This document shows positions 1-64,000 of a DNA stretch of 64,000 nucleotides, one piece after another (the stretch's first letter is position 1; each line of letters opens with the position of its first letter). Below the pieces are notes generated by a model. The model searched no databases. It was not told the DNA's origin and worked only from the letters and a program-made list of their open reading frames with translations. Origin of the DNA: Pseudomonadota bacterium (GTDB lineage: Bacteria; Desulfobacterota; Desulfovibrionia; Desulfovibrionales; Desulfomicrobiaceae). The translations under genes were made by a program, and so were the position numbers. Location of the stretch: NCBI GenBank assembly GCA_018902545.1, contig JAHIQM010000002.1, positions 1 to 64,000 of the forward strand, written 5' to 3'.

Positions 1-92
1 TAGTTGCTCATAAAACCTTAATTCAAGTTCTATTTACTCCAACTCGCTATTTATTTGTCAAAGATCCTTTAGCCTTCCGGCAAGAGGAAACG
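1..92 (-). other. probable rRNA operon leader with boxA-like site
   Basis: On the minus strand this AT-rich stretch follows two promoter-like sites and carries GATCTTTGACAA (positions 66 to 55), which resembles the boxA antitermination element of rRNA leaders. No reading frame of note is present. The rRNA gene itself would lie beyond the left edge, so the assignment is inferred from promoter arrangement and leader sequence only. Confidence 0.5.
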
Positions 93-121
93 TCTCTATC
101 GACTCAGTTCCCCACCGTCAA
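93..121 (-). promoter_or_regulatory. sigma70-like promoter, downstream member of a tandem pair
   Basis: Minus strand TTGACG (121-116) is separated by 17 bases from TAGAGA (98-93). It points towards the left edge, where an rRNA operon is suspected. Spacing is ideal; the -10 box is a moderate match. Confidence 0.5.
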
Positions 122-222
122 GCGCTTTCTTCAAGCTCTTTTTAATTCAACCTGCGAAATTGTATCCGCAAAGGTCAGAGACTTTCGTCTCCCGCGTTGC
201 CACTTCGCAGCGCAGAAAGAGG

Positions 223-251
223 CTTCTATGTGGGCAGGCACCAGTTGTCAA
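223..251 (-). promoter_or_regulatory. sigma70-like promoter, upstream member of a tandem pair
   Basis: Minus strand TTGACA (251-246), a perfect -35 box, is followed after 17 bases by TAGAAG (228-223). It lies about 50 bases beyond the asnS stop codon and 130 bases upstream of the second promoter. Tandem strong promoters of this kind are typical of stable-RNA operons. Confidence 0.55.
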
Positions 252-301
252 CAGAAATATGAACTTAAATTAATATCACCAAATTTCAAATGGTTAAGCA
301 A

Positions 302-1684
302 TCAAAACTCCAGATGCCGCGGCGTTCTCGGGAAAGGAATAACGTCCCGAATATTGGCGATGCCCGTAACCAGCATAAGCAGCCTCTCAAAACCCATCCC
401 GAAGCCGGCATGGGGCACAGAGCCGAATCGGCGCAGGTCCAGATACCACCAGTATTCTTCCTTGGGCAGGCCGAGTTCTTCGATACGCCGCTCAAGCACG
501 TCCAGGCGTTCTTCCCTGGCACTGCCGCCGATGAGTTCTCCGATACGCGGCACGAGCACATCCATGGCGCCCACAGTCTTGCCATCGTCATTGAGGCGCA
601 TGTAGAATGCCTTGATTTCCTTGGGGTAATCAAAAACGATGACCGGCTGTTTGAAATGGTCCTCGGTCAGATACCGTTCATGCTCGGTCTGCAGGTCCGT
701 CCCGAAATCCACCGGAAAATCAAAGGTACGCGGGGCGCTCTTGAGGATGGTCACCGCCTCCGCGTAGGGCAGGCGGATGAACGGCTTTTCAAGGATGTTG
801 TCCAGGGTGGCGAACAGGCCCTTGTCCACGAAATTGCCGAAAAGCTCCAGGTCATCACGGCAATTGTCAAGCAGATGGGAGATCAGCCATTTGATGCAGT
901 TCTCGCCCAGATCCATATTGTCGCTTAAGTCAGCAAAGGCCATCTCCGGCTCAATCATCCAGAACTCGGCCGCATGTTTGGGCGTGTTGGAATTCTCGGC
1001 CCGGAAGGTCGGCCCAAAAGTATAGACCCGGCCCAGGGCGCAGGCCAGGTTCTCGGCGGCAAGCTGCCCAGAGACCGTAAGCGAAGCTTCCTTGCCGAAA
1101 AAATCCTGGTCGAAGTCGGTCTTGCCGTTCTTCTTCGGGACGTTGCCCAGATCAAGGGTGGTGACCTGGAACATCTCTCCAGCTCCCTCGCAGTCCGCCC
1201 CGGTGATGATGGGCGCGTGGACATGGAAAAAACCCTGCTCGCGGAAAAACTGGTGCACGCCGTAGGACAGCTCGGCCCGAATGCGATTCAGGGCGCCGTA
1301 CTTGTTGGTGCGGGGGCGAAGATGGGCGATGGTGCGCAGATATTCGTCGGTATGGCGTTTCTTCTGCAAAGGATACGAGGCATCGGCCTCACCGAGGAGT
1401 TCAAGCTCGCCGATCTTGAGCTCCCACTTCTGGCCCTGCCCGGGTGATTCCACCAGCGCTCCGGTCAGGCTGACAGCCGCGCCCGTTCCCACCCGCTCCA
1501 TGAGGTCAAAGCCGATGGCATCGGCGGCGATGATGGCCTGCAGATTCTTGAGGCACGACCCGTCGTTTATCTCCAGAAACACGAACTCCTTGCTTTCGCG
1601 TTTGGTCCGCACCCATCCTTTGACCACCAGGGATTCGACTTCAGCTTCGGACAGCAGGATATCGGCCACTCTGATATTCTTCAT
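302..1684 (-). CDS. asnS: asparaginyl-tRNA synthetase
   Basis: Class IIb aminoacyl-tRNA synthetase that charges tRNA-Asn with asparagine. The N-terminal OB-fold (about residues 10-110) carries the [20 protein letters not shown] signature. The catalytic domain has the motif 2 region [13 protein letters not shown] and a C-terminal motif 3, [15 protein letters not shown]. The length of 460 aa is normal. An in-frame TTG lies 12 bases upstream, but the ATG at 1684 is preferred because GAGGGA sits just before it. The gene is 23 bases downstream of priA and probably co-transcribed with it. Confidence 0.96.
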
Positions 1685-1707
1685 TTTTTCCCTCAAGTAG
1701 TTAACGG

Positions 1708-4017
1708 CTAGAGCATGTCCATGGGATCAAGATCCACGGAAATACGCACATTCTTTTCCTTGGCCAGCATTTTCCGCATTTCCGCGTAAACGCCACGGAT
1801 CGCTGGCCACGTATCGGCCTTGAGCAGGCACTGAAAACGCTTGCGGCCGCGCAGCACGGAAAGCGGCGCGGGCGCAGGCCCCAGAAGTCGCACTCCGGCC
1901 GCAGGGCATATGGCCCGCATGCGGCGTCCAAAAGCGGACAGGAGCTCCGCATCCGGCTGGTCCAGCGGCATCGATATCCGCACCAGGGCAAGCTTGACAA
2001 ATGGCGGATACCCCATGGTCTGTCGCAGGACGATCTCACGGGCGAAAAAACCTTCGTAATCGTTCTCGCGCACGAACTGCCAACAGTAGTGGCCGGGATT
2101 GCGGGTCTGGATCAGCACCCGTCCGTTCTTTTCGCCCCGTCCGGCGCGTCCCGCCACCTGCACCAGCATCTGGAACGATCGTTCCGTAGCCCTGTAGTCG
2201 GGAAGATTCAAGCCCAGATCGCCGTCCACTACCACCACCAGAGTCACGCCGGGAAAATGGTGTCCCTTGCTGAGCATCTGGGTGCCAACCAGAATCTGCG
2301 CCTCCTGCCGGGCAAAGGCGGCCAGGGTCTCCTGCATGGATCCGGCGCGGCGGGAAGTGTCCCGGTCCAGGCGCAAAATTTTGGTATCCCGGGGCAGGTC
2401 GTCGCGCAGAAATTCTTCGAGCCGCTCCGTGCCCGCGCCCAGCGGCAGAAACTCGTTGCCCTTGCACCCGGGGCAGGACAGGGGGAACAGCAGCGAATAG
2501 CCGCAATAATGACAAAGAAGCAATTCGCGGCGTTTGTGCAGGGTCATGGATACCTGACAATGCGGGCATTTGACGGGCTCGGAACATGCCTCGCAATACA
2601 GCACCGGCGAATACCCGCGCCGGTTGTGCAGAATGATGACCTGCTCTGCGGCTCGAACGGCATCAACGAGGGCGTCACGCACGGAGGTGGCGAAGGGGCC
2701 GTGCTCCGGAGGTTCCGCGCGCAAATCGACCAGTCGGACTTCAGGCAGACGGGCTTCGCCCACCCGGTTGGGCAGCCGCTGCAAGGCGATGCCTCCGCTT
2801 CTTGCGGAATGAAATACCTTCACGTCCGGAGTGGCCGAGCCCATGAGCAAAAGCCCGGAGCTGCGGGCGATACGTCCGTACGCCAGTTCCCGGGCCTGAT
2901 AGATGAGCCCTTCGTCCTGCTTGAAAGAAGCGTCGTGCTCCTCATCGAGGATGACAAGGCCCGGTTCCAGCGGCAAAAAAAGGCTGGAGCGAGTGCCGAC
3001 GACAATGGTGGGGGAAGTCTGGCCTGCGAGCTCCATGAAGGTTCTTTGTCGCTCGCTCGGATTGAGGTAGCCGTGAAAAAGCCGCAACCTGGCCTCAGGC
3101 AGGGCCTCACGCACATCCCGATAGAGCTTGAGGGCGATGCCCACCTCCGGGGCCAGGAGCATGACATGTTTCCCGAGGCACAGACAACGTCTGGCCAACT
3201 CCAGATAGACTGCCGTCTTTCCGCTTCCGGTCACTCCAAAAAGAAGCGCCGAACGCGGGTCCCGGTCCGCCAGCAGTTCCCAGAACCCTTCCACCGCCTG
3301 CTGCTGCCCTGCTGTCAGGCTGAAGGCTTCGGCCGCAGGGGCACAGACCTCTTCAGGCTGAAAAGGGGATTCGATCTCACGGATAAGGCCCTTTTGAAGA
3401 AGCACGCGCAAGGGCTGGGATACATTCTTTCCGAAATGTGTGTTCAAAACCTTGGCGGACGAGACGCCATGCACGTCCAGGTAGCGCAGAACGTCAAGCT
3501 GTGCGGTAGCCTGCGGACGCACCGGCCACGGGGGTTCCTTGGTCAGAGAGAAGAGCCGCTCCTGCCTGCGTGGACAGACATGGGGCACTAACCGGCCAGC
3601 CAGCCAATCCTGGGCCAGCCCCGCGCGCGCATCTGTCGCAGTCAATTCTCCAAGTCTTACGGCCTGACCCTCACAGGTCTTGAGCAAAGGCAGATCACGG
3701 AGCGCCGCAGGCAGCACACGCGCCAATATCTTTCCTGCGGCGTCCATCTGGCGAATGGAAAGATCGCGGATAAAATCAAGATAGCCGGCGCTGAAAAATG
3801 GCGCCCGATCCACAGGCCAGAGCACGTCCTTGCAGACGCAGCCTCCGGGTTCGGACACCGGGACCTGCGTCAATATGCCGACCCGGAACGACTTGCCCAG
3901 GGGTACAACGACACGCCCTCCGACATGCCACATCTGCCGGGGCAGATCTTCGGGCATGGCGTAGGTCAGCACGCTGTAGGGCGATGAGAGAAGGAGGACG
4001 GAACAGAACTCGCGCAT
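1708..4017 (-). CDS. priA: primosomal protein N' (replication restart helicase PriA)
   Basis: DNA helicase that recognises stalled forks and reloads the replisome. The N-terminal DNA-binding region precedes a superfamily 2 helicase core with Walker A GVTGSGKT near residue 261 and Walker B VILDEEH. A zinc-binding insertion has four CxxC pairs between CEACSEP and CPGCKGN, and a helicase C domain follows. At 769 aa it is full length. The start has GAGGATCC directly before the ATG. That ribosome-binding site abuts the T-tract of the galU terminator, so expression probably needs read-through or a promoter hidden in the hairpin. Confidence 0.96.
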
Positions 4018-4019
4018 GG

Positions 4020-4057
4020 ATCCTCAAAAAATAAGGGAACGGGAGACCCGTTCCCTT
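4020..4057 (-). terminator. intrinsic terminator after galU
   Basis: A perfect 11-bp stem (4033-4043 with 4047-4057) around a 3-base loop is followed on the minus strand by six T residues. It lies between galU and priA, and its T-tract runs straight into the priA ribosome-binding site. Confidence 0.85.
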
Positions 4058-4076
4058 GGCAAAGGCCGGCAGGGTG

Positions 4077-4949
4077 TTAGCGGGAAGGCGGAATCAGTTC
4101 GCGCAGGCGGGCGATGAGATCGTAGCGCAGATCCTCGTCCTGCAGGGCGAAATAAATATTGGCGGTCAGGTAATCGACCCAATCGCCGACATCGAAGCGC
4201 TGCCCGCGCAGCTTCACGGCAAGCAGCCTGTTTTCTCGGGCCATGGACTGCAGAGCGTCGGTCAGCTGAATCTCCCCGGTTTTATCGGGCTTCACATTTT
4301 CCAGATGGCTGAAAATCTCGGGAGTCAGCACGTACCGCCCGACCATGGCCAGCCTGGACGGAGCGCTTTCCACGTCGGGCTTCTCCTTGACTCCGCGGAT
4401 CCGATACAGACCCGGCGCGAACTCCTCGGCATCGATGATGCCGTATTTGCTGACCTTGTCGCGGGGAACCTCAATGACTCCAACCACGGGCATACGCTCG
4501 TTCTTCCAGACCTCAAGAAGCTGGTTGATGCCGGGATCACGGTTGAACATGAGATCGTCGCCAACCATGACCGCAAAGGGTTCGTCCTTGATGACCTCCC
4601 GGGCGCAGAGCACCGCATGCCCAAGGCCCAGCTGCTCCTTCTGGCGCACGACGATGATGTTGGCCATCATGGCCACCTGGCGCACCTCGGCCAAGAGGTC
4701 CGTCTGCCCCTTGCGTTCCAGCAACTGCTCGAGCGCGAGGTTGTAATCGAAATGATCCTCGATAATGCGTTTGTTCTGGTTGTTTACGAAAACCACATCC
4801 GACAGGCCGGAAGCTATTGCTTCTTCCACTATATATTGAATGGAAGGCTTTCGGAACACCGGCAAGATTTCCTTGGGCACATTTTTGGTCGCCGGAAGTG
4901 ATCTGGTTCCCCATCCTGCCACCGGAATGACAACTTTACGTACCTGCAT
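4077..4949 (-). CDS. galU: UTP-glucose-1-phosphate uridylyltransferase
   Basis: Makes UDP-glucose from glucose-1-phosphate and UTP for envelope polysaccharides and glucans. The nucleotidyltransferase signature is at the N terminus (VIPVAGWGTRSLPATKNVPK), followed by KPSIQYIVEEA and the metal-site region FAVMVGDDLMF. It has 290 aa, typical of bacterial GalU. The start is the ATG with GGAG six bases upstream. An intrinsic terminator lies immediately downstream. UDP-glucose would also serve the OpgG-type glucan pathway and the glycosyltransferases further right, which is inference. Confidence 0.95.
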   Translation of the reverse strand: MQVRKVVIPVAGWGTRSLPATKNVPKEILPVFRKPSIQYIVEEAIASGLSDVVFVNNQNKRIIEDHFDYNLALEQLLERKGQTDLLAEVRQVAMMANIIVVRQKEQLGLGHAVLCAREVIKDEPFAVMVGDDLMFNRDPGINQLLEVWKNERMPVVGVIEVPRDKVSKYGIIDAEEFAPGLYRIRGVKEKPDVESAPSRLAMVGRYVLTPEIFSHLENVKPDKTGEIQLTDALQSMARENRLLAVKLRGQRFDVGDWVDYLTANIYFALQDEDLRYDLIARLRELIPPSR

Positions 4950-5015
4950 GCATCGCTCCTTTTTTTATCCCACAGAAAGGAAGGTCCGCTCCTTCGCTTT
5001 CAAAATCTCTTGATG

Positions 5016-6365
5016 TCAGGACAGACCGGACTCAACAGCCTCGGCCAGGTCGGCGCACAACTCGTCCACCAGGGACTGGTCCTGGGCCTCGACCATGATC
5101 CGGGCCAGGGCCTCCGTGCCGGAATACCGCAGCAGCACCCGGCCGGTCATCCCGAGCCTCGCCTCGGCATCCCGGACAGCGTCCTGGATGACCGGAACCT
5201 CGTCAAAAGGCATCTTTTTCTTCACCTTCAGATTGACGAGCTTCTGCGGGAAGGGGGTCAAAAGTCCTGCGATTTCGGATATGGGCTTCTGCCTGCCGAC
5301 CATGATGCGCAAGAGCTGCAGCGCCGCCAGGGTTCCGTCTCCCGTGGTCGAGTGTTCCATGAACACCAGGTGCCCGGACTGTTCACCGCCCAGACGATAA
5401 CCTCCCTTGCGCATTTCTTCAACGACGTATCTGTCCCCTACCTTGGTACGAAGCAGCCGTCCGCCGCGTTCCTGCATGAAAACTTCAAGGGCCATGTTGC
5501 TCATGACCGTGGCCACCAGAGTGTTGCCCGCAAGCGCGCCCCTGGCCATCATCTCGTCCGCGCACACGGCCATGATCTGATCGCCGTCCAGCACCTTGCC
5601 GTACTCGTCAACTACGATGAGCCGGTCGGCGTCGCCGTCAAGGGCCAGGCCGATGTCCGCCCGATGTTCGCGGACCTTGGAGGCGAGCACGTCGGGATTG
5701 AGAGAGCCGCAGCCTTTGTTGATGTTGAGCCCGTCCGGCTCGATGCCCAAGGTGATGACGCGAGCTCCCAGCTCTTCGAAAATAAGGGGAGCCACGCGGT
5801 AGGCCGCGCCGTGCGCGCAATCGAGGACAATGGTGAGCCCATCCAGGGTCATGCCCGCCGGAAAGCTGTGCTTGAGGTCGACGATGTAGCGCCCGGGACT
5901 GTCCTGAATCTTTTTAGCCCGCCCGACCTGATCATCGGCGGGATAGTTCCAGGTGAAATCAGGGCTGGTGACCATGGCGGCGATTTCGTCCTCCACCTTG
6001 TCAGCCAGCTTGAAGCCATCCTTGTCGAAAAACTTGATGCCGTTGTCCATGTACGGATTGTGCGAGGCCGAAATGACCACGCCCAGATCGGCGCGCATGC
6101 TGCGGGTCAGAAAGCTGATGGCCGGGGTGGGCAGGGGACCGACCAGAAAGACATCCATGCCCGCCGCGCAAAATCCGGAAGTCAGGGCCGACTCGAAGAC
6201 ATAGCCCGAAAGCCTGGTATCCTTGCCGATGACCACCCGGTGCCGCTTGTTCCCGTTTCTAAAATATTGCCCGGCGGCAAGGCCGAGCCGAAGCACCAGT
6301 TCCGGCTGCATGGGGTGTCTGTTGACCCGCCCCCGGATTCCGTCAGTCCCGAAAAGTCTGCTCAT
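5016..6365 (-). CDS. glmM: phosphoglucosamine mutase
   Basis: Interconverts glucosamine-6-phosphate and glucosamine-1-phosphate on the way to UDP-GlcNAc. It starts with the family hallmark [12 protein letters not shown]. The phosphoserine loop [13 protein letters not shown] puts the catalytic Ser near residue 101. The metal loop LDGDADR and the C-terminal phosphate-binding RYSGTEA are also present. Length is 449 aa. The start is preceded by GGAGGATGA. It follows the cdaR-like gene by 11 bases, giving the cdaA-cdaR-glmM order known from Firmicutes, where GlmM binds and inhibits CdaA. Confidence 0.96.
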
Positions 6366-6376
6366 TCATCCTCCGA

Positions 6377-7294
6377 TCATGGAGTAAATTCTTCGTTGCG
6401 ATAAACCACTATCTCGACCTCCTCGGGATTGGTCTCAAGAACTCTGACTCCCTCGGGAAAACGGAAAACGGGCTGGATCACGCTTTGACCCAGAGCGGGA
6501 TTGGGCCCCGGATCGATTATCAGCTGCAGGGTGTCGCGCCAGTCCTTGTCTTTGAGAAGCCGCACCGGCATTTCGAGTCTGATGCGCACGAACGCGGGGT
6601 CGAAGTTGTAGTTGAACGTGGGGTATCGCACCGGCTCAAGGTTCATCTTGACCCAGATTTCCTGGGTGACAAGGCCAAAATGCAATTCATAGCTGACCGA
6701 GGTCACCGGGGTGCGGACATCCCGGGGCATCTGCAGCCGGCTTCGTCCTGACACGGACAGGCCATCTCCGGACTGGACCTCGATCAATTCCGTGGACACG
6801 CTTTCCACCGGCTCGAGCGCGCTGGCGAACCCTGTAACGGTGACCTTTTCCGGAAAAACCGTCGCATTCTTGTACTGCACATCGTCTCCGGGCAAACCGG
6901 TCCAATCCAGATGCACGGGCACGGACTTGGAGACCACGACATCGGCCACAAGTTCAAGACGCGTGGGGTTGACCTCGACGACTTCAACGGCGGAGGTGAT
7001 GGTCATGCTCTCCGGCAGCAGGGGAATGACGTTGGCTCCGACGCTTATTTTGCCCAGATCGAGCTTGTAGGCCAGGCGGCCGACGTTGAGGGAGCGGACC
7101 TGGTTGCTCGTGCCCCGGATGCGGACCTGAAGCTTACTGACCAGGCCGGAGGTGATCTCCATCTGGGGAGGCAGATTCACGAACTCAAGTGGTACCTCGA
7201 GCCACGTCTCGACCTTTTCCTGGCCCGAAACCACGTACCAGCTCGCCAGCGCCAAAAGTATGGCCAAAACTCTGTATTGCCAGTTATTCCACAT
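6377..7294 (-). CDS. YbbR-domain protein, CdaR-like
   Basis: The 305-aa protein has one N-terminal membrane helix (about residues 8-23, RVLAILLALASWYVVSG). The long extracytoplasmic part is built of YbbR-type beta repeats, with recurrent blocks such as VPLEFVNLPPQMEI and VPVHLDWTGLPGDD. In Firmicutes, CdaR is the membrane regulator of the diadenylate cyclase CdaA. Here the start codon overlaps the cdaA stop codon by one base, so the two are probably translationally coupled. The regulatory role is inferred from this linkage. Confidence 0.85.
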   Translation of the reverse strand: MWNNWQYRVLAILLALASWYVVSGQEKVETWLEVPLEFVNLPPQMEITSGLVSKLQVRIRGTSNQVRSLNVGRLAYKLDLGKISVGANVIPLLPESMTITSAVEVVEVNPTRLELVADVVVSKSVPVHLDWTGLPGDDVQYKNATVFPEKVTVTGFASALEPVESVSTELIEVQSGDGLSVSGRSRLQMPRDVRTPVTSVSYELHFGLVTQEIWVKMNLEPVRYPTFNYNFDPAFVRIRLEMPVRLLKDKDWRDTLQLIIDPGPNPALGQSVIQPVFRFPEGVRVLETNPEEVEIVVYRNEEFTP

Positions 7295-8049
7295 TATTTC
7301 CTCAACGCGGCGGCAAGAACTTTCTTCAAACGGACTTCATTGAGACTGCTGGTGATCCGGCCGCCCACGGCCAGGGAGATGCTGCCCCGCTCCTCGGACA
7401 CAATAAGCGCCACGGCGTCCGTTTCCTCGGTCACGCCGATGGCGGCGCGATGCCGGGTACCCAGGGACGACTCGTGTTTGAGACCCACGGCCAGAGGCAG
7501 GATGCAGGCCGCAGCCTCTATCCGGTTGTCACGGATAATGACCGCCCCGTCATGCAAGGGCGTGTCGGGGTGAAAAATGGTCAGCAGCAAGTCCTTGCTG
7601 AAGGCCGCGTGCAGTTCGATCCCGCCGGAAAGCACGTCCCCAAGGGGAATGTTTCGCTCGACGACGATGAGCGCCCCGGTCTTGCTTTTGGCCATCTGCA
7701 CCAGCGCCAGGATCAGCTCGTCCAATACAACGGACTGCACCGAATCCTTCTTGAATATCGTGGTCGCGCCCATGACCGCCAGGGCCTTGCGGATGTCACG
7801 CCGGAAAAGAATGATGACCACCAGAAAGATGGACCCAAGGAAATTCCCGAGCAGCCAGTTGAGGGTGTACAGACCGAACTGACCGGCAGCGAAATAGGTC
7901 ACGATGATGAGCAGAAGTCCATAAATGACCGAGACTGCGCGGGTGCCCTTGATCAGCAGAATGATGCGGAAGAAAATATATCCCACGACCAGAATATCGA
8001 GGATATCCCGCCACGTGATCTGCAGATTGCCCACGGTAAAGCTCAGCAC
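7294..8049 (-). CDS. cdaA: membrane diadenylate cyclase (c-di-AMP synthase)
   Basis: Condenses two ATP into cyclic di-AMP. Three membrane helices occupy about residues 13-80. The DAC domain that follows has the catalytic DGA motif (LHDGAVIIRDN, about 167-169) and the RHR motif (LGTRHRAAIG, about 199-201). Length is 251 aa. The start is a GTG that overlaps the end of folP by seven bases, with no strong ribosome-binding site, suggesting coupling to folP translation. Neighbours cdaR and glmM match the conserved c-di-AMP module. The nucleotide would act in potassium, osmotic or wall homeostasis, by analogy. Confidence 0.93.
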   Translation of the reverse strand: MLSFTVGNLQITWRDILDILVVGYIFFRIILLIKGTRAVSVIYGLLLIIVTYFAAGQFGLYTLNWLLGNFLGSIFLVVIILFRRDIRKALAVMGATTIFKKDSVQSVVLDELILALVQMAKSKTGALIVVERNIPLGDVLSGGIELHAAFSKDLLLTIFHPDTPLHDGAVIIRDNRIEAAACILPLAVGLKHESSLGTRHRAAIGVTEETDAVALIVSEERGSISLAVGGRITSSLNEVRLKKVLAAALRK

Positions 8050-8924
8050 CCTTCAACCCCCGAAGTTTCCTTCCCCAGCACATGGGCGACGGTCAGCCCG
8101 TCCCTGATTTCGCGCACCTCATGCACACGATGGATGCGCACGCCCCGACCGTAAAGAGAGACCGTCGCCGCAAGGGTGGCCGCATTGCGTTCCCGCCCCT
8201 CGCGGCCAAGCAACCCTTTCCACACGGATTTGTTGGAAAGGGCCATGTACACCGGTCGCCCGACCTCAAACAATTTACAGATATTTTTCAATATTTCAAG
8301 ATTATGTTCAACTGTCTTGCCAAAGCCGATTCCTGGATCAATCACGATGCGCGATTCTGGCACTCCCGACCGGACAAGAAGCTCAAGCTTGGCAGCGAAA
8401 AACCGCATGATCTCATCCATTACGTTGTCGTACCGCGGCTCGATCTGCATGTTCTGCGGACGGCCGAGGCTGTGCATGAGCACGTAACCGGGGCAAAATC
8501 CGCTCACAACCTCCAGCAGGCCGGGGTCCGCCTCCAGCGCCGAGACATCGTTGACGATCAGGGCCCCGGCCTCCAGGCATGCCCTGGCGACACTGGCCTT
8601 GGTCGTATCTACGGATAACACCGCGTCCGGCCTGGACCGCAGGATTTCACGCACAACCGGCAACACCCTCTTCAGCTCGATATCTGCGGGAACCGTCTCG
8701 GAAAAGGGGCGGGTGCTTTCCCCGCCTATGTCGAGGATGTCCGCGCCCTGGTCGAGGAGCGCAAGTCCCTTGGCCACGGCGGCATCGACTCCGGCGGCAT
8801 CGCCGCCGTCGTAAAAGGAGTCCGGCGTGACATTGAGGATGCCCACAACAAAAAAGGGGGCAGGACCCAAGGCCCTCCCCCTGCACACCTCCCAGGAGAC
8901 GCTGTCCAATCTCTCCCGGAACAT
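8043..8924 (-). CDS. folP: dihydropteroate synthase
   Basis: Joins p-aminobenzoate to 6-hydroxymethyl-dihydropterin diphosphate in folate synthesis. The TIM-barrel signatures are clear: GILNVTPDSFYDGG, then DILDIGGESTRP, and the later DPGIGFGKT. Length is 293 aa. It begins three bases after the ftsH stop codon and overlaps cdaA at its 3' end, so ftsH-folP-cdaA-cdaR-glmM appear to form one transcription unit. FtsH next to FolP is a common arrangement in proteobacteria. Confidence 0.95.
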   Translation of the reverse strand: MFRERLDSVSWEVCRGRALGPAPFFVVGILNVTPDSFYDGGDAAGVDAAVAKGLALLDQGADILDIGGESTRPFSETVPADIELKRVLPVVREILRSRPDAVLSVDTTKASVARACLEAGALIVNDVSALEADPGLLEVVSGFCPGYVLMHSLGRPQNMQIEPRYDNVMDEIMRFFAAKLELLVRSGVPESRIVIDPGIGFGKTVEHNLEILKNICKLFEVGRPVYMALSNKSVWKGLLGREGRERNAATLAATVSLYGRGVRIHRVHEVREIRDGLTVAHVLGKETSGVEGC

Positions 8925-8927
8925 GGT

Positions 8928-10832
8928 TTATTTACCAGCCTTGTCGCCGCTGTTTTCCTCTTCAAGGGTAAACCCTTCCTCGGCCGTATCGTCGGCCGGG
9001 GCAGGCGCAGGAGCGGGCTTGGTCCCGTTCTGGGCCGGAGCCAGGGTTTCGCCGTTGATGATCATGCGCACCTCCTCGCCGGTCAGGGTCTCGCGGTCGA
9101 TGAGAGCCAGGGACAAGGAATGCAGCAATTCGAGGTTCTCCTGCAGGATCGTATTGGCCCGGTTGTAGGCGTCGCCCAGGATGCGCTTGACTTCCAGATC
9201 GATGAGCTTGGCCGTCTCGTCGCTGTAGTTCTTGATGTGCGCCATGTCGCGGCCCAAAAAGACTTCATCGTCCTTCTTGCCAAGGGCCATGGGACCGAAT
9301 TCCTCGCTCATGCCCCATTCGCAGACCATGCGCCTGGCCGTGGCCGTGGCGCGCTCAATGTCGTTGCCTGCCCCCGTGGTGATGGAGTTGAAGACAATCT
9401 CCTCCGCGGCCCGGCCGCCGAACAGCACGGCCAAATTGTTCTGCAGAAACGTTTTGGAATAGGTATGGCGATCGTCCACGGGCAACTGCATGGTCACGCC
9501 CAGGGCGCGGCCACGCGGGATGATGGACACCTTGTGTATGGGGTCCGTGCCGGGCAGGAACTGAGCCACCAGGGTGTGTCCGGCCTCATGGTAGGCAGTG
9601 GTTTTCTTCTCCTCATCGCTCAGAATCATGGAACGGCGTTCCTTGCCCATCATGACTTTGTCCTTGGCCTCTTCGAAGTCGATCATGGTGACCTTGTCCT
9701 GGCTCAGCTTGGCGGCGTGCAGAGCGGCCTCGTTGACCAGATTTTCAAGATCCGCTCCGGAAAAACCGGGCGTTCCCCGAGCCAGCACTTCAAGATCGAC
9801 TTCACCCGAAAGCGGGGTCTTGCGAGTGTGCACTTCAAGGATGCGTTTACGACCCCGCAGATCCGGGTTGGGCACAACGACCTGGCGGTCGAAGCGGCCA
9901 GGTCGCAGCAAAGCCGGATCAAGCACGTCAGGACGGTTGGTAGCCGCGATAAGGATGACGCCTTCATTGGATTCAAAGCCGTCCATTTCAACAAGCATGG
10001 CGTTCAGGGTCTGCTCGCGTTCGTCGTGCCCGCCGCCAAGACCCGCGCCGCGCTGACGTCCCACGGCATCGATTTCGTCGATGAAGATGAGACAGGGAGC
10101 GTTCTTCTTGCCCTGGATGAAAAGGTCGCGCACGCGGGCGGCGCCAACACCGACGAACATTTCAACAAAGTCCGAACCCGAAATGGAGAAAAAGGGCACC
10201 CCGGCCTCGCCAGCCACGGCCCTGGCCAGCAGCGTCTTGCCGGTGCCGGGCCCGCCGACCAGCAGCACACCCTTGGGAATGCGGCCTCCAAGGCGGGTGA
10301 ACTTCTTGGGATTACTCAGGAACTCGACAATCTCCTGCAGTTCTTCCTTGGCCTCGTCCACACCGGCCACGTCGGCGAAAGTCACCTTGGTTTCCTCCTG
10401 GGTGACCAGCTTGGCCCGGGAACGGCCAAAGGACATGGCCTTGCCCCCACCGCCCTGCATCTGGCGCATGAAGAATATCCACACGCCGATAAGGAGCAGC
10501 ATCGGGAACCAGGAGATGAGCACGGTCATGTACCAGGGCGCATCTTCCTGCGGCTCGGCCTTGACCTGTACGTTGCTCTTGACGAGCGTGTCGACCAGGG
10601 TCGGATCATCGGGGGCGTAGGAGGTAAAGCGCTGGTCGTTGGCCAGTACTCCGGATATCCGCGAGCCCTGGATCTTCACGCTGACTACCTCGCCCTGGCG
10701 GACTTTGGCCAAAAATTGCGTATAGTTGAGGTCGTTGGGAGAAACCGGCGGCTGATTGAACATGTTGAAAAGGACAATCATGACCATGCAGATTCCGGCC
10801 CAGAGAACCAGATTCTTGGAAAAACTATTCAA
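8928..10832 (-). CDS. ftsH: ATP-dependent zinc metalloprotease FtsH
   Basis: Membrane-anchored AAA protease that degrades misfolded and regulatory membrane and cytosolic proteins. Two membrane helices (about 10-28 and 103-121) flank a periplasmic loop. The AAA module has Walker A GGPGTGKT (ending at 200), Walker B IDEID (251-255) and the second region of homology. The zinc site is HEAGH (415-419). Length is 634 aa. The start is TTG, supported by GGAGG nine bases upstream and the usual FtsH N terminus. It is the first gene of the folP-cdaA-cdaR-glmM group. Confidence 0.97.
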
Positions 10833-11002
10833 ATGAAAAAACCTCCATAAGCCGGTAAGAAAGGAAAAACCTCCGTCGGCCGTTTTGCTTCAAACACCGA
10901 ACGAACCCGTAGCTGAACAAGCAACCATTGTTAAGGTCAGTTTGCAGAATGACAAGAAAATTTTCACCAAAAATAAGTTTTTTTAAAGATGCCTGGAAAA
11001 AC

Positions 11003-11031
11003 TTGATCATTGCAAGAGCCATTGATAGATA
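11003..11031 (+). promoter_or_regulatory. sigma70-like promoter of tRNA-Sec
   Basis: TTGATC (11003-11008), a 17-base spacer and TAGATA (11026-11031) lie about 18 bases before the mature tRNA 5' end. The preceding 170 bases, back to the ftsH start, hold no gene and would include the divergent ftsH promoter, which I could not pinpoint. Confidence 0.65.
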
Positions 11032-11048
11032 CGTGCCTCCTTGCGAGG

Positions 11049-11142
11049 GGAAGCGTATCGTCACTGGTGTGGCGCCCGGTCTTCAAAACCGGTGGAAGGT
11101 CGAGAGGTCTTCGGTAGGTTCGACTCCTATACGCTTCCGCCA
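11049..11142 (+). tRNA. selC: tRNA-Sec (anticodon TCA)
   Basis: An 8-bp acceptor stem GGAAGCGT pairs with ACGCTTCC. The anticodon stem encloses loop CTTCAAA, with anticodon TCA at 11083-11085. There is a long variable arm and an encoded CCA end. The 94-base length and 8-bp acceptor are diagnostic of selenocysteine tRNA. The genome therefore should encode selenoproteins (formate dehydrogenase and [NiFeSe] hydrogenase are usual in this group), but no selA, selB or selD lies in this window. Confidence 0.95.
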
Positions 11143-11201
11143 AGGTTCTCTTCATCGCCCTGCGACTGCCCTTTTCTCATCTGTCCTCGCCCAGCATAAA
11201 A

Positions 11202-12314
11202 TCACCGCTCCTCCAGATCTCCCGGAAGCACCGCCCAGGCCGCGCGCTTGCCGGTCTCCAGATGGCCGTAGTCCCGCAGAATACCCAGTGCCCGGGCCGG
11301 ATTGACGGTCACCATGGCCAAGAGGTCCTGCAAGGGCGAAGATGGGGGCAACAGTCGCCGCACAGCCCGCACCTCTTCCCAGAGATCAAGACTTGGCACC
11401 GAAGCCAGGGAATCCGTACCCAGGCAGAGCGGAATTTTTGCCGCGTGCAAGGCCGACGCAGGCGGGTCCCCGACCCCGATCAGCCTGTTGCTGCGTGGAC
11501 AGAGGCACACAGAAGCGCCGCTTTCGGCCAAAATTTCCACGTCACGGCCACCCACCTGAACGCAATGCACGACCAGGGTGCTGTTGTCCAACAGTCCAAG
11601 ATCTCGCGCGAATTCCACGGCGCTCAATCCCGGCGCCTCGTAACCTTTTGGCAGGATCCGCCGGGCGAGCAAAAAATCGGCAAATTCTCCGCGCCCACTT
11701 CTGAAAAGCTCGTTCTCACCCGGCACCTCGGCCAGATGCAGACTAAAGGGCAGGTTGCGGCCCAAGCACCAGCCTTTGACGCATTGTGCAAAGCCTTGAT
11801 CCGTAGAGTACAGAGAGTGAATCGCCGCGCTCCAGTGCCCAGGCAGGGATGGAGGGCTGAAGTCACGGTTCCGGCCCGAAAATTCACGCAACAAAATGCC
11901 ACCGAGGCCCTGTCTATCCAACGCCCGGCGCACCACCCCCGCCTCGCGGGCGACCACATCGGCCACGCAGCAGGTCCCGCTGACGCGGGCATCCCTCACG
12001 GCCAGGTCCACGGCCGATTCATCCACCGGGCCTTCACGCATGGCGGCGAAAAGGCTGTCGGCCCAGGCCATGAACCCCTGGCCCGTGGTTATGCGTCTCG
12101 CCAGATGCGACAATTCCAGGTGCGTGTGGGCGTTGATGAGCCCCGGCACGATGGTCACCGCCCCCAGATCCCGCCGCACGCCGTGCCCGGCAATGTCCTT
12201 CCAGGGTCCCACGGCCAGGATTCGACCGTCCCGAATCAGGATCCCCCCGTCCAAAATCTCAGGACGACCGGGGTCCATAGTCAGGATGCGTCTTGCGCGG
12301 ACCGCTTCCGTCAT
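11202..12314 (-). CDS. metal-dependent amidohydrolase (ATZ/TRZ-like), possible aminofutalosine deaminase
   Basis: Hydrolase of the cytosine deaminase/chlorohydrolase branch of the amidohydrolase superfamily. The metal ligands are visible: PGLINAHTHLELSH near residue 60, LHLAEVPGE and VVHCVQVGG in the middle, and LGTDSLASVPSLDL near residue 290. The closing NPARALGI is typical. Length is 370 aa. The HTHLELS signature and the organism group fit aminodeoxyfutalosine deaminase (MqnX) of the futalosine menaquinone pathway, but no mqn gene is adjacent, so substrate specificity is unproven. No obvious operon partner is present. Confidence 0.75.
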   Translation of the reverse strand: MTEAVRARRILTMDPGRPEILDGGILIRDGRILAVGPWKDIAGHGVRRDLGAVTIVPGLINAHTHLELSHLARRITTGQGFMAWADSLFAAMREGPVDESAVDLAVRDARVSGTCCVADVVAREAGVVRRALDRQGLGGILLREFSGRNRDFSPPSLPGHWSAAIHSLYSTDQGFAQCVKGWCLGRNLPFSLHLAEVPGENELFRSGRGEFADFLLARRILPKGYEAPGLSAVEFARDLGLLDNSTLVVHCVQVGGRDVEILAESGASVCLCPRSNRLIGVGDPPASALHAAKIPLCLGTDSLASVPSLDLWEEVRAVRRLLPPSSPLQDLLAMVTVNPARALGILRDYGHLETGKRAAWAVLPGDLEER

Positions 12315-12345
12315 GCCGCCGCCCCGTGCCTCCCGTTTCGTGGAT

Positions 12346-12372
12346 AAAAAAAGAGGCGGCCAGGCCGCCTCT
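12346..12372 (-). terminator. intrinsic terminator after the substrate-binding protein gene
   Basis: A 9-bp GC-rich stem (12352-12360 with 12364-12372) is followed on the minus strand by seven T residues. It separates the substrate-binding protein gene from the amidohydrolase gene. Confidence 0.8.
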
Positions 12373-12395
12373 GGGATATGTATACGAAAAACCGG

Positions 12396-13358
12396 CTATT
12401 CATAGACCTTTTCGGCATCCTTTTTCACATCTTCGGGCACTTTGACGCCAAACTTTTTCGCCGCCTTCAGATTGAGATGCAGCATCAATTCCTGTTGGGT
12501 TTCCACCGGAGTTTCCGCAGGAAAGACTCCATCGACCATGATACGCTTGGCCATGAGTCCGGTCTGATACCCATGCCGGTAGTAATCAAAGGCCAGGGCG
12601 GCCACGGTTCCACGCTTGACGGAATCGACATCTGCGGAAAACAGGGGCATTTTTCCCTTTTCGCTCACCTTGATCACCGACTCCAAGGCCGAAATAACCG
12701 TATTATCTGTGGGAAGATAGACCGCATCAACCTTGCCGACAAGCGACTTGGCCGCCTGCTGCACATCGCTGGGCTTGGCCACGATCGCCTCCACCACTTC
12801 AAAGCCGTGCTTCACGCCTTCGGCCTTGACCATGGCCACCGTAGTCCTGGAATTGGCCTCACGCGGGTTGTAGATGATGCCCAGTTTCTTAAGGTCCGGG
12901 TAAAACCTACGCAGCATGGACATATGCTGGGCCACGGGGAGCATGTCGGATACACCGGTGATGTTCTTGCCGGGTTTTTCCAGGTTGTCCACCAGTCCGG
13001 CGCCAACGGGGTCGGTGATGGCTGTGAACACAAGCGGACTTCCGGCCAGGATGGGAGACTTCCTGGTCGCCACGGCAGAAGCCTGGGCCGACGGCGTGGC
13101 GATGGCCAGCACCAGGTCAGGGCTCTCTGCCGCGATGCCGGCCGCGATCTGGTTGCATGCGGCCATGTTGGCCTTGGCGTTGTGCACGGTGTACTTTGTC
13201 TCAACTCCATGGGCCTTCAGGCTGTCCTTGAAGCCCTGCAACACCGCATCCAGGGAAGGATGTTCCACGAACTGATTCACGGAAACGTTGTAGGTCTTGG
13301 CAAAGCCCGGACAGGCCGTGATCAGGACAAACAGCGCGGCGATGACAAATCTTTGCAT
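12396..13358 (-). CDS. ABC-type substrate-binding protein (COG2984/TrpX-like), orphan
   Basis: Secreted periplasmic binding protein. A signal peptide (about residues 1-20, ending PGFAK) precedes the two-lobed ABC_sub_bind fold with TPSAQASAVATR, VFTAITDPVGAGLV and KLGIIYNP. Length is 320 aa. GAGGG lies seven bases before the ATG. No permease or ATPase gene is nearby. Instead it follows the haem chemoreceptor gene by 26 bases, so it may deliver ligand to signalling rather than transport. That role is inference. An intrinsic terminator follows. Confidence 0.8.
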   Translation of the reverse strand: MQRFVIAALFVLITACPGFAKTYNVSVNQFVEHPSLDAVLQGFKDSLKAHGVETKYTVHNAKANMAACNQIAAGIAAESPDLVLAIATPSAQASAVATRKSPILAGSPLVFTAITDPVGAGLVDNLEKPGKNITGVSDMLPVAQHMSMLRRFYPDLKKLGIIYNPREANSRTTVAMVKAEGVKHGFEVVEAIVAKPSDVQQAAKSLVGKVDAVYLPTDNTVISALESVIKVSEKGKMPLFSADVDSVKRGTVAALAFDYYRHGYQTGLMAKRIMVDGVFPAETPVETQQELMLHLNLKAAKKFGVKVPEDVKKDAEKVYE

Positions 13359-13384
13359 ATCTATTCCCTCGTTAGTTCATATGT

Positions 13385-15049
13385 CTAGCTGATGCGAAAC
13401 ATCTGCACGAGCCCTTTAAGCTGTTCCGAGAGGGCGCGCAACTCCTCAGCATGCTGTCGCACCGTTTCCCCGTTGCGACTCATATTCGAGGCCGACCCGC
13501 TCACTTCCGCGATCTGCAACGTAATCTCGCTTGCCACACCCGAAGTCTGGGTCACATTGTGACTGACTTCGTCAAGGCCTTGCGAGGCCTGGCCGATATT
13601 CTGCGCGATATCGCGAGTGGTCGTGGACTGTTCTTCCACGGCGGCGGCAATGGTGGCCACTATGGAATCGATGTCCGTGATGACCCTCGTTATCTCGCCG
13701 ATGCGCCCGACAGTCTGGTCGGTGGCACCCTGGATTCCGCTGATCTTTCTGCGGATTTCGTCCGTCGCCTCCGCCGTCTGGTTGGCGAGTTCCTTGATCT
13801 CGTTGGCCACAACCGCAAATCCCCGCCCGGCCTCGCCCGCTCTGGCGGCTTCAATGGTGGCGTTCAGGGCCAGCAGATTCGTCTGGGACGAGATGGCCGT
13901 AATGGTCTGCGTCACGGAGCTGATTTCACTGGCCACGGCTCCCAGGCGATCGACATCGGAGGTGGTGGCCTGCGCCACGCTCACGGCCTGGGCAGTAATT
14001 TCCCGGGCCCGACTCGTGTTCCTGGATATCTCCTCGATGGTCGCGCTCATTTCCTCGGACGCGGCGGCCACGGTGGAAATGTTGACTGTGGCCTGCTCCG
14101 TGGCTGCGGCCACCGAGCGCATGTTCGTGCTCATTTCCTCGGCGGCGGAGGCCACGCTGTTGGAACGGGACTGATTGTCCCTGGCCACCTCGGCCACGGT
14201 CTCAGACACGGAAGTCAGCTGACCGGATGCGTCCGCAAGGGTGCCTACCCCGGCAATGATTTCCTTCATCATGGAGCCCATGTGCTCGGTCATGGTGTTC
14301 ACGCTCTGCGCCAACTGACCGATCTGATCCCGACTTTTGGTTTCAACCCGGACGGTCAGGTCGCCGTTGCTGATCCGCTCCGTGGCCAGGGCAACCTCAT
14401 GAACCGGCTTGAAAATCGCAAATCGCATCAGGACCGAAAGACAGCCCAGCAGTACGACCATACCTGCAGCCATGATCAGGCCGGACTTGAGCTGACCGTC
14501 GACGAGCATGCCCATCTGTCTGGAAATATCCTGCTTCATGACCAGCACGCCAAGCACGGGCTGGCTTGAGCCGTGGCAATGATGACAGGCGGGTTCATTC
14601 ATGATGGACTTGACCTCGACATAGGCCGGGACACCCTCGACGTCGGTGATGACCTGACTCATGCCGTCGGACTTGAACCGCTCCTGGAGCATGCCGGACA
14701 ACTCCGGGGCCTTCACGACATCGACAATCTCGGTGCGCAAAAATCTGTCGTCAGTGGAGTAGGTGATATTGCCCTTGTAATTGGTCAAATGAATGTCGAT
14801 ATCGTCATAGCGCGCGCCCACTTCATCGAATTTCTGGGTCGTCGCGGCGTTGTCCCCGAGGGCCATGGGTTCGCGAATGGCCAGAAAAAGCAATTCAGCG
14901 GTACGTTCAGCGGTGATCTCGATTTCGTGCAATGTACTTGATCGTTGCATGAAAAAAGTTGTCCAGAACAGAATGCCGAAAAATACCACCAGAACCAGCG
15001 CCGTGGTCCCAAGCATCTTGGCGGCAAGAGATCTGCGGAAAATGTCCAT
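13385..15049 (-). CDS. methyl-accepting chemotaxis protein with periplasmic c-type haem motif
   Basis: Chemoreceptor of 554 aa. Membrane helix 1 spans about residues 13-33 and helix 2 about 190-211. The periplasmic domain between them ends with a CHHCH haem-attachment motif at about 155-159. HAMP follows, then a long coiled-coil signalling domain with the hairpin tip region ([22 protein letters not shown]) and [17 protein letters not shown]. This resembles the DcrA redox/oxygen receptor of Desulfovibrio or a Tll0287-type sensor. The ATG at 15049 is preferred over the adjoining GTG because GGGGG is six bases upstream. The cytochrome gene ends 10 bases before it. Confidence 0.92.
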
Positions 15050-15058
15050 CACGACCCC

Positions 15059-15526
15059 CTAGTGCGCCCCGCCGTAGAGCAGCGGCTTGAAGTTGAATGC
15101 CTTGACCCGGTCCTCGTTATGACAGTCCACACAGTCGTCCATGGTCAGCTTGCCTTTGATGAAATCGGTATCGCCGCCACTCTCAACATGCTCGTATCCT
15201 GGACCATGACAGACTTCGCAGCCAGCATCGGCCAGATGCGGAGTCTTTTCATAGCTGACAAAGCCTCCCGGCTGCCCGTACCCGGTGGTATGGCATCCGT
15301 AGCACTCGGCGAGTTCGGCCTCGGTCAGATCCGAAGCCATGAGCTTCACCGACCTGTCGGAGTGAGCCTTCTTGGCAAATTTCGTGAAATTTTCATGTTC
15401 CTCTTCATGACAGTCCTTGCATGCGGCAGTGCCTACATACGGATTGTCAGCCATTGCGGAAAACGGCCATAACATGCATACTAAAAACAGTGCATGCCAC
15501 ACTTTGAGCACGACTCGACCCTCCAT
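15059..15526 (-). CDS. periplasmic tetrahaem cytochrome c (cytochrome c554-like)
   Basis: The 155-aa secreted protein has a signal peptide (about 1-26, ending SAMADN) and four CxxCH motifs at about 36-40, 75-79, 103-107 and 132-136 (CKDCH, CYGCH, CEVCH, CVDCH). The start is the ATG preceded by GGAGGGGG; a longer in-frame extension upstream lacks a signal sequence. It is the first gene of a unit with the haem chemoreceptor and the substrate-binding protein. It could pass electrons to, or report redox state with, the receptor. The partner is unknown. Confidence 0.88.
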   Translation of the reverse strand: MEGRVVLKVWHALFLVCMLWPFSAMADNPYVGTAACKDCHEEEHENFTKFAKKAHSDRSVKLMASDLTEAELAECYGCHTTGYGQPGGFVSYEKTPHLADAGCEVCHGPGYEHVESGGDTDFIKGKLTMDDCVDCHNEDRVKAFNFKPLLYGGAH

Positions 15527-15836
15527 TCCCCCTCCTTGAACGGACACGTCCACTACGACACCGGCTACACACAACGAATTCCAAAAGCGTCTTTTTGTAT
15601 ATAATCCCAAAATTTTACATACAATAACGTGCCTAGTCAACAAATTACCCATTGTCGTACCCTCATAAATCCTTGATGCTAAATACGAAACGCCTTTTTC
15701 CAGTAACTGCGAAAAGAAGAATCTGGACGTTCGGATACTGAATATCCTGCAAACCCGAGGCGCTCTTCTGCACCACTACTCTACCGATACGATCCCGCTC
15801 CTCACTCCGCAGGAGGCCTCCGACCTGCCCCGATTC

Positions 15837-15911
15837 CTACAGCCCGCCATGGTTTCCGGGTGCCGGAACCAACTGTCCGGACAAACCAGAAACGGAACCT
15901 TTCTTGTTCAT
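15837..15911 (-). CDS. possible 24-residue small protein or decayed gene start
   Basis: A strong ribosome-binding site (GGAGGTGG, four bases before ATG) opens a 24-codon frame beginning MNKKGSVSGL and ending at TAG. The same frame stays open for 57 more codons after the amber stop. It could be a real small protein, a leader peptide, or the remains of a longer gene. I do not recognise the sequence. It lies in the 636-base gap between the cytochrome gene and the argH terminator, which otherwise shows no gene. Confidence 0.3.
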   Translation of the reverse strand: MNKKGSVSGLSGQLVPAPGNHGGL

Positions 15912-15944
15912 GACTCCACCTCCGATAAGAGTTCGTACATACTT

Positions 15945-15975
15945 ATGCCTAATCATCTATGTGGCGAATAGGCAT
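15945..15975. promoter_or_regulatory. inverted repeat, candidate operator
   Basis: A perfect 7-bp inverted repeat, ATGCCTA and TAGGCAT, is separated by 17 bases. It sits 34 bases upstream of the small minus-strand frame at 15837-15911. No regulator can be named from the sequence. Confidence 0.3.
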
Positions 15976-16162
15976 TCGTGTAATCGGTCTTGATACGTAT
16001 TTTTGAAACACGAATACTCGCAAATTAGGTAGGATTGTTGACTGTGCCGTAAGTACTCATGCGTACGTTTTCAGAAATCGCGAACCCCTTCACGCGGCGG
16101 GAGGCTATTGCGCCAAAGGCAACGACAATCATCAAAAACGAACCGTAAAAAGGCTCGGATAA

Positions 16163-16199
16163 CAAAAAATCCCCCCGACGCTTGCAACGCAGGGGGGAT
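16163..16199 (-). terminator. intrinsic terminator of the arg operon
   Basis: On the minus strand ATCCCCCC pairs with GGGGGGAT around a 15-base loop, followed by a run of T. It lies about 40 bases beyond the argH stop codon. Confidence 0.75.
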
Positions 16200-16235
16200 A
16201 CTCTTGAAACAGTTTTTTGGCTGGGCCGGGCGGAT

Positions 16236-17654
16236 TCAGGGGCGGGGAGACGTCCACAGCATGGCGTCAAGCCATAAACAAAGTTCGGCAATCTGGTTTT
16301 TGACGGAGTCGGGTCCGGTCCCGCCGGGCACGTGACGCCTGGCCACGGCGTTTTCATAATCGAGGACCGCGAAGACGTCTTGCCCAATGCCTGCGGAGAA
16401 ACGTTGCAGGTCGGCAAGGCTCAGATCCTCAAGACCGACCCCGCGCTCTTCGGCAAAGGCCACGGCCGCGCCGGTGATGTGGTGGGCCTGGCGAAAGGGC
16501 ACACCCTTGGCGGCGAGGTAGTCGGCCAGCTCGGTGGCGTTCAGGAATCCGGCCTTCAGAGCCCGGGCCATGCGCTCGCGATTGAAGCCGAGTTCAGCCA
16601 GCATGCCGCCCATGATGGCCAGGGACGGAGCGACCGTGTCGTGGGTGTCGAGGAACGGCTCCTTGTCCTCCTGCATGTCCCGGTTGTAGGCTAGGGGCAG
16701 GCCCTTCATGATGGTCAAAAGGGCCATGAGGTCGCCGTAGACCCGGCCCGTCTTGCCGCGCATAAGCTCGGCCACGTCGGGGTTCTTCTTCTGGGGCATG
16801 ATGGACGAACCCGTGGAATAGGCGTCAGGCAGACGCACGAACCCGAACTGCGGGTTGGCCCAGATGATGATCTCCTCGCACAGCCGCGAGAGGTGCATCA
16901 TGACCAGACTGCCGCAGAAGACGCCCTCCAGCACGAAATCCCGGTCCGAGACAGCGTCCATGCTGTTGGCGAAAGTGCCGCCAAGCCCCAGCGTGGACGC
17001 GACCTGACCCGGATCAAGGGGGTGGGTCGTCCCGGCCAGAGCCGCCGCCCCAAGGGGTGAAACGCGAACCCGCTTCAGTGTGTCAAGAATGCGCTCGTGG
17101 TCGCGCCGGAACATCTGGGCATAGGCCAAGAGGTGCTGGGCCAGGCTGACAGGCTGGGCCGGCTGAAAATGGGTACAGCCCGGCAGAAGCGTATCCTGAT
17201 GTTCTTCGGCACGCTGCACGAGCACGCCGATCAAGGAGTGCAGGTTCTGCGCCCATTCATCCAGGCTACTCGCGACAAAGAGTCTGAAATCGAGCGCCAC
17301 CTGGTCGTTGCGGGAGCGCCCGGTGTGCAGCTTCTGCCCCGGTGTGCCGGCGATCTCGGTCAGGCGGTGCTCAATATTCATGTGCACGTCTTCGAGGTCC
17401 TGCCTCCAGACAAAGGTCCCGGCCTCGATCTCCGCGCGGATTTGCTCCAAGCCATTGTGGATGGCCTCGCAGTCGGACGGGGTGATGATGCCCTGCTCCG
17501 CCAGCATGGACGCGTGGGCCTTGGAGCCGTCGATATCCTGGGCGCACAGCCGCGAGTCAAATCCCACGGAGCAGGTGTAGCGCTCGACCAGGGGGGCGGT
17601 GTCGCCGGTAAAGCGACCGCCCCACAATTTCTTTTCCTTGGATGCCGCGCTCAT
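16236..17654 (-). CDS. argH: argininosuccinate lyase
   Basis: Last step of arginine synthesis: splits argininosuccinate into arginine and fumarate. The fumarase/aspartase superfamily signature [12 protein letters not shown] lies near residue 285. [13 protein letters not shown] near 110 and [12 protein letters not shown] near 160 are also diagnostic. Length is 472 aa, normal. The start codon is three bases after the argG stop, so argG and argH are co-translated. Confidence 0.97.
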
Positions 17655-17657
17655 GGT

Positions 17658-18869
17658 CTAGCCCTTGATCTTGTTCAGGAAGGGCTGACGGGCCTGCAGG
17701 CGCAATCCGTGCAGCTTGATGAACCCGGCCGCGTCGGCCTGGTTGTAGACCTCGTCCTTCTCGAAAGTGGCCAGTTCGGGGTTGTAAAGCGAATATGGGG
17801 ACTTGCGGCCCAGAGGATAGACCCCGCCCTTGTAAAGCTTGAGACGCACCGTGCCAGTGACCGTCTCCTGCGCCTTGTCCATGAAGGCCTGCAAGGCCTC
17901 GCGCTCGGGAGCAAACCAGTAGCCGTTGTAGACCATCTCGGCGTAGCGCGGGATGAGCGTGTCGCGCAGATGCAAAAGCTCGCGGTCCATGCACACGCCT
18001 TCCAGGTCGCGGTGGGCGCGCTGCAGGATGGTCCCGCCAGGGGTCTCGTACACGCCCCTGGACTTCATGCCCACAAAGCGGTTCTCGACCATATCCAGGC
18101 GCCCGACACCGTGCTTTCCGCCCAGCTCGTTCAGAGCGGCGAGCATCTTCGCCGGGGACAGGGCCTGCCCGTTCAGAGCCACGGGGTTGCCCTGCTCAAA
18201 ATCAAGGGTGATGACCTCGGCCTTGTCTGGCGCGTCCTCGGGGTTGACGCTCATGAAGTAGGTGCCGGGACCGGGCTCGGACCACGGATCTTCCAGCTCG
18301 CCGCCCTCGAAACTCAGGTGCAGCAGGTTGCGGTCGCAGGAATAGGGCTTCTCCTTGGTCACGGGCACGGGGATTGAATTCTCTGCGCAGAACTCCAGGA
18401 GCTGCGTGCGGGAGTTCAGGTCCCACTCGCGCCAGGGCGCGATGGTCTTCAGGTGCGGGGCCAGGGCCAAGGTCGAAAGTTCGAAGCGGACCTGGTCGTT
18501 GCCCTTGCCTGTGGCACCGTGGGCCACGGCCTGGGCCCCTTCGGCCAGAGCTATCTCGACCATCTTCTTGGCGATGAGCGGCCGGGCGATGGAGGTGCCG
18601 AGCAGATATCCGCCCTCATAGACGGCATTGGCCCGAAACATCGGAAAAACATAATCCGCCACGAACTCTTCCTGCAGATCCACGACAAAAGCCTTGCTCG
18701 CGCCAGTGGAGAGCGCCTTGTCCTCAAGGCCGTCCAGCTCCTCGCCCTGGCCCAGGTCGGCGGTCATGGTGATGACTTCGCATTCGTATGTCTTCCTGAT
18801 CCACTTCAGGATGGCCGAGGTGTCGAGCCCCCCGGAATAGGCCAACACGACTTTTTCTATCTTGCTCAT
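17658..18869 (-). CDS. argG: argininosuccinate synthase
   Basis: Joins citrulline and aspartate with ATP to form argininosuccinate. The PP-loop [15 protein letters not shown] lies at the N terminus, and [13 protein letters not shown] near residue 118 binds nucleotide and citrulline. Length is 403 aa. GGAG lies eight bases before the ATG. Middle gene of argF-argG-argH, 35 bases after argF. A small GC-rich inverted repeat (GCGGCC/GGCCGC) lies in that gap. Confidence 0.97.
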
Positions 18870-18904
18870 GAGAGTACTCCGTTATGCAAAGCGGCCAGGC
18901 CGCA

Positions 18905-19801
18905 TTAGCTGTAAATCCATTCCAGAATGGCCTTCTGCATATGCAGACGGTTTTCGGCCTGATCGAAAACTATGGATCTTGGGCCTTCAAACACGGCCGC
19001 GCTGATCTCCTCACCGCGATGGGCGGGCAGGCAGTGCATAACCTTGGCGTCCGGATCGGCCAGAGCGAGAAGCTCCTCATTGACCTGGTATCCGGCGAAA
19101 GCCTTCTCACGCTTCTTCTGCTCCGCTTCCTGGCCCATGGAGGCCCACACATCGGTGTTGACGAAATGCGACCCGGCAATGGCGGCCTTGGGGTCTTCGG
19201 TGACGAAGACTTTGGCCCCCATCTTCAGCGCCCTTTCCAGCACCGCCGTGTTCGGCATATACCCTTCCGGGCAGGCCATGTTGAGCTGAAAACCGAAATA
19301 GACGCTGGCGTTGATCCAGGAGTTGGCCATGTTGTTGCCGTCGCCGATCCAGGAAATGACCACATCCCTCAGGTTTGCGTTGCGTTCATAGATGGTCAGC
19401 ATGTCGCTCATGATCTGGCAGGGATGAAACATGTCCGTCAAAGCGTTGACCACCGGAATGGACCCGTGGAGGGCCAGGTCCTCGACATTCTTCTGGGCGA
19501 AGGTGCGCACGACCATGCCCTGCACGTAGCGGGACAGGACGCGGGCCGTGTCCGCCAGGGGCTCGCTGCGGCCGAGCTGCGAGTCGGCGGGGGTCATGAA
19601 GACCGTGTCGCCGCCGAGATGGCGGATGCCGACCTCAAAAGACACGCGGGTCCTGGTGGACGCTTTCTCGAAAATCATGGCCAGGGTCTTACCTGCGAGC
19701 AGGTTGGAGCGGTAATCCGTGTCCTTCATTTCCTTGGCCCGCAACACCAGATCCATGGCCTCGGTGGCCAGCAGATCCTTGATGGATAAAAAATGCTTCA
19801 T
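18905..19801 (-). CDS. argF: ornithine carbamoyltransferase
   Basis: Makes citrulline from ornithine and carbamoyl phosphate. The carbamoyl-phosphate loop is FEKASTRTR (about 44-52), the HPCQ motif lies at 126-129, and the ornithine loop is MHCLPAHRGEE near 255-265. Length is 298 aa, slightly short but complete. It is the promoter-proximal gene of the arg operon. Confidence 0.96.
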   Translation of the reverse strand: MKHFLSIKDLLATEAMDLVLRAKEMKDTDYRSNLLAGKTLAMIFEKASTRTRVSFEVGIRHLGGDTVFMTPADSQLGRSEPLADTARVLSRYVQGMVVRTFAQKNVEDLALHGSIPVVNALTDMFHPCQIMSDMLTIYERNANLRDVVISWIGDGNNMANSWINASVYFGFQLNMACPEGYMPNTAVLERALKMGAKVFVTEDPKAAIAGSHFVNTDVWASMGQEAEQKKREKAFAGYQVNEELLALADPDAKVMHCLPAHRGEEISAAVFEGPRSIVFDQAENRLHMQKAILEWIYS

Positions 19802-19865
19802 GATATCACCCGATTATCCGGAAGACCGGTTTATGTTTGTTGCGCCACGCCCGCAAAAAAGATGA

Positions 19866-19895
19866 TACTTACAGAGCTTGTCCCCGTTTTGTAAA
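19866..19895 (-). promoter_or_regulatory. candidate promoter of argFGH
   Basis: Minus strand TTTACA (19895-19890), an 18-base spacer and TAAGTA (19871-19866) lie about 65 bases before the argF start. No ArgR-type operator is evident by eye. Confidence 0.4.
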
Positions 19896-19920
19896 GAGCG
19901 CAACAACAGTCTGTAATAAA

Positions 19921-19951
19921 AAAGAAAAAAGCCAGCACAATGGCGCTGGCT
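19921..19951 (-). terminator. intrinsic terminator after the lipoprotein gene
   Basis: AGCCAGC (19930-19936) pairs with GCTGGCT (19945-19951). On the minus strand the hairpin is followed by a T-rich tract. Confidence 0.8.
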
Positions 19952-19981
19952 CAGAAAATTAGTTTATCGAACAAGGATGGA

Positions 19982-20599
19982 CTACTGGGCTGAGTGGCGG
20001 GCAAACCCTGCGGCCATACTTTCGGACAAGGTGCGCATGACCGCGTAGGTCGGGTCTTCGGGCAGCCGCCTGGAGCTGCGGAACAGGGCGAAATCCTTGT
20101 CCGGCGCACTTTCCATTGTCGCGGCCTGGGCTGCGGACCAGATCAGGCTTCCATCGGGCACCCAATGAATCTCCACGGTCACGCCGATGGAAGTCCGCCC
20201 GGTGCGGCCCCCCACGTAATACTGGGAAATGTTGCCGCTGACCAAAATATTGGCACCCTTGGCCCTTGCCTGAGCCAGGGCCAGCCCAAGTCCCGGCCAT
20301 GGAGCGGAAGGCTCGTATTCCATGACCTCAAAGACCCTCCGGTTGAGCCAGGCAAGGCGGAAAATATCCGCCATCTCGCGCCCCACGTCTTTGCGCACGG
20401 CAATGTCCTGGCGCAGGGCAAAAGGGAGGATCAGGGCACGCAGTCCGCTTTCGGGCATTTCACCGGGCGTCACCGCCTCGACCAACCCGCTCAGTACGAC
20501 CGGGGCGTCATCATGGTGGCGGATCTCGCTCAAACTCACGTCGACGGGTGAATACGCACACCCGCAACATAACATAACCAGCAGCAGGCAATATTTCAT
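19982..20599 (-). CDS. putative outer-membrane-type lipoprotein of unknown function
   Basis: The 205-aa protein starts MKYCLLLVMLCCGC, a short signal sequence with a plausible lipobox and a lipidated Cys near residue 12 or 14. The body contains ANILVSGNISQYYVGGRTGR and a C-terminal Ala-rich helix. This resembles periplasmic lipoproteins that assemble a beta-sheet sensor fold, but I cannot name a family. AAGGAG lies before the ATG. It is divergent from the first YcaO gene, separated by 75 bases. Confidence 0.75.
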   Translation of the reverse strand: MKYCLLLVMLCCGCAYSPVDVSLSEIRHHDDAPVVLSGLVEAVTPGEMPESGLRALILPFALRQDIAVRKDVGREMADIFRLAWLNRRVFEVMEYEPSAPWPGLGLALAQARAKGANILVSGNISQYYVGGRTGRTSIGVTVEIHWVPDGSLIWSAAQAATMESAPDKDFALFRSSRRLPEDPTYAVMRTLSESMAAGFARHSAQ

Positions 20600-20674
20600 G
20601 ACAGCATCTCCTTGGCAGCCCTTGTCAAGCAAGATAGATACCAAGGCCCGCGCCAACCTTCGCAGGAGAATACC

Positions 20675-22318
20675 ATGTCCGACTTTTTCCGTTATCGTCT
20701 GGTCCATCAGGAAAGCCTGCTCGGCGTGGCCTACTTCACGGCCGCGCCCACAGATCCGCCGACCCTGGAACAGGGCCTGGACCATGTGCGCAGATTTTCC
20801 AACGACGAGTTCATGCGCGCCCACGTCCGCTCCATCCTGGCCACGCTGGACGCGCAGACCCTGCTCCTGCACGCCGATGCCGACCCCGTCATCAGGTGCC
20901 TCGTTCTTGAAACAGCGCTTCTGACTCCGGCCCTCGCCGACCTGGCAGGCCGAATGCGGGCGGAAGCCGACGCGCTCAAGACCCTGACTGCGCAAATCTT
21001 TCTGAGCAGCGCCGCCCTGCCCGACCACGAACTCCATGCTCGCGCAAGCAGGCTGCTGGGCGCGAACATTTTCGAACACACACCCCTGCCAGGCGATGTG
21101 GCGGATATCCCCCTGCAGGCGGCATCGGATTTGGCTGCCATCGACGTGTCCGCGATCAGGGCCGCGCTGCCGCCCCCATGCCCCCGCAGACCTGCGGAGA
21201 CAACCTACGACCTGGCCATGGAGCGACTCTACGGCCTGGGCATCCTGGACGGTCCGGAAATGCGCCATCACGCGTCCCTGGCCCCATGGGGGCTGCAGCG
21301 ACGCTGGCGACTGGACCGCGCCACGCGCTGCGGCCGATTCAACCATCGCCTGGACGGGCTCATGACCAGCTACGGGCGGGGGCTGCGCCTGGAAGATGCG
21401 CGCGCCTCCCTGGCCATGGAAATCGTCGAGCGCTACAGTTCATTCGCCGACATCCGCGACATGCGCGTCTCGGGCAGCCAGGAAGGAGGGGAAATCCGCA
21501 TTGCGACCTTCAGCGAACTGGGGAGTCAGGCCATGGACCCGAACTCCATGCGCCTGGAAGTTCCCTACGCCGATCAGTCCCTGCACTGGATCGAGGGTTG
21601 CGACTGCCACGCAGAGCCCAGGCTTGTTCCGCTGCAGGCCGTGTACCTCTTCACCAACCTCGACGAAGTCCGTCTCTTCAGCGGCCTGGGTTCCACGGGT
21701 CTGGCCTCGGGCAATACGCCGGAGGAAGCAAAGGTCAGCGGACTGCTGGAGGTCATCGAACGCGACTCCGAAGCCGTCAGGGTCTTCGACCCGCAAAAAT
21801 GCTTCCTTCCGGACAGCCGGGACGATGATGTGCGCGAACTTCTGGCGCGGTACAGGGAGCAGGGGGTGCATCCCATCTTCCAGGACCTGACCACGGAACT
21901 GGGCGTCCCGTGCTACAAATGCTTCGTACACCTGTCCGAAGGCGGGCTGGTCAAGGCCACGGGCGCGTCCCTGTGCGGCCGTCACGCCGCCCTCTCGGCC
22001 CTGACCGAGACGCCCTTCCCCTTTCCCGGAGGGCCGGCTTCCGCCCGTGGCCCCGAAGATCTCCCCAGGCGCATGCTCGAAGACCTGCCGGATCACTCCA
22101 CGGGTTCAGCCGCAGGCGACCTAGCTCTGCTGGAGGCCATCATGGAGAAGCGTGGGTACACGCCTGTCTATGTCAATCTGACAAAAAGGGAACTTCGTCT
22201 GCCCGTCTTTCGCGCTATCGTGCCGGGGCTCGAAATCGTCGCGGACTTCGACCGTTTCACGCGCGTCAGTCCCCGCCTGTGGCGGGACGTGCTCAAATTG
22301 TTGGGAAAAGACGAATGA
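20675..22318 (+). CDS. YcaO-domain protein, non-TOMM type
   Basis: Predicted ATP-dependent YcaO enzyme of 547 aa. The first 190 or so residues form an Ala-rich helical domain that I do not recognise. The YcaO domain keeps the ATP-binding ExxER elements in two places (LAMEIVERYSS, then GLLEVIERDSEAV) and a C-terminal LRLPVFRAIVPGLE, as in peptide-backbone-modifying YcaO proteins. The PxPxP tail of azoline-forming cyclodehydratases is absent, and no precursor peptide, TfuA or partner is adjacent. The start is the ATG with AGGAG six bases upstream. Its end overlaps ybeY convergently by 26 bases. Confidence 0.85.
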   Translation: MSDFFRYRLVHQESLLGVAYFTAAPTDPPTLEQGLDHVRRFSNDEFMRAHVRSILATLDAQTLLLHADADPVIRCLVLETALLTPALADLAGRMRAEADALKTLTAQIFLSSAALPDHELHARASRLLGANIFEHTPLPGDVADIPLQAASDLAAIDVSAIRAALPPPCPRRPAETTYDLAMERLYGLGILDGPEMRHHASLAPWGLQRRWRLDRATRCGRFNHRLDGLMTSYGRGLRLEDARASLAMEIVERYSSFADIRDMRVSGSQEGGEIRIATFSELGSQAMDPNSMRLEVPYADQSLHWIEGCDCHAEPRLVPLQAVYLFTNLDEVRLFSGLGSTGLASGNTPEEAKVSGLLEVIERDSEAVRVFDPQKCFLPDSRDDDVRELLARYREQGVHPIFQDLTTELGVPCYKCFVHLSEGGLVKATGASLCGRHAALSALTETPFPFPGGPASARGPEDLPRRMLEDLPDHSTGSAAGDLALLEAIMEKRGYTPVYVNLTKRELRLPVFRAIVPGLEIVADFDRFTRVSPRLWRDVLKLLGKDE

Positions 22319-22736
22319 GGGACTCGTTCTCGTCAAGACGGACCGAGGCCACGGCCAGTTCGGTGAGCCCATCCATTTCCGGGCCGTGATCGTGGCCCAT
22401 GAGGTGCAGCAGGCCGTGGGCCAGCAGGCGCACGGTGTATTCGTGAACGTCCTGGTTGTAGAGTAAAGACTCCCGGGCCAGGGTTTCGGCGGAAAGCACC
22501 AGGTCGCCCAGCCAGTCCCCCTCGCCGCCCGGAAAGCTGAGCACGTTGGTCGGCCCCAGGCAGCCCATGTATTGACCGTTCAGAGCGGCCATCTCCCGGT
22601 CGTCGACAATGCGCAGCGAAAGCTCCCACTGGTCAAGGCCAAACGCCAGGGCCAAGCCTTCGAAAATATCCATGAGCTCTGGCCCGGACAGGGGAAAACG
22701 CGGATCCACGGCCACGCACTGATCCAGATGCAGCAT
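22293..22736 (-). CDS. ybeY: endoribonuclease YbeY (rRNA maturation factor)
   Basis: Zinc-dependent RNase for 16S rRNA 3' processing and ribosome quality control. The zinc signature HGLLHLMGHDHG lies near residue 108, and LNGQYMGCLGPTNVLSFP matches the family substrate loop. About 147 aa. The ATG at 22736 overlaps the phoH stop (TGATG) and has GGAGG five bases upstream. A GTG one codon earlier is possible. phoH-ybeY is a conserved pair. Confidence 0.94.
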   Translation of the reverse strand: MLHLDQCVAVDPRFPLSGPELMDIFEGLALAFGLDQWELSLRIVDDREMAALNGQYMGCLGPTNVLSFPGGEGDWLGDLVLSAETLARESLLYNQDVHEYTVRLLAHGLLHLMGHDHGPEMDGLTELAVASVRLDENESLIRLFPTI

Positions 22737-23776
22737 CACGCCTCCCGCGCCGAACCGGCCCGGCGATCACGGCCGGGCCCGCCCGGCCTTTTCGCCCCGC
22801 TCTTGGCATCCAGAGCCTGGGCAGCCTGGCGGTGCCGGTCATAGGCACGCACGATGCGGCCCACAAGAGGATGGCGAATGACATCGGCCTCGGTGAAATG
22901 GATCATGGCGACGCCCTGCACGTCCTGTAACACCTCCACAGCCTGGACCAGCCCGGAGCCCACGTGCGAGGGCAGGTCGATCTGGGTCACATCCCCGGTG
23001 ACCACGGCCCGCGAGCCATAGCCCAGGCGGGTCAGGAACATCTTCATCTGTTCGGTAGACGTGTTCTGGGCCTCGTCGAGGATGACAAAGGCGTTGTTCA
23101 GGGTGCGCCCACGCATGAAGGCCAGCGGCGCTATCTCGATGGTCCCGGCAGCGATCATTTCCTGGACTTTGGCATAATCGAGCATGTCGTGCAGCGCGTC
23201 GTACAGAGGCCGCAGATACGGGTTGACCTTCTCCACCAGATCACCAGGCAAAAAGCCGAGCTTTTCCCCCGCCTCCACCGCCGGACGGGTCAGGACCAGG
23301 CGCTTGACCTTCTTCTGAAGGAACATCGACACACCCACGGCCACGGCCAGGTAGGTCTTGCCCGTACCGGCCGGGCCGATGCCCAGGGTCAGGTCCAGTT
23401 CGCGCAGGGAGTGCAGGTATTCGCGCTGGGTCACGGTCTTGGGACAGACAGTCTTGCGCGGCGAGACCACAAAAAGCGCTTCCTGATAGTAACTCTTGAG
23501 CGAGGCGGACGGGTCGCGCAGCATGATACGCAGACTCTGTTCGATATCGCGTTCGAAAAGCTGATGCCCGCCGCGGACCAGATCGTAGATCTGAGCGAAA
23601 TACCGGCAGACCATGCCGACCATGAGGGAATCTTCCCCTGAAATGCAAACTTCATTGCCACGGCTTTCGACCTTCACGCCCGTCATCCCGGCCACGGTGT
23701 CCAGATGGGCGTTGCCCGGTCCGAAAACTTCACGAGCGAAGTCCATGTTTTCAAAGGCTATTTCCTGCATTTCCAT
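22736..23776 (-). CDS. phoH: PhoH family ATPase (PhoL-like)
   Basis: Cytoplasmic P-loop ATPase linked to RNA metabolism. An N-terminal KH-like region is followed by Walker A IGPAGTGKTYLAVAVG near residue 135, Walker B AFVILDEAQNTS near 235, and SRAVVTGDVTQIDLP. The C terminus is basic. Length is 346 aa. It is translationally coupled to ybeY, and the pair is thought to act on rRNA. Confidence 0.95.
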   Translation of the reverse strand: MEMQEIAFENMDFAREVFGPGNAHLDTVAGMTGVKVESRGNEVCISGEDSLMVGMVCRYFAQIYDLVRGGHQLFERDIEQSLRIMLRDPSASLKSYYQEALFVVSPRKTVCPKTVTQREYLHSLRELDLTLGIGPAGTGKTYLAVAVGVSMFLQKKVKRLVLTRPAVEAGEKLGFLPGDLVEKVNPYLRPLYDALHDMLDYAKVQEMIAAGTIEIAPLAFMRGRTLNNAFVILDEAQNTSTEQMKMFLTRLGYGSRAVVTGDVTQIDLPSHVGSGLVQAVEVLQDVQGVAMIHFTEADVIRHPLVGRIVRAYDRHRQAAQALDAKSGAKRPGGPGRDRRAGSAREA

Positions 23777-23933
23777 GTGTCTTTGCGCTCCGGGTGAGTT
23801 GTTTGAAAATCCGTACCCGCCTCCAGCCCCATTTGCAAATCTTCCCGGACTCCCGTACAGCTTGAACCTTCATCTCCAAGCATCGCTGCAAAACTAGCAT
23901 CAAATCCAGGCCCCTCACGCGGCCATCAAAAAT

Positions 23934-24317
23934 ATGAGTACAAAGAGCAGGGAACAGACCAGCCAACTGCCGGCTGTCAGGCAGGAAACGCAACTTGCTT
24001 TTCATGAAGCAAAAAGCATGGTGAGGAAAGCCTTCGTGACCGCAATCAAGACCAATCTCGCATTTATGGCCTGTTCGGGCATGTATGCCTACCGATCCGG
24101 ACAACGCTTCTGGGAACAAAAAGGAAGTTCGTGGTGGGCCAAAACCCGGGCCTTCTCCAAGACCGCCTATCTGGCCATCCAGGAAGACGCCTTCGGCTCG
24201 GACATTGTCATCGAGACCCTGGACCTAAACCGCGTCCTGGAAGAAGGAAAACCCACCCTCTCGATTCCAGCCACGCCAGAAGCCGTGGACGACCTGATCC
24301 GCAAGAAAAAACCCTAG
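23934..24317 (+). CDS. hypothetical protein, 127 aa
   Basis: Unrecognised protein. The first 30 residues are polar. Residues 40-55 (NLAFMACSGMYAYRSG) are mildly hydrophobic, and the C terminus is acidic then basic (DDLIRKKKP). No signal peptide or known motif is visible, and no clear ribosome-binding site precedes the ATG. A later start at residue 30 (MVRKAF) is possible. It stands alone between phoH (divergent) and moaA (convergent). Codon usage is like its neighbours, so it is probably real. Confidence 0.6.
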   Translation: MSTKSREQTSQLPAVRQETQLAFHEAKSMVRKAFVTAIKTNLAFMACSGMYAYRSGQRFWEQKGSSWWAKTRAFSKTAYLAIQEDAFGSDIVIETLDLNRVLEEGKPTLSIPATPEAVDDLIRKKKP

Positions 24318-24375
24318 GCATCAGCCGGGTACACATGTCCGGGCTGTCCTAAAATGGCGAGATGCCCGGAACAAA

Positions 24376-24423
24376 GAAAATCCAGGGCTTGCGTAGTTGA
24401 GATACGTGAGGCTCTGGATTTTC
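24376..24423. terminator. long hairpin between convergent genes, possible bidirectional terminator
   Basis: GAAAATCCAG (24376-24385) pairs with CTGGATTTTC (24414-24423), with an inner CGTA/TACG pairing. A-rich and T-rich flanks make it a plausible terminator for both the 127-aa gene and moaA. Confidence 0.5.
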
Positions 24424-24461
24424 TGCAGTGACCAGGCAGATCACCATTTCGGGGCCATCTG

Positions 24462-25454
24462 CTAGCCCCCGATGGCCGTCATGGCCCTGTCGCAGACCTG
24501 GTTGCTTTCGCGATCCTGCAACAGGCGATAGCCCATGGGCTTTTCCGCATTGGCGCGGGCAAAGAGGTCGAGAAGATCCTGCATGGAGTGCCCGGGGGCG
24601 CGCAGAATGGAGCGCACATCGTACTCCCGATCCGAAAAAAGGCAGGTCCGCAGCTTCCCATCGGACGTGACCCGAAAACGATTGCAGCTCTCGCAAAAAT
24701 GATTGCTCACCGCCGAGATGACCCCGATCCTGCCCGATCCACCGGCTATCCCGTACATCCGCGCCGGACCGCTGTTGCGCGACGCCTCAAGGACTTCCTC
24801 TAGGGGCACGAGTTTCTCCACTTCGGCGATGATCTCCTCGGCCGGCCAGTAATTGGCCCGGCTCCAGCGCGACTGGTAGCCGATGGGCATGAACTCGATA
24901 AATCGCACGTCCACCCCGTGGGTACGGGCGAAGTTCACAAACCCGGGCAACTCGTCGTCGTTGATGCCCTTCAGCGCCACGACGTTGACCTTGACCCTGA
25001 GCCCACCTTCCAGACAAGCGTCGATGCCTGCCCGAACCTGCTCGTAACTGTCGACCCCGGTGATTTCCTGAAATTTTTCCCGCTGCAGGGTGTCAAGAGA
25101 GATGTTCAGGCAGGAGATGCCCGCATCGCGCAGCTCGTTTATGCGGCCGGACAGCATGGTGCCGTTGGTGGTGATGCGCAGGTCGAGGTCCGGATACTTG
25201 ACGTGCAGGCGACCGACAAAGGGGATGAATTCCTTGCGGGCAAAAGGCTCTCCGCCGGTGAGACGGATCTTTTCCACCCCGGCCAACATAGCCACATCCA
25301 CCAGTTCGGCCATCTCCTCGAAAGAGAGGATCTCGCTGTGCGGCAGGAAAGTCCATTCGGCCTGGGGCCGGCAGTACAGACAGCGCAGGTTGCAGCGGTC
25401 GGTGATGCTCAGCCGCAGATAGCTGACTTTTCTGCCGTGGGAGTCGATCAACAT
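24462..25454 (-). CDS. moaA: GTP 3',8-cyclase (molybdenum cofactor biosynthesis protein A)
   Basis: Radical SAM enzyme for the first step of molybdopterin synthesis. The SAM cluster motif is CNLRCLYC (Cys 21, 25, 28). The second cluster motif near residues 255-275 is CESCNRFR...LRTC, and the protein ends with the family's GG. 330 aa. The start is the ATG at 25454 with GAGGT upstream; the frame extends further but without a start signal. No other moa gene is adjacent; a MoaE-like gene lies 6 kb away. Confidence 0.96.
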   Translation of the reverse strand: MLIDSHGRKVSYLRLSITDRCNLRCLYCRPQAEWTFLPHSEILSFEEMAELVDVAMLAGVEKIRLTGGEPFARKEFIPFVGRLHVKYPDLDLRITTNGTMLSGRINELRDAGISCLNISLDTLQREKFQEITGVDSYEQVRAGIDACLEGGLRVKVNVVALKGINDDELPGFVNFARTHGVDVRFIEFMPIGYQSRWSRANYWPAEEIIAEVEKLVPLEEVLEASRNSGPARMYGIAGGSGRIGVISAVSNHFCESCNRFRVTSDGKLRTCLFSDREYDVRSILRAPGHSMQDLLDLFARANAEKPMGYRLLQDRESNQVCDRAMTAIGG

Positions 25455-25516
25455 GGGAGTACCTCGCGCAAGTATTGTGGTCGCCAGTAGTATGTCCGGC
25501 GGGGCAGGATGTAAAG

Positions 25517-27025
25517 TCAGCGGTCGGCTTGAAAGCGAAGCTTGTCCTCCAGAGCGGGATCGATGGCCGGGCGCACCGTGCGCAAGACCTTGTCCACCCC
25601 AACCATTCCAAGGGCCGCGCCCTTGATGGGCCGCACATCCTTGACCAGGCACAGGATCACCTCACCCCGATCCGCCATTTTCAGATGACTGGCCAGGGCC
25701 GCCAGGGCCGCCGCCTCCTGGATGGTCCCCTCGGGAACCTCCTGGGCCGGAAAATCACGCTTGATGATGACGTGGGCACCGGGACCGTCCTGGGCGTGCA
25801 GCCAGTAGTCGAAAGGGCTGGCGGCTTGGGTCAGGAGCTGATGGTTGGCCTGGGCGCTGCGGCCACGCACGATGAGGAACCCGTCAGAGGAGCGGTAGGC
25901 CTGGACCTTGATCTTGCGAAGCTTGGCGGGAAGGACCACGGGCGCGGCAACGGTCGCGGCGCGGCTGGTCGCGGCGCTGCGGACCGCTTCATCAGGCACC
26001 ATGCCCTGCCGGGCCGTCTCCAGTTCCTGCCGCAGGGCCCGGGCACGGGCCGCGACTATGGCCAACCCGCGGTCGCCCTTGGTCGCGCGGACAAAAAAGC
26101 GCTCCATGTTCTCGCGCACGGTCAAGCCCGGATCAAGGCGCACCTGCGCCTCTTCACCCTGTTCGCCGGGGAGGCGAAGCATGGCCATCCGTGCGTTCTT
26201 GTCCAGGCGGTGCAGATTGGCCTGCAGCAGCAGGGCTTCACTTTGCTTGTCAATCATGCCCTGCAGACGTTTGTGATCCTGCCCCACCCGCTCCAGGGCG
26301 CGTTCGATGCGGCGGATGTTGCGGGCCACGGCGCGATCCGCACCGGTATGGGCCCGCTCTATTTCCGCCAGGGTCCGGCCGTGGGCCTTTTGCGCGGCCT
26401 CCAGGGCGCTTACGCAGGAGCCACCATCCTGAAGAGGCCAAAGCCGAACCTGGGACCGCCCCCGCTGATCGAGGCCGTAATAAAAGGTGCCAGCCGTCCC
26501 GTCCTTGAGGCTGTCCACCATGTCCTGCGCCTGGGTCCGGGAAACCGAGCGCAGATAGTGGCGCAAGGGGGGAGTCAGATGCGGCAGGGTTCTCCACAGC
26601 CCTTCCTCGTCCATGATGCGCTCAAGTTCGGGCCACTGCGGCGCGTCGCCGAACCCGGGAGGGAGGGCGTCCGCCAGCAGCGGCGCGGCTTCAAGATCCA
26701 GGATGAGCCATCTGCCTTCACCCGCCGACAAATCCAGAGCCAGGCGCCGCCGGGGCCAGTCCGAAACAAGGTCCAGTATCCGCCGCCCCTTGAGGCGCTT
26801 GCGCAGCCACATGGCCCGGCCTGAGGGACTCTGGGGATTTTCGGGCTTGTGATCCGCAAGATATAAAAACGGCGTGGGCCTGGCCGTGCACAGCACGAGA
26901 TGTCCGGCCCGCCCAAGGCTTATCGTCCAGGTCTCGGGCAGGGGCGCAAAAACCTTTTCCACGCGCATGCCCCTGATACGCGGAGCCAATTCCCTGGCCA
27001 CAAAACAGAAAACGCTGGCGTCCAT
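25517..27025 (-). CDS. NFACT family RNA-binding protein (RqcH/FbpA-like)
   Basis: Ribosome quality-control family protein that binds stalled 50S-peptidyl-tRNA in other bacteria. The N-terminal NFACT-N region includes RELAPRIRGMRVEKVF. A central coiled-coil spans roughly residues 230-370. The C-terminal NFACT-R (DUF814) domain has the signature YRSSDGFLIVRGRSAQANHQ followed by FDYWLHAQDGPGAHVIIKR. The length of 502 aa is shorter than the roughly 570 aa of Bacillus RqcH. The ATG at 27025 is preferred because of the G-rich site before it. It lies downstream of dksA, past a terminator. Confidence 0.87.
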   Translation of the reverse strand: MDASVFCFVARELAPRIRGMRVEKVFAPLPETWTISLGRAGHLVLCTARPTPFLYLADHKPENPQSPSGRAMWLRKRLKGRRILDLVSDWPRRRLALDLSAGEGRWLILDLEAAPLLADALPPGFGDAPQWPELERIMDEEGLWRTLPHLTPPLRHYLRSVSRTQAQDMVDSLKDGTAGTFYYGLDQRGRSQVRLWPLQDGGSCVSALEAAQKAHGRTLAEIERAHTGADRAVARNIRRIERALERVGQDHKRLQGMIDKQSEALLLQANLHRLDKNARMAMLRLPGEQGEEAQVRLDPGLTVRENMERFFVRATKGDRGLAIVAARARALRQELETARQGMVPDEAVRSAATSRAATVAAPVVLPAKLRKIKVQAYRSSDGFLIVRGRSAQANHQLLTQAASPFDYWLHAQDGPGAHVIIKRDFPAQEVPEGTIQEAAALAALASHLKMADRGEVILCLVKDVRPIKGAALGMVGVDKVLRTVRPAIDPALEDKLRFQADR

Positions 27026-27044
27026 GGCCCTGCCCCCTGAAAAT

Positions 27045-27077
27045 GAAAAAAGCGCGTCCCGCAACCGGCACGCGCTT
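27045..27077 (-). terminator. intrinsic terminator of dksA
   Basis: AAGCGCGT (27050-27057) pairs with ACGCGCTT (27070-27077). Six T residues follow on the minus strand. Confidence 0.8.
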
Positions 27078-27103
27078 GATGTGTTTTTGGCATGAATGCG
27101 GGC

Positions 27104-27466
27104 CTAATCGCCGCGCAGACGCTCTTCCTCTTCCCTGCGGCTTTTGCATTCGATGCACAAGGTGGTCACCGGACGGGCCTTCAGGCGGGGGATGCCGATT
27201 TCTTCGTCGCAATCATCGCAAACACCGAATGTTCCGTCCTCGATACGATCCAGGGCCTCGTTGATTTTCTTGATAAGCTTACGGTCCCGGTCGCGCAGGC
27301 GCAGAGTGAAGGTCCGGTCGGATTCGGCGGAAGCCCTGTCGGCCGGATCGGAATAGTATTCCACGTTGTCCGACATTTCTTCGATGGTCGCCTCGCCCTG
27401 CCGCTGGATATCCTCAATCATCTGACTCAAATATTCTTTGAAGAACTCAAGGTCTTTGGCTTCCAT
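27104..27466 (-). CDS. dksA: DksA/TraR family zinc-finger transcription factor
   Basis: 120-aa RNA polymerase secondary-channel factor that works with ppGpp. The coiled-coil hairpin has the acidic tip motif DPADRAS. The C4 zinc finger CDDC...CIEC follows. The start is the ATG with AGGAGG upstream; the frame extends 59 codons further back but without a start signal. It is divergent from the tRNA cluster. It would link nutrient state to stable-RNA transcription. Confidence 0.93.
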   Translation of the reverse strand: MEAKDLEFFKEYLSQMIEDIQRQGEATIEEMSDNVEYYSDPADRASAESDRTFTLRLRDRDRKLIKKINEALDRIEDGTFGVCDDCDEEIGIPRLKARPVTTLCIECKSRREEEERLRGD

Positions 27467-27613
27467 GGTACTTCCTCCTGCGCTCCTGTTACTTAGGGAG
27501 AGTGTTTCTATGCATTGAAAAGCAAAAAGTAAAGCCCCCGGTGGCCTGAGGTTGCGCCCCTCCCTCCATCGACAGCAACTTCCCGCGGAATGTTGAAAAA
27601 ACTGTTTTTTTAA

Positions 27614-27640
27614 TTGACAGCCAGCACCGCCCTTTATAAA
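27614..27640 (+). promoter_or_regulatory. candidate promoter of the tRNA cluster
   Basis: TTGACA (27614-27619) and TATAAA (27635-27640) are strong matches but are only 15 bases apart. They lie 17 bases before the first tRNA. Confidence 0.5.
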
Positions 27641-27656
27641 CACGTTTCCTCGTTGA

Positions 27657-27731
<75 letters not shown>

Positions 27732-27738
27732 CAACGAA

Positions 27739-27813
27739 GGCGGCATAGCCAAGCGGTAAGGCAGAGGTCTGCAAAACCTCCATTCTCCAGTTCAAATCTG
27801 GATGCCGCCTCCA
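27739..27813 (+). tRNA. tRNA-Cys (anticodon GCA)
   Basis: Acceptor GGCGGCA/TGCCGCC, anticodon GCA within the loop CTGCAAA, T-arm TCCAG/CTGGA and encoded CCA. It is separated from the first tRNA-Gly by seven bases. Confidence 0.95.
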
Positions 27814-27818
27814 GCAAT

Positions 27819-27893
<75 letters not shown>

Positions 27894-27900
27894 AAAAATC

Positions 27901-27927
27901 AGGCCGGCCCGTCCGGCCTATTTTTTT
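27901..27927 (+). terminator. intrinsic terminator after tRNA-Gly copy 2
   Basis: AGGCCGG pairs with CCGGCCT around a 5-base loop, followed by seven T residues. Confidence 0.85.
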
Positions 27928-27997
27928 GCCCGCCTTGAACCCCAAAAAAAAACTTGCCTCGTGGCGGCCTTCTGATTAGGACAGCCTCACTTCGAAT

Positions 27998-28072
<75 letters not shown>

Positions 28073-28081
28073 TAAAAAATA

Positions 28082-28109
28082 AGGCCGGTACACCCGGTCT
28101 TTTTTTTTT
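28082..28109 (+). terminator. intrinsic terminator after tRNA-Gly copy 3
   Basis: AGGCCGG pairs with CCGGTCT, allowing one G-T pair, and a run of about ten T residues follows. It is close in sequence to the terminator after copy 2, which fits duplication of tRNA plus terminator. Confidence 0.8.
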
Positions 28110-28142
28110 GGCCCTCTTCAAAGCCCCGCCAGAGCGCGGCCT

Positions 28143-29627
28143 TCACCGCTTGCCCCCGAAAAGCGAACCCAGCACTCCCCGGAGAATCTCGCGGCCCAGC
28201 CGACTGCCGATGGTCCGCGCCGCGCTTTTGACCATGGCCTCGCCCACGCCTTGCCTGCGTCCGGACCCGGAAAACCAGCCTCCGTCCTGCCTGGCGTCCT
28301 TTTTCTCATCCTGCTTCGCTTCTTGAGCCCGGATCATGGATTCCCGCGCCCTGACCTGCAACAGTTCGAAAGCCGACTCCCGGTCCAGGACCGCATCATA
28401 GCGCCCTTTGAGCGGCGAGCGTGACAGGATCGTCTGCCGTTCCTGGTCCGACAGCGGGCCAATGCGCGAACCGGGAGGGCGGATCAGAATCTTTTCGACC
28501 ATGCCCGGTCGGCCCTTCTCGTCAAGGGCGGAAACCAGCGCCTCGCCAGTGCCCAGCGCGACGATGGCCTCGCCGGTATCAAACGCGGGATTGGCGCGAA
28601 AGCTTGCGGCCACGGACCGTACGGCCTTTTGCTCCTTGGGAGTGTATGCACGCAGGGCGTGCTGAATCTTGAGCCCCAGCTGCCCGAGAATCTGTTCCGG
28701 GACATCGGCGGGACTCTGGGTGATGAAATAGATGCCCACGCCTTTGGAGCGAATCAGGCGGACCACCTGCTCGATCTTGTCCACCAGGGCTTTGGGCGCA
28801 TTGTCGAAAAGCAGATGGGCTTCGTCAAAAAAGAAGACCATGACGGGCTTTTCCGGATTGCCAACCTCCGGCAGCTGCTCGAAGAGTTCGGCCAGCAGCC
28901 ACAGCAAAAATGTCGCGTAGATCTTGGGCGAGCGGGACATGAGGCTTGAGGCATCGAGGATCGAGACAACGCCGGTGCCCGAAAAATCCACATGCATGAG
29001 ATCGGCCAGGCTCACCGCTGGCTCGCCGAAAAAGATGTCCCCGCCCTGCTCCTCAAGCACCAGGAGTTGCCGCTGCAAGGCGCCGACACTGGCAGCGCTG
29101 ATATTGCCGTAGGTCCCGCGCAGCTCGGCCGCGTTTTCGGACATGAATTGCAGCATGGCCCGCAGGTCTTTGAGATCAAGGAGCAACAGGCCCTGCTCGT
29201 CGGCGATGCGGAAACAGGCGTACAAAATCCCGCTCTGAGTCTCGTTCACATCCAACAGCGAAGAGAGAAGCAGCGGTCCCATCTCGGAGATCGTGCTGCG
29301 CAAGGGATGGCCGCTTCGGCCAAAAACGTCCCAAAAGATCACAGGACAGCCCTGAAAGGAAAAATTTTCGGCAGGCATGACAGCCAGCCGCTCGTCGATC
29401 TTGGGATGGGGCGTACCGGCCGTCGCGATACCTGAAAGATCGCCCTTTATGTCGGCCGCAAAGACTGGAACCCCCATCCGCGCGTAGCTTTCCGCCAGCA
29501 CCTGCAGGGTGACCGTCTTGCCCGTGCCCGTGGCGCCGGTCACCAGGCCGTGGCGATTCCCCAAACGGCCAAGCTGATACAGCCCCTGCCCGTCGGCTCC
29601 GCCAATCAAGAAATCCGCTGCGCTCAT
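28143..29627 (-). CDS. HerA-like ATPase (DUF853, YjgR family)
   Basis: Hexameric HerA/FtsK-type P-loop ATPase of the YjgR branch. Walker A is VTGATGTGKTVTLQV near residue 33; Walker B is VMVFFFDEAHLLFD near 275. Motifs SADVPEQILGQLGLKIQHALRAY-type residues follow in the C-terminal half, and the tail is Gly/Arg-rich. 494 aa. The ATG at 29627 has AAGGAGG upstream. No nurA or SIR2 partner is adjacent, so it is not a typical repair or defence pair. Its cellular role is unknown. Confidence 0.88.
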   Translation of the reverse strand: MSAADFLIGGADGQGLYQLGRLGNRHGLVTGATGTGKTVTLQVLAESYARMGVPVFAADIKGDLSGIATAGTPHPKIDERLAVMPAENFSFQGCPVIFWDVFGRSGHPLRSTISEMGPLLLSSLLDVNETQSGILYACFRIADEQGLLLLDLKDLRAMLQFMSENAAELRGTYGNISAASVGALQRQLLVLEEQGGDIFFGEPAVSLADLMHVDFSGTGVVSILDASSLMSRSPKIYATFLLWLLAELFEQLPEVGNPEKPVMVFFFDEAHLLFDNAPKALVDKIEQVVRLIRSKGVGIYFITQSPADVPEQILGQLGLKIQHALRAYTPKEQKAVRSVAASFRANPAFDTGEAIVALGTGEALVSALDEKGRPGMVEKILIRPPGSRIGPLSDQERQTILSRSPLKGRYDAVLDRESAFELLQVRARESMIRAQEAKQDEKKDARQDGGWFSGSGRRQGVGEAMVKSAARTIGSRLGREILRGVLGSLFGGKR

Positions 29628-29822
29628 GGCCCCTCCTTGCGGGTACGTCCCGGTCTGTTTATTTCCGTGCACATATCAAAGTGAATCCGAAAAACAAAGG
29701 CCATTGACTTGCTCCGAAAGCCCCGCCACAACAGGCTGCGACACAACGTGCATCCCTGCGCCAGCCCCAGAGTACGCGGGTGTTCCAGAAAGCAACCTCA
29801 ACCACCTGTAATTCGGACTAAT

Positions 29823-31541
29823 ATGATCAAGATTAATCCCTGCCCCAAAGGCTACGTCACGGACCTGGACAAGACCTGCACCCCCGAAGAGACAGTCACC
29901 AGGGCGAAAGCGGCCCTGGACGCCTCAGGAAAACGCATTCTGGCCCAGACCCGGCGCATCGACACCGGGCGTCTTGGCATCCCCGTCTACATGTCGGTCT
30001 GCGGCGAGGACGCGCGCGGCATCATGCCCACCCGCAAGCAGATGGGCAAAGGGGCCTCCGTTTCCCAGGCCGAAGCCTCGGCGCTCATGGAACTGGCGGA
30101 GCGGTTCAGCTATTTTTCCTTTTGGGACAACCCCACCAATTTCAAGCCCATGACCTGGTCCGAAGCGGGGCAGGCCTTCGGTGACAACCTCCTGCCGATC
30201 TCCTTTGTGATCCAGTCCGTGGGGGACAGGGTCGGCGAGGAAGAGGCGGCGCGCATCCTCAGCCTGCTGCCCTGGCGTTTCGCCCCGGTCACGGACATCG
30301 GGGGGAGCCGTGAATACATGGCCCCACTGGACTGGTTCAAAAAGCTCAACGAATTCAACGGATCCTCCGCTGGAAACACCCTGGAGGAGTCCATGCTCCA
30401 GGGCGGATGCGAACTGGTCGAGCGCCATGTCTGCGCCGTCATCGACCGCACCCGGCAGGAAACCCCGAACATCGATCCGGCTTCTTTCAGCGATCCGGTA
30501 CTGATCGACCTGTACGAAAAATTCACCGCCAAGGGTCTTAAAGTCTGGCTCAAGGATTTCAGCCTGGGCCTGCCCGTGCCCACTGTGGCGGCCCTGGTCA
30601 TGGACCCGGGCACCTTCCCGCACAAAAGCGAGATCGTGTTCACGGCGGGCACGGCCTCATCGCCCGAGAAGGCCGCCATCCGCGCCCTGACGGAAATCGC
30701 CCAGCTCGGCGGAGATTTCGAGACGTGCAGCAATTACGAAGCCTCCGGCCTGTCCAAATTCACCCACCCCGAGCAGTTTGCCTGGCTGACCAGCGGGGAG
30801 GACGTCTCCATCCACTCCCTGCCGTCCAACACGGACGCGGACATCGCCGCCGAACTCCTGAATTTCTGCGCGCGCCTCAAGGACCAGGGCTTCACGTTCT
30901 TTTCCGTGGACACCACGCTTGAGGAACTTGGCATCCCCGCCAACTACAACTTCGTCCCCGGCTTCCTGTTCCGGGAACGCACGCCCATGGCTTCCCTGGG
31001 CCTGTTCGTCGGACGCGTGCTGGCCGAAGACATGGATCCGCAAGAGGCCCTCGCTGGGCTTGATGTCCTGGAACAAATCCAGCCCGACGCCCACTACCTG
31101 CCCTTTTTCCGGGGTCTGGTAGCCCTTCGCCAGGGCGAGATCGACCAGGCGGCGGTCTGGTTCGCGCGCGCCGAGCCCCTGCAGCCCGAGACCGACGACC
31201 GGGGACTGGCCGCGTTCTACCAAGCCTACGCCCTGTCCCAGCAGGGACAATGGGCCCAGACCATCCCTCACCTGGACCGCGCCGTGGGACACTGCCCCGA
31301 GGTCAAGGAGTACTTCAATCTGCGCGGAGTGGCCTATTTCAAGCAGCAGGCGTATGCAGGGGCGGCGGCCAATTTCGAACTGGCCCTGGCCCTCGACAAC
31401 GGCTCGGCCATGGACCTGGCCAATCTGGGCTTGTGTCATAAGTTCATGAATAATACGGACAAGGCGCGGGAACTTCTGAGCGAAGCGCTGGCCCTCGACC
31501 CGGATCTGGAATTCGCCCGCACACACCTGAACGAACTTTAA
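29823..31541 (+). CDS. YcaO-domain protein with C-terminal TPR repeats
   Basis: 572 aa. Residues from about 20 to 390 form a YcaO domain. It has the two ExxER ATP-binding elements (ASALMELAERFSYF, then CELVERHVCAVIDR) and TASSPEKAAIRALTEIAQ. From about residue 410 there are three or four tetratricopeptide repeats (for example VEYF-type unit EYFNLRGVAYFKQQAYAGAA). No PxPxP tail is present. The chosen ATG lacks a strong ribosome-binding site and gives MIKINPCPKGY; an upstream extension reads as low-quality coding. The next gene, MoaE-like, starts 18 bases later. Confidence 0.87.
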   Translation: MIKINPCPKGYVTDLDKTCTPEETVTRAKAALDASGKRILAQTRRIDTGRLGIPVYMSVCGEDARGIMPTRKQMGKGASVSQAEASALMELAERFSYFSFWDNPTNFKPMTWSEAGQAFGDNLLPISFVIQSVGDRVGEEEAARILSLLPWRFAPVTDIGGSREYMAPLDWFKKLNEFNGSSAGNTLEESMLQGGCELVERHVCAVIDRTRQETPNIDPASFSDPVLIDLYEKFTAKGLKVWLKDFSLGLPVPTVAALVMDPGTFPHKSEIVFTAGTASSPEKAAIRALTEIAQLGGDFETCSNYEASGLSKFTHPEQFAWLTSGEDVSIHSLPSNTDADIAAELLNFCARLKDQGFTFFSVDTTLEELGIPANYNFVPGFLFRERTPMASLGLFVGRVLAEDMDPQEALAGLDVLEQIQPDAHYLPFFRGLVALRQGEIDQAAVWFARAEPLQPETDDRGLAAFYQAYALSQQGQWAQTIPHLDRAVGHCPEVKEYFNLRGVAYFKQQAYAGAAANFELALALDNGSAMDLANLGLCHKFMNNTDKARELLSEALALDPDLEFARTHLNEL

Positions 31542-31559
31542 CGTCTGCAGGAGGACAAC

Positions 31560-31922
31560 ATGGATATCAGCAAGAGAATCGCCGAACTGAAGACCGAACC
31601 CGGATTCCGGGAAAACGTGGGCATGGTCCTGGTACATAACGGAGTGGTCCGCGCCTGGTCGCGCAAGGACAAGTCCGAGGTCGGCAGGGTCAAAATCGAG
31701 GTCGATCAGGCCAAGGTCGAGGCCATCCGCGCCGAAATCGAAGCACGCCCCGGAATCTTCAGGGTCGTGGCCGAAGCCAGAAGCGGCGAATACGAGCCCG
31801 GCGATGATCTGCTCTTCCTCATCGTGACCGGCGACATCCGCGAAAACGTCAAACCCGCCCTGAGTGATCTGCTGGACCGGGTCAAGGCCGAAGCGGTTTC
31901 CAAACAGGAATTCGCCCAATAA
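31560..31922 (+). CDS. MoaE-like protein (molybdopterin synthase large-subunit homologue)
   Basis: 120 aa. The fold signature resembles MoaE: GMVLVHNGVVRAWSR near residue 21, and GEYEPGDDLLFLIVTGD near 80. A tail with VSKQEF could align with the catalytic (K/R)KE motif. The segment that binds precursor Z in true MoaE is diverged. AGGAGG precedes the ATG. It sits in a pair with the YcaO-TPR gene rather than with moaD, so a sulfur-transfer role with YcaO is possible; that is inference. Confidence 0.7.
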   Translation: MDISKRIAELKTEPGFRENVGMVLVHNGVVRAWSRKDKSEVGRVKIEVDQAKVEAIRAEIEARPGIFRVVAEARSGEYEPGDDLLFLIVTGDIRENVKPALSDLLDRVKAEAVSKQEFAQ

Positions 31923-31941
31923 AATGGAGAACCCCGATCCC

Positions 31942-33534
31942 ATGAAGCGTCAAACCCTCTTCACGCTGGTCATCTCGATCATTCTTGGCGTCTTCCTGGC
32001 TGTGTCCGCAGCCGCCACGGCGGCTTCGGACGCTCCGACGCCCACCGGCGGCACGGCCTTCGACTACGCCTGGCTCAAGGGCCGTGCCCGGGCCCTGGCC
32101 GCCACGCCCCACGTCAGCCACGAAGGTGAACTGCCGGGGATCCTGCAGAACCTGACCTGGGACGACTACATGCAGCTCTCCTTCGACCCGGAGCACGCGC
32201 TCTGGCAGGACGGCAATGCCCTCTTCCGTGCCGAGCTGTTCCATCTTGGCCTGTATTTCCGGACTCCCATCACCCTCTATGAACTCGAGGACGGCAAGGT
32301 CAAAGAGATCGACTACACCCCCGACCTTTTCAAATACAGAAACTCCGGGATCAAGGGCAAGGACCTGCCCAAAGACCTCGGCTTCGCCGGATTCCGCTTC
32401 CGCTATCATACCGACTGGAACCGCGACCTGGTGGCCTTTCTGGGCGCAAGCTACTTCCGCGCGGTGGGCGGAGAGATGCAGTACGGCCTTTCCGCCCGTG
32501 GCCTGGCCGTGGACACGGCCCTGCCGCGGGCCGAGGAATTCCCGCTTTTTACGCACTTCTGGCTGGAAAAGCCCCATCCGGGAAGCGACACCGCCACGGT
32601 CTACGCCCTGCTCGACTCGCCCAGCGTTACCGGCGCGTACCGCTTCGACATCCGCCCGGGCCAGACCACGGCCATGAAGGTGGACGCGGCGCTGTACCCG
32701 CGCAAAGCCATCGAACGTCTCGGTGTGGCGCCCCTGACCAGCATGTTCCTGCACGGCGAGAACGACCGCCGCATGGGGTACGACTGGCGTGCGGAGATAC
32801 ACGACTCCGACGGGCTGGCCATCCACAACGGCAACGGGGAATGGATCTGGCGGCCGCTGGAAAACCCGCCCTTCCTGCGCTTCAACGCATTCATGGACCA
32901 GGGCCCGCGCGGCTTCGGCCTGTTTCAGCGCGACCAGAACTTCGACCACTACCAGGATGACGGCGTGTTCTACGACAAGCGCCCGAGCCTGTGGGTCGAA
33001 CCTGTGGGAGACTGGGGCGCGGGCTCGGTGCAGCTGGTGGAGATCCCCCACGTCGATGAAACCTTTGACAACATCGTGGCTTTCTGGAACCCCGCCGCCC
33101 CGGTGGAGCCCGGCCAGGAGCTGCTCTACAGCTACAATCTGTACTGGGGCACCAATCCGCCTAGGCCGGGCAACCTGGCCCATGTGGTCGACACCTTCAC
33201 AGGCCTTGGCGGCGTGGTCGGAAAAAAACGCGAATATTACAGCAAGCGTTTCGCCGTGGACTTCGCCGGCGGCGACATGGCCATGATCGCGAGGGACGCC
33301 AAGATCACGCCGGTCCTGAGCACCTCGGCCGGACGCATCGAAATCACCTCGGTGCGCCCTCAGCACGCCATAAACGGCTTCCGCTGCATGTTCGACGTGG
33401 TCCCGCCCGACCAGACCCAGAACCCCATCGACCTGCGCCTGCACCTAGAGGCCGACGGCCGCCGCATCAGCGAAACCTGGGTCTACCAGATGACGCCCCC
33501 CGCCATGGAAGAACGCAAGCTCTACAACCCCTGA
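31942..33534 (+). CDS. opgG: periplasmic glucan biosynthesis protein (OpgG/MdoG family)
   Basis: Periplasmic protein for osmoregulated glucan synthesis. A signal peptide covers about residues 1-28 (LVISIILGVFLAVSAAA). The OpgG beta-sandwich follows with FDYAWLKGRARALAATP, TWDDYMQLSFDPEHALW, LFHLGLYF, and DQNFDHYQDDGVFYDKRPS near residue 330. 530 aa, full length. The ATG at 31942 gives a proper signal peptide and has GGAGA upstream; an ATG 18 bases earlier is the alternative. No opgH glucosyltransferase gene is in the window. OpgD is also possible by family. Confidence 0.9.
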   Translation: MKRQTLFTLVISIILGVFLAVSAAATAASDAPTPTGGTAFDYAWLKGRARALAATPHVSHEGELPGILQNLTWDDYMQLSFDPEHALWQDGNALFRAELFHLGLYFRTPITLYELEDGKVKEIDYTPDLFKYRNSGIKGKDLPKDLGFAGFRFRYHTDWNRDLVAFLGASYFRAVGGEMQYGLSARGLAVDTALPRAEEFPLFTHFWLEKPHPGSDTATVYALLDSPSVTGAYRFDIRPGQTTAMKVDAALYPRKAIERLGVAPLTSMFLHGENDRRMGYDWRAEIHDSDGLAIHNGNGEWIWRPLENPPFLRFNAFMDQGPRGFGLFQRDQNFDHYQDDGVFYDKRPSLWVEPVGDWGAGSVQLVEIPHVDETFDNIVAFWNPAAPVEPGQELLYSYNLYWGTNPPRPGNLAHVVDTFTGLGGVVGKKREYYSKRFAVDFAGGDMAMIARDAKITPVLSTSAGRIEITSVRPQHAINGFRCMFDVVPPDQTQNPIDLRLHLEADGRRISETWVYQMTPPAMEERKLYNP

Positions 33535-33603
33535 TTCGCGGGCAGGAACCATATAAAGAACATAGTACCAAATCCAATGTGAATAATCGCAAAAACCACA
33601 CAA

Positions 33604-33678
33604 GTCATTTCCGCGAAGGCCAAAATCCATTCTTTTCGGTCAGTTAAAGACATGGATCCCCGCCTTCGCGGGGATGAC
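33604..33678. repeat. palindromic intergenic repeat (imperfect 27-bp inverted repeat)
   Basis: Left arm 33604-33630 and right arm 33652-33678 are imperfect inverted copies. The right arm contains an internal perfect palindrome, ATCCCCGC(CTT)CGCGGGGAT-like. The type GTCATCCCCGCGAAGGCGGG is a widespread small intergenic repeat in proteobacteria. It lies between convergent opgG and the glycosyltransferase 2 gene. Confidence 0.6.
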
Positions 33679-33702
33679 ATTTTATTTTTGCAACGACCTC
33701 TA

Positions 33703-33738
33703 AAAAAGGGCTTTGGCACCCACGCCAAAGCCCTTTTT
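33703..33738. terminator. bidirectional intrinsic terminator
   Basis: A perfect 15-bp stem, A5GGGCTTTGGC with GCCAAAGCCCT5, around a 6-base loop gives T-tracts on both strands. It serves opgG and the convergent glycosyltransferase gene. Confidence 0.9.
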
Positions 33739-33769
33739 CTCGATCAAGTCATTGCGGACATCCGTTTCG

Positions 33770-34600
33770 TCAAAAGCCGCGCAAGAACTCAGCGGCCAGC
33801 TCCCGCACCCGCACCGCCTCTTCGTCCTTGCCGTGCTTGATGCATCCCTGGGCATAGAGCCGGACCCGCTCCGCCAGCGCCGCCACGACGCTGCGTCGCT
33901 GCTCTGCCGTGAGTTCAAAGTGGCGCAGCAGGTCGAGCATGGCGTAGACGCGGTACAGATCAAGGCCAATGATGCGACGCGAAAGCTGATCCGCGTGCCC
34001 CCCGGTCTTGACGACCAGGGCCTCGGGCACAAGGCCCACAGGGTAGCGCACCCCGACCCGCAGCCACAGGCTGTAATCCTCGCAGGCGGGCAGCCTCTCG
34101 TCAAAAGGCCCCAGCTCGTTCCACAGGGCCCGGGTAAACATGACGCAGGACGGGCTGATCAGGCACAATTCCAGGGAACGCTCCAGAAACCATCCGGCGG
34201 GCTTGACGTGCTTGAAGCGGGGGTTGACCCTTTGCCCGTTCCTGATCCAGATTTCGTCCGTCTGGCAGATCGCAAACCCGCTCTCGGCCATGAACCGGAC
34301 CTGCTTTTCAAGCTTGTCCGGCATCCAGTAGTCATCTGAGTCCAGAAGCGCGATGAGCCTTCCGCGGCTGGCTGCGATGCCCCGGTTGCGAGCGGAGCTG
34401 ACCCCTTTATTTTCCTGGTGCATTCCCGTAAGCCGGGGATCGTCGAATTCGGCCAGCACCTTTGCCGTGGCATCGGTGGAGCCGTCGTCAACGACAATGA
34501 GCTCAAGATCGGTCCAGGTCTGCCCCAGCACGGAGGCAATGGCCCGGCCCAGAACTTCCGCCCGGTTGTGGGTGGGGATAATCACGGAAACGTATGTCAT
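33770..34600 (-). CDS. glycosyltransferase family 2
   Basis: 276-aa inverting GT-A enzyme. The N terminus VSVIIPTHNRAEVLGRAIAS and the VVDDGSTDAT nucleotide-binding segment are typical. The metal-binding DSDD (LIALLDSDDYW) lies near residue 90, and the acceptor loop ACEDYSLWLR near 175. The ATG at 34600 interlocks with the ATG of the divergent neighbour (bases 34598-34601, CATG). An ATG three codons upstream is an alternative. Presumed role is surface glycan or LPS core synthesis with the next three genes. Confidence 0.9.
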   Translation of the reverse strand: MTYVSVIIPTHNRAEVLGRAIASVLGQTWTDLELIVVDDGSTDATAKVLAEFDDPRLTGMHQENKGVSSARNRGIAASRGRLIALLDSDDYWMPDKLEKQVRFMAESGFAICQTDEIWIRNGQRVNPRFKHVKPAGWFLERSLELCLISPSCVMFTRALWNELGPFDERLPACEDYSLWLRVGVRYPVGLVPEALVVKTGGHADQLSRRIIGLDLYRVYAMLDLLRHFELTAEQRRSVVAALAERVRLYAQGCIKHGKDEEAVRVRELAAEFLRGF

Positions 34601-35699
34601 GAGAAGCATCCAGGTCGTCAATGTCCGCTGGTTCAATGCCACAGCCTGGTACGGGATGTACCTGAGTCGCCTCCTGCTGGAAGGCGGCCATGAGGTGCTG
34701 GTCCTGGGCCTGCCGGACACCCTGTCCGCCCGCAAGGGTGAGGAATGGGGGCTGCCCATGCGGCTCATGGACCTGAACACGGCCACGCCCTGGGGCATAG
34801 CCGCGCTGTACGGCAAACTCAAGCGGCTGGTGACTGAATTCAAACCCGATGTGGTCAACTGCCACCGGGGCGAGAGCTACCTGCTCTGGGGCCTGCTCAA
34901 AAGGGAGCTGGGGAGTTTCAGGCTGGTCCGCACCCGCGGCGACCAGCGGCTGCCGAGGGCCAACATCGTCAACCGCTGGCTGCATAATGATGTCAGCAGT
35001 GCGGTCATCACCACCAATTCGCCCATGAACCGCCATTTCCAAGACGTCTTCAAGGTGCCACAGGGCAAGCTGCACCAGATCCTCGGCGGGGTGGACACCA
35101 GCGTCTTTTACCCCGACCCGGCCGCCCGCGCCCGCATCAGGGCGGAGCTGGGGTACGGGGAAAATGATTTTGTCGTCGGCCTGCTCGGCCGCTTCGACCG
35201 GGTCAAGGGCCAGCACGAGCTGATCCGGGCCGTGGCCAGGCTACACGGACAGGGTATGACAAACATCCGCCTCCTGCTGCTCGGCTTTGACTCGGCCACG
35301 CCGGAATCCACCGTGCGCGGCTGGATCACCGAGCACGGCATCGATTCCATCACCGCCATCACGGGCAAGCGCCCCGATATCGCCGCCTGCCTGAACGCCC
35401 TGGACCTGGGCGTGGTCGCCTCGCTGTGGTCCGAGACCATTGCCCGGGCGGCGCTTGAGATCATGGCTACAGGCGTGCCGCTGGTCAGCACCGATGTAGG
35501 GGTCATGCCCGATCTGCTGAACTCGCAGGCCCTGTTCGGGGCCGGGGACGTGGACGCTTTGGCCAGCCGCATCCGCCTGGTGATGACAAACCCTGAGCTG
35601 GCCGAAGCCCTGCGCTGTGAGCAGCAACAGCGCATGCATGACCTTTCCGGCCACGATTTTCTGGCCAAGACCCTGGCCGTCTACGAGGGCATACTGTGA
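34599..35699 (+). CDS. glycosyltransferase family 4
   Basis: 366-aa GT-B enzyme. The N-terminal lobe has WYGMYLSRLLLEGGHEVLVL. The C-terminal lobe has VVGLLGRFDRVKGQHELIRA near residue 190 and the donor-binding EIMATGVPLVSTDVGVMPD near 285. The start overlaps the divergent GT2 start by two bases; no strong ribosome-binding site is seen. The stop codon overlaps the next gene's GTG by four bases. Confidence 0.9.
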   Translation: MRSIQVVNVRWFNATAWYGMYLSRLLLEGGHEVLVLGLPDTLSARKGEEWGLPMRLMDLNTATPWGIAALYGKLKRLVTEFKPDVVNCHRGESYLLWGLLKRELGSFRLVRTRGDQRLPRANIVNRWLHNDVSSAVITTNSPMNRHFQDVFKVPQGKLHQILGGVDTSVFYPDPAARARIRAELGYGENDFVVGLLGRFDRVKGQHELIRAVARLHGQGMTNIRLLLLGFDSATPESTVRGWITEHGIDSITAITGKRPDIAACLNALDLGVVASLWSETIARAALEIMATGVPLVSTDVGVMPDLLNSQALFGAGDVDALASRIRLVMTNPELAEALRCEQQQRMHDLSGHDFLAKTLAVYEGIL

Positions 35700-36805
35700 A
35701 GCGCGTGGCTTTGATGCTCCCCAAACTCAGCCGCTACGGCGGAGCTGAACAGTTCGGCTACCGCCTGGCCGAATATCTGGCCACGCAATGCGGCCGGGAA
35801 TTCGACGTGACCTTTATCTGCGCCAAACAGGACGGCCCCGCGCCAAAAGGCGTAAAGGTGATCCGGGTCGGCCGCCCCATCCCGGGCAAACTCGGCAAGG
35901 TGCTCTGGTTCGCGCTGGCCGCAGAGGTCGCCCGGCGCAGGGGAAAATTCGACGTGAGCGTAGGGCTTGGGAACACCGTATTCCAGGACATCGCACGGCT
36001 CTCCGGCGGGCCGACAAAACTTTTCTGGGACTACTCCATCAGCGCCTACGCTCCGGGACGGGAGCGCAACCTGAAATCTCTGGCCAGGCGGCTGTCTGCA
36101 GGCAAACAGCTCGGGCGCATCGTCGAAAACCTTTGTGTGCAGAACACTCCCATGCTGGTCGCCAACTCCGAGTTCGTACGCGACCTGACGATTAAGGCCC
36201 ACCCCCATCTCAAGCCTGACAGTATCCGTCTCATCTACAACAAACCGGACCTGATCCGCTTTTCTCCGGGCGATCCAGCCGACAAGGCGGAACTGCGCAG
36301 GCGCTTCGGCCTGCCGGACAATGCGGACCTCATCATCACGGCGGGCACCAATTTCCGTTTGAAGGGAGTTCATGTCCTGGTTCGAAGCCTGGCCCAGCTG
36401 CCATCTTCCTTCCACCTGGCAGTGGCTGGCGGACGCGGCAGCCGCGATTTGATCGGACTGGCCGAAAGCCTCGGAGTCGGGACCAGGGTCCATTTCCTGG
36501 GCCGGGTCGACGACATGCCCGCCCTGTATCAGGCCGCAGACATCTTCGTGCTGAACACCTTTTACGACGCCTGCGCCAACGCCGTGCTCGAAGCCCTGGC
36601 CTGCGGCCTGCCGACGATTTCCACGACCAGCAACGGCAGCTCCATCTTCCTGCGCCCCGAGGCGGTCGTCGACGACCCCACCGACGACAAGGCGCTGGCC
36701 GCCCGCATCCGGGCCCTCATCCACCACGGCTCCACCGCACGCGAGGGCTATGCGCCCTTGAGCGGCCTTGAGCCCTACGCCGACCTTATCCGGGAATTGT
36801 CATGA
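35696..36805 (+). CDS. glycosyltransferase family 4 (WaaG-like)
   Basis: 369 aa. The N-terminal lobe contains LPKLSRYGGAEQFGYRLAEY. The middle has IITAGTNFRLKGVHVLVRSL, and the donor site AVLEALACGLPTISTTSNGS lies near residue 302. It resembles LPS core glucosyltransferase WaaG in layout. The start is GTG in a GTGA overlap, and its stop overlaps the next ATG by four bases, so the three plus-strand genes form a coupled operon. Confidence 0.88.
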   Translation: MKRVALMLPKLSRYGGAEQFGYRLAEYLATQCGREFDVTFICAKQDGPAPKGVKVIRVGRPIPGKLGKVLWFALAAEVARRRGKFDVSVGLGNTVFQDIARLSGGPTKLFWDYSISAYAPGRERNLKSLARRLSAGKQLGRIVENLCVQNTPMLVANSEFVRDLTIKAHPHLKPDSIRLIYNKPDLIRFSPGDPADKAELRRRFGLPDNADLIITAGTNFRLKGVHVLVRSLAQLPSSFHLAVAGGRGSRDLIGLAESLGVGTRVHFLGRVDDMPALYQAADIFVLNTFYDACANAVLEALACGLPTISTTSNGSSIFLRPEAVVDDPTDDKALAARIRALIHHGSTAREGYAPLSGLEPYADLIRELS

Positions 36806-37839
36806 CCAGCCTTGACGCCTTTCGGCCCGAACGCATCCTCGTCTGCCAGCTGCGCCAAATCGGCGACGTGCTCCTGACCACGCCGTCCATCAGGCTCTTA
36901 CAGGAACGCTATCCCATTGCTGCCATCGATGTGTTCACGGAAAAAAAATGCACACCGGTGCTCGAAAACAACCCGCATGTGCGCAAAATTTGGGCGCTTG
37001 ACAAAAAGGAGCTGCCCACCTTCCTGGCCGAACTCAGGTTCTATGCCCGCATCGCCCGCGAAAACTACGATATGGTCGTGGATTTCCAGCAGCTTCCGCG
37101 CTGCCGTTTCGTGACCCTCATGAGCCGCGCCAAGGTCCGGCTGTCCTACCCGCCGCCCTGGTACAACCGGTTGCTCTACACCCATTGGTCCGCGCCGGTT
37201 CCCGCCTATTCCGCCGGATACAGGGCCAGCATCCTCGCGCCTCTGGGCATCGCCTGGAAGGGGCAGGCCCCGGAAATTTTTCTGTCCGAAGCGGAGATAG
37301 CCTGGGCCAGGCAATATCTGGCTGATCTCGGACTCACCCCCGGAACGTACATCACCCTGGACCCGACCCACCGCCGCTCCACCCGACTATGGCCGGCGCG
37401 TCATTACGGGGCCATGATCAGTCAGGTTCATGCCGCGCGGCCGGACCTGCGTTTTTTCATCCTTTTCGGACCCGGCGAGAGGGACATGGCCCGCGAAGTG
37501 CTGGACCACTGCCCCGTGCCCGAGGCCTGCGTCTGTCCGGACACGGTCATCGGCCTGCGCCAGATGGCCGCAGTGCAATCGCTGGCCAGGCTGCATGTCG
37601 GCAACTGTTCCGGCCCGCGTCATTTCGCCGTGGCCGTGAACACGCCGACGCTGACGATTCTGGGTGCGACCAGTGGAGGCTGGCGATTCCCGTCAAAGGA
37701 TCATCAGGACATCTTCGAAGACCTGCCCTGCCGCCCCTGCAACCAAAACACTTGCGCACGCAACGACCACGCCTGCCTGGAAAACCTGCCTCCGGACCGG
37801 GTCGCAGGGCGCATCCTGGACATCCTCGGTTCACGATAA
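36802..37839 (+). CDS. glycosyltransferase family 9 (LPS heptosyltransferase-like)
   Basis: 345-aa GT9 enzyme that transfers heptose to LPS core in relatives. The N terminus ILVCQLRQIGDVLLTTPSIR is the family hallmark. The C-terminal lobe has ARLHVGNCSGPRHFAVAVNTPTL-type residues (G-S-G-P-H signature) and the closing CPPCxxxxC-like CRPCNQNTCARN. It overlaps the previous gene by four bases (ATGA). No terminator with a T-tract follows; a plain hairpin lies at 37927-37947. Confidence 0.9.
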   Translation: MTSLDAFRPERILVCQLRQIGDVLLTTPSIRLLQERYPIAAIDVFTEKKCTPVLENNPHVRKIWALDKKELPTFLAELRFYARIARENYDMVVDFQQLPRCRFVTLMSRAKVRLSYPPPWYNRLLYTHWSAPVPAYSAGYRASILAPLGIAWKGQAPEIFLSEAEIAWARQYLADLGLTPGTYITLDPTHRRSTRLWPARHYGAMISQVHAARPDLRFFILFGPGERDMAREVLDHCPVPEACVCPDTVIGLRQMAAVQSLARLHVGNCSGPRHFAVAVNTPTLTILGATSGGWRFPSKDHQDIFEDLPCRPCNQNTCARNDHACLENLPPDRVAGRILDILGSR

Positions 37840-37926
37840 TCTTCGCCCTGGAAACAGGCACAATCTCCAGTTGCCATGTCTTGCGGTTTGGCCGTAAAAT
37901 CAAAATCCGAAGAATTATAGATCAAC

Positions 37927-38053
37927 CGCGCCGTCCTTCACGGCGCGTCAACAGATTGCAAAAAGTCACGAAAAAAGAACCTGATTCCTGCGAACGTGTG
38001 CCCAGCATTGGCAGGCAGGCCATGTCGGACAACGGCATGGACGACTTTTTGCA
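37927..38053. repeat. intergenic inverted repeats
   Basis: The 241-base gap before the secreted repeat protein has no gene. It holds a hairpin CGCGCCGT/ACGGCGCG (37927-37947). It also has an 11-bp perfect inverted pair TGCAAAAAGTC (37957-37967) and GACTTTTTGCA (38043-38053) enclosing 75 bases, which looks like the ends of a tiny non-coding element. Confidence 0.4.
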
Positions 38054-38080
38054 GTGACGTCTTAAACAAGGAGCTCTCCC

Positions 38081-38602
38081 ATGAAAAAACTGATTTTTGC
38101 AATTTTGCTCGGCCTTCTCTGTGCCGGAACGGCCATGGCCAGCGGGCTGGATATCTTCCTGGAAGAACTCGACGCCGAGGCCACGCGCTCGAGCACCTCA
38201 TTCGTGAATAACCTCAGTGCCCGTTTCGGGGTTCCGACACGCGAAGTGGAGGACCTTGCGCGCATGACAAAACGGCCCGCCGACATCTTCATGATCTTCG
38301 AACTGGCGCGGATGACAGGTCTCTCCAGGGAGCGGGTCAGAACCACCTACGAAAAAGGCGAAGGCAAAGGATGGGGGGTCATGGCCAAGGAAATGGGCAT
38401 CAAGCCCGGCTCGAAAGAATTTCATGCCCTGAAAAACGGCGAGTTCAACTATTGGGGCTCAAGCTCGAAAAAGGGCAAGGGGTACGATGACGACTCGGTG
38501 AATTCGGGCAAGGGAAAGGGGAAAGGATACGACAATTCGGTGGGTTCGGGCAAAGGTAAAGGATACGATGACGAGGGAGAGGGGAAAGGAAAGAAGAAGT
38601 AG
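38081..38602 (+). CDS. secreted protein with Gly/Lys/Tyr-rich tandem repeats
   Basis: 173 aa. The signal peptide spans about residues 1-20 (FAILLGLLCAGTAMAS). A helical domain follows to about residue 125 and includes VPTREVEDLARMTKRPADIF and GWGVMAKEMGIKPGSKEFH. The last 45 residues repeat GKGKGYD-type units, rich in Gly, Lys, Asp and Ser, and end GKGKKK. AAGGAG lies eight bases before the ATG. The stop codon lies a few bases before a RAYT end fragment. I do not recognise a named family for the tail; a surface- or polyanion-binding role is guesswork. Confidence 0.8.
   Translation: MKKLIFAILLGLLCAGTAMASGLDIFLEELDAEATRSSTSFVNNLSARFGVPTREVEDLARMTKRPADIFMIFELARMTGLSRERVRTTYEKGEGKGWGVMAKEMGIKPGSKEFHALKNGEFNYWGSSSKKGKGYDDDSVNSGKGKGKGYDNSVGSGKGKGYDDEGEGKGKKK
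38471..38593 (+). repeat. tandem repeats of about 40 bp inside the secreted protein gene
   Basis: Three imperfect units begin near 38471, 38510 and 38552. Each encodes a GKGKGYD-like stretch followed by a short Ser/Asp linker. Purine-rich coding strand. Confidence 0.7.
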
Positions 38603-38712
38603 CCTGTGCGTTGCCGCGGGGCGTCACTTGATAGACGGCTTCCGGAAATTCTATGCGGAGTGGTCTGGCCATGAGGGCGAGATAGGCTAAGATAATTCAA
38701 GATCAGATCTGA
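38603..38712 (-). pseudogene. RAYT 5'-end remnant
   Basis: The minus strand from 38672 reads MARPLRIEFPEAVYQVTPRG, nearly the N terminus of the two full RAYT transposases in this window. Homology continues through their upstream region to an end sequence AAGATCAGATCTGACC (near 38698-38713). It stops abruptly at about 38603, just after the secreted protein's stop codon. A solo element end. Confidence 0.75.
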
Positions 38713-38760
38713 CCATTGACTTTCAAGTCAACCATGAAGACAAGCAATGAATGATACATA

Positions 38761-38796
38761 TTGCATAAAAAAATATTATGACATATATATAATGCA
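38761..38796 (+). promoter_or_regulatory. AT-rich hipBA promoter/operator region
   Basis: TTGCAT at 38761 and TATAAT at 38788 are promoter-like but 21 bases apart. TGCAT (38762-38766) and ATGCA (38792-38796) form an inverted pair. HipB-type antitoxins repress their own operon, so operators are expected here. No ribosome-binding site precedes the hipB ATG. Confidence 0.35.
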
Positions 38797-39137
38797 TGTC
38801 ACCCAAAAAAACGTCCGCACACGACCTGCCGGGGAGCCCCGCCGCCAATCTTGAGCGCCTGGGGCGCAACCTTCGCGCCGCCCGCAAGCTGCGCGGCCTG
38901 AGCATGCAGGACCTGGCCGCGCGCACCATGACCACGCGCGAGACCATCCGCCGCCTGGAAAACGGGCACCCCGGGGTGTCCCTCGGAGTGCTGGCCCATG
39001 TCCTGTGGGTCCTGCAGCTCGACGAGCAGCTTGGCGACATGGCGGCCCTTAAGTCCGACCCTGTGGGCAGGGCCATGGCCGTGAGCAGGCTGCCGCAACG
39101 CGTCGCCACGGAGAGCAGCGATGACCTCGACTTCTGA
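38796..39137 (+). CDS. hipB: HipB-like XRE-family antitoxin
   Basis: 113 aa. The Cro/CI helix-turn-helix runs from about residue 20 to 75, with LGRNLRAARKLRGLSMQDLA and TTRETIRRLENGHPGVSLG. It overlaps hipA by 17 bases, the standard antitoxin-first layout. Expected to neutralise HipA and repress the operon. The tail DDLDF is acidic. Confidence 0.85.
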   Translation: MSPKKTSAHDLPGSPAANLERLGRNLRAARKLRGLSMQDLAARTMTTRETIRRLENGHPGVSLGVLAHVLWVLQLDEQLGDMAALKSDPVGRAMAVSRLPQRVATESSDDLDF

Positions 39138-40377
39138 GCGGGCCGTGGTCTTCATCCGGCTGCCCGGCATGGACTACGTGCCTGCGGGGATGCTCCGGCA
39201 CGAGGACCGGGCATATTTCTTCCGCTACGGCCGCCGGTATCTTGAGCGGCCAGATGCCATCCCCCTCGACCCGTCCCGGATGCCCTTGGCCGACATGGAG
39301 TTTTCCGGGAGCACCCTTTTCAGCGCCCTGCGCGACGCCGCCCCGGACCGCTGGGGCCGCAAAGTGCTGGGACTCATGGCTGGTCGCGCCCCCGGAACAC
39401 TGAGCGAGTTTGAAGTTCTGACGGCGGCCCATCACCCGCAGCGCATGGGCGCCCTGGCCTTTGGACCCACGTCAGAGGGTCCGGCGTCTCTGGCTCCCTG
39501 GGCCACGGGCGATGCGTTCTGCATGGTGCCCGAAAACCTGGGGCGTGTGGTGGCCATCGTCGCCCGCGTCGACGAGTTCGAGGACGACGAGGACCTCGAC
39601 GAATTGCGGGATGGCATGCCCGAAGACGCGTTCCTGGCCGCCCTCGCCTCCAGCCTGTCCCTGGGCGGTGCCAGGCCCAAAGCCATGGTCACCCTGGACG
39701 GGGCGTCCTGGATCGCCAAATTCTCCAAACGCGGGGACCCGTGGCGTGAACCCGTTGTCGAGCACGCGACCATGACCCTGGCTGCGCGCTGCGGCATCAC
39801 TGTCGCATCGACACGGCTGATGGAACAGGACGGACATTTCGTCCTGCTGGTCGAACGCTTCGACCGCCAGCACGACGGCTCGCGGCACGTCATTTCGGGC
39901 TTCACGGTGACGGGGGCCGAGGAAGACGGCGACTGGGGCAGCTACCAGAACCTGGCCGAGCAGGCCCGCAGGCTCGGCGACGCGCAGTCCGGCCCCGAGA
40001 TATTCCGCCGCATGGCTTTCAACGCCCTGTGTTCGAACCGGGACGACCACCTGCGCAACCACGCCTTTTTCGTCTCGCGCAAAGCCATCGCCCTGACCCC
40101 GGCCTACGACCTGGTGCCCTCCTCCATCCGCTTCAGGCAATGGGACCTGTCCCTGCGCTGTGGACTGGAAGGCCGCGCGGCCACGCGGTCCAATATCCTG
40201 AGCAACGTCCGGCCCTTCGGGCTCAGCGAACGGGAAGCGGCGCGGATCTGGGAAAAAATGCGGGAAACCGCCGCAGGCTGGCGGGAGCATTTCGCCGGGC
40301 ACGGCGTGAAAAAACGGGAGATGGAGGAGCTCAGGCACCGCTTCACATTGGCGGAAGCGTCATCAAAGGCCTCATAG
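39121..40377 (+). CDS. hipA: HipA family serine/threonine kinase toxin
   Basis: 418 aa, full length. In E. coli HipA phosphorylates glutamyl-tRNA synthetase and induces persistence. Visible kinase features are the GGARPK loop (about 182-187), ERFDR (245-249), catalytic NRDDHLRNHAF (306-316) and TPAYDLVP (326-333). All key catalytic residues appear intact. It lies at the left edge of the accessory region, next to RAYT fragments. Confidence 0.9.
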   Translation: MTSTSERAVVFIRLPGMDYVPAGMLRHEDRAYFFRYGRRYLERPDAIPLDPSRMPLADMEFSGSTLFSALRDAAPDRWGRKVLGLMAGRAPGTLSEFEVLTAAHHPQRMGALAFGPTSEGPASLAPWATGDAFCMVPENLGRVVAIVARVDEFEDDEDLDELRDGMPEDAFLAALASSLSLGGARPKAMVTLDGASWIAKFSKRGDPWREPVVEHATMTLAARCGITVASTRLMEQDGHFVLLVERFDRQHDGSRHVISGFTVTGAEEDGDWGSYQNLAEQARRLGDAQSGPEIFRRMAFNALCSNRDDHLRNHAFFVSRKAIALTPAYDLVPSSIRFRQWDLSLRCGLEGRAATRSNILSNVRPFGLSEREAARIWEKMRETAAGWREHFAGHGVKKREMEELRHRFTLAEASSKAS

Positions 40378-40419
40378 CCCGGAATCCTTTGCATCCATGT
40401 TGGCGCACGAAGGCCGCCC

Positions 40420-40514
40420 TGATTGCTCATCATGCAGGAGTGGCAAAGCGCATTGAACCTGCGAAACGTCTGCCGAAGGACGGACAGGACCGTATTGCCG
40501 CCAACAAATATCAA
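40420..40514 (-). pseudogene. RAYT internal fragment
   Basis: The minus strand reads NTVLSVLRQTFRRFNALCHS, matching the RAYT stretch NTFLAVLRQTLRRFNVLCHA with several substitutions. It directly abuts the end of the first full RAYT element, and is more diverged than the two full copies are from each other, so it is an older remnant. Confidence 0.65.
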
Positions 40515-41426
40515 GGGTCAGATCTTGAATCTTGATTCTTTGCTCCGGATAATCCTGCTCACGGTCGAATAATGCAAACCGGCCGCGGCAGCCACTTGGG
40601 CCTGGCTATAGCCGAATTCGAGACACGCTTTGCCGATGGCGCTGTCGCGTTCTTCCCTGTTCGCCGTGTTCGCCAGGATGCTCTCCAGGCTGGGCCGGTC
40701 GACGAAGCGTTGGGCGCGGGGGACTTCTTTGAGGGCGCTCTTTTCCTTGAGCAAGGGAAAAAGTTTTTCGAGAAACGCATCGTCGCCGAGGAAACATTGC
40801 CCCTTGAGATCATCCCAAGGTGACTCTTCCGCGTTCATGCCCGCCTCGATGAACCGCCGGTATTCCGTGCGGGCGCTTTTCCGGTCGAGTCCAAACTGCT
40901 CCAGAATCCAGTCCACGGAAAGGAACTCCGGCACCTTGTCGAGTCCGGCGGTAGCCCGGTAGCTGGACCACGGATATTTCCCGACATCCTTGACCATCCC
41001 GGCCCGCACGGGATTGAGCACGACGTACCGGCACAATTCGAGAAGATACGCCTCCCGGTCCACCACAATGGCCTTGAACCGCCCTTGCAGCACATGCCCT
41101 ACCCGACCATGCCGCCGGTTGAAGGCCTGCGTATAGACACTGTTGAGTTGGCGCATGGCTTTGGACAGATTGGCGTCTGGGGTTTCGAGAAGCAGGTGGA
41201 AGTGATTGGTCATCAGGCAGTAGGCATGACAAAGCACATTGAACCTGCGCAACGTCTGCCTGAGAACAGCCAGGAACGTATTTCTGTCGACGCCATCGAC
41301 AAAGATGGCGGCCTGGGCGTTGCCGCGGGACGTCACGTGATAGACGGCTCCCGGAAATTCTATGCGGAGTGGTCTGGCCATGAGGGCGAGATAACTTGAG
41401 ATGAATCAAGAATCAAGATCTGACCC
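40515..41426 (-). mobile_element. RAYT element, copy 1 (912 bp, 24-bp inverted ends)
   Basis: Ends are inverted copies: GGGTCAGATCTTGAATCTTG at 40515 onwards and its near-complement to 41426, differing by two bases. It is the same length as copy 2 and nearly identical. One transposase gene fills it. No target duplication is visible, as expected for this superfamily. Confidence 0.85.
40518..41381 (-). CDS. REP-associated tyrosine transposase (RAYT, Y1/HUH type), copy 1
   Basis: 287-aa single-strand transposase of the IS200/IS605-related RAYT group. The HUH motif is TNHFHLLLE (His 60 and 62), with a likely catalytic Tyr 83 in NSVYTQAFNRR. A C-terminal helix-turn-helix (FGYSQAQVAAAAGLHYSTVS, about 248-270) resembles a DnaA-type recognition module. 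The last residues, ESRFKI, and the stop codon are encoded inside the element's inverted end. Intact and probably active or recently so. Confidence 0.9.
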   Translation of the reverse strand: MARPLRIEFPGAVYHVTSRGNAQAAIFVDGVDRNTFLAVLRQTLRRFNVLCHAYCLMTNHFHLLLETPDANLSKAMRQLNSVYTQAFNRRHGRVGHVLQGRFKAIVVDREAYLLELCRYVVLNPVRAGMVKDVGKYPWSSYRATAGLDKVPEFLSVDWILEQFGLDRKSARTEYRRFIEAGMNAEESPWDDLKGQCFLGDDAFLEKLFPLLKEKSALKEVPRAQRFVDRPSLESILANTANREERDSAIGKACLEFGYSQAQVAAAAGLHYSTVSRIIRSKESRFKI

Positions 41427-41502
41427 TCAACTTTGCGTTGGAAAGACGCGGCGCGCTGGATGAGTTCAAGTTGGAATTATGAGCTTGATGGATTTCATGT
41501 TT

Positions 41503-41919
41503 CTATTTTGATTCCTTAAGAAATTTTTCGAACCTGCGACACATTTGCTCAAAGGCTCTTAATTCGACTTTGCCCATATGGTCAAAATGGTCCGGAAGGA
41601 TGCCGCCATCAGCCACTGATTCGGCTAGTATTCTCAGCGGATTTTCCGGATATTCCCCGTCCAAAGAAGCCTTGCCGATGATGGTTCCGCCAAGAAGCCA
41701 CAAATTGTCACGATATTGTACGAAGGTCTTTCGAGTCATTCCCTCAGAATATAGCGCATTCAAAAAATCTGAAAAACAGGACAACAGCTTGCGGCCATAG
41801 GCGAGATCTTCCAGCGAGTGCATCCAACTCGTCGGCCACTCATCAAAATCTCGCGCCCAGACGCGAAAACTCTCCGATTCTGGGCTCTTGTGCTCGTTCA
41901 CATCACCCCCAAAATCCAT
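41503..41919 (-). CDS. hypothetical protein, third gene of the inter-RAYT operon
   Basis: 138 aa, unrecognised. It is rich in aromatic and acidic residues (SFRVWARDFDEWPTSWMHSL) with a helical Lys-rich tail. No signal peptide or membrane helix. It overlaps the upstream gene by 22 bases. A role related to its two partners is inferred only from the overlap. Confidence 0.65.
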   Translation of the reverse strand: MDFGGDVNEHKSPESESFRVWARDFDEWPTSWMHSLEDLAYGRKLLSCFSDFLNALYSEGMTRKTFVQYRDNLWLLGGTIIGKASLDGEYPENPLRILAESVADGGILPDHFDHMGKVELRAFEQMCRRFEKFLKESK

Positions 41920-42683
41920 CCTTCGATCTGGGCGACACCGTATTGCCCGGGGTGCATCGGAGGATTGAGATAGTTTTTGAGGCTGCCATCCGTGTCAATT
42001 TGTCGCAGCCAGGCGGCGGTCACGTAAGCGTCGTGCTGGTCTGGGGTGCGGCCTTCCCGTGGATGGCTTTTGCTCCACAGCGCTGGATAGATCTCAGCTA
42101 ATGCCGATTTGCCTGCGGGGATCTCCCAGCCGTCGAAGGGCCAGAAGTGAAGCCGCTCTCCCAGCTTCAGACGCAGATGGCGCAGCCACGGCAATCCAGC
42201 ATGGGTGGATTTTGCCACCGTTCCGGGAATGTCGAAATGGAAGACCGACTTGGCTCCGGCCCGTTCCTCGGTGATCCGACGCCAGCGTGCACTGCCGGAA
42301 CGGCTCTGGCCGTCGCCCCATAAACCCTCCCGGATGAAATCGACGTAGGTGTTTTTGGCGTCGGTGGGCCAGTGTCGATGGAAGTCGTCGAGAAAGGCAG
42401 CCCAGTCCGGCACCAGGTGATGGACCTCGAAATAGCGCAGGGGAAAGGAAAAACCGTGGTCGATGCCGACGATGGTCGGCACGTCCTCGGACAAGCGGAC
42501 CTCCAGCCACTGCGCCAGTTCGCGCCGGGTCCAGTACTTGCGAGGGCTGGGCGGCGGCGCCACCTCCTGCGGTAAAGCCTCGCGGTCGGCCTCGTAAACC
42601 CGAAGCCCCTTCAGGCTGGAATCAGGAGTTTCCGCGCCGGAGTAGTCGATGCCGATGTAGCGATGGAATGCGGGATTTGTCAT
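41898..42683 (-). CDS. predicted RNase H-fold nuclease (DUF429-like)
   Basis: 261 aa. Acidic residues fall where DUF429/RNase H-fold proteins have them: YIGIDYSGAE near residue 11, VGIDHGFSFPLRYF near 72, AEIYPALWS near 197, and DQHDAYVTAAWL near 218. Family members are predicted nucleases, though none of the motifs proves activity. It overlaps the upstream gene by four bases and the downstream one by 22, so all three are translationally coupled. Confidence 0.7.
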   Translation of the reverse strand: MTNPAFHRYIGIDYSGAETPDSSLKGLRVYEADREALPQEVAPPPSPRKYWTRRELAQWLEVRLSEDVPTIVGIDHGFSFPLRYFEVHHLVPDWAAFLDDFHRHWPTDAKNTYVDFIREGLWGDGQSRSGSARWRRITEERAGAKSVFHFDIPGTVAKSTHAGLPWLRHLRLKLGERLHFWPFDGWEIPAGKSALAEIYPALWSKSHPREGRTPDQHDAYVTAAWLRQIDTDGSLKNYLNPPMHPGQYGVAQIEGWILGVM

Positions 42684-43261
42684 TTCCAGCTCAAGTGTCT
42701 GTCCCTGGACCAGCGGAAGTATTTCATCAACTCCCAGTTGACTGATTCTGGATCGAATCGTTCACAGTCGTAATCTCCTCCGGACCATTCCATGTAGCTT
42801 TGATGCTCTTCATGATTCGGATCCTTCAAAGCTATGCAAAATTCAACGAAACCGGGGACACTGCCTACATCTTCAGGCGGACAGGCCCGTTTGCCTTCAA
42901 GACAGGCCAGCTCCGTTCTCAGTTCTGGGCTGAAATAGCGGCTGTCCTCGAGAACAAGTTCATGTTCCCAGCTGTCCCCGAAGTCATACAGATAACGGAA
43001 TGTACGGCCTTTCTGTTTGATCAGATCACCGAGACGGTATTTGCCACAGACCAGACCGTCATCTTTGAATTCAGGGTATTCCGTGTAGCGCTTATTCCCG
43101 ATGCTGAACTCGTGAAGATGGCTGTCAGTCCATCCCATTACAATCTGGATGACATCATGCAGCCTGTCCAGCGTGATGCTGGCGGGAACGACAAAGCGCC
43201 GCCAGATGGCAGGCTCAATTTCAAATAGTTGTATTTTTAGTAGAAAAAGTCGTTCATTCAT
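42680..43261 (-). CDS. plasmid pRiA4b ORF-3 family protein
   Basis: 193 aa. The family signature is clear: LKIQLFEIEPAIWRRFVVPA at the start, then LHDVIQIVMGWTDSHLHEF and YLYDFGDSWEHELVLE. The domain recurs on plasmids and in insertion-sequence passengers, and its function is unknown. First gene of the three-gene unit flanked by the two RAYT elements. Confidence 0.85.
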   Translation of the reverse strand: MNERLFLLKIQLFEIEPAIWRRFVVPASITLDRLHDVIQIVMGWTDSHLHEFSIGNKRYTEYPEFKDDGLVCGKYRLGDLIKQKGRTFRYLYDFGDSWEHELVLEDSRYFSPELRTELACLEGKRACPPEDVGSVPGFVEFCIALKDPNHEEHQSYMEWSGGDYDCERFDPESVNWELMKYFRWSRDRHLSWK

Positions 43262-43300
43262 TTTCTTTATCCACCTAATACCCCCATACTGAGTTCAGGT

Positions 43301-43447
43301 TTATGCTTGAGGAAGTGGTGCTGGGACCGCTGGGGCAGGAACGGGCTCAAGGACGGCCGGTTCTTCCCAATGAATGCCGTGCCTGGTCAGCAATTCCTTG
43401 AAGGGTGTTCTCCTTGCGCAGCAGTCGCCATCGACTTGATGCGTCAT
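43301..43447 (-). pseudogene. possible gene 3' fragment cut by RAYT copy 2
   Basis: A 48-codon minus-strand frame starting MTHQVDGDCCARRTPF and ending with a Pro/Ala-rich tail (PAPAVPAPLPQA). Coding character continues up to the RAYT boundary at 43492. It may be the C terminus of a transposase or other gene. I cannot identify it. The rest of the gap 43262-43491 holds nothing else. Confidence 0.3.
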
Positions 43448-43491
43448 GGCCGGATTGCCACATGCCAGGCCAGAGGCAGAGCAGAGGCAGA

Positions 43492-44403
43492 GGGTCAGAT
43501 CTTGAATCTTGATTCATCTCGCCGAATTACCCTGCTCACAGTCGAATAATGAAGTCCGGTTGCGACGCCCACTTGGGCCTGGCTATAGCCGAATTCGAGA
43601 CACGCTTTGCCGATGGCGCTGTCGCGTTCTTCCCTGTTCGCCGTGTTCGCCAGGATGCTCTCCAGGCTCGGGCGGTCGACGAAGCGTTGGGCGCGGGGGA
43701 CTTCTTTGAGGGCGCTCTTTTCCTTGAGCAAGGGAAAAAGTTTTTCGAGAAACGCATCGTCGCCGAGGAAACATTGCCCCTTGAGATCATCCCAAGGTGA
43801 CTCTTCCGCGTCCATGCCCGCCTCGATGAACCGCCGGTATTCCGTGCGGGCGCTTTTCCGGTCGAGTCCAAACTGCTCCAGAATCCAGTCCACGGAAAGG
43901 AACTCCGGCACCTTGTCGAGTCCGGCGGTAGCCCGGTAGCTGGACCACTGGTATTTCCCGACGTCATTGACCATCCCGGCCCGCAGGGGATTGAGCACGA
44001 CGTACCGGCACAATTCGAGTAGATACGCATCCCGGTCCACCACAATGGCCTTGAACCGCCCTTGCAGCACATGCCCTACCCGACCATGCCGCCGGTTGAA
44101 AGCCTGCGTATAGACACTGTTTAATTGGCGCATGGCTTTGGACAGATTGGCGTCTGGGGTTTCGAGAAGCAGGTGGAAGTGATTGGTCATCAGGCAGTAG
44201 GCATGGCAAAGCACATTGAACCGGCGCAACGTCTGCCGAAGGACGGCCAGGAATGTATTCCTGTCGACGCCATCGACAAAGATGGCGGCCTGGGCGTTGC
44301 CGCGGGACGTCACGTGATAGACGGCTCCCGGAAATTCTATGCGGAGTGGTCTGGCCATGAGGGTGAGATAACCTGAGATGAATCAAGAATCAAGATCTGA
44401 CCC
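43492..44403 (-). mobile_element. RAYT element, copy 2 (912 bp, 24-bp inverted ends)
   Basis: Same length, orientation and inverted ends as copy 1. Together they bracket a 2.07-kb segment (41427-43491) carrying three genes, a composite-like layout. Confidence 0.85.
43495..44358 (-). CDS. REP-associated tyrosine transposase (RAYT, Y1/HUH type), copy 2
   Basis: 287 aa, differing from copy 1 at about ten positions (for example GVATGLHYSTVSRVIRRDES in the C-terminal helix-turn-helix region). HFH and Tyr 83 are conserved, and the frame is intact. As in copy 1, the final codons lie in the inverted end. The near-identity indicates recent duplication. Confidence 0.9.
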   Translation of the reverse strand: MARPLRIEFPGAVYHVTSRGNAQAAIFVDGVDRNTFLAVLRQTLRRFNVLCHAYCLMTNHFHLLLETPDANLSKAMRQLNSVYTQAFNRRHGRVGHVLQGRFKAIVVDRDAYLLELCRYVVLNPLRAGMVNDVGKYQWSSYRATAGLDKVPEFLSVDWILEQFGLDRKSARTEYRRFIEAGMDAEESPWDDLKGQCFLGDDAFLEKLFPLLKEKSALKEVPRAQRFVDRPSLESILANTANREERDSAIGKACLEFGYSQAQVGVATGLHYSTVSRVIRRDESRFKI

Positions 44404-44424
44404 CCGCCTTGCGCGTTGCTACCT

Positions 44425-45438
44425 CACAGCACGACTACCGAGGATTAATTGCCCTGAACATAGAAACCGACTTGTCGAAACCCCTTGGGCCACGGAAGGC
44501 AGCCGTTTTACCCTGCTTTTTCAGCATTGGTCATGAGCCTTGCCTGAGAGATGCCGGTCAATGCCGTCGCGCGTCACGTCGAGGTCACGGATACCCGCTT
44601 ATGGCGCATCGTCCACCACTATGTGTTTAAAGCCATCACTGCGCTGAACCTGAAAAGTCTCATGGTCATCAGTTTGGATGAGACCGCATCCAAGCGTGGA
44701 CACAACTACATCACCGTCTTCATCTACCTGGACCGTCCCTACAAGCCTGTTATCTTCGCGACTTCTGGCATGGGTAAGGAATGCCTGACTAAGTCCTGCG
44801 CGTTCTTTGAAACCCATAAAGGTCGTTCTGAAAACATTAGCGAGGCATTCTGCGACATGTCGCTTGCTTTCCTGTCTCCGTAGAACAAAAGTTCAAGCCC
44901 GCCTCGGTGACAGTCGACTGACTCACTGTCGCCCAACTCCTCACCAAAGCCGTCGATGACGTCAGAAAGCTTGATACCTGGCAGTCAAAGCTGCCGAACC
45001 ACTCCCGTTAGGCCGCGCTCAAGGGCGCCCAAAAAAAAACGCAGGAAGAATCAGGGAAATGCTCTCCTGGAGCTTGCCGAGCAAGGCATTGCAACCGCCA
45101 AGGCCTACCGTGCCAAAGAACTTTTGCGCTGGGCTCGACGAGCCGAATCGAAGCTGGCCGCCAAGTGGCGCATCACTCATTTTCTCAAACATACTGCGGA
45201 GTATGCCGCCGACTGCCCACTCATGGAACCCATGAAGAGTGCGCTAGCCAGCTTTGAAAGGCACCTACCGCGAATCCTTCTTCGTTGACAATTCTTTACA
45301 CACCGATGCGTGGTTCTAAGGTTCAAAGGGCTGTTTCAGGCGGCAAGGGCCAAAGCCCGGGGATATCGAAACGTGGAGTATTTCATCACCATGGTCTACC
45401 TGATTGCGCCCCCGATTCAGGCCGTGGTAGGTTCATAA
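44425..45438 (+). pseudogene. degraded ISL3-family transposase
   Basis: Pieces of an ISL3 DDE transposase in several frames. The segment MPVNAVARHVEVTDTRLWRI continues to ISLDETASKRGHNYITVF and AFCDMSLAFL, then an in-frame stop. A shifted piece carries VTVDWLTVAQLLTKAVDDVRK-like sequence, then NALLELAEQGIATAKAYRAK. The last piece reads GLFQAARAKARGYRNVEYF up to a stop at 45438. A TGA interrupts the first block upstream (ALVMSLA-stop-EMPV). At least three disabling changes; inactive. Confidence 0.8.
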
Positions 45439-45484
45439 AATACACATCAAACGAAGAAGACCATCTTTTGATTGATTTTCTCCA

Positions 45485-46672
45485 TTATGACAGCAAGTTA
45501 ACGATACAACGACAAATGAAGGCTGCTAACGGAGGAGGGACTGCGTTTCCGACCATCTCGTACTGCGCCTTAAGAGGACCTTCAAATGTAAAACAATCTG
45601 GAAAACCCTGCAAACGTGCCGCTTCTCTAACAGTATAAGCTCTATCTTCTGTTGGATGCAAAAATAATATAGGCGAACCAAATCGAGTATCAACTGTTAA
45701 AGACTGTTCATCCCAACATAAACGTCGATACTTTCCGTTGAATGTGTTTGTTAGATCAATTTTTTCGTCTTTATTCTTTATGAAACCTTTTTCTTTCAAT
45801 TTACAAACAGTTTTGATTGGATCATAGCCTAGGTATTGTTTCAGACTTTCGAGTGAAACTGGATCTGCATCACCCCAATCTCTTATCCGTTCTTTTCGTC
45901 TAATTCTAAGTATCGCTTCAAGAACATCACGCTCTTTTTTGCATGTTTTTCCGTAAACCTCAGGTATATCCCAAGTATGGACAGATCTCTTGCCAGAACG
46001 AACATTACTCAATTTTTGTCCTGGCCTGATACGCTTCGCAATTACACTTTGAACACCGATTGCTCTACATGTTGAAGGCTCATGGTTATCAATTCCACCT
46101 GAAATATCGCCTATCGCTTCTCTAATTGTCATTGGACGTCCAACAGGATCCGGCAAATTGAATTTTTTTCCTGTATTCCATGCGATTAAAATTGCTCGCT
46201 TGCGCATTTGCGCCATCCCAAGGTTCCGACAATCTACTACTGAAAGAGATGTTTTATAACCAGAACTTTCTAACAATGATATCGCAACATCCATATACTT
46301 TATTTTATGCTGACCTGAAAGAATTCCAGATACATTTTCTGCAATAAATACTTTTGGCTTTTGCTGAAGTACAATCTCTACAGCGCGGAGAAAAAGACTG
46401 TTTCGCGGATCATGAAGATTTCTTTTCCCCGCCGTTGAAAACCCTTGGCAGGGCGCCCCAGATAGTATTACATCTAAGTCGCTATGTTTAAAATTAAAGT
46501 CTCTCGACAAATCAAACACTTGCGCAACATTCGCAATATTCTTATTGTAAACAGAAACAACTAGCTTATTGATGTCAAATGCTCCGATGCATTCAAATTC
46601 GTCTATCTCCATCCCGAGGTCAAATCCACCGCATCCACAAAAAAGACTTATATATCTGTATTTTTTATTCAT
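45485..46672 (-). CDS. DNA (cytosine-5-)-methyltransferase
   Basis: 395 aa. C5-methylase motifs in order: I SLFCGCGGFDLG (about 9-20), IV GAPCQGFST with catalytic Cys 75, VI AENVSG (111-116), VIII QMRKR (155-159), and X YEMVGNAVPP near the C terminus. The target-recognition region lies between VIII and IX. It is much more AT-rich than its neighbours, a sign of transfer. No restriction endonuclease gene is visible. The ATG at 46672 is chosen; a TTG six codons upstream is possible. Target sequence unknown. Confidence 0.9.
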   Translation of the reverse strand: MNKKYRYISLFCGCGGFDLGMEIDEFECIGAFDINKLVVSVYNKNIANVAQVFDLSRDFNFKHSDLDVILSGAPCQGFSTAGKRNLHDPRNSLFLRAVEIVLQQKPKVFIAENVSGILSGQHKIKYMDVAISLLESSGYKTSLSVVDCRNLGMAQMRKRAILIAWNTGKKFNLPDPVGRPMTIREAIGDISGGIDNHEPSTCRAIGVQSVIAKRIRPGQKLSNVRSGKRSVHTWDIPEVYGKTCKKERDVLEAILRIRRKERIRDWGDADPVSLESLKQYLGYDPIKTVCKLKEKGFIKNKDEKIDLTNTFNGKYRRLCWDEQSLTVDTRFGSPILFLHPTEDRAYTVREAARLQGFPDCFTFEGPLKAQYEMVGNAVPPPLAAFICRCIVNLLS

Positions 46673-47215
46673 AATAACAGAATTAGACAATATTGCCTTG
46701 CCTTTTAATCAACCAATGTATTTTAGTGATAGTTTTTTACGAACACAAACAAGCAAGAATTAGTTTCTTACAAAGATTTTTAGATTTCTGTAAGCACCAT
46801 GGATAACATTAATTGCGTTTTATCTAGTTTATAAAAAAGATTACTTGTTTTATTATAAACACCTATTTGTCTATTTGAATTAATTTTTATAAGATATGAC
46901 AAATATTTTTCTAATACAATGTGTTATTTTATAACAAATAGTTAATAGCGATTACACCATTCAATCGCTCCAACCATGAATTAATAAGCGATCATTCGTC
47001 CAGGTGTTCCAACAATTCAGATTGATAACGAGGCCATGGTTGGCCGCATGAATTCATCGAAAAATGCAACGGTGAAGGCCATGAAACCATGCACAGGTTT
47101 TTAGAGCATTCCTTTCCGGATGAAAAGGAAGAAAAGAGGTCAAAAGGAAGAAAAGGGATCAAGCTTGCTTTGTCTTTCCTAAGTTATCATCCTTATTTAA
47201 TAGACATCTTTTTCT
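46673..47215. other. AT-rich gene-free region
   Basis: About 540 bases, strongly AT-rich and without a convincing gene on either strand. Near 47120-47155 a purine-rich motif GGAAGAAAAG is repeated in tandem. Probably transferred flanking DNA of the methylase gene. Confidence 0.5.
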
Positions 47216-47545
47216 TCATTTCGACTCGATCGCCACCACTTTCCACCACTTGGCCCTTTCCCACGCAGTGAACTTCGACTCGAACAGCTCGCCCTTGCCA
47301 CAGAAATTCCTGACCATGGCGTAGGTCTTGTATGTCTTTCCTTCGTCGTTTGAGACGTAGAGTCCGATCTGGAGCGGATTCTTCATCGGCCCGCTGCTGA
47401 CCCGACCGCTGACCGTTACCTCTCTTCCCTTTTGCATGGTGTTCACATTCGTGAAGACATGGCCGTTGACATGCCACGGGCCTTCGGACCAGGCGCGGGG
47501 CGTCCAGAGTGTGAGCAGGACGAAGAGGAGAAGTGCGTATTTCAT
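47216..47545 (-). CDS. small secreted protein of unknown function
   Basis: 109 aa from the ATG at 47545; a GTG four codons upstream is possible. The signal peptide is YALLLFVLLTLWTPRAWSEG. The mature part is a short beta-rich domain, including VFTNVNTMQKGREVTVSGRV and LQIGLYVSNDEGKTYK, with one Cys. I do not recognise a family. GC content matches the core genome, so it marks the return from the AT-rich segment. The 310 bases upstream, to 47858, show no gene. Confidence 0.65.
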   Translation of the reverse strand: MKYALLLFVLLTLWTPRAWSEGPWHVNGHVFTNVNTMQKGREVTVSGRVSSGPMKNPLQIGLYVSNDEGKTYKTYAMVRNFCGKGELFESKFTAWERAKWWKVVAIESK

Positions 47546-47858
47546 TGAGCCGACCACTAAGCGCTATAATGCAAGGCAGAGCCAAGCATTCGGTTGAATG
47601 GGCTATGGTCGGTTAGCAATAAATGTTGATTTGAGCAAGGAGGGAATGATTGTAAGACATGGGTAGCAATCAGTATTTTATCTGATTGCGTCACCAAGAT
47701 CATTTAGTATTGATATGAAAGAGCTTCGCAATATGCCCAGCAACTCATTCGAATACTTCCGATGCGGCACGTTGAATTCTGTCATACGCAGTGAAGACAG
47801 ATCTGTTTAATACCGGCGTCTGACGACGAAACGACAGGCAAACCAAAAATTAACCGCT

Positions 47859-49466
47859 TCATGCGGAGCTGTCAGAATCCGCCGGGGCCGCTTCCCGGCT
47901 TGCGGAACAGGCCCCGCACTCATCGTGATATTGCTCCCAGATGGCCATGAACTCGTCCTTGTTTTCCAGCAAAATATCCACCAGGCACGGATCAAAATGC
48001 TTGCCGCTCTCCTCCAGAAAATGGGCGAACACGGCTTCCCAGGTCCAGGCCTCATGGTAGACCCTCCTGTTCGACAGGGCGTCGAACACATCGGCTACGG
48101 CCACGATGCGGCCGTGGACATGCGTCTCTTCACCCTCAAGCCCCTGGGGATAGCCCTGCCCGTCCCAGCGTTCATGATGCAGGAGAATGATGCGCGCCGC
48201 AGTCTGAATAATGGGACTCGATGAGCGCATGAGCAGGTTGTGGCCGCGCTGCACGTGGCTCTTGATGATCTCGTATTCTTCCGACGTAAGCGGGCCTGGC
48301 TTGTTCAGGATGGAATCGGGGATGCCGATCTTTCCCAGGTCGTGAGCCGTGGAGGCGAGCTTGAGCATCTCCGCCTGCTCCTCTCCAAGTCCGTATTTGA
48401 GGGCCAGCAAGCGCACATATTCCGAGACGCGGCGCACATGGCTGCCCGTCTCCGCCGAGCGGCATTCCATGGTTTCGGCGATATGGAAGATGACCTCCTT
48501 TTGCGTGTCTTCGATGCCCTTGTTCAGGTACAGATTGTCGAAGGCCAGGGATACGTTGGTGAAAAAGAGTTCCAGCAGATCCTGATCATTTTCATCGAGG
48601 TCCTTGGACAACTCGAAATACAGAAAATTCTCCGAACCCGTCTTGCTCCGGAAATACCAAGCGCACTTATCTTCCTCGCAATAAAAACCATGAGGCTGGC
48701 TTTTGGCCCGGTCCAGAGCCCGGCGCACCGTTTCGTTCCCAACCTCTTCAATGGACCGTCCCATATATTTGCCGAACTCGCCGGTCGCGGCCAGGACCAT
48801 CGATTCGCCCTTTAATCCAGACGCAGTCAGCCCCGAAGCCTGGGTGTAAACAGCATCCTTTTTCAGCTGCAGAATGGACGTCAGCTGGCTCAAAACTCCG
48901 CACCCGAGCTGTTGCAACGACTGGCGTTCAAAAATGCCCGACGAGGCCTCGATGATGCGCCGCAGACCATTACGGTTGTTCTCGATGGTGGTGATAAAGC
49001 TGTAACTGCGCAGGGCCGAAATGAGCGTGACCAACATTTTCTCAAGGGTCAGCTCGGTCTTCTCCTTGTAGTCGTCGATGTCGTAATCAAGGATGACCTG
49101 GGCCGCCGGAGCCTTGCCGGGCTGTCCGGTGCGCAGGATGATGCGCGTCACGTTATTGCACAACTCTTCGCGGATATACTTGACCAGTCTCAACCCGCTG
49201 TCATCGGTCTCCATGACCACGTCGAGCAGGATCACGGCCACGTCAGAGTGCTGCGCCAGCACGATCTTGGCTTCCTCGCCGCTGTAGGCATGCAGGAAAT
49301 CAAACCCGCGACCCCGATATTTCTGGCCGGAGAGCATGTATACCGTAACGCTGTGCACATCGGCCTCGTCATCCACGATGAGGATCTTCCAGCCGCCACC
49401 ACCCGCGACCGAAGCGGAGGCCGGGGCGATTTCATCTTTGAACAGAATTTCGTCGTTATCGGTCAT
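47859..49466 (-). CDS. response regulator with HD-GYP phosphodiesterase domain
   Basis: 535 aa. The N-terminal receiver domain (about 27-150) has ILIVDDEADVH and phosphoacceptor Asp in VILLDVVMETDDSG. A central DUF3369-type sensor region spans about 170-320. HD-GYP follows with TAHDLGKIGIPDSILNKPG near 385 and HHERWDGQGYPQGLEG near 430. Predicted to hydrolyse c-di-GMP when phosphorylated. The ATG has GAGAG upstream. It lies 11 bases after the histidine kinase gene, its likely partner. Confidence 0.92.
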   Translation of the reverse strand: MTDNDEILFKDEIAPASASVAGGGGWKILIVDDEADVHSVTVYMLSGQKYRGRGFDFLHAYSGEEAKIVLAQHSDVAVILLDVVMETDDSGLRLVKYIREELCNNVTRIILRTGQPGKAPAAQVILDYDIDDYKEKTELTLEKMLVTLISALRSYSFITTIENNRNGLRRIIEASSGIFERQSLQQLGCGVLSQLTSILQLKKDAVYTQASGLTASGLKGESMVLAATGEFGKYMGRSIEEVGNETVRRALDRAKSQPHGFYCEEDKCAWYFRSKTGSENFLYFELSKDLDENDQDLLELFFTNVSLAFDNLYLNKGIEDTQKEVIFHIAETMECRSAETGSHVRRVSEYVRLLALKYGLGEEQAEMLKLASTAHDLGKIGIPDSILNKPGPLTSEEYEIIKSHVQRGHNLLMRSSSPIIQTAARIILLHHERWDGQGYPQGLEGEETHVHGRIVAVADVFDALSNRRVYHEAWTWEAVFAHFLEESGKHFDPCLVDILLENKDEFMAIWEQYHDECGACSASREAAPADSDSSA

Positions 49467-49477
49467 GCGTTCTCTCT

Positions 49478-51436
49478 TTAAACGGGTATGCGTACCTGAA
49501 ACGTGGTGCCCTGGCCCGGAGCGCTGCAGCAAGTGACGGTCCCGCCCAGGGTTCCGGTCACGATGTTGAAGACGATATGCAGGCCCAGGCCCGTTGACCC
49601 TTTGGCCCGCGCCGTGGTGAAAAAGGGTTCGAAAATCCTGCCCTGCATTTCCTGTGCGATGCCGCATCCGTCATCGGAATAGGTCAGGGTCAGCGCCCCC
49701 TCGATTTTTTCGATTTCAATACGAATCAACCCAGACTGCCCCTCTTTGTAGGCATGGGTCAAGGAGTTGACGATGAAATTGGTCAAAATCTGCGAAAAAG
49801 CTCCAGGATAGCTCTCAACGACCATATCCTCGTCGCACTCCACTTCGACGCGGTGCGCCGTCTTCTTGAGCTTGGGCCGCAGGCTGAGGAGCACCTGGCC
49901 CACATACTCGCGCACATTGAAGCTGCGCCGGGATTCAGAGACCTGGTCCGCCGCGACCATCTTGAAGCTGCGGATCAGGTCAGAAGCACGGTTCAGGTTG
50001 AGCAGGCTCATCTCCACTCCTTCGCGGGTGGACTCCAGATATTCCGTCAGGTCCGAGCGTTTCATCTCTGCCGTGGTGAACAATTCGCTCAAGATCCGAT
50101 TCTTTTCGGCCATCGTGGATGTGGCGGACAGGGCTACGCCCACCGGGGTGTTTATTTCGTGGGCTACACCCGCCACCAGCCCGCCCAGGGCCGCGAGCTT
50201 CTCGGACATGACCAGCTGTCCCTGGGCCTGGCGCAGACTCTCCAGAGCCGTCTGCAGGTCTTCGTTGGCTCTGGCCAGTTCGGAAGTTCGTTGCTCGACC
50301 CGCTCCTCCAGATCCTCGTTGAGGATGCAGACCTCTTCCTCCGCCCGGCGCCGATCATAATCGTGAATTTGCAGGCTTTCCGCCATGCGGTCGAACGACG
50401 CCGCGAGGACGCCAAGCTCCCCCTCGTCATGAGCAAGGCCCGTGCGCGTATTCAGATCGCCGGTGCCCAGGCGATCAGCCGCAGACATGAGCCGGCCCAG
50501 ACGGCGCATGATGGTCAGTTCACCTATAAAACGGGTCGTGCCTATGGCCAGTGCCGTCGCGAGCACAAGCAGCACGAGGTCGCGCACCAGCGCCCTCCTC
50601 GACTCCGCCAGGGCCAGATCCTCGGGTTGGCCAAGGCGGATCATGAGATGCTGCAAAGGAGTGTCCTCGAAATGCAGATGCTTGAAGCCATAGAGCCGCC
50701 GCACCCCGTCAACGCCCTTGTCCAGAAAAGTACCCTCGTCCTCGCCTGCAGACATTTTTTCTATCATATAGGGCAGATCCGGCACCCAGGTATACTTCTC
50801 GGTTTCAGGAAACCTGGTCAGGCGGACACCTTCGGAGTCGGTCAGGGTGAACACCGAACCCTCGGGCAGATGGGCATCGGCGAAAATCCGCCCGAAATAG
50901 CTCAGATCAAACGACGCCACGAGCACTCCGCGGAGCGATCCGTCTCGGTCGAGGACGGGCTGGGCGAATTCCATGACCACATGCCGGGTCTCAGGAAGCA
51001 GATGGTAACTGCCCATGGCGAAGCGCAGGCTCTGCCGGGCTTCCTGGAAATAGACCTCGTCTGCGATGGAGGAAAAGGACTCCACCGGGGACACGGCCAC
51101 AATGCGCCCATCGGGATCGGACAGGGCCAGGGCGACATATGCGCTGTTACGCGAGAGCATTTCCTCCAGCAGAAGTTGGGAACCCAGTGGATCGAGACGC
51201 TGCATCTCACGCGCCTTGGCCAGGGTGGCGAGCAGAAGACGGGCATTATCGACTACCTGCTCATGGTGGGAGGCCATGACCTGAATCTGGCGCAGCAAGG
51301 TTGCCTCGGCGCTGCGAATCATGTTCTCGCGCAGGGTGTAGCCCGAGAAAAGCATGATGCCCAAGGCCGGCAGCACGGCCACCAGAACCAGAAAGACAAG
51401 TGTCGTGCGGATGGAGGGAAAAAACGGAAATCGCAT
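49478..51436 (-). CDS. membrane sensor histidine kinase (Cache-HAMP-HisKA-HATPase)
   Basis: 652 aa. Membrane helices lie at about 9-31 and 288-308, enclosing a Cache-type periplasmic sensor. HAMP follows, then a coiled coil. The H-box is GLVAGVAHEINTPVGVAL near residue 427. The ATPase domain has N-box FIVNSLTHAY, G1 DDGCGIA and G2 GSTGLGLHIV. GGAGG precedes the ATG. Paired with the HD-GYP regulator; ligand unknown. Confidence 0.92.
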   Translation of the reverse strand: MRFPFFPSIRTTLVFLVLVAVLPALGIMLFSGYTLRENMIRSAEATLLRQIQVMASHHEQVVDNARLLLATLAKAREMQRLDPLGSQLLLEEMLSRNSAYVALALSDPDGRIVAVSPVESFSSIADEVYFQEARQSLRFAMGSYHLLPETRHVVMEFAQPVLDRDGSLRGVLVASFDLSYFGRIFADAHLPEGSVFTLTDSEGVRLTRFPETEKYTWVPDLPYMIEKMSAGEDEGTFLDKGVDGVRRLYGFKHLHFEDTPLQHLMIRLGQPEDLALAESRRALVRDLVLLVLATALAIGTTRFIGELTIMRRLGRLMSAADRLGTGDLNTRTGLAHDEGELGVLAASFDRMAESLQIHDYDRRRAEEEVCILNEDLEERVEQRTSELARANEDLQTALESLRQAQGQLVMSEKLAALGGLVAGVAHEINTPVGVALSATSTMAEKNRILSELFTTAEMKRSDLTEYLESTREGVEMSLLNLNRASDLIRSFKMVAADQVSESRRSFNVREYVGQVLLSLRPKLKKTAHRVEVECDEDMVVESYPGAFSQILTNFIVNSLTHAYKEGQSGLIRIEIEKIEGALTLTYSDDGCGIAQEMQGRIFEPFFTTARAKGSTGLGLHIVFNIVTGTLGGTVTCCSAPGQGTTFQVRIPV

Positions 51437-51521
51437 GCTTCCTCCGGCAGGCCGCCCGAAAACCGCGAAGCGGACATGCTTTTATTGGAGGAATAACGGG
51501 GCAAAGCAGCGGTGGCAAGCA

Positions 51522-51552
51522 GTTCCCGCAAGACATCTCGTCCTGCGGGAAC
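51522..51552. other. intergenic hairpin between Na/Pi transporter and kinase genes
   Basis: GTTCCCGCA (51522-51530) pairs with TGCGGGAAC (51544-51552) around 13 bases. No T-tract follows, so it may tune transcript stability or partial termination inside the unit. Confidence 0.45.
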
Positions 51553-51573
51553 ATGCTGGTAGGCGCAGGCAGG

Positions 51574-53247
51574 TTACCGCTGACAGTTCACGGAACGGGC
51601 GATGGAGTAGCAGTAGTCGCCGATCTTTTCGAGCCGCGCCAGCAGGTTGATGAAGGTGAGGCCGCCCTCGATCCCACACTTGCCGACTTTGAGCCGTTCA
51701 ATGTGGGCGTCGCGCATGGTTTCACGCATGGAATCGATGGTCCGTTCGGACTGTTCGGCCTTCTCCATGAGATTTTGCGGCTCCTTGATGAGCGCCTCGC
51801 TGATCATTTTCAGAAATTCATCGACCTGGGCGGCGAGGATGAACAGGTCCCCCATGGCGACCTCATTGAATTTAAGATCCTTGTCGACGATGTCCTCGCA
51901 CAGGAGGCCCAGCGCCTCCACCGCGTCCCCGATGCGCTCGAGATTGTTCACGACCCGCATCTGTTCGGCGATGTCGGTGGAAAGGGCCTCGTTGATCTCG
52001 CTTTGCATGATTTTGGCGAGGAACGTGGCAATGGCCTTGTGCATCTCGTTGATCTGATCCTCGAAGCGCTGCCGCTTGCGGATTGTGCGCTGATCACGCT
52101 TCTCAAGACAATCCAAGGCATTGGCATAGGCGGCGTGGACCGTGAGGGACATACGGTGGATCTCGCCCCGGACCTGGGCCAGGGCCGCGACCGTATTGTC
52201 CTCCACGTTCTGGTCAAAGACAGGCATTCGGAACAGCGAGTCGCCCTCGCTTTTGTCCTCGGGGGACAGCCAGATGGCCGCCCTGATCAGCATGGGGAGA
52301 AAGATGAGAAAAATGATGGCGTTGGCGAAGTTGAACAGGGTGTGCCCGTTGGCCAGATAGCGCGCCACATGGGGGTACTCCTCGCCCGTTTGCACTTTCC
52401 AGGACTCGGCCCCCATGAGATTTTGAGTCACCCATTCGATGATCTGTAAAAACCATGGAAACAGAAGCAGCATTATGAATACGCCCAGCACATTGAACAT
52501 GGTGTGCGCCCTGGCCGCCCGGTGCGCATTGATATTGCTCGACCCGATGGTCGCCAGTTCAGCCGTGATGGTCGTACCGATATTCTCACCCAGAACCAGG
52601 GCCATGGCCGCCGGGAAATCGATCAGCCCCTGGGCGGCCAGGGCCATGGTCAAGCCAATGGTGGCCGAGGAGGACTGGACCAGCATGGTCAGACCTGCTC
52701 CCGTAGCCACGCAGAGCAACAGACCGCCGATGGTTGTCGCATCGAATTTGGTGAAAAAGGAAATAAAGAGCGGATCCATGCGAATGGGTTTGAGACCATC
52801 GCCCATAACCGTCATGCCGAAAAAGAGCAGGCCGAATCCGAGGATGACCTCGCCCACGTAGCGGTACTTCTTGCGCGTGCTGAAGTATTTGAGCGGGACA
52901 CCAATGGCTATGGCCGGCAAAGCCAGGTCCGAGAGTTTGAAGGCAATGAGCTGAGCGGTCATGGTCGTGCCGACGTTACAGCCCAGGATAACGCCTACGG
53001 CCTGGGTCAGGGTCATGAGGCCGGCTGAAACAAAGCTGATCAGCATGACCGTGGTTGCCGAGGAGGACTGGACCATGGCCGTCACGGCCGCACCCGTGGC
53101 GAAACCGACAACCCGATTGTCGGATACGGTTTTGAGGATATTGCGGATGCGATTGCCGGCGGCCATCTGCAGCCCCTCGGTCATGAGCTTCATCCCGAGG
53201 ATGAAAATACCGAGTCCGCCGAGGGTCTGAATCAAAACATTGAGCAT
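51574..53247 (-). CDS. Na/Pi cotransporter family protein with PhoU-like domain
   Basis: 557 aa inner-membrane protein. It has two inverted transmembrane repeats, each with the QSSSAT signature (AMVQSSSATTVMLISF near residue 60 and TMLVQSSSATIGLTMA near 190). The C-terminal cytosolic PhoU-like helical domain runs from about 340 (RMSLTVHAAYANALDCLEKRD). It imports phosphate or a related anion with sodium. It starts at the ATG giving MLNVLIQTLGGLG. Next downstream are the kinase and HD-GYP genes. Confidence 0.9.
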   Translation of the reverse strand: MLNVLIQTLGGLGIFILGMKLMTEGLQMAAGNRIRNILKTVSDNRVVGFATGAAVTAMVQSSSATTVMLISFVSAGLMTLTQAVGVILGCNVGTTMTAQLIAFKLSDLALPAIAIGVPLKYFSTRKKYRYVGEVILGFGLLFFGMTVMGDGLKPIRMDPLFISFFTKFDATTIGGLLLCVATGAGLTMLVQSSSATIGLTMALAAQGLIDFPAAMALVLGENIGTTITAELATIGSSNINAHRAARAHTMFNVLGVFIMLLLFPWFLQIIEWVTQNLMGAESWKVQTGEEYPHVARYLANGHTLFNFANAIIFLIFLPMLIRAAIWLSPEDKSEGDSLFRMPVFDQNVEDNTVAALAQVRGEIHRMSLTVHAAYANALDCLEKRDQRTIRKRQRFEDQINEMHKAIATFLAKIMQSEINEALSTDIAEQMRVVNNLERIGDAVEALGLLCEDIVDKDLKFNEVAMGDLFILAAQVDEFLKMISEALIKEPQNLMEKAEQSERTIDSMRETMRDAHIERLKVGKCGIEGGLTFINLLARLEKIGDYCYSIARSVNCQR

Positions 53248-53359
53248 AGGGTACCCATGAGTATGTTTGTTACGATTGTATGACAAAAGATGCGAAACCC
53301 GCACCTCTTTAGGGCATCTTTGGCGTTAAGAAAAGTTTTTTTACGATTCTGAAACAGAG

Positions 53360-53377
53360 CTGTCACAGAACGGTAAC
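53360..53377 (+). promoter_or_regulatory. possible Pho-box-like direct repeat
   Basis: CTGTCAC, four bases, CGGTAAC resembles the 7-4-7 PhoB box. It lies upstream of the Na/Pi transporter gene, 113 bases from its start. Only a partial match to the E. coli consensus. Confidence 0.25.
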
Positions 53378-53492
53378 ATTCGCATTATCTTCTTTTATTT
53401 AAGGGTAATAGCTGTAAAAAACTGGGGCTTCGGAATCAATGACCAGCGCAAGGGCGACTCGGCGCAGCGCTGTAAACCACATCACGTGTTGC

Positions 53493-53506
53493 ACAATTTC
53501 AATTGT
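53493..53506. promoter_or_regulatory. palindrome upstream of ppsA, candidate operator
   Basis: Perfect ACAATT-TC-AATTGT palindrome 57 bases before the ppsA start, flanked by a weak outer repeat. The regulator is unknown. Confidence 0.35.
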
Positions 53507-53562
53507 CGTGAGATGAAAAAAAGACGCGACAAACCCATTTTGCCCCCCCAAGGAGGACTGCC

Positions 53563-55974
53563 GTGGAAAAACAAACCGCCTTTGTGCTCTGGTTTGACGA
53601 GCTCGGAATCGATGACGTGCCGCTGGTCGGCGGCAAGAACGCGAGCCTTGGCGAGATGTACCGCAACCTTGTGCCCAAGGGGGTTCCCATCCCGAACGGT
53701 TTTGCGGTCACCGCCCAGGCCTACCGCCATCTGCTCAAGGATTCAGGAGCCATGGACAAGATCAAGGCCATCATGGAGGGACTCGACACCCATGACATGG
53801 ACAACCTGATGGAACGCGGCAGCCGCATCCGCGCGCTGATCCGCAATCTCGAAATACCTGCGGACCTGCAGGGCGCCATCATTCAGGCTTACCGCAAACT
53901 GGAAGAGACTTACGGTCCCAATGTGGACGTGGCCGTGCGCTCCTCGGCCACGGCAGAGGATCTGCCCGACGCGAGCTTCGCCGGGCAGCAGGAAACCTAT
54001 CTGAACATCAGAGGCGCGGAGGAGCTCCTTGAGGCCTGCCAGCGCTGCTTCGCCTCCCTCTTCACCAATCGCGCCATCTCCTATCGCCAGGACAAGGGCT
54101 TCGACCACTTCTCCATCGCCCTGTCCATCGGCGTGCAGAAGATGGTGCGTTCGGACCTCTCGGCCAGCGGTGTCATGTTCTCCATCGACACCGAGACCGG
54201 ATTCCAGGACGCGGTCTTCCTGACCGGGGCCTGGGGCCTGGGCGAGAACGTGGTCCAGGGCGCGGTCAATCCCGATGAGTGGTACATCTTCAAGCCCACC
54301 CTCATGCAGGGCTTCAAGCCCATCATCATGAAGCGGATCGGGGGGAAGGCCATCAAGATGATCTACACCACCGACGCCAAGGCTCCGACCAAGAACGTGG
54401 CCGTGCCCGAAGAAGACCGCCGCCGCCTGGTCCTTTCCGACGAGGAGGTCGTGGCCCTGGCTCGCATGGCCTGCACCATCGAGGAACACTACAGCGCCCA
54501 TCGCGGCCAGTTCACGCCCATGGACATCGAATGGGCCAAGGACGGCCAGACAGGGGAACTCTTCATCGTACAGGCGCGCCCCGAAACCGTGCATTCACTC
54601 AAAGACCTGACCGTGCTGAGGAAATACGTGCTGAAGGAAAAGGGCGAGGTTCTGGTGCAGGGACAGTCGGTGGGCGAACTCATCGGCCAGGGCCCGGTGC
54701 AGGTCATCAAATCTGCGAGCATGATCCACACCTTCCGCAAGGGCGAGGTCCTGGTCACGGACATGACCGACCCGGATTGGGAGCCGATCATGAAGATCGC
54801 CTCGGCCATCGTCACCAACCGTGGCGGAAGGACCTGCCACGCGGCCATCGTCAGCCGCGAGCTTGGCATCCCGTGCATTGTCGGCACCGGGAGCGCCACC
54901 ATAAAACTTGCCCAGGGCGAGGACGTGACCGTGGACTGCTCCGAGGGTTCCATCGGCAACGTATACCGGGGCATTGTGCCCTTCGAGATAGAGGAGACGA
55001 ACCTCGGCACCCTGCCCAAGCCGAAAACCAAGATCACGATGAACCTGGCCAGCCCCGAGCAGGCCTTCGAGAAGAGCTTCATCCCCAACGACGGCGTGGG
55101 GCTGGCGCGCGAGGAGTTCATCATCAACTCCTACATCAAGATCCACCCCCTGGCCCTTTTGAACTACGAGACCCTGCCGGACGAGATTATAAAACGAGCC
55201 ATCGCGGACATGACCTCGGGCTACGCGGACAAGGCCGAATACTTTGTGGACAAGCTGGCCGAAGGGGTGGGCATGATCGCGGCCGCATTCTACCCCAAGC
55301 AGGTCATCGTGCGCCTCTCGGACTTCAAGTCCAACGAATATGCCAACCTCATCGGCGGCAAGCTCTTCGAGCCGGACGAGGAAAATCCCATGATCGGCTG
55401 GCGCGGGGCCTCGCGCTACTATTCTCCGAACTACAAGGAGGCCTTTGGCCTTGAATGCCGGGCCATGAAAAAAATCCGCGAGGAGATGGGGCTGACCAAC
55501 GTGGAGATCATGATCCCCTTCCCGCGCACCGTGGAGGAGGCGAAAAAGGTCATCGAGACCATGGCCGAATACGGCCTCAGACAGGGCGAGAACGGCCTTA
55601 AAATCATCGGCATGTGCGAGATCCCGTCCAACGTGATCATGGCCGAAGAGTTCCTGGAGGTCTTCGATGGCTTCTCCATCGGCACCAACGACCTGACCCA
55701 GCTCATCCTCGGCGTGGACCGGGATTCGTCCCTGGTGGCGCATGTCTATGACGAGCGCAACCCGGCGGTGAAACGGTTCGTCAAGCAGGTCATCGAGGTG
55801 GCGGTGAAAAAGGGCAAGTACATCGGCATCTGTGGCCAGGCCCCGAGCGACTACCCGGAATTCGCAGAGTTTGTTGTCGAGTGCGGCATCGAATCCATGT
55901 CCTTGAACCCGGACACAATCATCAAGACCACCCTCATCGTGGCCGAGCTTGAAAAAAAGCTGGGCCTGGTCTGA
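53563..55974 (+). CDS. ppsA: phosphoenolpyruvate synthase
   Basis: 803 aa. Converts pyruvate and ATP to PEP, AMP and phosphate for gluconeogenesis. The ATP-grasp N domain has VGGKNASLGEM and VAVRSSATAEDLPDASFAGQ. The swivelling domain has the phospho-His in GGRTCHAAIVSRELGIP near residue 426. The C-terminal TIM barrel has SIGTNDLTQLILGVDRDS and GICGQAPSD with catalytic Cys. The start is GTG with AAGGAGG seven bases upstream. Single-gene unit. Confidence 0.97.
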   Translation: MEKQTAFVLWFDELGIDDVPLVGGKNASLGEMYRNLVPKGVPIPNGFAVTAQAYRHLLKDSGAMDKIKAIMEGLDTHDMDNLMERGSRIRALIRNLEIPADLQGAIIQAYRKLEETYGPNVDVAVRSSATAEDLPDASFAGQQETYLNIRGAEELLEACQRCFASLFTNRAISYRQDKGFDHFSIALSIGVQKMVRSDLSASGVMFSIDTETGFQDAVFLTGAWGLGENVVQGAVNPDEWYIFKPTLMQGFKPIIMKRIGGKAIKMIYTTDAKAPTKNVAVPEEDRRRLVLSDEEVVALARMACTIEEHYSAHRGQFTPMDIEWAKDGQTGELFIVQARPETVHSLKDLTVLRKYVLKEKGEVLVQGQSVGELIGQGPVQVIKSASMIHTFRKGEVLVTDMTDPDWEPIMKIASAIVTNRGGRTCHAAIVSRELGIPCIVGTGSATIKLAQGEDVTVDCSEGSIGNVYRGIVPFEIEETNLGTLPKPKTKITMNLASPEQAFEKSFIPNDGVGLAREEFIINSYIKIHPLALLNYETLPDEIIKRAIADMTSGYADKAEYFVDKLAEGVGMIAAAFYPKQVIVRLSDFKSNEYANLIGGKLFEPDEENPMIGWRGASRYYSPNYKEAFGLECRAMKKIREEMGLTNVEIMIPFPRTVEEAKKVIETMAEYGLRQGENGLKIIGMCEIPSNVIMAEEFLEVFDGFSIGTNDLTQLILGVDRDSSLVAHVYDERNPAVKRFVKQVIEVAVKKGKYIGICGQAPSDYPEFAEFVVECGIESMSLNPDTIIKTTLIVAELEKKLGLV

Positions 55975-55979
55975 ACATC

Positions 55980-56026
55980 ACGCAGGGCCGATCGCGTTTC
56001 AAGCGACCGGCCCTGCGTGTTCTTAC
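55980..56026 (+). terminator. hairpin terminator after ppsA
   Basis: An 11-bp stem ACGCAGGGCCG with CGGCCCTGCGT around a 17-base loop begins six bases after the stop codon. The T-tract is weak. Confidence 0.65.
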
Positions 56027-56201
56027 TCCTGTCGGGTATTCGCCTCTACCCGAAACTCACCCAATGCATCCCCTTGATTCAATATGCAGCCCATGCTCTA
56101 CATCACGAATCCCGCGAAAAAAACATCTCTGAAAAAATTACAACTCATGTATAAGACTTAGTCTTTTTCTTTCACGAAAGGACTGATTCTGCTTTAAGCT
56201 T

Positions 56202-56221
56202 TTCAGATTAATAGATCTGAA
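56202..56221. promoter_or_regulatory. inverted repeat upstream of ablA, candidate operator
   Basis: TTCAGAT, six bases, ATCTGAA: a perfect 7-6-7 inverted repeat 55 bases before the ablA start, in an AT-rich promoter region. It may serve salt-responsive control, which is inference. Confidence 0.4.
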
Positions 56222-56275
56222 CTGCAACATTTTTTGTAATAATCGAGAAAAAAAGATCGCGGAAAAGGAGATTAC

Positions 56276-57589
56276 ATGCAGATATATTCCGATAACCAGC
56301 GCCGTCTGGCAAACATCATCGAAAAAGACGCCACCCGTTCTAACTGGACGGATTGGAAGTGGCACGTCCGCAACAGCATTAAGAGCATTGACGGGGTAGA
56401 GCGCCTGCTTGGCATCCATTTTTCCGATAAGGAACGGGAGGCGCTGCGGCGCACCACGGAAAAATTCCCTATGGCTATCACGCCGTACTATCTGTCTCTT
56501 ATCGACGCCAAAGATTACCGCAACGACCCCGTCTTCATGCAGGCGTTTCCTTCTATCGATGAACTACGCATCGAAAATCACGACATGATCGACCCCCTGC
56601 ACGAGGACGAGGACTCCCCGGTTCCCGGCCTGACCCACCGCTATCCGGACCGGGTGCTGCTGCATGTCAGCAACACCTGCGCCATGTACTGCCGCCACTG
56701 CACCCGCAAGCGCAAGGTCGGCGATCGTGATTCCATCCCCAGCCGCGAAGACTTGCGCCAGGGCATCGAATATATCCGACGCACCCCGCAGGTGCGCGAC
56801 GTGCTCCTCTCCGGCGGCGATCCGTTTATGCTTTCGGATGAGATGCTCGACTGGCTGCTGACCGAGATCGGCAGCATCGAGCATGTGGAAGTCGTGCGCA
56901 TTGGCACCCGCACCCCGGTGGTTCTGCCGTACCGCATCACCGACGAACTGGTGGAAATGCTCAAAAAACATCATCCGCTCTGGATCAACACGCATTTCAA
57001 TCATCCGGCGGAGATCACGGCCTCGTCCAAGCAGGCCCTGGCCAAGCTGGCCGACGCAGGCATCCCTCTTGGCAACCAGAGCGTGCTGCTGGCCGGGGTA
57101 AACGACTGCCCGCGCCTGATCAAGGTCCTCAACCACAAACTGGTCCGCAACCGGGTTCGCCCCTATTACCTGTACCAGTGCGACCTGTCCGAGGGTCTGA
57201 CCCATTTCCGCACGCCCATCGGCAAGGGCATCGAGATTCTGGAGAGCCTGCGCGGCCACACCAGCGGCTTCTCCATCCCGACGTATGTGGTCGATGCTCC
57301 GGGCGGCGGCGGCAAGATTCCGCTCATGCCCAACTACATCATCTCGTGGACCGCGAACAAGGTCGTGCTGCGCAATTATGAAGGCGTCATCACCACCTAC
57401 CACGAACCGGCCCATTATGAGCCGACATATTGCGACCGCGAATGCAAGACCTGCAACCTGCAGCTGCGCGAGGCTGACGCCGAGGAAAAGGCCATCGGCA
57501 TAGAGAGCCTGCTGGCGGACTGGGACGACACATTGAGCCTCACGCCCGAAGAGAACGAACGCATGGGGAGGCGCATCGATGCAGCCTGA
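56276..57589 (+). CDS. ablA: lysine 2,3-aminomutase
   Basis: 437 aa radical SAM and PLP enzyme that converts L-lysine to beta-lysine. The cluster motif is CAMYCRHC (Cys 135, 139, 142). The likely PLP Lys is in [14 protein letters not shown] near residue 346. AAGGAG precedes the ATG. It overlaps ablB by 11 bases, and together they make the compatible solute N-epsilon-acetyl-beta-lysine, as known from methanogens and some bacteria. Confidence 0.93.
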
Positions 57590-58436
57590 CAGCATGATTC
57601 GCATGACCGGAGCACTGCTCCAGCACGGGCCCTCTAGTGACCGGGTCTATCTGATGAAGCTGGCTTCCCCGGATGTGCCGCGCATTATCCGTTTCATGGA
57701 GCAGCTGGCCTCGACCAACGGGTACTCCAAGCTCTTCGCCAAGGTGCCGGGACAGGCCGAAGGCTGGTTCAGGGCCCAGGGTTTCAAAGTGGAGGCGAGA
57801 GTCCCGGGCATGTTCAACGGCAGCCAGGACGGCTGCTTCATGGCCAAGTATCCCAAAAGGGAGCGCTCCGTCATCAGCAGCCCAAAGCTGGTGCAGAAGG
57901 TGCTCGACACGGCCAGGGAGCAAAGCGTGCACAGTGGGCGGAGCCTGCCTAAGGGGTGGAAGATCAACGTAATGAAGTCCGGGGATGCCGAAGCCATGGC
58001 AAGTCTTTACTGCCGCGTCTTCGAGACCTATCCCTTCCCCATCCACGATCCGGAATATCTGCGGTCGACAATGGATTCGCACGTGCGCTACTTCGGAATT
58101 CGCGATGACGCGGGAAGCTTGACAGCCCTGGCCTCGGCTGAAATGGATTGTTCCGCCGGGAATGTCGAGATGACGGACTTCGCCACCCTGGAAGAAGCCA
58201 GGAGAAAGGGCCTGGCAGGCATTCTTCTGGCGCACATGGAAAAAGAGATGGCCAAGATCGGAATAAGCGCGGCATACACCATAGCCCGGGCCCACGCCAC
58301 GGGCATGAACATCGTTTTCGCCCGGCAGGGCTACTCCTTTGCCGGCACCCTGCCTAACAACACCCAGATCAAGGGTGATCTGGAGAGCATGAATGTCTGG
58401 TACAAACACCTCGAAACCCGCCGCAAAACGCTTTGA
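57579..58436 (+). CDS. ablB: beta-lysine N6-acetyltransferase
   Basis: 285 aa GNAT-fold enzyme. The C-terminal acetyl-CoA-binding core includes [20 protein letters not shown] and [21 protein letters not shown]. The N-terminal half ([24 protein letters not shown]) matches the AblB family layout. It acetylates beta-lysine made by AblA. Its last 44 bases overlap the next gene, so the three are translated from one message. Confidence 0.9.
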
Positions 58437-59280
58437 GCTGGCCTACTCCATCCGCTGGAATCTCTTCCTGATCACCAGCGGGGCTCTCTTGTGCGCTTTT
58501 GCCATGAAAAGTATCGCCGTACCCCAGCAGTTCATTCCCGGCGGCTTTTTCGGCGTGGGCGCACTCATATACTATAAAACGGGCTGGCTGACTCCCGGCA
58601 TTTTCTTCTTTCTGATCAACCTGCCTGCGTTTGCGTTGGGCTGGTACAAACTCAGCCCCCGCTTCGTGCTCTATAGCCTCTTCGGTATGGTGGTTATGAC
58701 CGTGGCCTACGAGGTCATGGACATACCCGTCGTAATCCATGACCAGTTCTATGCGGCCGTAGCCTGCGGCGTGCTCAACGGGCTTGGCGGAGGGATGATC
58801 CTGCGCTCCCTGGGATCGGGCGGCGGGCTCGATATCATCGCGGTCTACCTCTTTCAGAACTACAACATCGGCGTGGGCAAGGTCTATTTCGGGTTCAATC
58901 TCGTCCTGTTCCTCCTTTGCCTGACGATCATGCCCGTCGATCTGGTCATCGTGTCCCTCATCCTGGTCTTCATCTCCTCGGCCATGGTCGAGCAGACTCT
59001 TGCCCTCTTCTCCAAGCGCAAGGTCGTCTTCATCATCTCCGACCATTCCGAAGCCATCAGCCAGACCATCCTTGATTCCATGAAACAGAGCGCCACCTTT
59101 CTGAAGGGCATGGGCGCGTTCAGCAAGCGGGAAAAAAACGTGCTCATGACCGTGGTCAACAATATCCAGCTCAAAAAGCTCGAAGAGATCACCTTCACCC
59201 ACGACCCGCAGGCCCTCTTCATCGTTGAAAACACCTTCACGGTGCTGGGATCGAGCTTTTCCAAACGCAAAATCTACTGA
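58393..59280 (+). CDS. YitT family membrane protein
   Basis: 295 aa. Five or six transmembrane helices occupy about residues 20-200, with AMKSIAVPQQFIPGGFFGVG and LGSGGGLDIIAVYLFQNYN as YitT signatures. The C-terminal cytosolic DUF2179 domain (about 205-290) contains KRKVVFIISDHSEAIS. The ATG lies inside ablB, with GGAGAG upstream. The function of the family is unknown; linkage to osmolyte genes is notable. Confidence 0.88.
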   Translation: MSGTNTSKPAAKRFELAYSIRWNLFLITSGALLCAFAMKSIAVPQQFIPGGFFGVGALIYYKTGWLTPGIFFFLINLPAFALGWYKLSPRFVLYSLFGMVVMTVAYEVMDIPVVIHDQFYAAVACGVLNGLGGGMILRSLGSGGGLDIIAVYLFQNYNIGVGKVYFGFNLVLFLLCLTIMPVDLVIVSLILVFISSAMVEQTLALFSKRKVVFIISDHSEAISQTILDSMKQSATFLKGMGAFSKREKNVLMTVVNNIQLKKLEEITFTHDPQALFIVENTFTVLGSSFSKRKIY

Positions 59281-59382
59281 GCCCATACGACCACTCTCAA
59301 ATCGGTTGCCACGCCAAAGACTCCTCGCGATGATCAAGGATTTGTGCGCAGCAGATTGGCGAACGCCGCCGCATGTCGCGTT

Positions 59383-60000
59383 GATGGTGAAAGCGGCCAT
59401 GGTCAAAGAGCGCATGGTCATGTCCGCCTGACGCTCCTCGACCATGCGGAAAGCCTCGGCCTCCGAATCCACCGTCACCACCGTAAGCAGGGGATAGTCG
59501 CGACGCATGCGCTCCTCGATGCTCGTGCCCCTGGGCAGAGCCATGACCTTTCCGGAAAGCCCTTTCAGATCGGAAACAAAATCATGTTCGATGCGCGTCA
59601 CGATGACATTGGTGTCCACAAAATAGGGCGCGGTAAAGAGGAGCCACTCCTCGCGCAAGGGCGTACGATTCAAAAAGGCAAGCGCATCGCACTTGCCGGC
59701 CTTGGAGAAGGCAACGCTCTCGTCCCAGTCCCTGGTCGGGACAACATGCAAGGTTACGCCCGCGCGCTGGGCCGCAAGGCGCACCAGATCCGCAGCAATA
59801 CCCACATATTCTCCGTCGGCGGTAAGCTGCTCATAAGGTTCCCAGTCCGGATCGACGCATACGCGCACAGAGCCCAATGATTTCAGATACTCCACTTCGG
59901 CGGGACTCAGCGCTAGGGCGCGGCAAACGGACGGCGCGACAAGAATCACGACCAGCAACACCCCAAAAAACAGGGTCAGTTTGAAAAAACCCAGACGCAT
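59383..60000 (-). pseudogene. truncated periplasmic solute-binding (PAAT-type) sensor gene
   Basis: It starts with AAGGTGG and ATG, then a signal/anchor segment LTLFFGVLLVVILVAPSVCR and a bacterial extracellular solute-binding domain: VRVCVDPDWEPYEQLTADG, IAADLVRLAAQRAGV and SLTMAAFTI. After residue 206 or so homology ends and the open frame runs on antisense to yitT without meaning. The second half of the binding domain and any kinase or GGDEF module are missing. Confidence 0.7.
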
Positions 60001-60082
60001 CGGCCACCTTGCGGATTTTAGAATACGGGCAAGTAAACAGCTACTTAGCGCAGAATGCCAAACCCGTAAACCGCCAATGGCA

Positions 60083-60784
60083 TCATTGACGCCCCCCAGC
60101 CTGCTCCACCGGGTCCCCACGCATGCCCGTAATCCAGGACAGGATATGCTCGCGGCCCTTGGCAAATGCACGCACTACTCTGGGATCATACATCTTTCCG
60201 GCCTGGGACATGATCTCGGCCTCGGCGTGTTCGAAACTCATGGCCCCCTTGTAAGGGCGCTCCTGCATCATGGCCGAGAGGCTGTCGGACACGGCCAAAA
60301 TTCTTGCGCCGATCGGAATGCAGCATCCGCTCAAACCGTCCGGATACCCACAGCCATCGTACCGCTCATGGTGATGGCGGATCATGAGCGCTACACCACT
60401 CTCACCGTTCAAGGCCTTGACCGGTTGCACAATGCCCTCGCCGATGACCGGATGCCGCTTGATGACCTCGAACTCCTCCCGGGTCAGGGATCCGGGCTTT
60501 TGCAGAATGGCGTCAGGAATACCAATCTTGCCGATGTCGTGCAGATGTCCGGCCAGGTGGACAATCTCGGCCTGAGCGGGGGTAAACCCCATGTTCAGGG
60601 CCAGAATCTGACTGACCACGGCTACTTCCTCGGAATGCGCGCAGGTCCATGCATCCTTGGCGTCCACGGCACGGCCCAAGGATTCGGCCAACTGGTGCAG
60701 GGTCAACACCAACGGGCCACAGGGAGTGGCCTTGGCCGCAGATGACGAGGCATCCCCGGGCAACTGCCCAAAAATGTTGATCAT
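60083..60784 (-). CDS. HD-GYP domain phosphodiesterase
   Basis: 233 aa, a stand-alone HD-GYP domain. Motifs are HDIGKIGIPDAILQKPGS near residue 80 and HHHERYDGCGYPDGLSG near 130. It starts MINIFGQLPG. Predicted to degrade c-di-GMP. It follows the GGDEF gene by 59 bases, so maker and breaker of the signal are adjacent. Confidence 0.88.
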   Translation of the reverse strand: MINIFGQLPGDASSSAAKATPCGPLVLTLHQLAESLGRAVDAKDAWTCAHSEEVAVVSQILALNMGFTPAQAEIVHLAGHLHDIGKIGIPDAILQKPGSLTREEFEVIKRHPVIGEGIVQPVKALNGESGVALMIRHHHERYDGCGYPDGLSGCCIPIGARILAVSDSLSAMMQERPYKGAMSFEHAEAEIMSQAGKMYDPRVVRAFAKGREHILSWITGMRGDPVEQAGGRQ

Positions 60785-60843
60785 ATAAATCCTTACATAC
60801 AATGGATGAGTTGATTGACCGAAAACGTAGATTGACGCTCTGC

Positions 60844-61908
60844 CTAGCCTGTGGCGGGAGAAAAGAGACCTGTCGCCATGGGAGCGATTTTTTTTGTGAC
60901 CACCCGGTTTCCGCCGAGACTTTTGGCCTTGTAAAGGCACGAATCGCAGACCTGCACAAGCTCTGTAGCATCGGAATTCTGGCCGGGTGTCCAGGCGCAC
61001 AGACCGATGGATACCGTGCAGCCATCGATGTTGCCGGCCGCGAAGCGGGTGCGGATTCTTTCGCACGCTCCCATGCAGGCCGAAAATTCAAATGTGCGGA
61101 AAATGACCCCAAATTCGTCGCCGCCGAACCTGAACCCCACGTCCACGCCTTCGCGCACTGATTCGGCAATGACACGACCCAGACTCGCCAGAACTTCATC
61201 ACCGGCCTGATGACCGCGCGTGTCGTTGACCCGCTTGAAGCCATCGCAATCCATGAGGGCCAGGAAAATACCCTCCTTGCGGGCGGGGTCGCGCAATGCG
61301 TCGGGCAGGAAGCGGTCAAAGTAACGCCGGTTGTAAAGCCCGGTCAAAGGATCCCGGTAGGACATTTCTTCATAGAATCGCTTGCGCAGATCACTCTCAT
61401 CGAGTCTGACGTGCAGCTTCCTGGTCTGAGTCTCGATGTGGTGCGCCATCCAGTTCATATTGCGCCTCAAACGCAACATCTCATGCTCGTCATCGGTTTC
61501 AAGTCCCACGGCAAAACGTGCACCGTAACGGCCCTTCTGGATCTCCGATGAAAACTCGTTCAGGGTGCGCAGATCATGCAGGACCAGAAAGTAGGCGGCC
61601 GCCCGGCTGACAGGGGCCAGCAGCCCCAGCCCTACGGCCAGACTTGCGACCAGCATGTCCACGGAATCAAGGGCCATCCCCGACTCGATCAGGGCCAGAA
61701 CACCGCCTATGGGCAGGAGCACCAGCACAAACAGCAGCAGGGCCATGCGTCTGACTATGCCGATGCCGGACAACCAGGAGGTGCGTCTTTGCGCAGCCGG
61801 GACGGATGCGTTCCGGACCGGGCCCGGGAACTGGTCGCCGTTGCCGCCGCACAACCTCACGCCGCTGCCTCGCGCCGGAGGCTCAGCACTTCGCGGCCTC
61901 GCACCCAT
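60844..61908 (-). CDS. membrane GGDEF protein (diguanylate cyclase)
   Basis: 354 aa. Two membrane helices lie at about 55-75 and 80-100, followed by a HAMP-like linker. The GGDEF domain starts DPLTGLYNRRYFDRF and has the active site FRFGGDEFGVIF near residue 255. No RxxD inhibitory site is evident five residues before it (the stretch is SVREGVDVG). The start with GGAGG upstream overlaps the preceding small gene by 26 bases. Confidence 0.9.
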   Translation of the reverse strand: MGARPRSAEPPARGSGVRLCGGNGDQFPGPVRNASVPAAQRRTSWLSGIGIVRRMALLLFVLVLLPIGGVLALIESGMALDSVDMLVASLAVGLGLLAPVSRAAAYFLVLHDLRTLNEFSSEIQKGRYGARFAVGLETDDEHEMLRLRRNMNWMAHHIETQTRKLHVRLDESDLRKRFYEEMSYRDPLTGLYNRRYFDRFLPDALRDPARKEGIFLALMDCDGFKRVNDTRGHQAGDEVLASLGRVIAESVREGVDVGFRFGGDEFGVIFRTFEFSACMGACERIRTRFAAGNIDGCTVSIGLCAWTPGQNSDATELVQVCDSCLYKAKSLGGNRVVTKKIAPMATGLFSPATG

Positions 61909-62110
61909 AGGGGCATCCTCCCGGAGCCGCGCACCGTCCTTTGGTCTTGCGCCAGACGCAACTTTTCAGGCACAATCGCCGCAACCGCCGACCGGACATG
62001 GAGTCCAGGCAGCGCAGATCCGCCGCGCCCAGATGCCCCTCGGCCAGAAGCCTGGTCAGCGTGGCCTCCGACATTTCGACACGCAAAGACTCATTTCCCT
62101 GAGAATACAT
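61883..62110 (-). CDS. small Cys-rich protein B
   Basis: 75 aa. The N-terminal half is helical (EATLTRLLAEGHLGAADLRC). The C-terminal half has seven Cys, including CLKSCVWRKTKGRC and CPYGC, suggesting metal or iron-sulfur binding. GAGGT precedes the ATG. It overlaps the GGDEF gene start. No family recognised. Confidence 0.6.
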   Translation of the reverse strand: MYSQGNESLRVEMSEATLTRLLAEGHLGAADLRCLDSMSGRRLRRLCLKSCVWRKTKGRCAAPGGCPYGCEAAKC

Positions 62111-62123
62111 GGCCTGACCTCGA

Positions 62124-62345
62124 TCACTTTTCTGTTTCGGAGAGCTTTTCACGGCACGCGCAACGGGGGCACTTGACCGCGCACGAGCATGTCCCGTCTC
62201 CCGAGCCAGGGCATTCTTTACGTTGATCTTCCGCGGCGCCTCTGGCCCAGGATCGCGAACCCATGACTCCACTAGATGTCTTGCGCAGGCGGTGCATGTC
62301 CTGCACCGAAAACAATTCCGAACCGTTATCCAATTTGAAGCACAT
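62124..62345 (-). CDS. small Cys-rich protein A
   Basis: 73 aa starting MCFKLDNGSELFSVQDM. Its C terminus carries a Cys cluster CSCAVKCPRCAC, which looks like a metal-binding knot. GGAGG lies before the ATG. It is 13 bases upstream of Cys-rich protein B, forming the start of the unit that includes the GGDEF and HD-GYP genes. Confidence 0.6.
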   Translation of the reverse strand: MCFKLDNGSELFSVQDMHRLRKTSSGVMGSRSWARGAAEDQRKECPGSGDGTCSCAVKCPRCACREKLSETEK

Positions 62346-62476
62346 GTTTCCTCCATGTCTCTGGCAATTTCTGAAGACTCCAATAAAGATGGGCTGACTG
62401 TGTTTGTCCCTACACTTCGGCAGGTCCGCCCCGTCCTTCGATTGCTGCACAGCACCGTGTCTTCACCGAAGAATAA

Positions 62477-62507
62477 TTAGAATAAACTAACTATTAAAAT
62501 TCTAATG
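62477..62507. promoter_or_regulatory. inverted repeat, candidate operator
   Basis: ATTAGAAT and ATTCTAAT, 15 bases apart, perfect 8-bp inverted repeat. It lies 132 bases upstream of the small Cys-rich protein A start. The 470-base gap 62346-62817 otherwise contains no gene. Confidence 0.4.
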
Positions 62508-62817
62508 ATCTTTCCGCAACTTCTCTCGCGCCCCGATCCACCATGACCTCACCTCCAACACACGGTACCAGCCCTGCCTTAGCGGCACCCCGTAGACTAT
62601 TAGACGGATCTAACTTGCTTGAGACGGAACTAGCCTGACGCCACCGCTGTTGTCAACAGCAAAATACGCCCTGCACGTCACACGGGGAGGGGTGCCGTGA
62701 GACCAATAAAGCTGGCTATTTATGTCTGAACTTATTGAATATCTCGCATCAAGGATACAAAATTTGTTGGCAGACGCGACCCGGCCTGTTATGAAATCAA
62801 CTCAACCCGGAGGGAAA

Positions 62818-63051
62818 ATGGCCGACTGCGCAATGACTCCCAACTGCCTGTTCTTCAATGATAAAATGGCACACATGCCAAGTACCGCCGAAATGATGAA
62901 ACGCAAGTACTGCCGGGGGGATTACTCGAATTGCGCCCGCTTCATCGTTTTAGAGGCACTGGGCAAGGAAGGGGTACCGGCCGACCTGGCCCCGAACGAA
63001 ACGGAAATGGCAAAGCAGCTTTTGCAGGCTGATCGATTGCCCGGGAGGTAG
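62818..63051 (+). CDS. small Cys-containing protein of unknown function
   Basis: 77 aa from MADCAMTPNC. The ATG has GGAGGGAAA right upstream; an in-frame start 32 codons earlier has none. Five Cys lie within the first 40 residues (DCAMTPNC, then KYCRGDYSNC), spaced like a metal or cluster ligand set. The rest is helical. The next gene starts seven bases later. Confidence 0.7.
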   Translation: MADCAMTPNCLFFNDKMAHMPSTAEMMKRKYCRGDYSNCARFIVLEALGKEGVPADLAPNETEMAKQLLQADRLPGR

Positions 63052-63057
63052 CATCCA

Positions 63058-63357
63058 GTGTTCGTTGTAATCGTCGATATCGTGGTCAAAAGGGAGTTCG
63101 TGGAAGATTTCCGGGAAGCGATCCTACGGCAGGGAAAAAACTCGCGGGATCTGGAAAAAGGGTGCCTCGGATTCGACATCCTGCAGGACCCCGAAGATCC
63201 AGCCCGCTTCACTCTGTACGAGGTCTACACGGACGCGGCCACCTTTCATGACGTCCATCGTGCAACCGCCCATTTCCAGGAGTACGCCAGCACCACCGCG
63301 CCTTGGGTAGAAAGCAAGAGCATGCGCGCCCTGCACAAACTCTGGCCTGCATCCTGA
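63058..63357 (+). CDS. antibiotic biosynthesis monooxygenase (ABM) domain protein
   Basis: 99-aa dimeric alpha-beta barrel. FVVIVDIVVKREFVEDFREA, then GCLGFDILQDPEDPARFTLY and a His-rich HDVHRATAHFQEY helix match the family. The start is GTG with GGAGG nine bases upstream. Family members are small oxygenases or LsrG-like isomerases; the substrate is unknown. It is coupled to the Cys-containing protein before it. Confidence 0.85.
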   Translation: MFVVIVDIVVKREFVEDFREAILRQGKNSRDLEKGCLGFDILQDPEDPARFTLYEVYTDAATFHDVHRATAHFQEYASTTAPWVESKSMRALHKLWPAS

Positions 63358-63377
63358 CTGGCGCTCTGCTTCGAATG

Positions 63378-63412
63378 GCCCCGCAAGAAGTCCAATCCCT
63401 TGAGGGCGGGGC
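63378..63412. terminator. hairpin between convergent genes
   Basis: GCCCCGC (63378-63384) pairs with GCGGGGC (63406-63412) around a 21-base loop. There is no clear T-tract, so it is only a possible terminator or transcript end. Confidence 0.35.
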
Positions 63413-63505
63413 GCTTCTCAGTTTGCTGACCAACTAAAAGCACACGTTGTTGCCTCTCGCGAATGACGCTCAATGACTCAGCGCGGCTTTATGCAGTGAC
63501 ATCCA

Positions 63506-64000
63506 TTACAGGTATTTGATGGCGACAAATCCCAGGATGGCCAGCACGACCAGAAGCGAGGCCGTCAGTTCGAAATGACGTTCCATGAAAGGCTTGATTT
63601 TTGCGCCGAAAAGACGAATGAGCCCGGCCACCAGGAAAAAGCGCATGCCCCGGCCAATGGTCGAGGCCAGGACGAATTGGAGCAGATCAAAGCTCATCAT
63701 GCCCGAGGCGATGGTGAAAACCTTGTACGGAATGGGCGTCACTGCAGCAACGAGCACGCCGAAGAAGCCATAGTTCTCGTACCAGGTACGCACAGCCTCT
63801 ACCACCGACTCTCCGTTGTACATGCGCACGATGGGCTGCCCCACAGTCTCCCAGAGCCCCCAGCCGATGAAATAGCCGAGCATCCCGCCCGCCACCGAGG
63901 CCACGGTGCACCACAGGGCCAGTTTGAACCAGCGCGAGGGCGTGGAAAAGCACAGGGCGATGAGCAGGACGTCCGGCGGCACCGGAAAAAAGGAGCTTTC
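63506..64000 (-). CDS. YqaA/DedA-type (VTT domain) membrane protein, 5' end outside the window
   Basis: The frame is still open at the right edge. It reads ESSFFPVPPDVLLIALCFST just inside it, the family hallmark of YqaA. Visible helices include WCTVASVAGGMLGYFIGWGL, VAAVTPIPYKVFTIASGMM and ASLLVVLAILGFVAIKYL. About 164 codons are present; a few dozen N-terminal residues are probably missing. Function of the family is linked to lipid scrambling. Confidence 0.88.
   Translation of the reverse strand, partial: ESSFFPVPPDVLLIALCFSTPSRWFKLALWCTVASVAGGMLGYFIGWGLWETVGQPIVRMYNGESVVEAVRTWYENYGFFGVLVAAVTPIPYKVFTIASGMMSFDLLQFVLASTIGRGMRFFLVAGLIRLFGAKIKPFMERHFELTASLLVVLAILGFVAIKYL

Follow-up and report, generated by a model that had tools for sequence, protein, structure and literature searches.

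The window analysed here, a stretch of DNA of 64,000 nucleotides, carries three overlapping genes on the minus strand: gene A (42680-43261; 193 aa), a member of the pRiA4b ORF-3 family (PF07929), gene B (41898-42683; 261 aa), predicted to encode a putative nuclease of RuvC/RNase H-like fold resembling DUF429 proteins, and gene C (41503-41919; 138 aa), which matched no family and was modelled as a small helical protein. A and B overlap by 4 bases and B and C by 22 bases, exactly as described in an earlier, sequence-only reading of the window. Because the dN/dS ratios are about 0.07-0.19 (A 0.07-0.085, B 0.13-0.14, C 0.19; one or two pairwise comparisons each, at dS values of 0.8-1.4, which is near saturation), all three are real coding genes under purifying selection and no chance open reading frames. 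The overlaps suggest co-translation rather than a joint function.

The three genes are bracketed by two units of a REP-associated tyrosine transposase (RAYT) on the minus strand. Self-comparison of the window placed unit 1, with its terminal repeats, at 40514-41440 and unit 2, a direct repeat of it, at 43491-44418, both being 95.3% identical over 928 bp. The transposase genes lie at 40518-41381 (NF047646, 5.5e-24) and 43495-44358 (Y1_Tnp, 1.8e-10). A decayed ISL3-family transposase follows on the plus strand (44551-45288); its first piece (44551-44883) matches DDE_Tnp_ISL3 (6.5e-7), and the later pieces lie in other frames as judged by eye. The mobile elements predicted next to the trio were hence confirmed, as were two neighbours of the trio, hipBA (38796-40377) and a C5 cytosine methylase that seems to stand alone (45485-46690).

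Two RAYT relics were additionally detected, a 5' relic at 38602-38723 and a second one at 40420-40496, giving the order relic, hipBA, relic, unit 1, A-B-C, unit 2 over 38602-44418. The RAYT copies flank the cargo genes as if the repeats mark points of capture or recombination. The C5 methylase is located in an AT-rich patch (40% GC at 45001-47000 versus ~60% around it) and adjoins the decayed ISL3 transposase. The window also encodes three tRNA-Gly(GCC) and one tRNA-Cys in a row (27657-28072) and a selenocysteine tRNA (11049-11142).

Gene A was correctly named at the outset, matching PF07929 (PRiA4_ORF3) at 1.1e-61 and with 208 bits against a curated cut-off of 26.6. Through this family A resembles IS1096 TnpR, to which the pRiA4b ORF-3 proteins are presumably linked. 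Neither A nor B nor C matched any family among the PADLOC 2023 defence models at E<=1.

For the product of gene C no Pfam, PADLOC or NCBIfam family was found and the best PHROG match had a value of 0.048; no PHROG match was convincing for B either. The structure model of C, built from two sequences, is a helical bundle (pLDDT 74.7) with no informative structural match. A guess by eye that C resembles the core-binding domain of a tyrosine recombinase gained no support, and two scans of viral contigs gave no relative of C. In Paraburkholderia plasmids, a relative of C and a divergent ISL3 transposase share one unit of 1.72 kb. Since this unit is 99.8% identical between two plasmids whose flanks differ, C can be an ISL3 passenger, and its relatives on these plasmids travel inside a bounded ISL3 element. 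The window differs from this arrangement in that its ISL3 transposase is decayed and no enclosing element ends were found around A-B-C; its C gene is a possible passenger.

The sequence-only reading had suggested that the trio is a system of defence, plasmid control or element control. Apart from the overlaps, this proposal could draw on C adjoining B at three of 84 other B loci (L024, L034 and L026, the last apparently duplicated as L003) and on a gene A near B at one of them (L029), located some 1.5 kb downstream and separated from B by a DUF6880 protein. Weak hints at a link between A and C may be seen in locus L111, where the protein after C matches PRiA4_ORF3 at 0.054, below the cut-off, and in L034, where a protein resembles A by eye with no PRiA4_ORF3 match. 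However, among the 95 B loci compared with A and C (84 of them from public collections, L024-L107, some incomplete) the complete trio was seen once, in the window itself. C is frameshifted in two of the three other B-C pairs (L026 and L034), and it is an ISL3 passenger elsewhere. Of 198 genomes in the phylum draw, 38 contain gene A. Of 20 A loci tested (L121-L140), only L121, that of the window, has B or C in flanks of about 1.5 kb; the relatives with 70-84% identity to A (L122-L127) have neither within that distance. Relatives of C occur in 10 of 395 genomes, and B was also found in only two of these, the window's genome and G381, which is apparently the same organism as L026. The notion of a single system is therefore largely refuted already and very improbable. 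A, B and C seem, by these comparisons, to be separately mobile genes brought together in the window, and the trio itself is ordinary and no fixed system. The expectation of a recurring trio near defence genes survived only for B, which is strongly linked to such genes elsewhere. As a side observation, at 6765-12783 of L026 the B gene and the frameshifted C lie beside what by eye resembles a Wadjet-type cluster, and one of the proteins scanned downstream of B loci matched JetA/DUF3375.

According to profile searches B belongs to no Pfam family at E<=1, PF04250 (DUF429) included, so that it is formally no DUF429 member. Residues 130-260 match the C-terminal part of NF011066 (PRK14495, a fusion of MobB and an unknown domain) at 1.8e-7, but the score of 30.6 bits is far below the curated cut-off of 596 and B has no MobB domain. 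The AlphaFold (AF2) model of B (pLDDT 87.5, pTM 0.89) arranges its strands and helices in the order typical of an RNase H fold. Most of the solved structures that VIA-align matched to the model have RuvC-like folds or RNase H folds related to them: ISCro4 (Z 6.5), IS621 (6.3), the MOC1 resolvase (6.2), Ydc2 (5.9), IscB (5.8), RuvC (5.7) and Tex (5.7), together with SPT6 and Cas9/Cas12. The best match (Z 6.5) has an rmsd of 3.2 over 112 residues, Z scores of 6-6.5 being moderate and in a range that unrelated folds can reach. Foldseek returned nothing at E<=0.001 for the model, and the comparison of the B sequence with solved structures gave a best E of 0.22, all rows being taken as chance.

The acidic residues regarded as putatively catalytic proved conserved when checked by alignment: of the 80 best sequences among the 531, all have D13, D75 and E197 and 79 have D218, and the same acids are kept in relatives of 27-35% identity. 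In an alignment they stand at the matching positions of seven DUF429 sequences. B and DUF429 (PF04250; COG2410/COG4328/COG4923) have the acidic motifs G-x-D, D, E-x-x-P and D-A in common, including their order; of the DUF429 series D, D-x-P, E-x-x-P and D-A only the second motif deviates, reading D-x-x-F in B. A direct profile-profile comparison of B with DUF429 showed no similarity, and one via distant relatives of B gave a weak match (E 1.9e-4, probability 47%). The description of B as a DUF429-like RNase H-fold nuclease was thus borne out for the predicted fold and the acids, and not for a match to PF04250.

In PMC3985635, DUF429 proteins (RNase H-like superfamily, clade D) are grouped with RuvC-like nucleases and are considered unlikely to be mobile, their context being conserved in close taxa, whereas B appears widely transferred. 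With the RuvC, MOC1 and Ydc2 resolvases B shares, as far as the model goes, the fold and the position of the acids at strand ends and in the last helix; it differs from them in its larger size, and the similarity is limited to Z scores of about 5.0-6.2 and 11-17% identity. B is a predicted RuvC-like protein of DUF429 type and a probable DNA-cutting enzyme. Its family appears not to be described in the open-access literature searched, and none of the model libraries consulted has a model specific to it. The fold and the idea of accessory genes of restriction systems are already known, and no account of the B family or of the pattern of its partners was found in that literature. A B reading frame of 537 aa (559 aa in another search), unlike other B genes, was observed in genome G196 (L203, 9395-11008).

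Relatives of B are encoded in 531 stretches of contigs from a collection with one genome per species. The best 80 of these, a set biased to high identity with several loci incomplete on one side, fall into ten phyla by their record titles, many being metagenome bins with unchecked labels. Of the 395 genomes in the phylum draw 17 carry B: as a full-length gene in 12, truncated by a contig end in one and as a fragment in four. A tree of 82 B sequences mixes phyla at 65-82% identity, many of its branches being weakly supported, which points to a wide horizontal transfer of B between phyla. B also occurs at four loci in viral contigs, one of them on the same contig as L052. The window's genome contains a second B piece of about 50 residues in two frames, which is a decayed relic and has no restriction gene recognisable by eye within 3 kb. 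Close downstream of B a recombinase of about 525-550 aa was seen at L050, L060, L064, L071, L095, L098 and L100, and a 242-aa recombinase piece at L078; that of L064 is a serine recombinase by Pfam. These recombinases possibly move islands of hsd genes and B. The B gene of L043, labelled as a Klebsiella pneumoniae MAG, is very close to that of L042 from an uncultured gammaproteobacterium, and the Klebsiella label may be a mis-assignment.

B recurs behind type I restriction genes in a strong, operon-like linkage. Relatives of HsdR, HsdM or HsdS are encoded upstream of B on the same strand at 19 of 59 loci whose upstream sequence covers 3 kb or more (seeds were drawn from upstream neighbours, and the count includes L104, the same contig as L052) and downstream at none of 65 loci with equally long sequence on that side. 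Genes at the B loci were called as greedy open reading frames and not by a trained annotation. In a whole-genome test, matches to N6_Mtase (PF02384) and HSDR_N (PF04313) were located relative to B, the positions being read off match tables and the expectation derived from the match counts and sizes therein. In 21 of the 50 genomes with a B gene, no more than 10 kb separates B from a type I restriction gene upstream on its strand, compared with 0.34 genomes expected; among the matches listed, none is located within 10 kb downstream or on the opposite strand.

These 50 genomes represent 32 of 39 loci with full flanks, eight others, including four already known to have restriction genes (L052, L064, L098, L100), and ten genomes of the phylum draw. 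The fraction of 21/50 is raised by the omission of seven loci with full flanks (L026, L034, L044, L082, L088, L093, L107), none of which had hsd relatives in the 3 kb count. The least selected count is 18 of 49, comprising all 39 loci with full flanks, 14 of them positive, and the ten draw genomes, four of them positive, with the seven left-out loci taken as negative from the earlier 3 kb hsd count. Of the 17 draw genomes seven were unused, namely the four fragments, the gene cut at a contig end, and G229 and G252 (already included as G406 and G407); with the latter two counted, 5 of 12 are restriction-positive. Two of the 21 restriction-positive genomes (G184, G426) carry a B gene with stop codons.

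No type I restriction gene was found near B in 29 of the 50 genomes, the window's own included, which has no HSDR_N match and N6_Mtase matches on other contigs only. The window's B gene is intact and not beside a restriction operon. Restriction genes are present within 10 kb upstream of B in G145, G161 and G184, which are among the relatives 78-81% identical to it.

The PADLOC and Pfam tallies of the neighbouring proteins (150 aa or longer, no farther than 3.3 kb, 39 loci, best 25 families each) agree in direction: 87 upstream proteins matched 265 PADLOC models and 108 downstream proteins 58, many models being redundant. Type I restriction, methyltransferase and specificity models top the upstream tally, and all three kinds are absent among the best 25 of the 58 downstream families. 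Just upstream of B we found Mrr, 10 bp away (L064), HNH_2 (L050), NucS_C/DUF5655 (L052), HEPN_Swt1-DUF499 (L101) and an RNA ligase (L033). Other upstream neighbours include DUF4145 and, beside a B copy holding a stop codon (L088), a RiboL-PSP HEPN protein; three of ten scanned upstream neighbours have no family. On the tree the restriction label is scattered, with eight changes among rows of known context, at least three of which are forced by the starred branches if unknowns are counted as negative; the link of B to restriction has thus been gained or lost more than once.

Repair genes adjoin B more rarely than restriction genes. PolA is encoded about 21-22 bp ahead of B in two congeneric species, G053 and G196, whose B shows 54-56% identity. 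When 303 genomes were drawn as a replicate from the class of G405, only three B loci turned out to be complete or almost so (G405, G779, G869), that of G869 lying at a contig edge. G779 has SbcD-SbcC downstream of B, as has L038, and no restriction gene recognisable by eye within 20 kb. In the stretches examined of the 80 named loci, PolA, RarA and DnaE accompany B in none and SbcCD only in L038. The two loci with SbcD-SbcC after B are L197, from a genome of G405's class, and L038, from a Chlorobium bin; a small protein just upstream of B in L197 resembles a LAGLIDADG homing endonuclease by eye.

A distant branch of 27-35% identity keeps the acids mentioned above and the same C-terminal motif EGW-x-x-G. 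It was matched in 42 of 240 genomes of the class of G403, 20 of them strongly. In these Alphaproteobacteria RarA is encoded upstream at 14 of the 20 strong loci, directly adjacent at 12, and it is absent from the flank seen at the other six. The two genes overlap by 4 bases in Azospirillum thermophilum and by 17 in Sphingomonas. In two Azospirillum plasmids DnaE overlaps the distant-branch gene; among the six distant relatives located on plasmids, two have no adjacent RarA or DnaE gene. The distant-branch protein is thereby a candidate for a RarA partner in its own right. Alphaproteobacterial loci with the RarA-coupled protein were noted at L162 (2682-4930) and L167-L184.

Because of its predicted RuvC-like fold, its conserved acids and its company of type I and Mrr enzymes, with SbcCD, PolA and RarA next to relatives, we favour the interpretation of B as a structure-selective DNA nuclease that partners DNA-processing machines, most often restriction enzymes, and assign it a probability of roughly 0.47. 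B would be a metal-dependent RuvC-fold enzyme acting on branched or broken DNA next to another DNA machine. In the distant branch this machine would be RarA, a protein of fork maintenance; in the widely transferred branch that includes the window's copy, the partner met most frequently is a type I restriction operon, at whose 3' side B lies. There B would most likely process the branched or cut DNA that arises as restriction enzymes translocate and cut, so that invader DNA may be finished off or jammed forks cleared. The window's copy would be an orphan, parked with the mobile genes A and C between the two RAYT units. A broader and more tentative proposal is that B founds an undescribed RuvC-like nuclease family serving as an interchangeable module for the cutting of branched DNA.

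Other interpretations account for part of these observations. B may act as a second line of defence guarded by the restriction enzyme, similar to PrrC with EcoprrI: silenced by the type I enzyme, it would be released by a phage that blocks restriction, cut nucleic acid and stop the infection. PrrC, an anticodon nuclease, is described as silenced by a linked type I enzyme (PMC2610378), and B resembles prrC as an extra nuclease-like gene linked to hsd. Its position behind hsd genes on the same strand in 21 of 50 genomes and companions such as a HEPN protein and an RNA ligase are in line with this role. However, relatives of B accompany SbcCD, PolA and, distantly, RarA, where a guard would not be expected, and the modelled RuvC-like fold suggests DNA rather than tRNA as target, PrrC being a nuclease of another kind. 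We thus consider a guard function unlikely, though the best placed of these competitors.

Somewhat less likely still, B hitch-hikes as a mobile gene, settling at operon 3' ends without any functional tie to restriction or repair. The spread across phyla with scattered neighbours, the decayed copies and the serine recombinase just downstream of B in several alphaproteobacterial loci would fit such a passenger, whereas the excess of defence models on the upstream side, the low dN/dS of B and the retention of its catalytic-type acids speak for a function. The presence of Tex and SPT6 among the structural matches might even suggest a catalytically silent RNase H-fold protein, comparable to YqgF domains, that binds DNA or regulates its partner. 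This seems improbable, given that the four acids are almost invariant in 80 sequences and persist in distant relatives, as an active site would lead one to expect.

Provided that B cuts branched DNA, as in the favoured interpretation, it would name a missing step after the translocation and cutting by type I enzymes and would link RarA, with its role in fork maintenance, to a nuclease partner so far uncharacterised. With 531 confirmed stretches the family is a large one, and it offers testable pairs in the operons of rarA with the distant-branch gene in Azospirillum or Sphingomonas and in the hsd-B operons, such as that of Aromatoleum toluvorans (L053). Should the proposal of an interchangeable module be true, with RarA, PolA and SbcCD as its machines in repair and type I enzymes and Mrr in defence, B would directly bridge fork repair and restriction in evolution.
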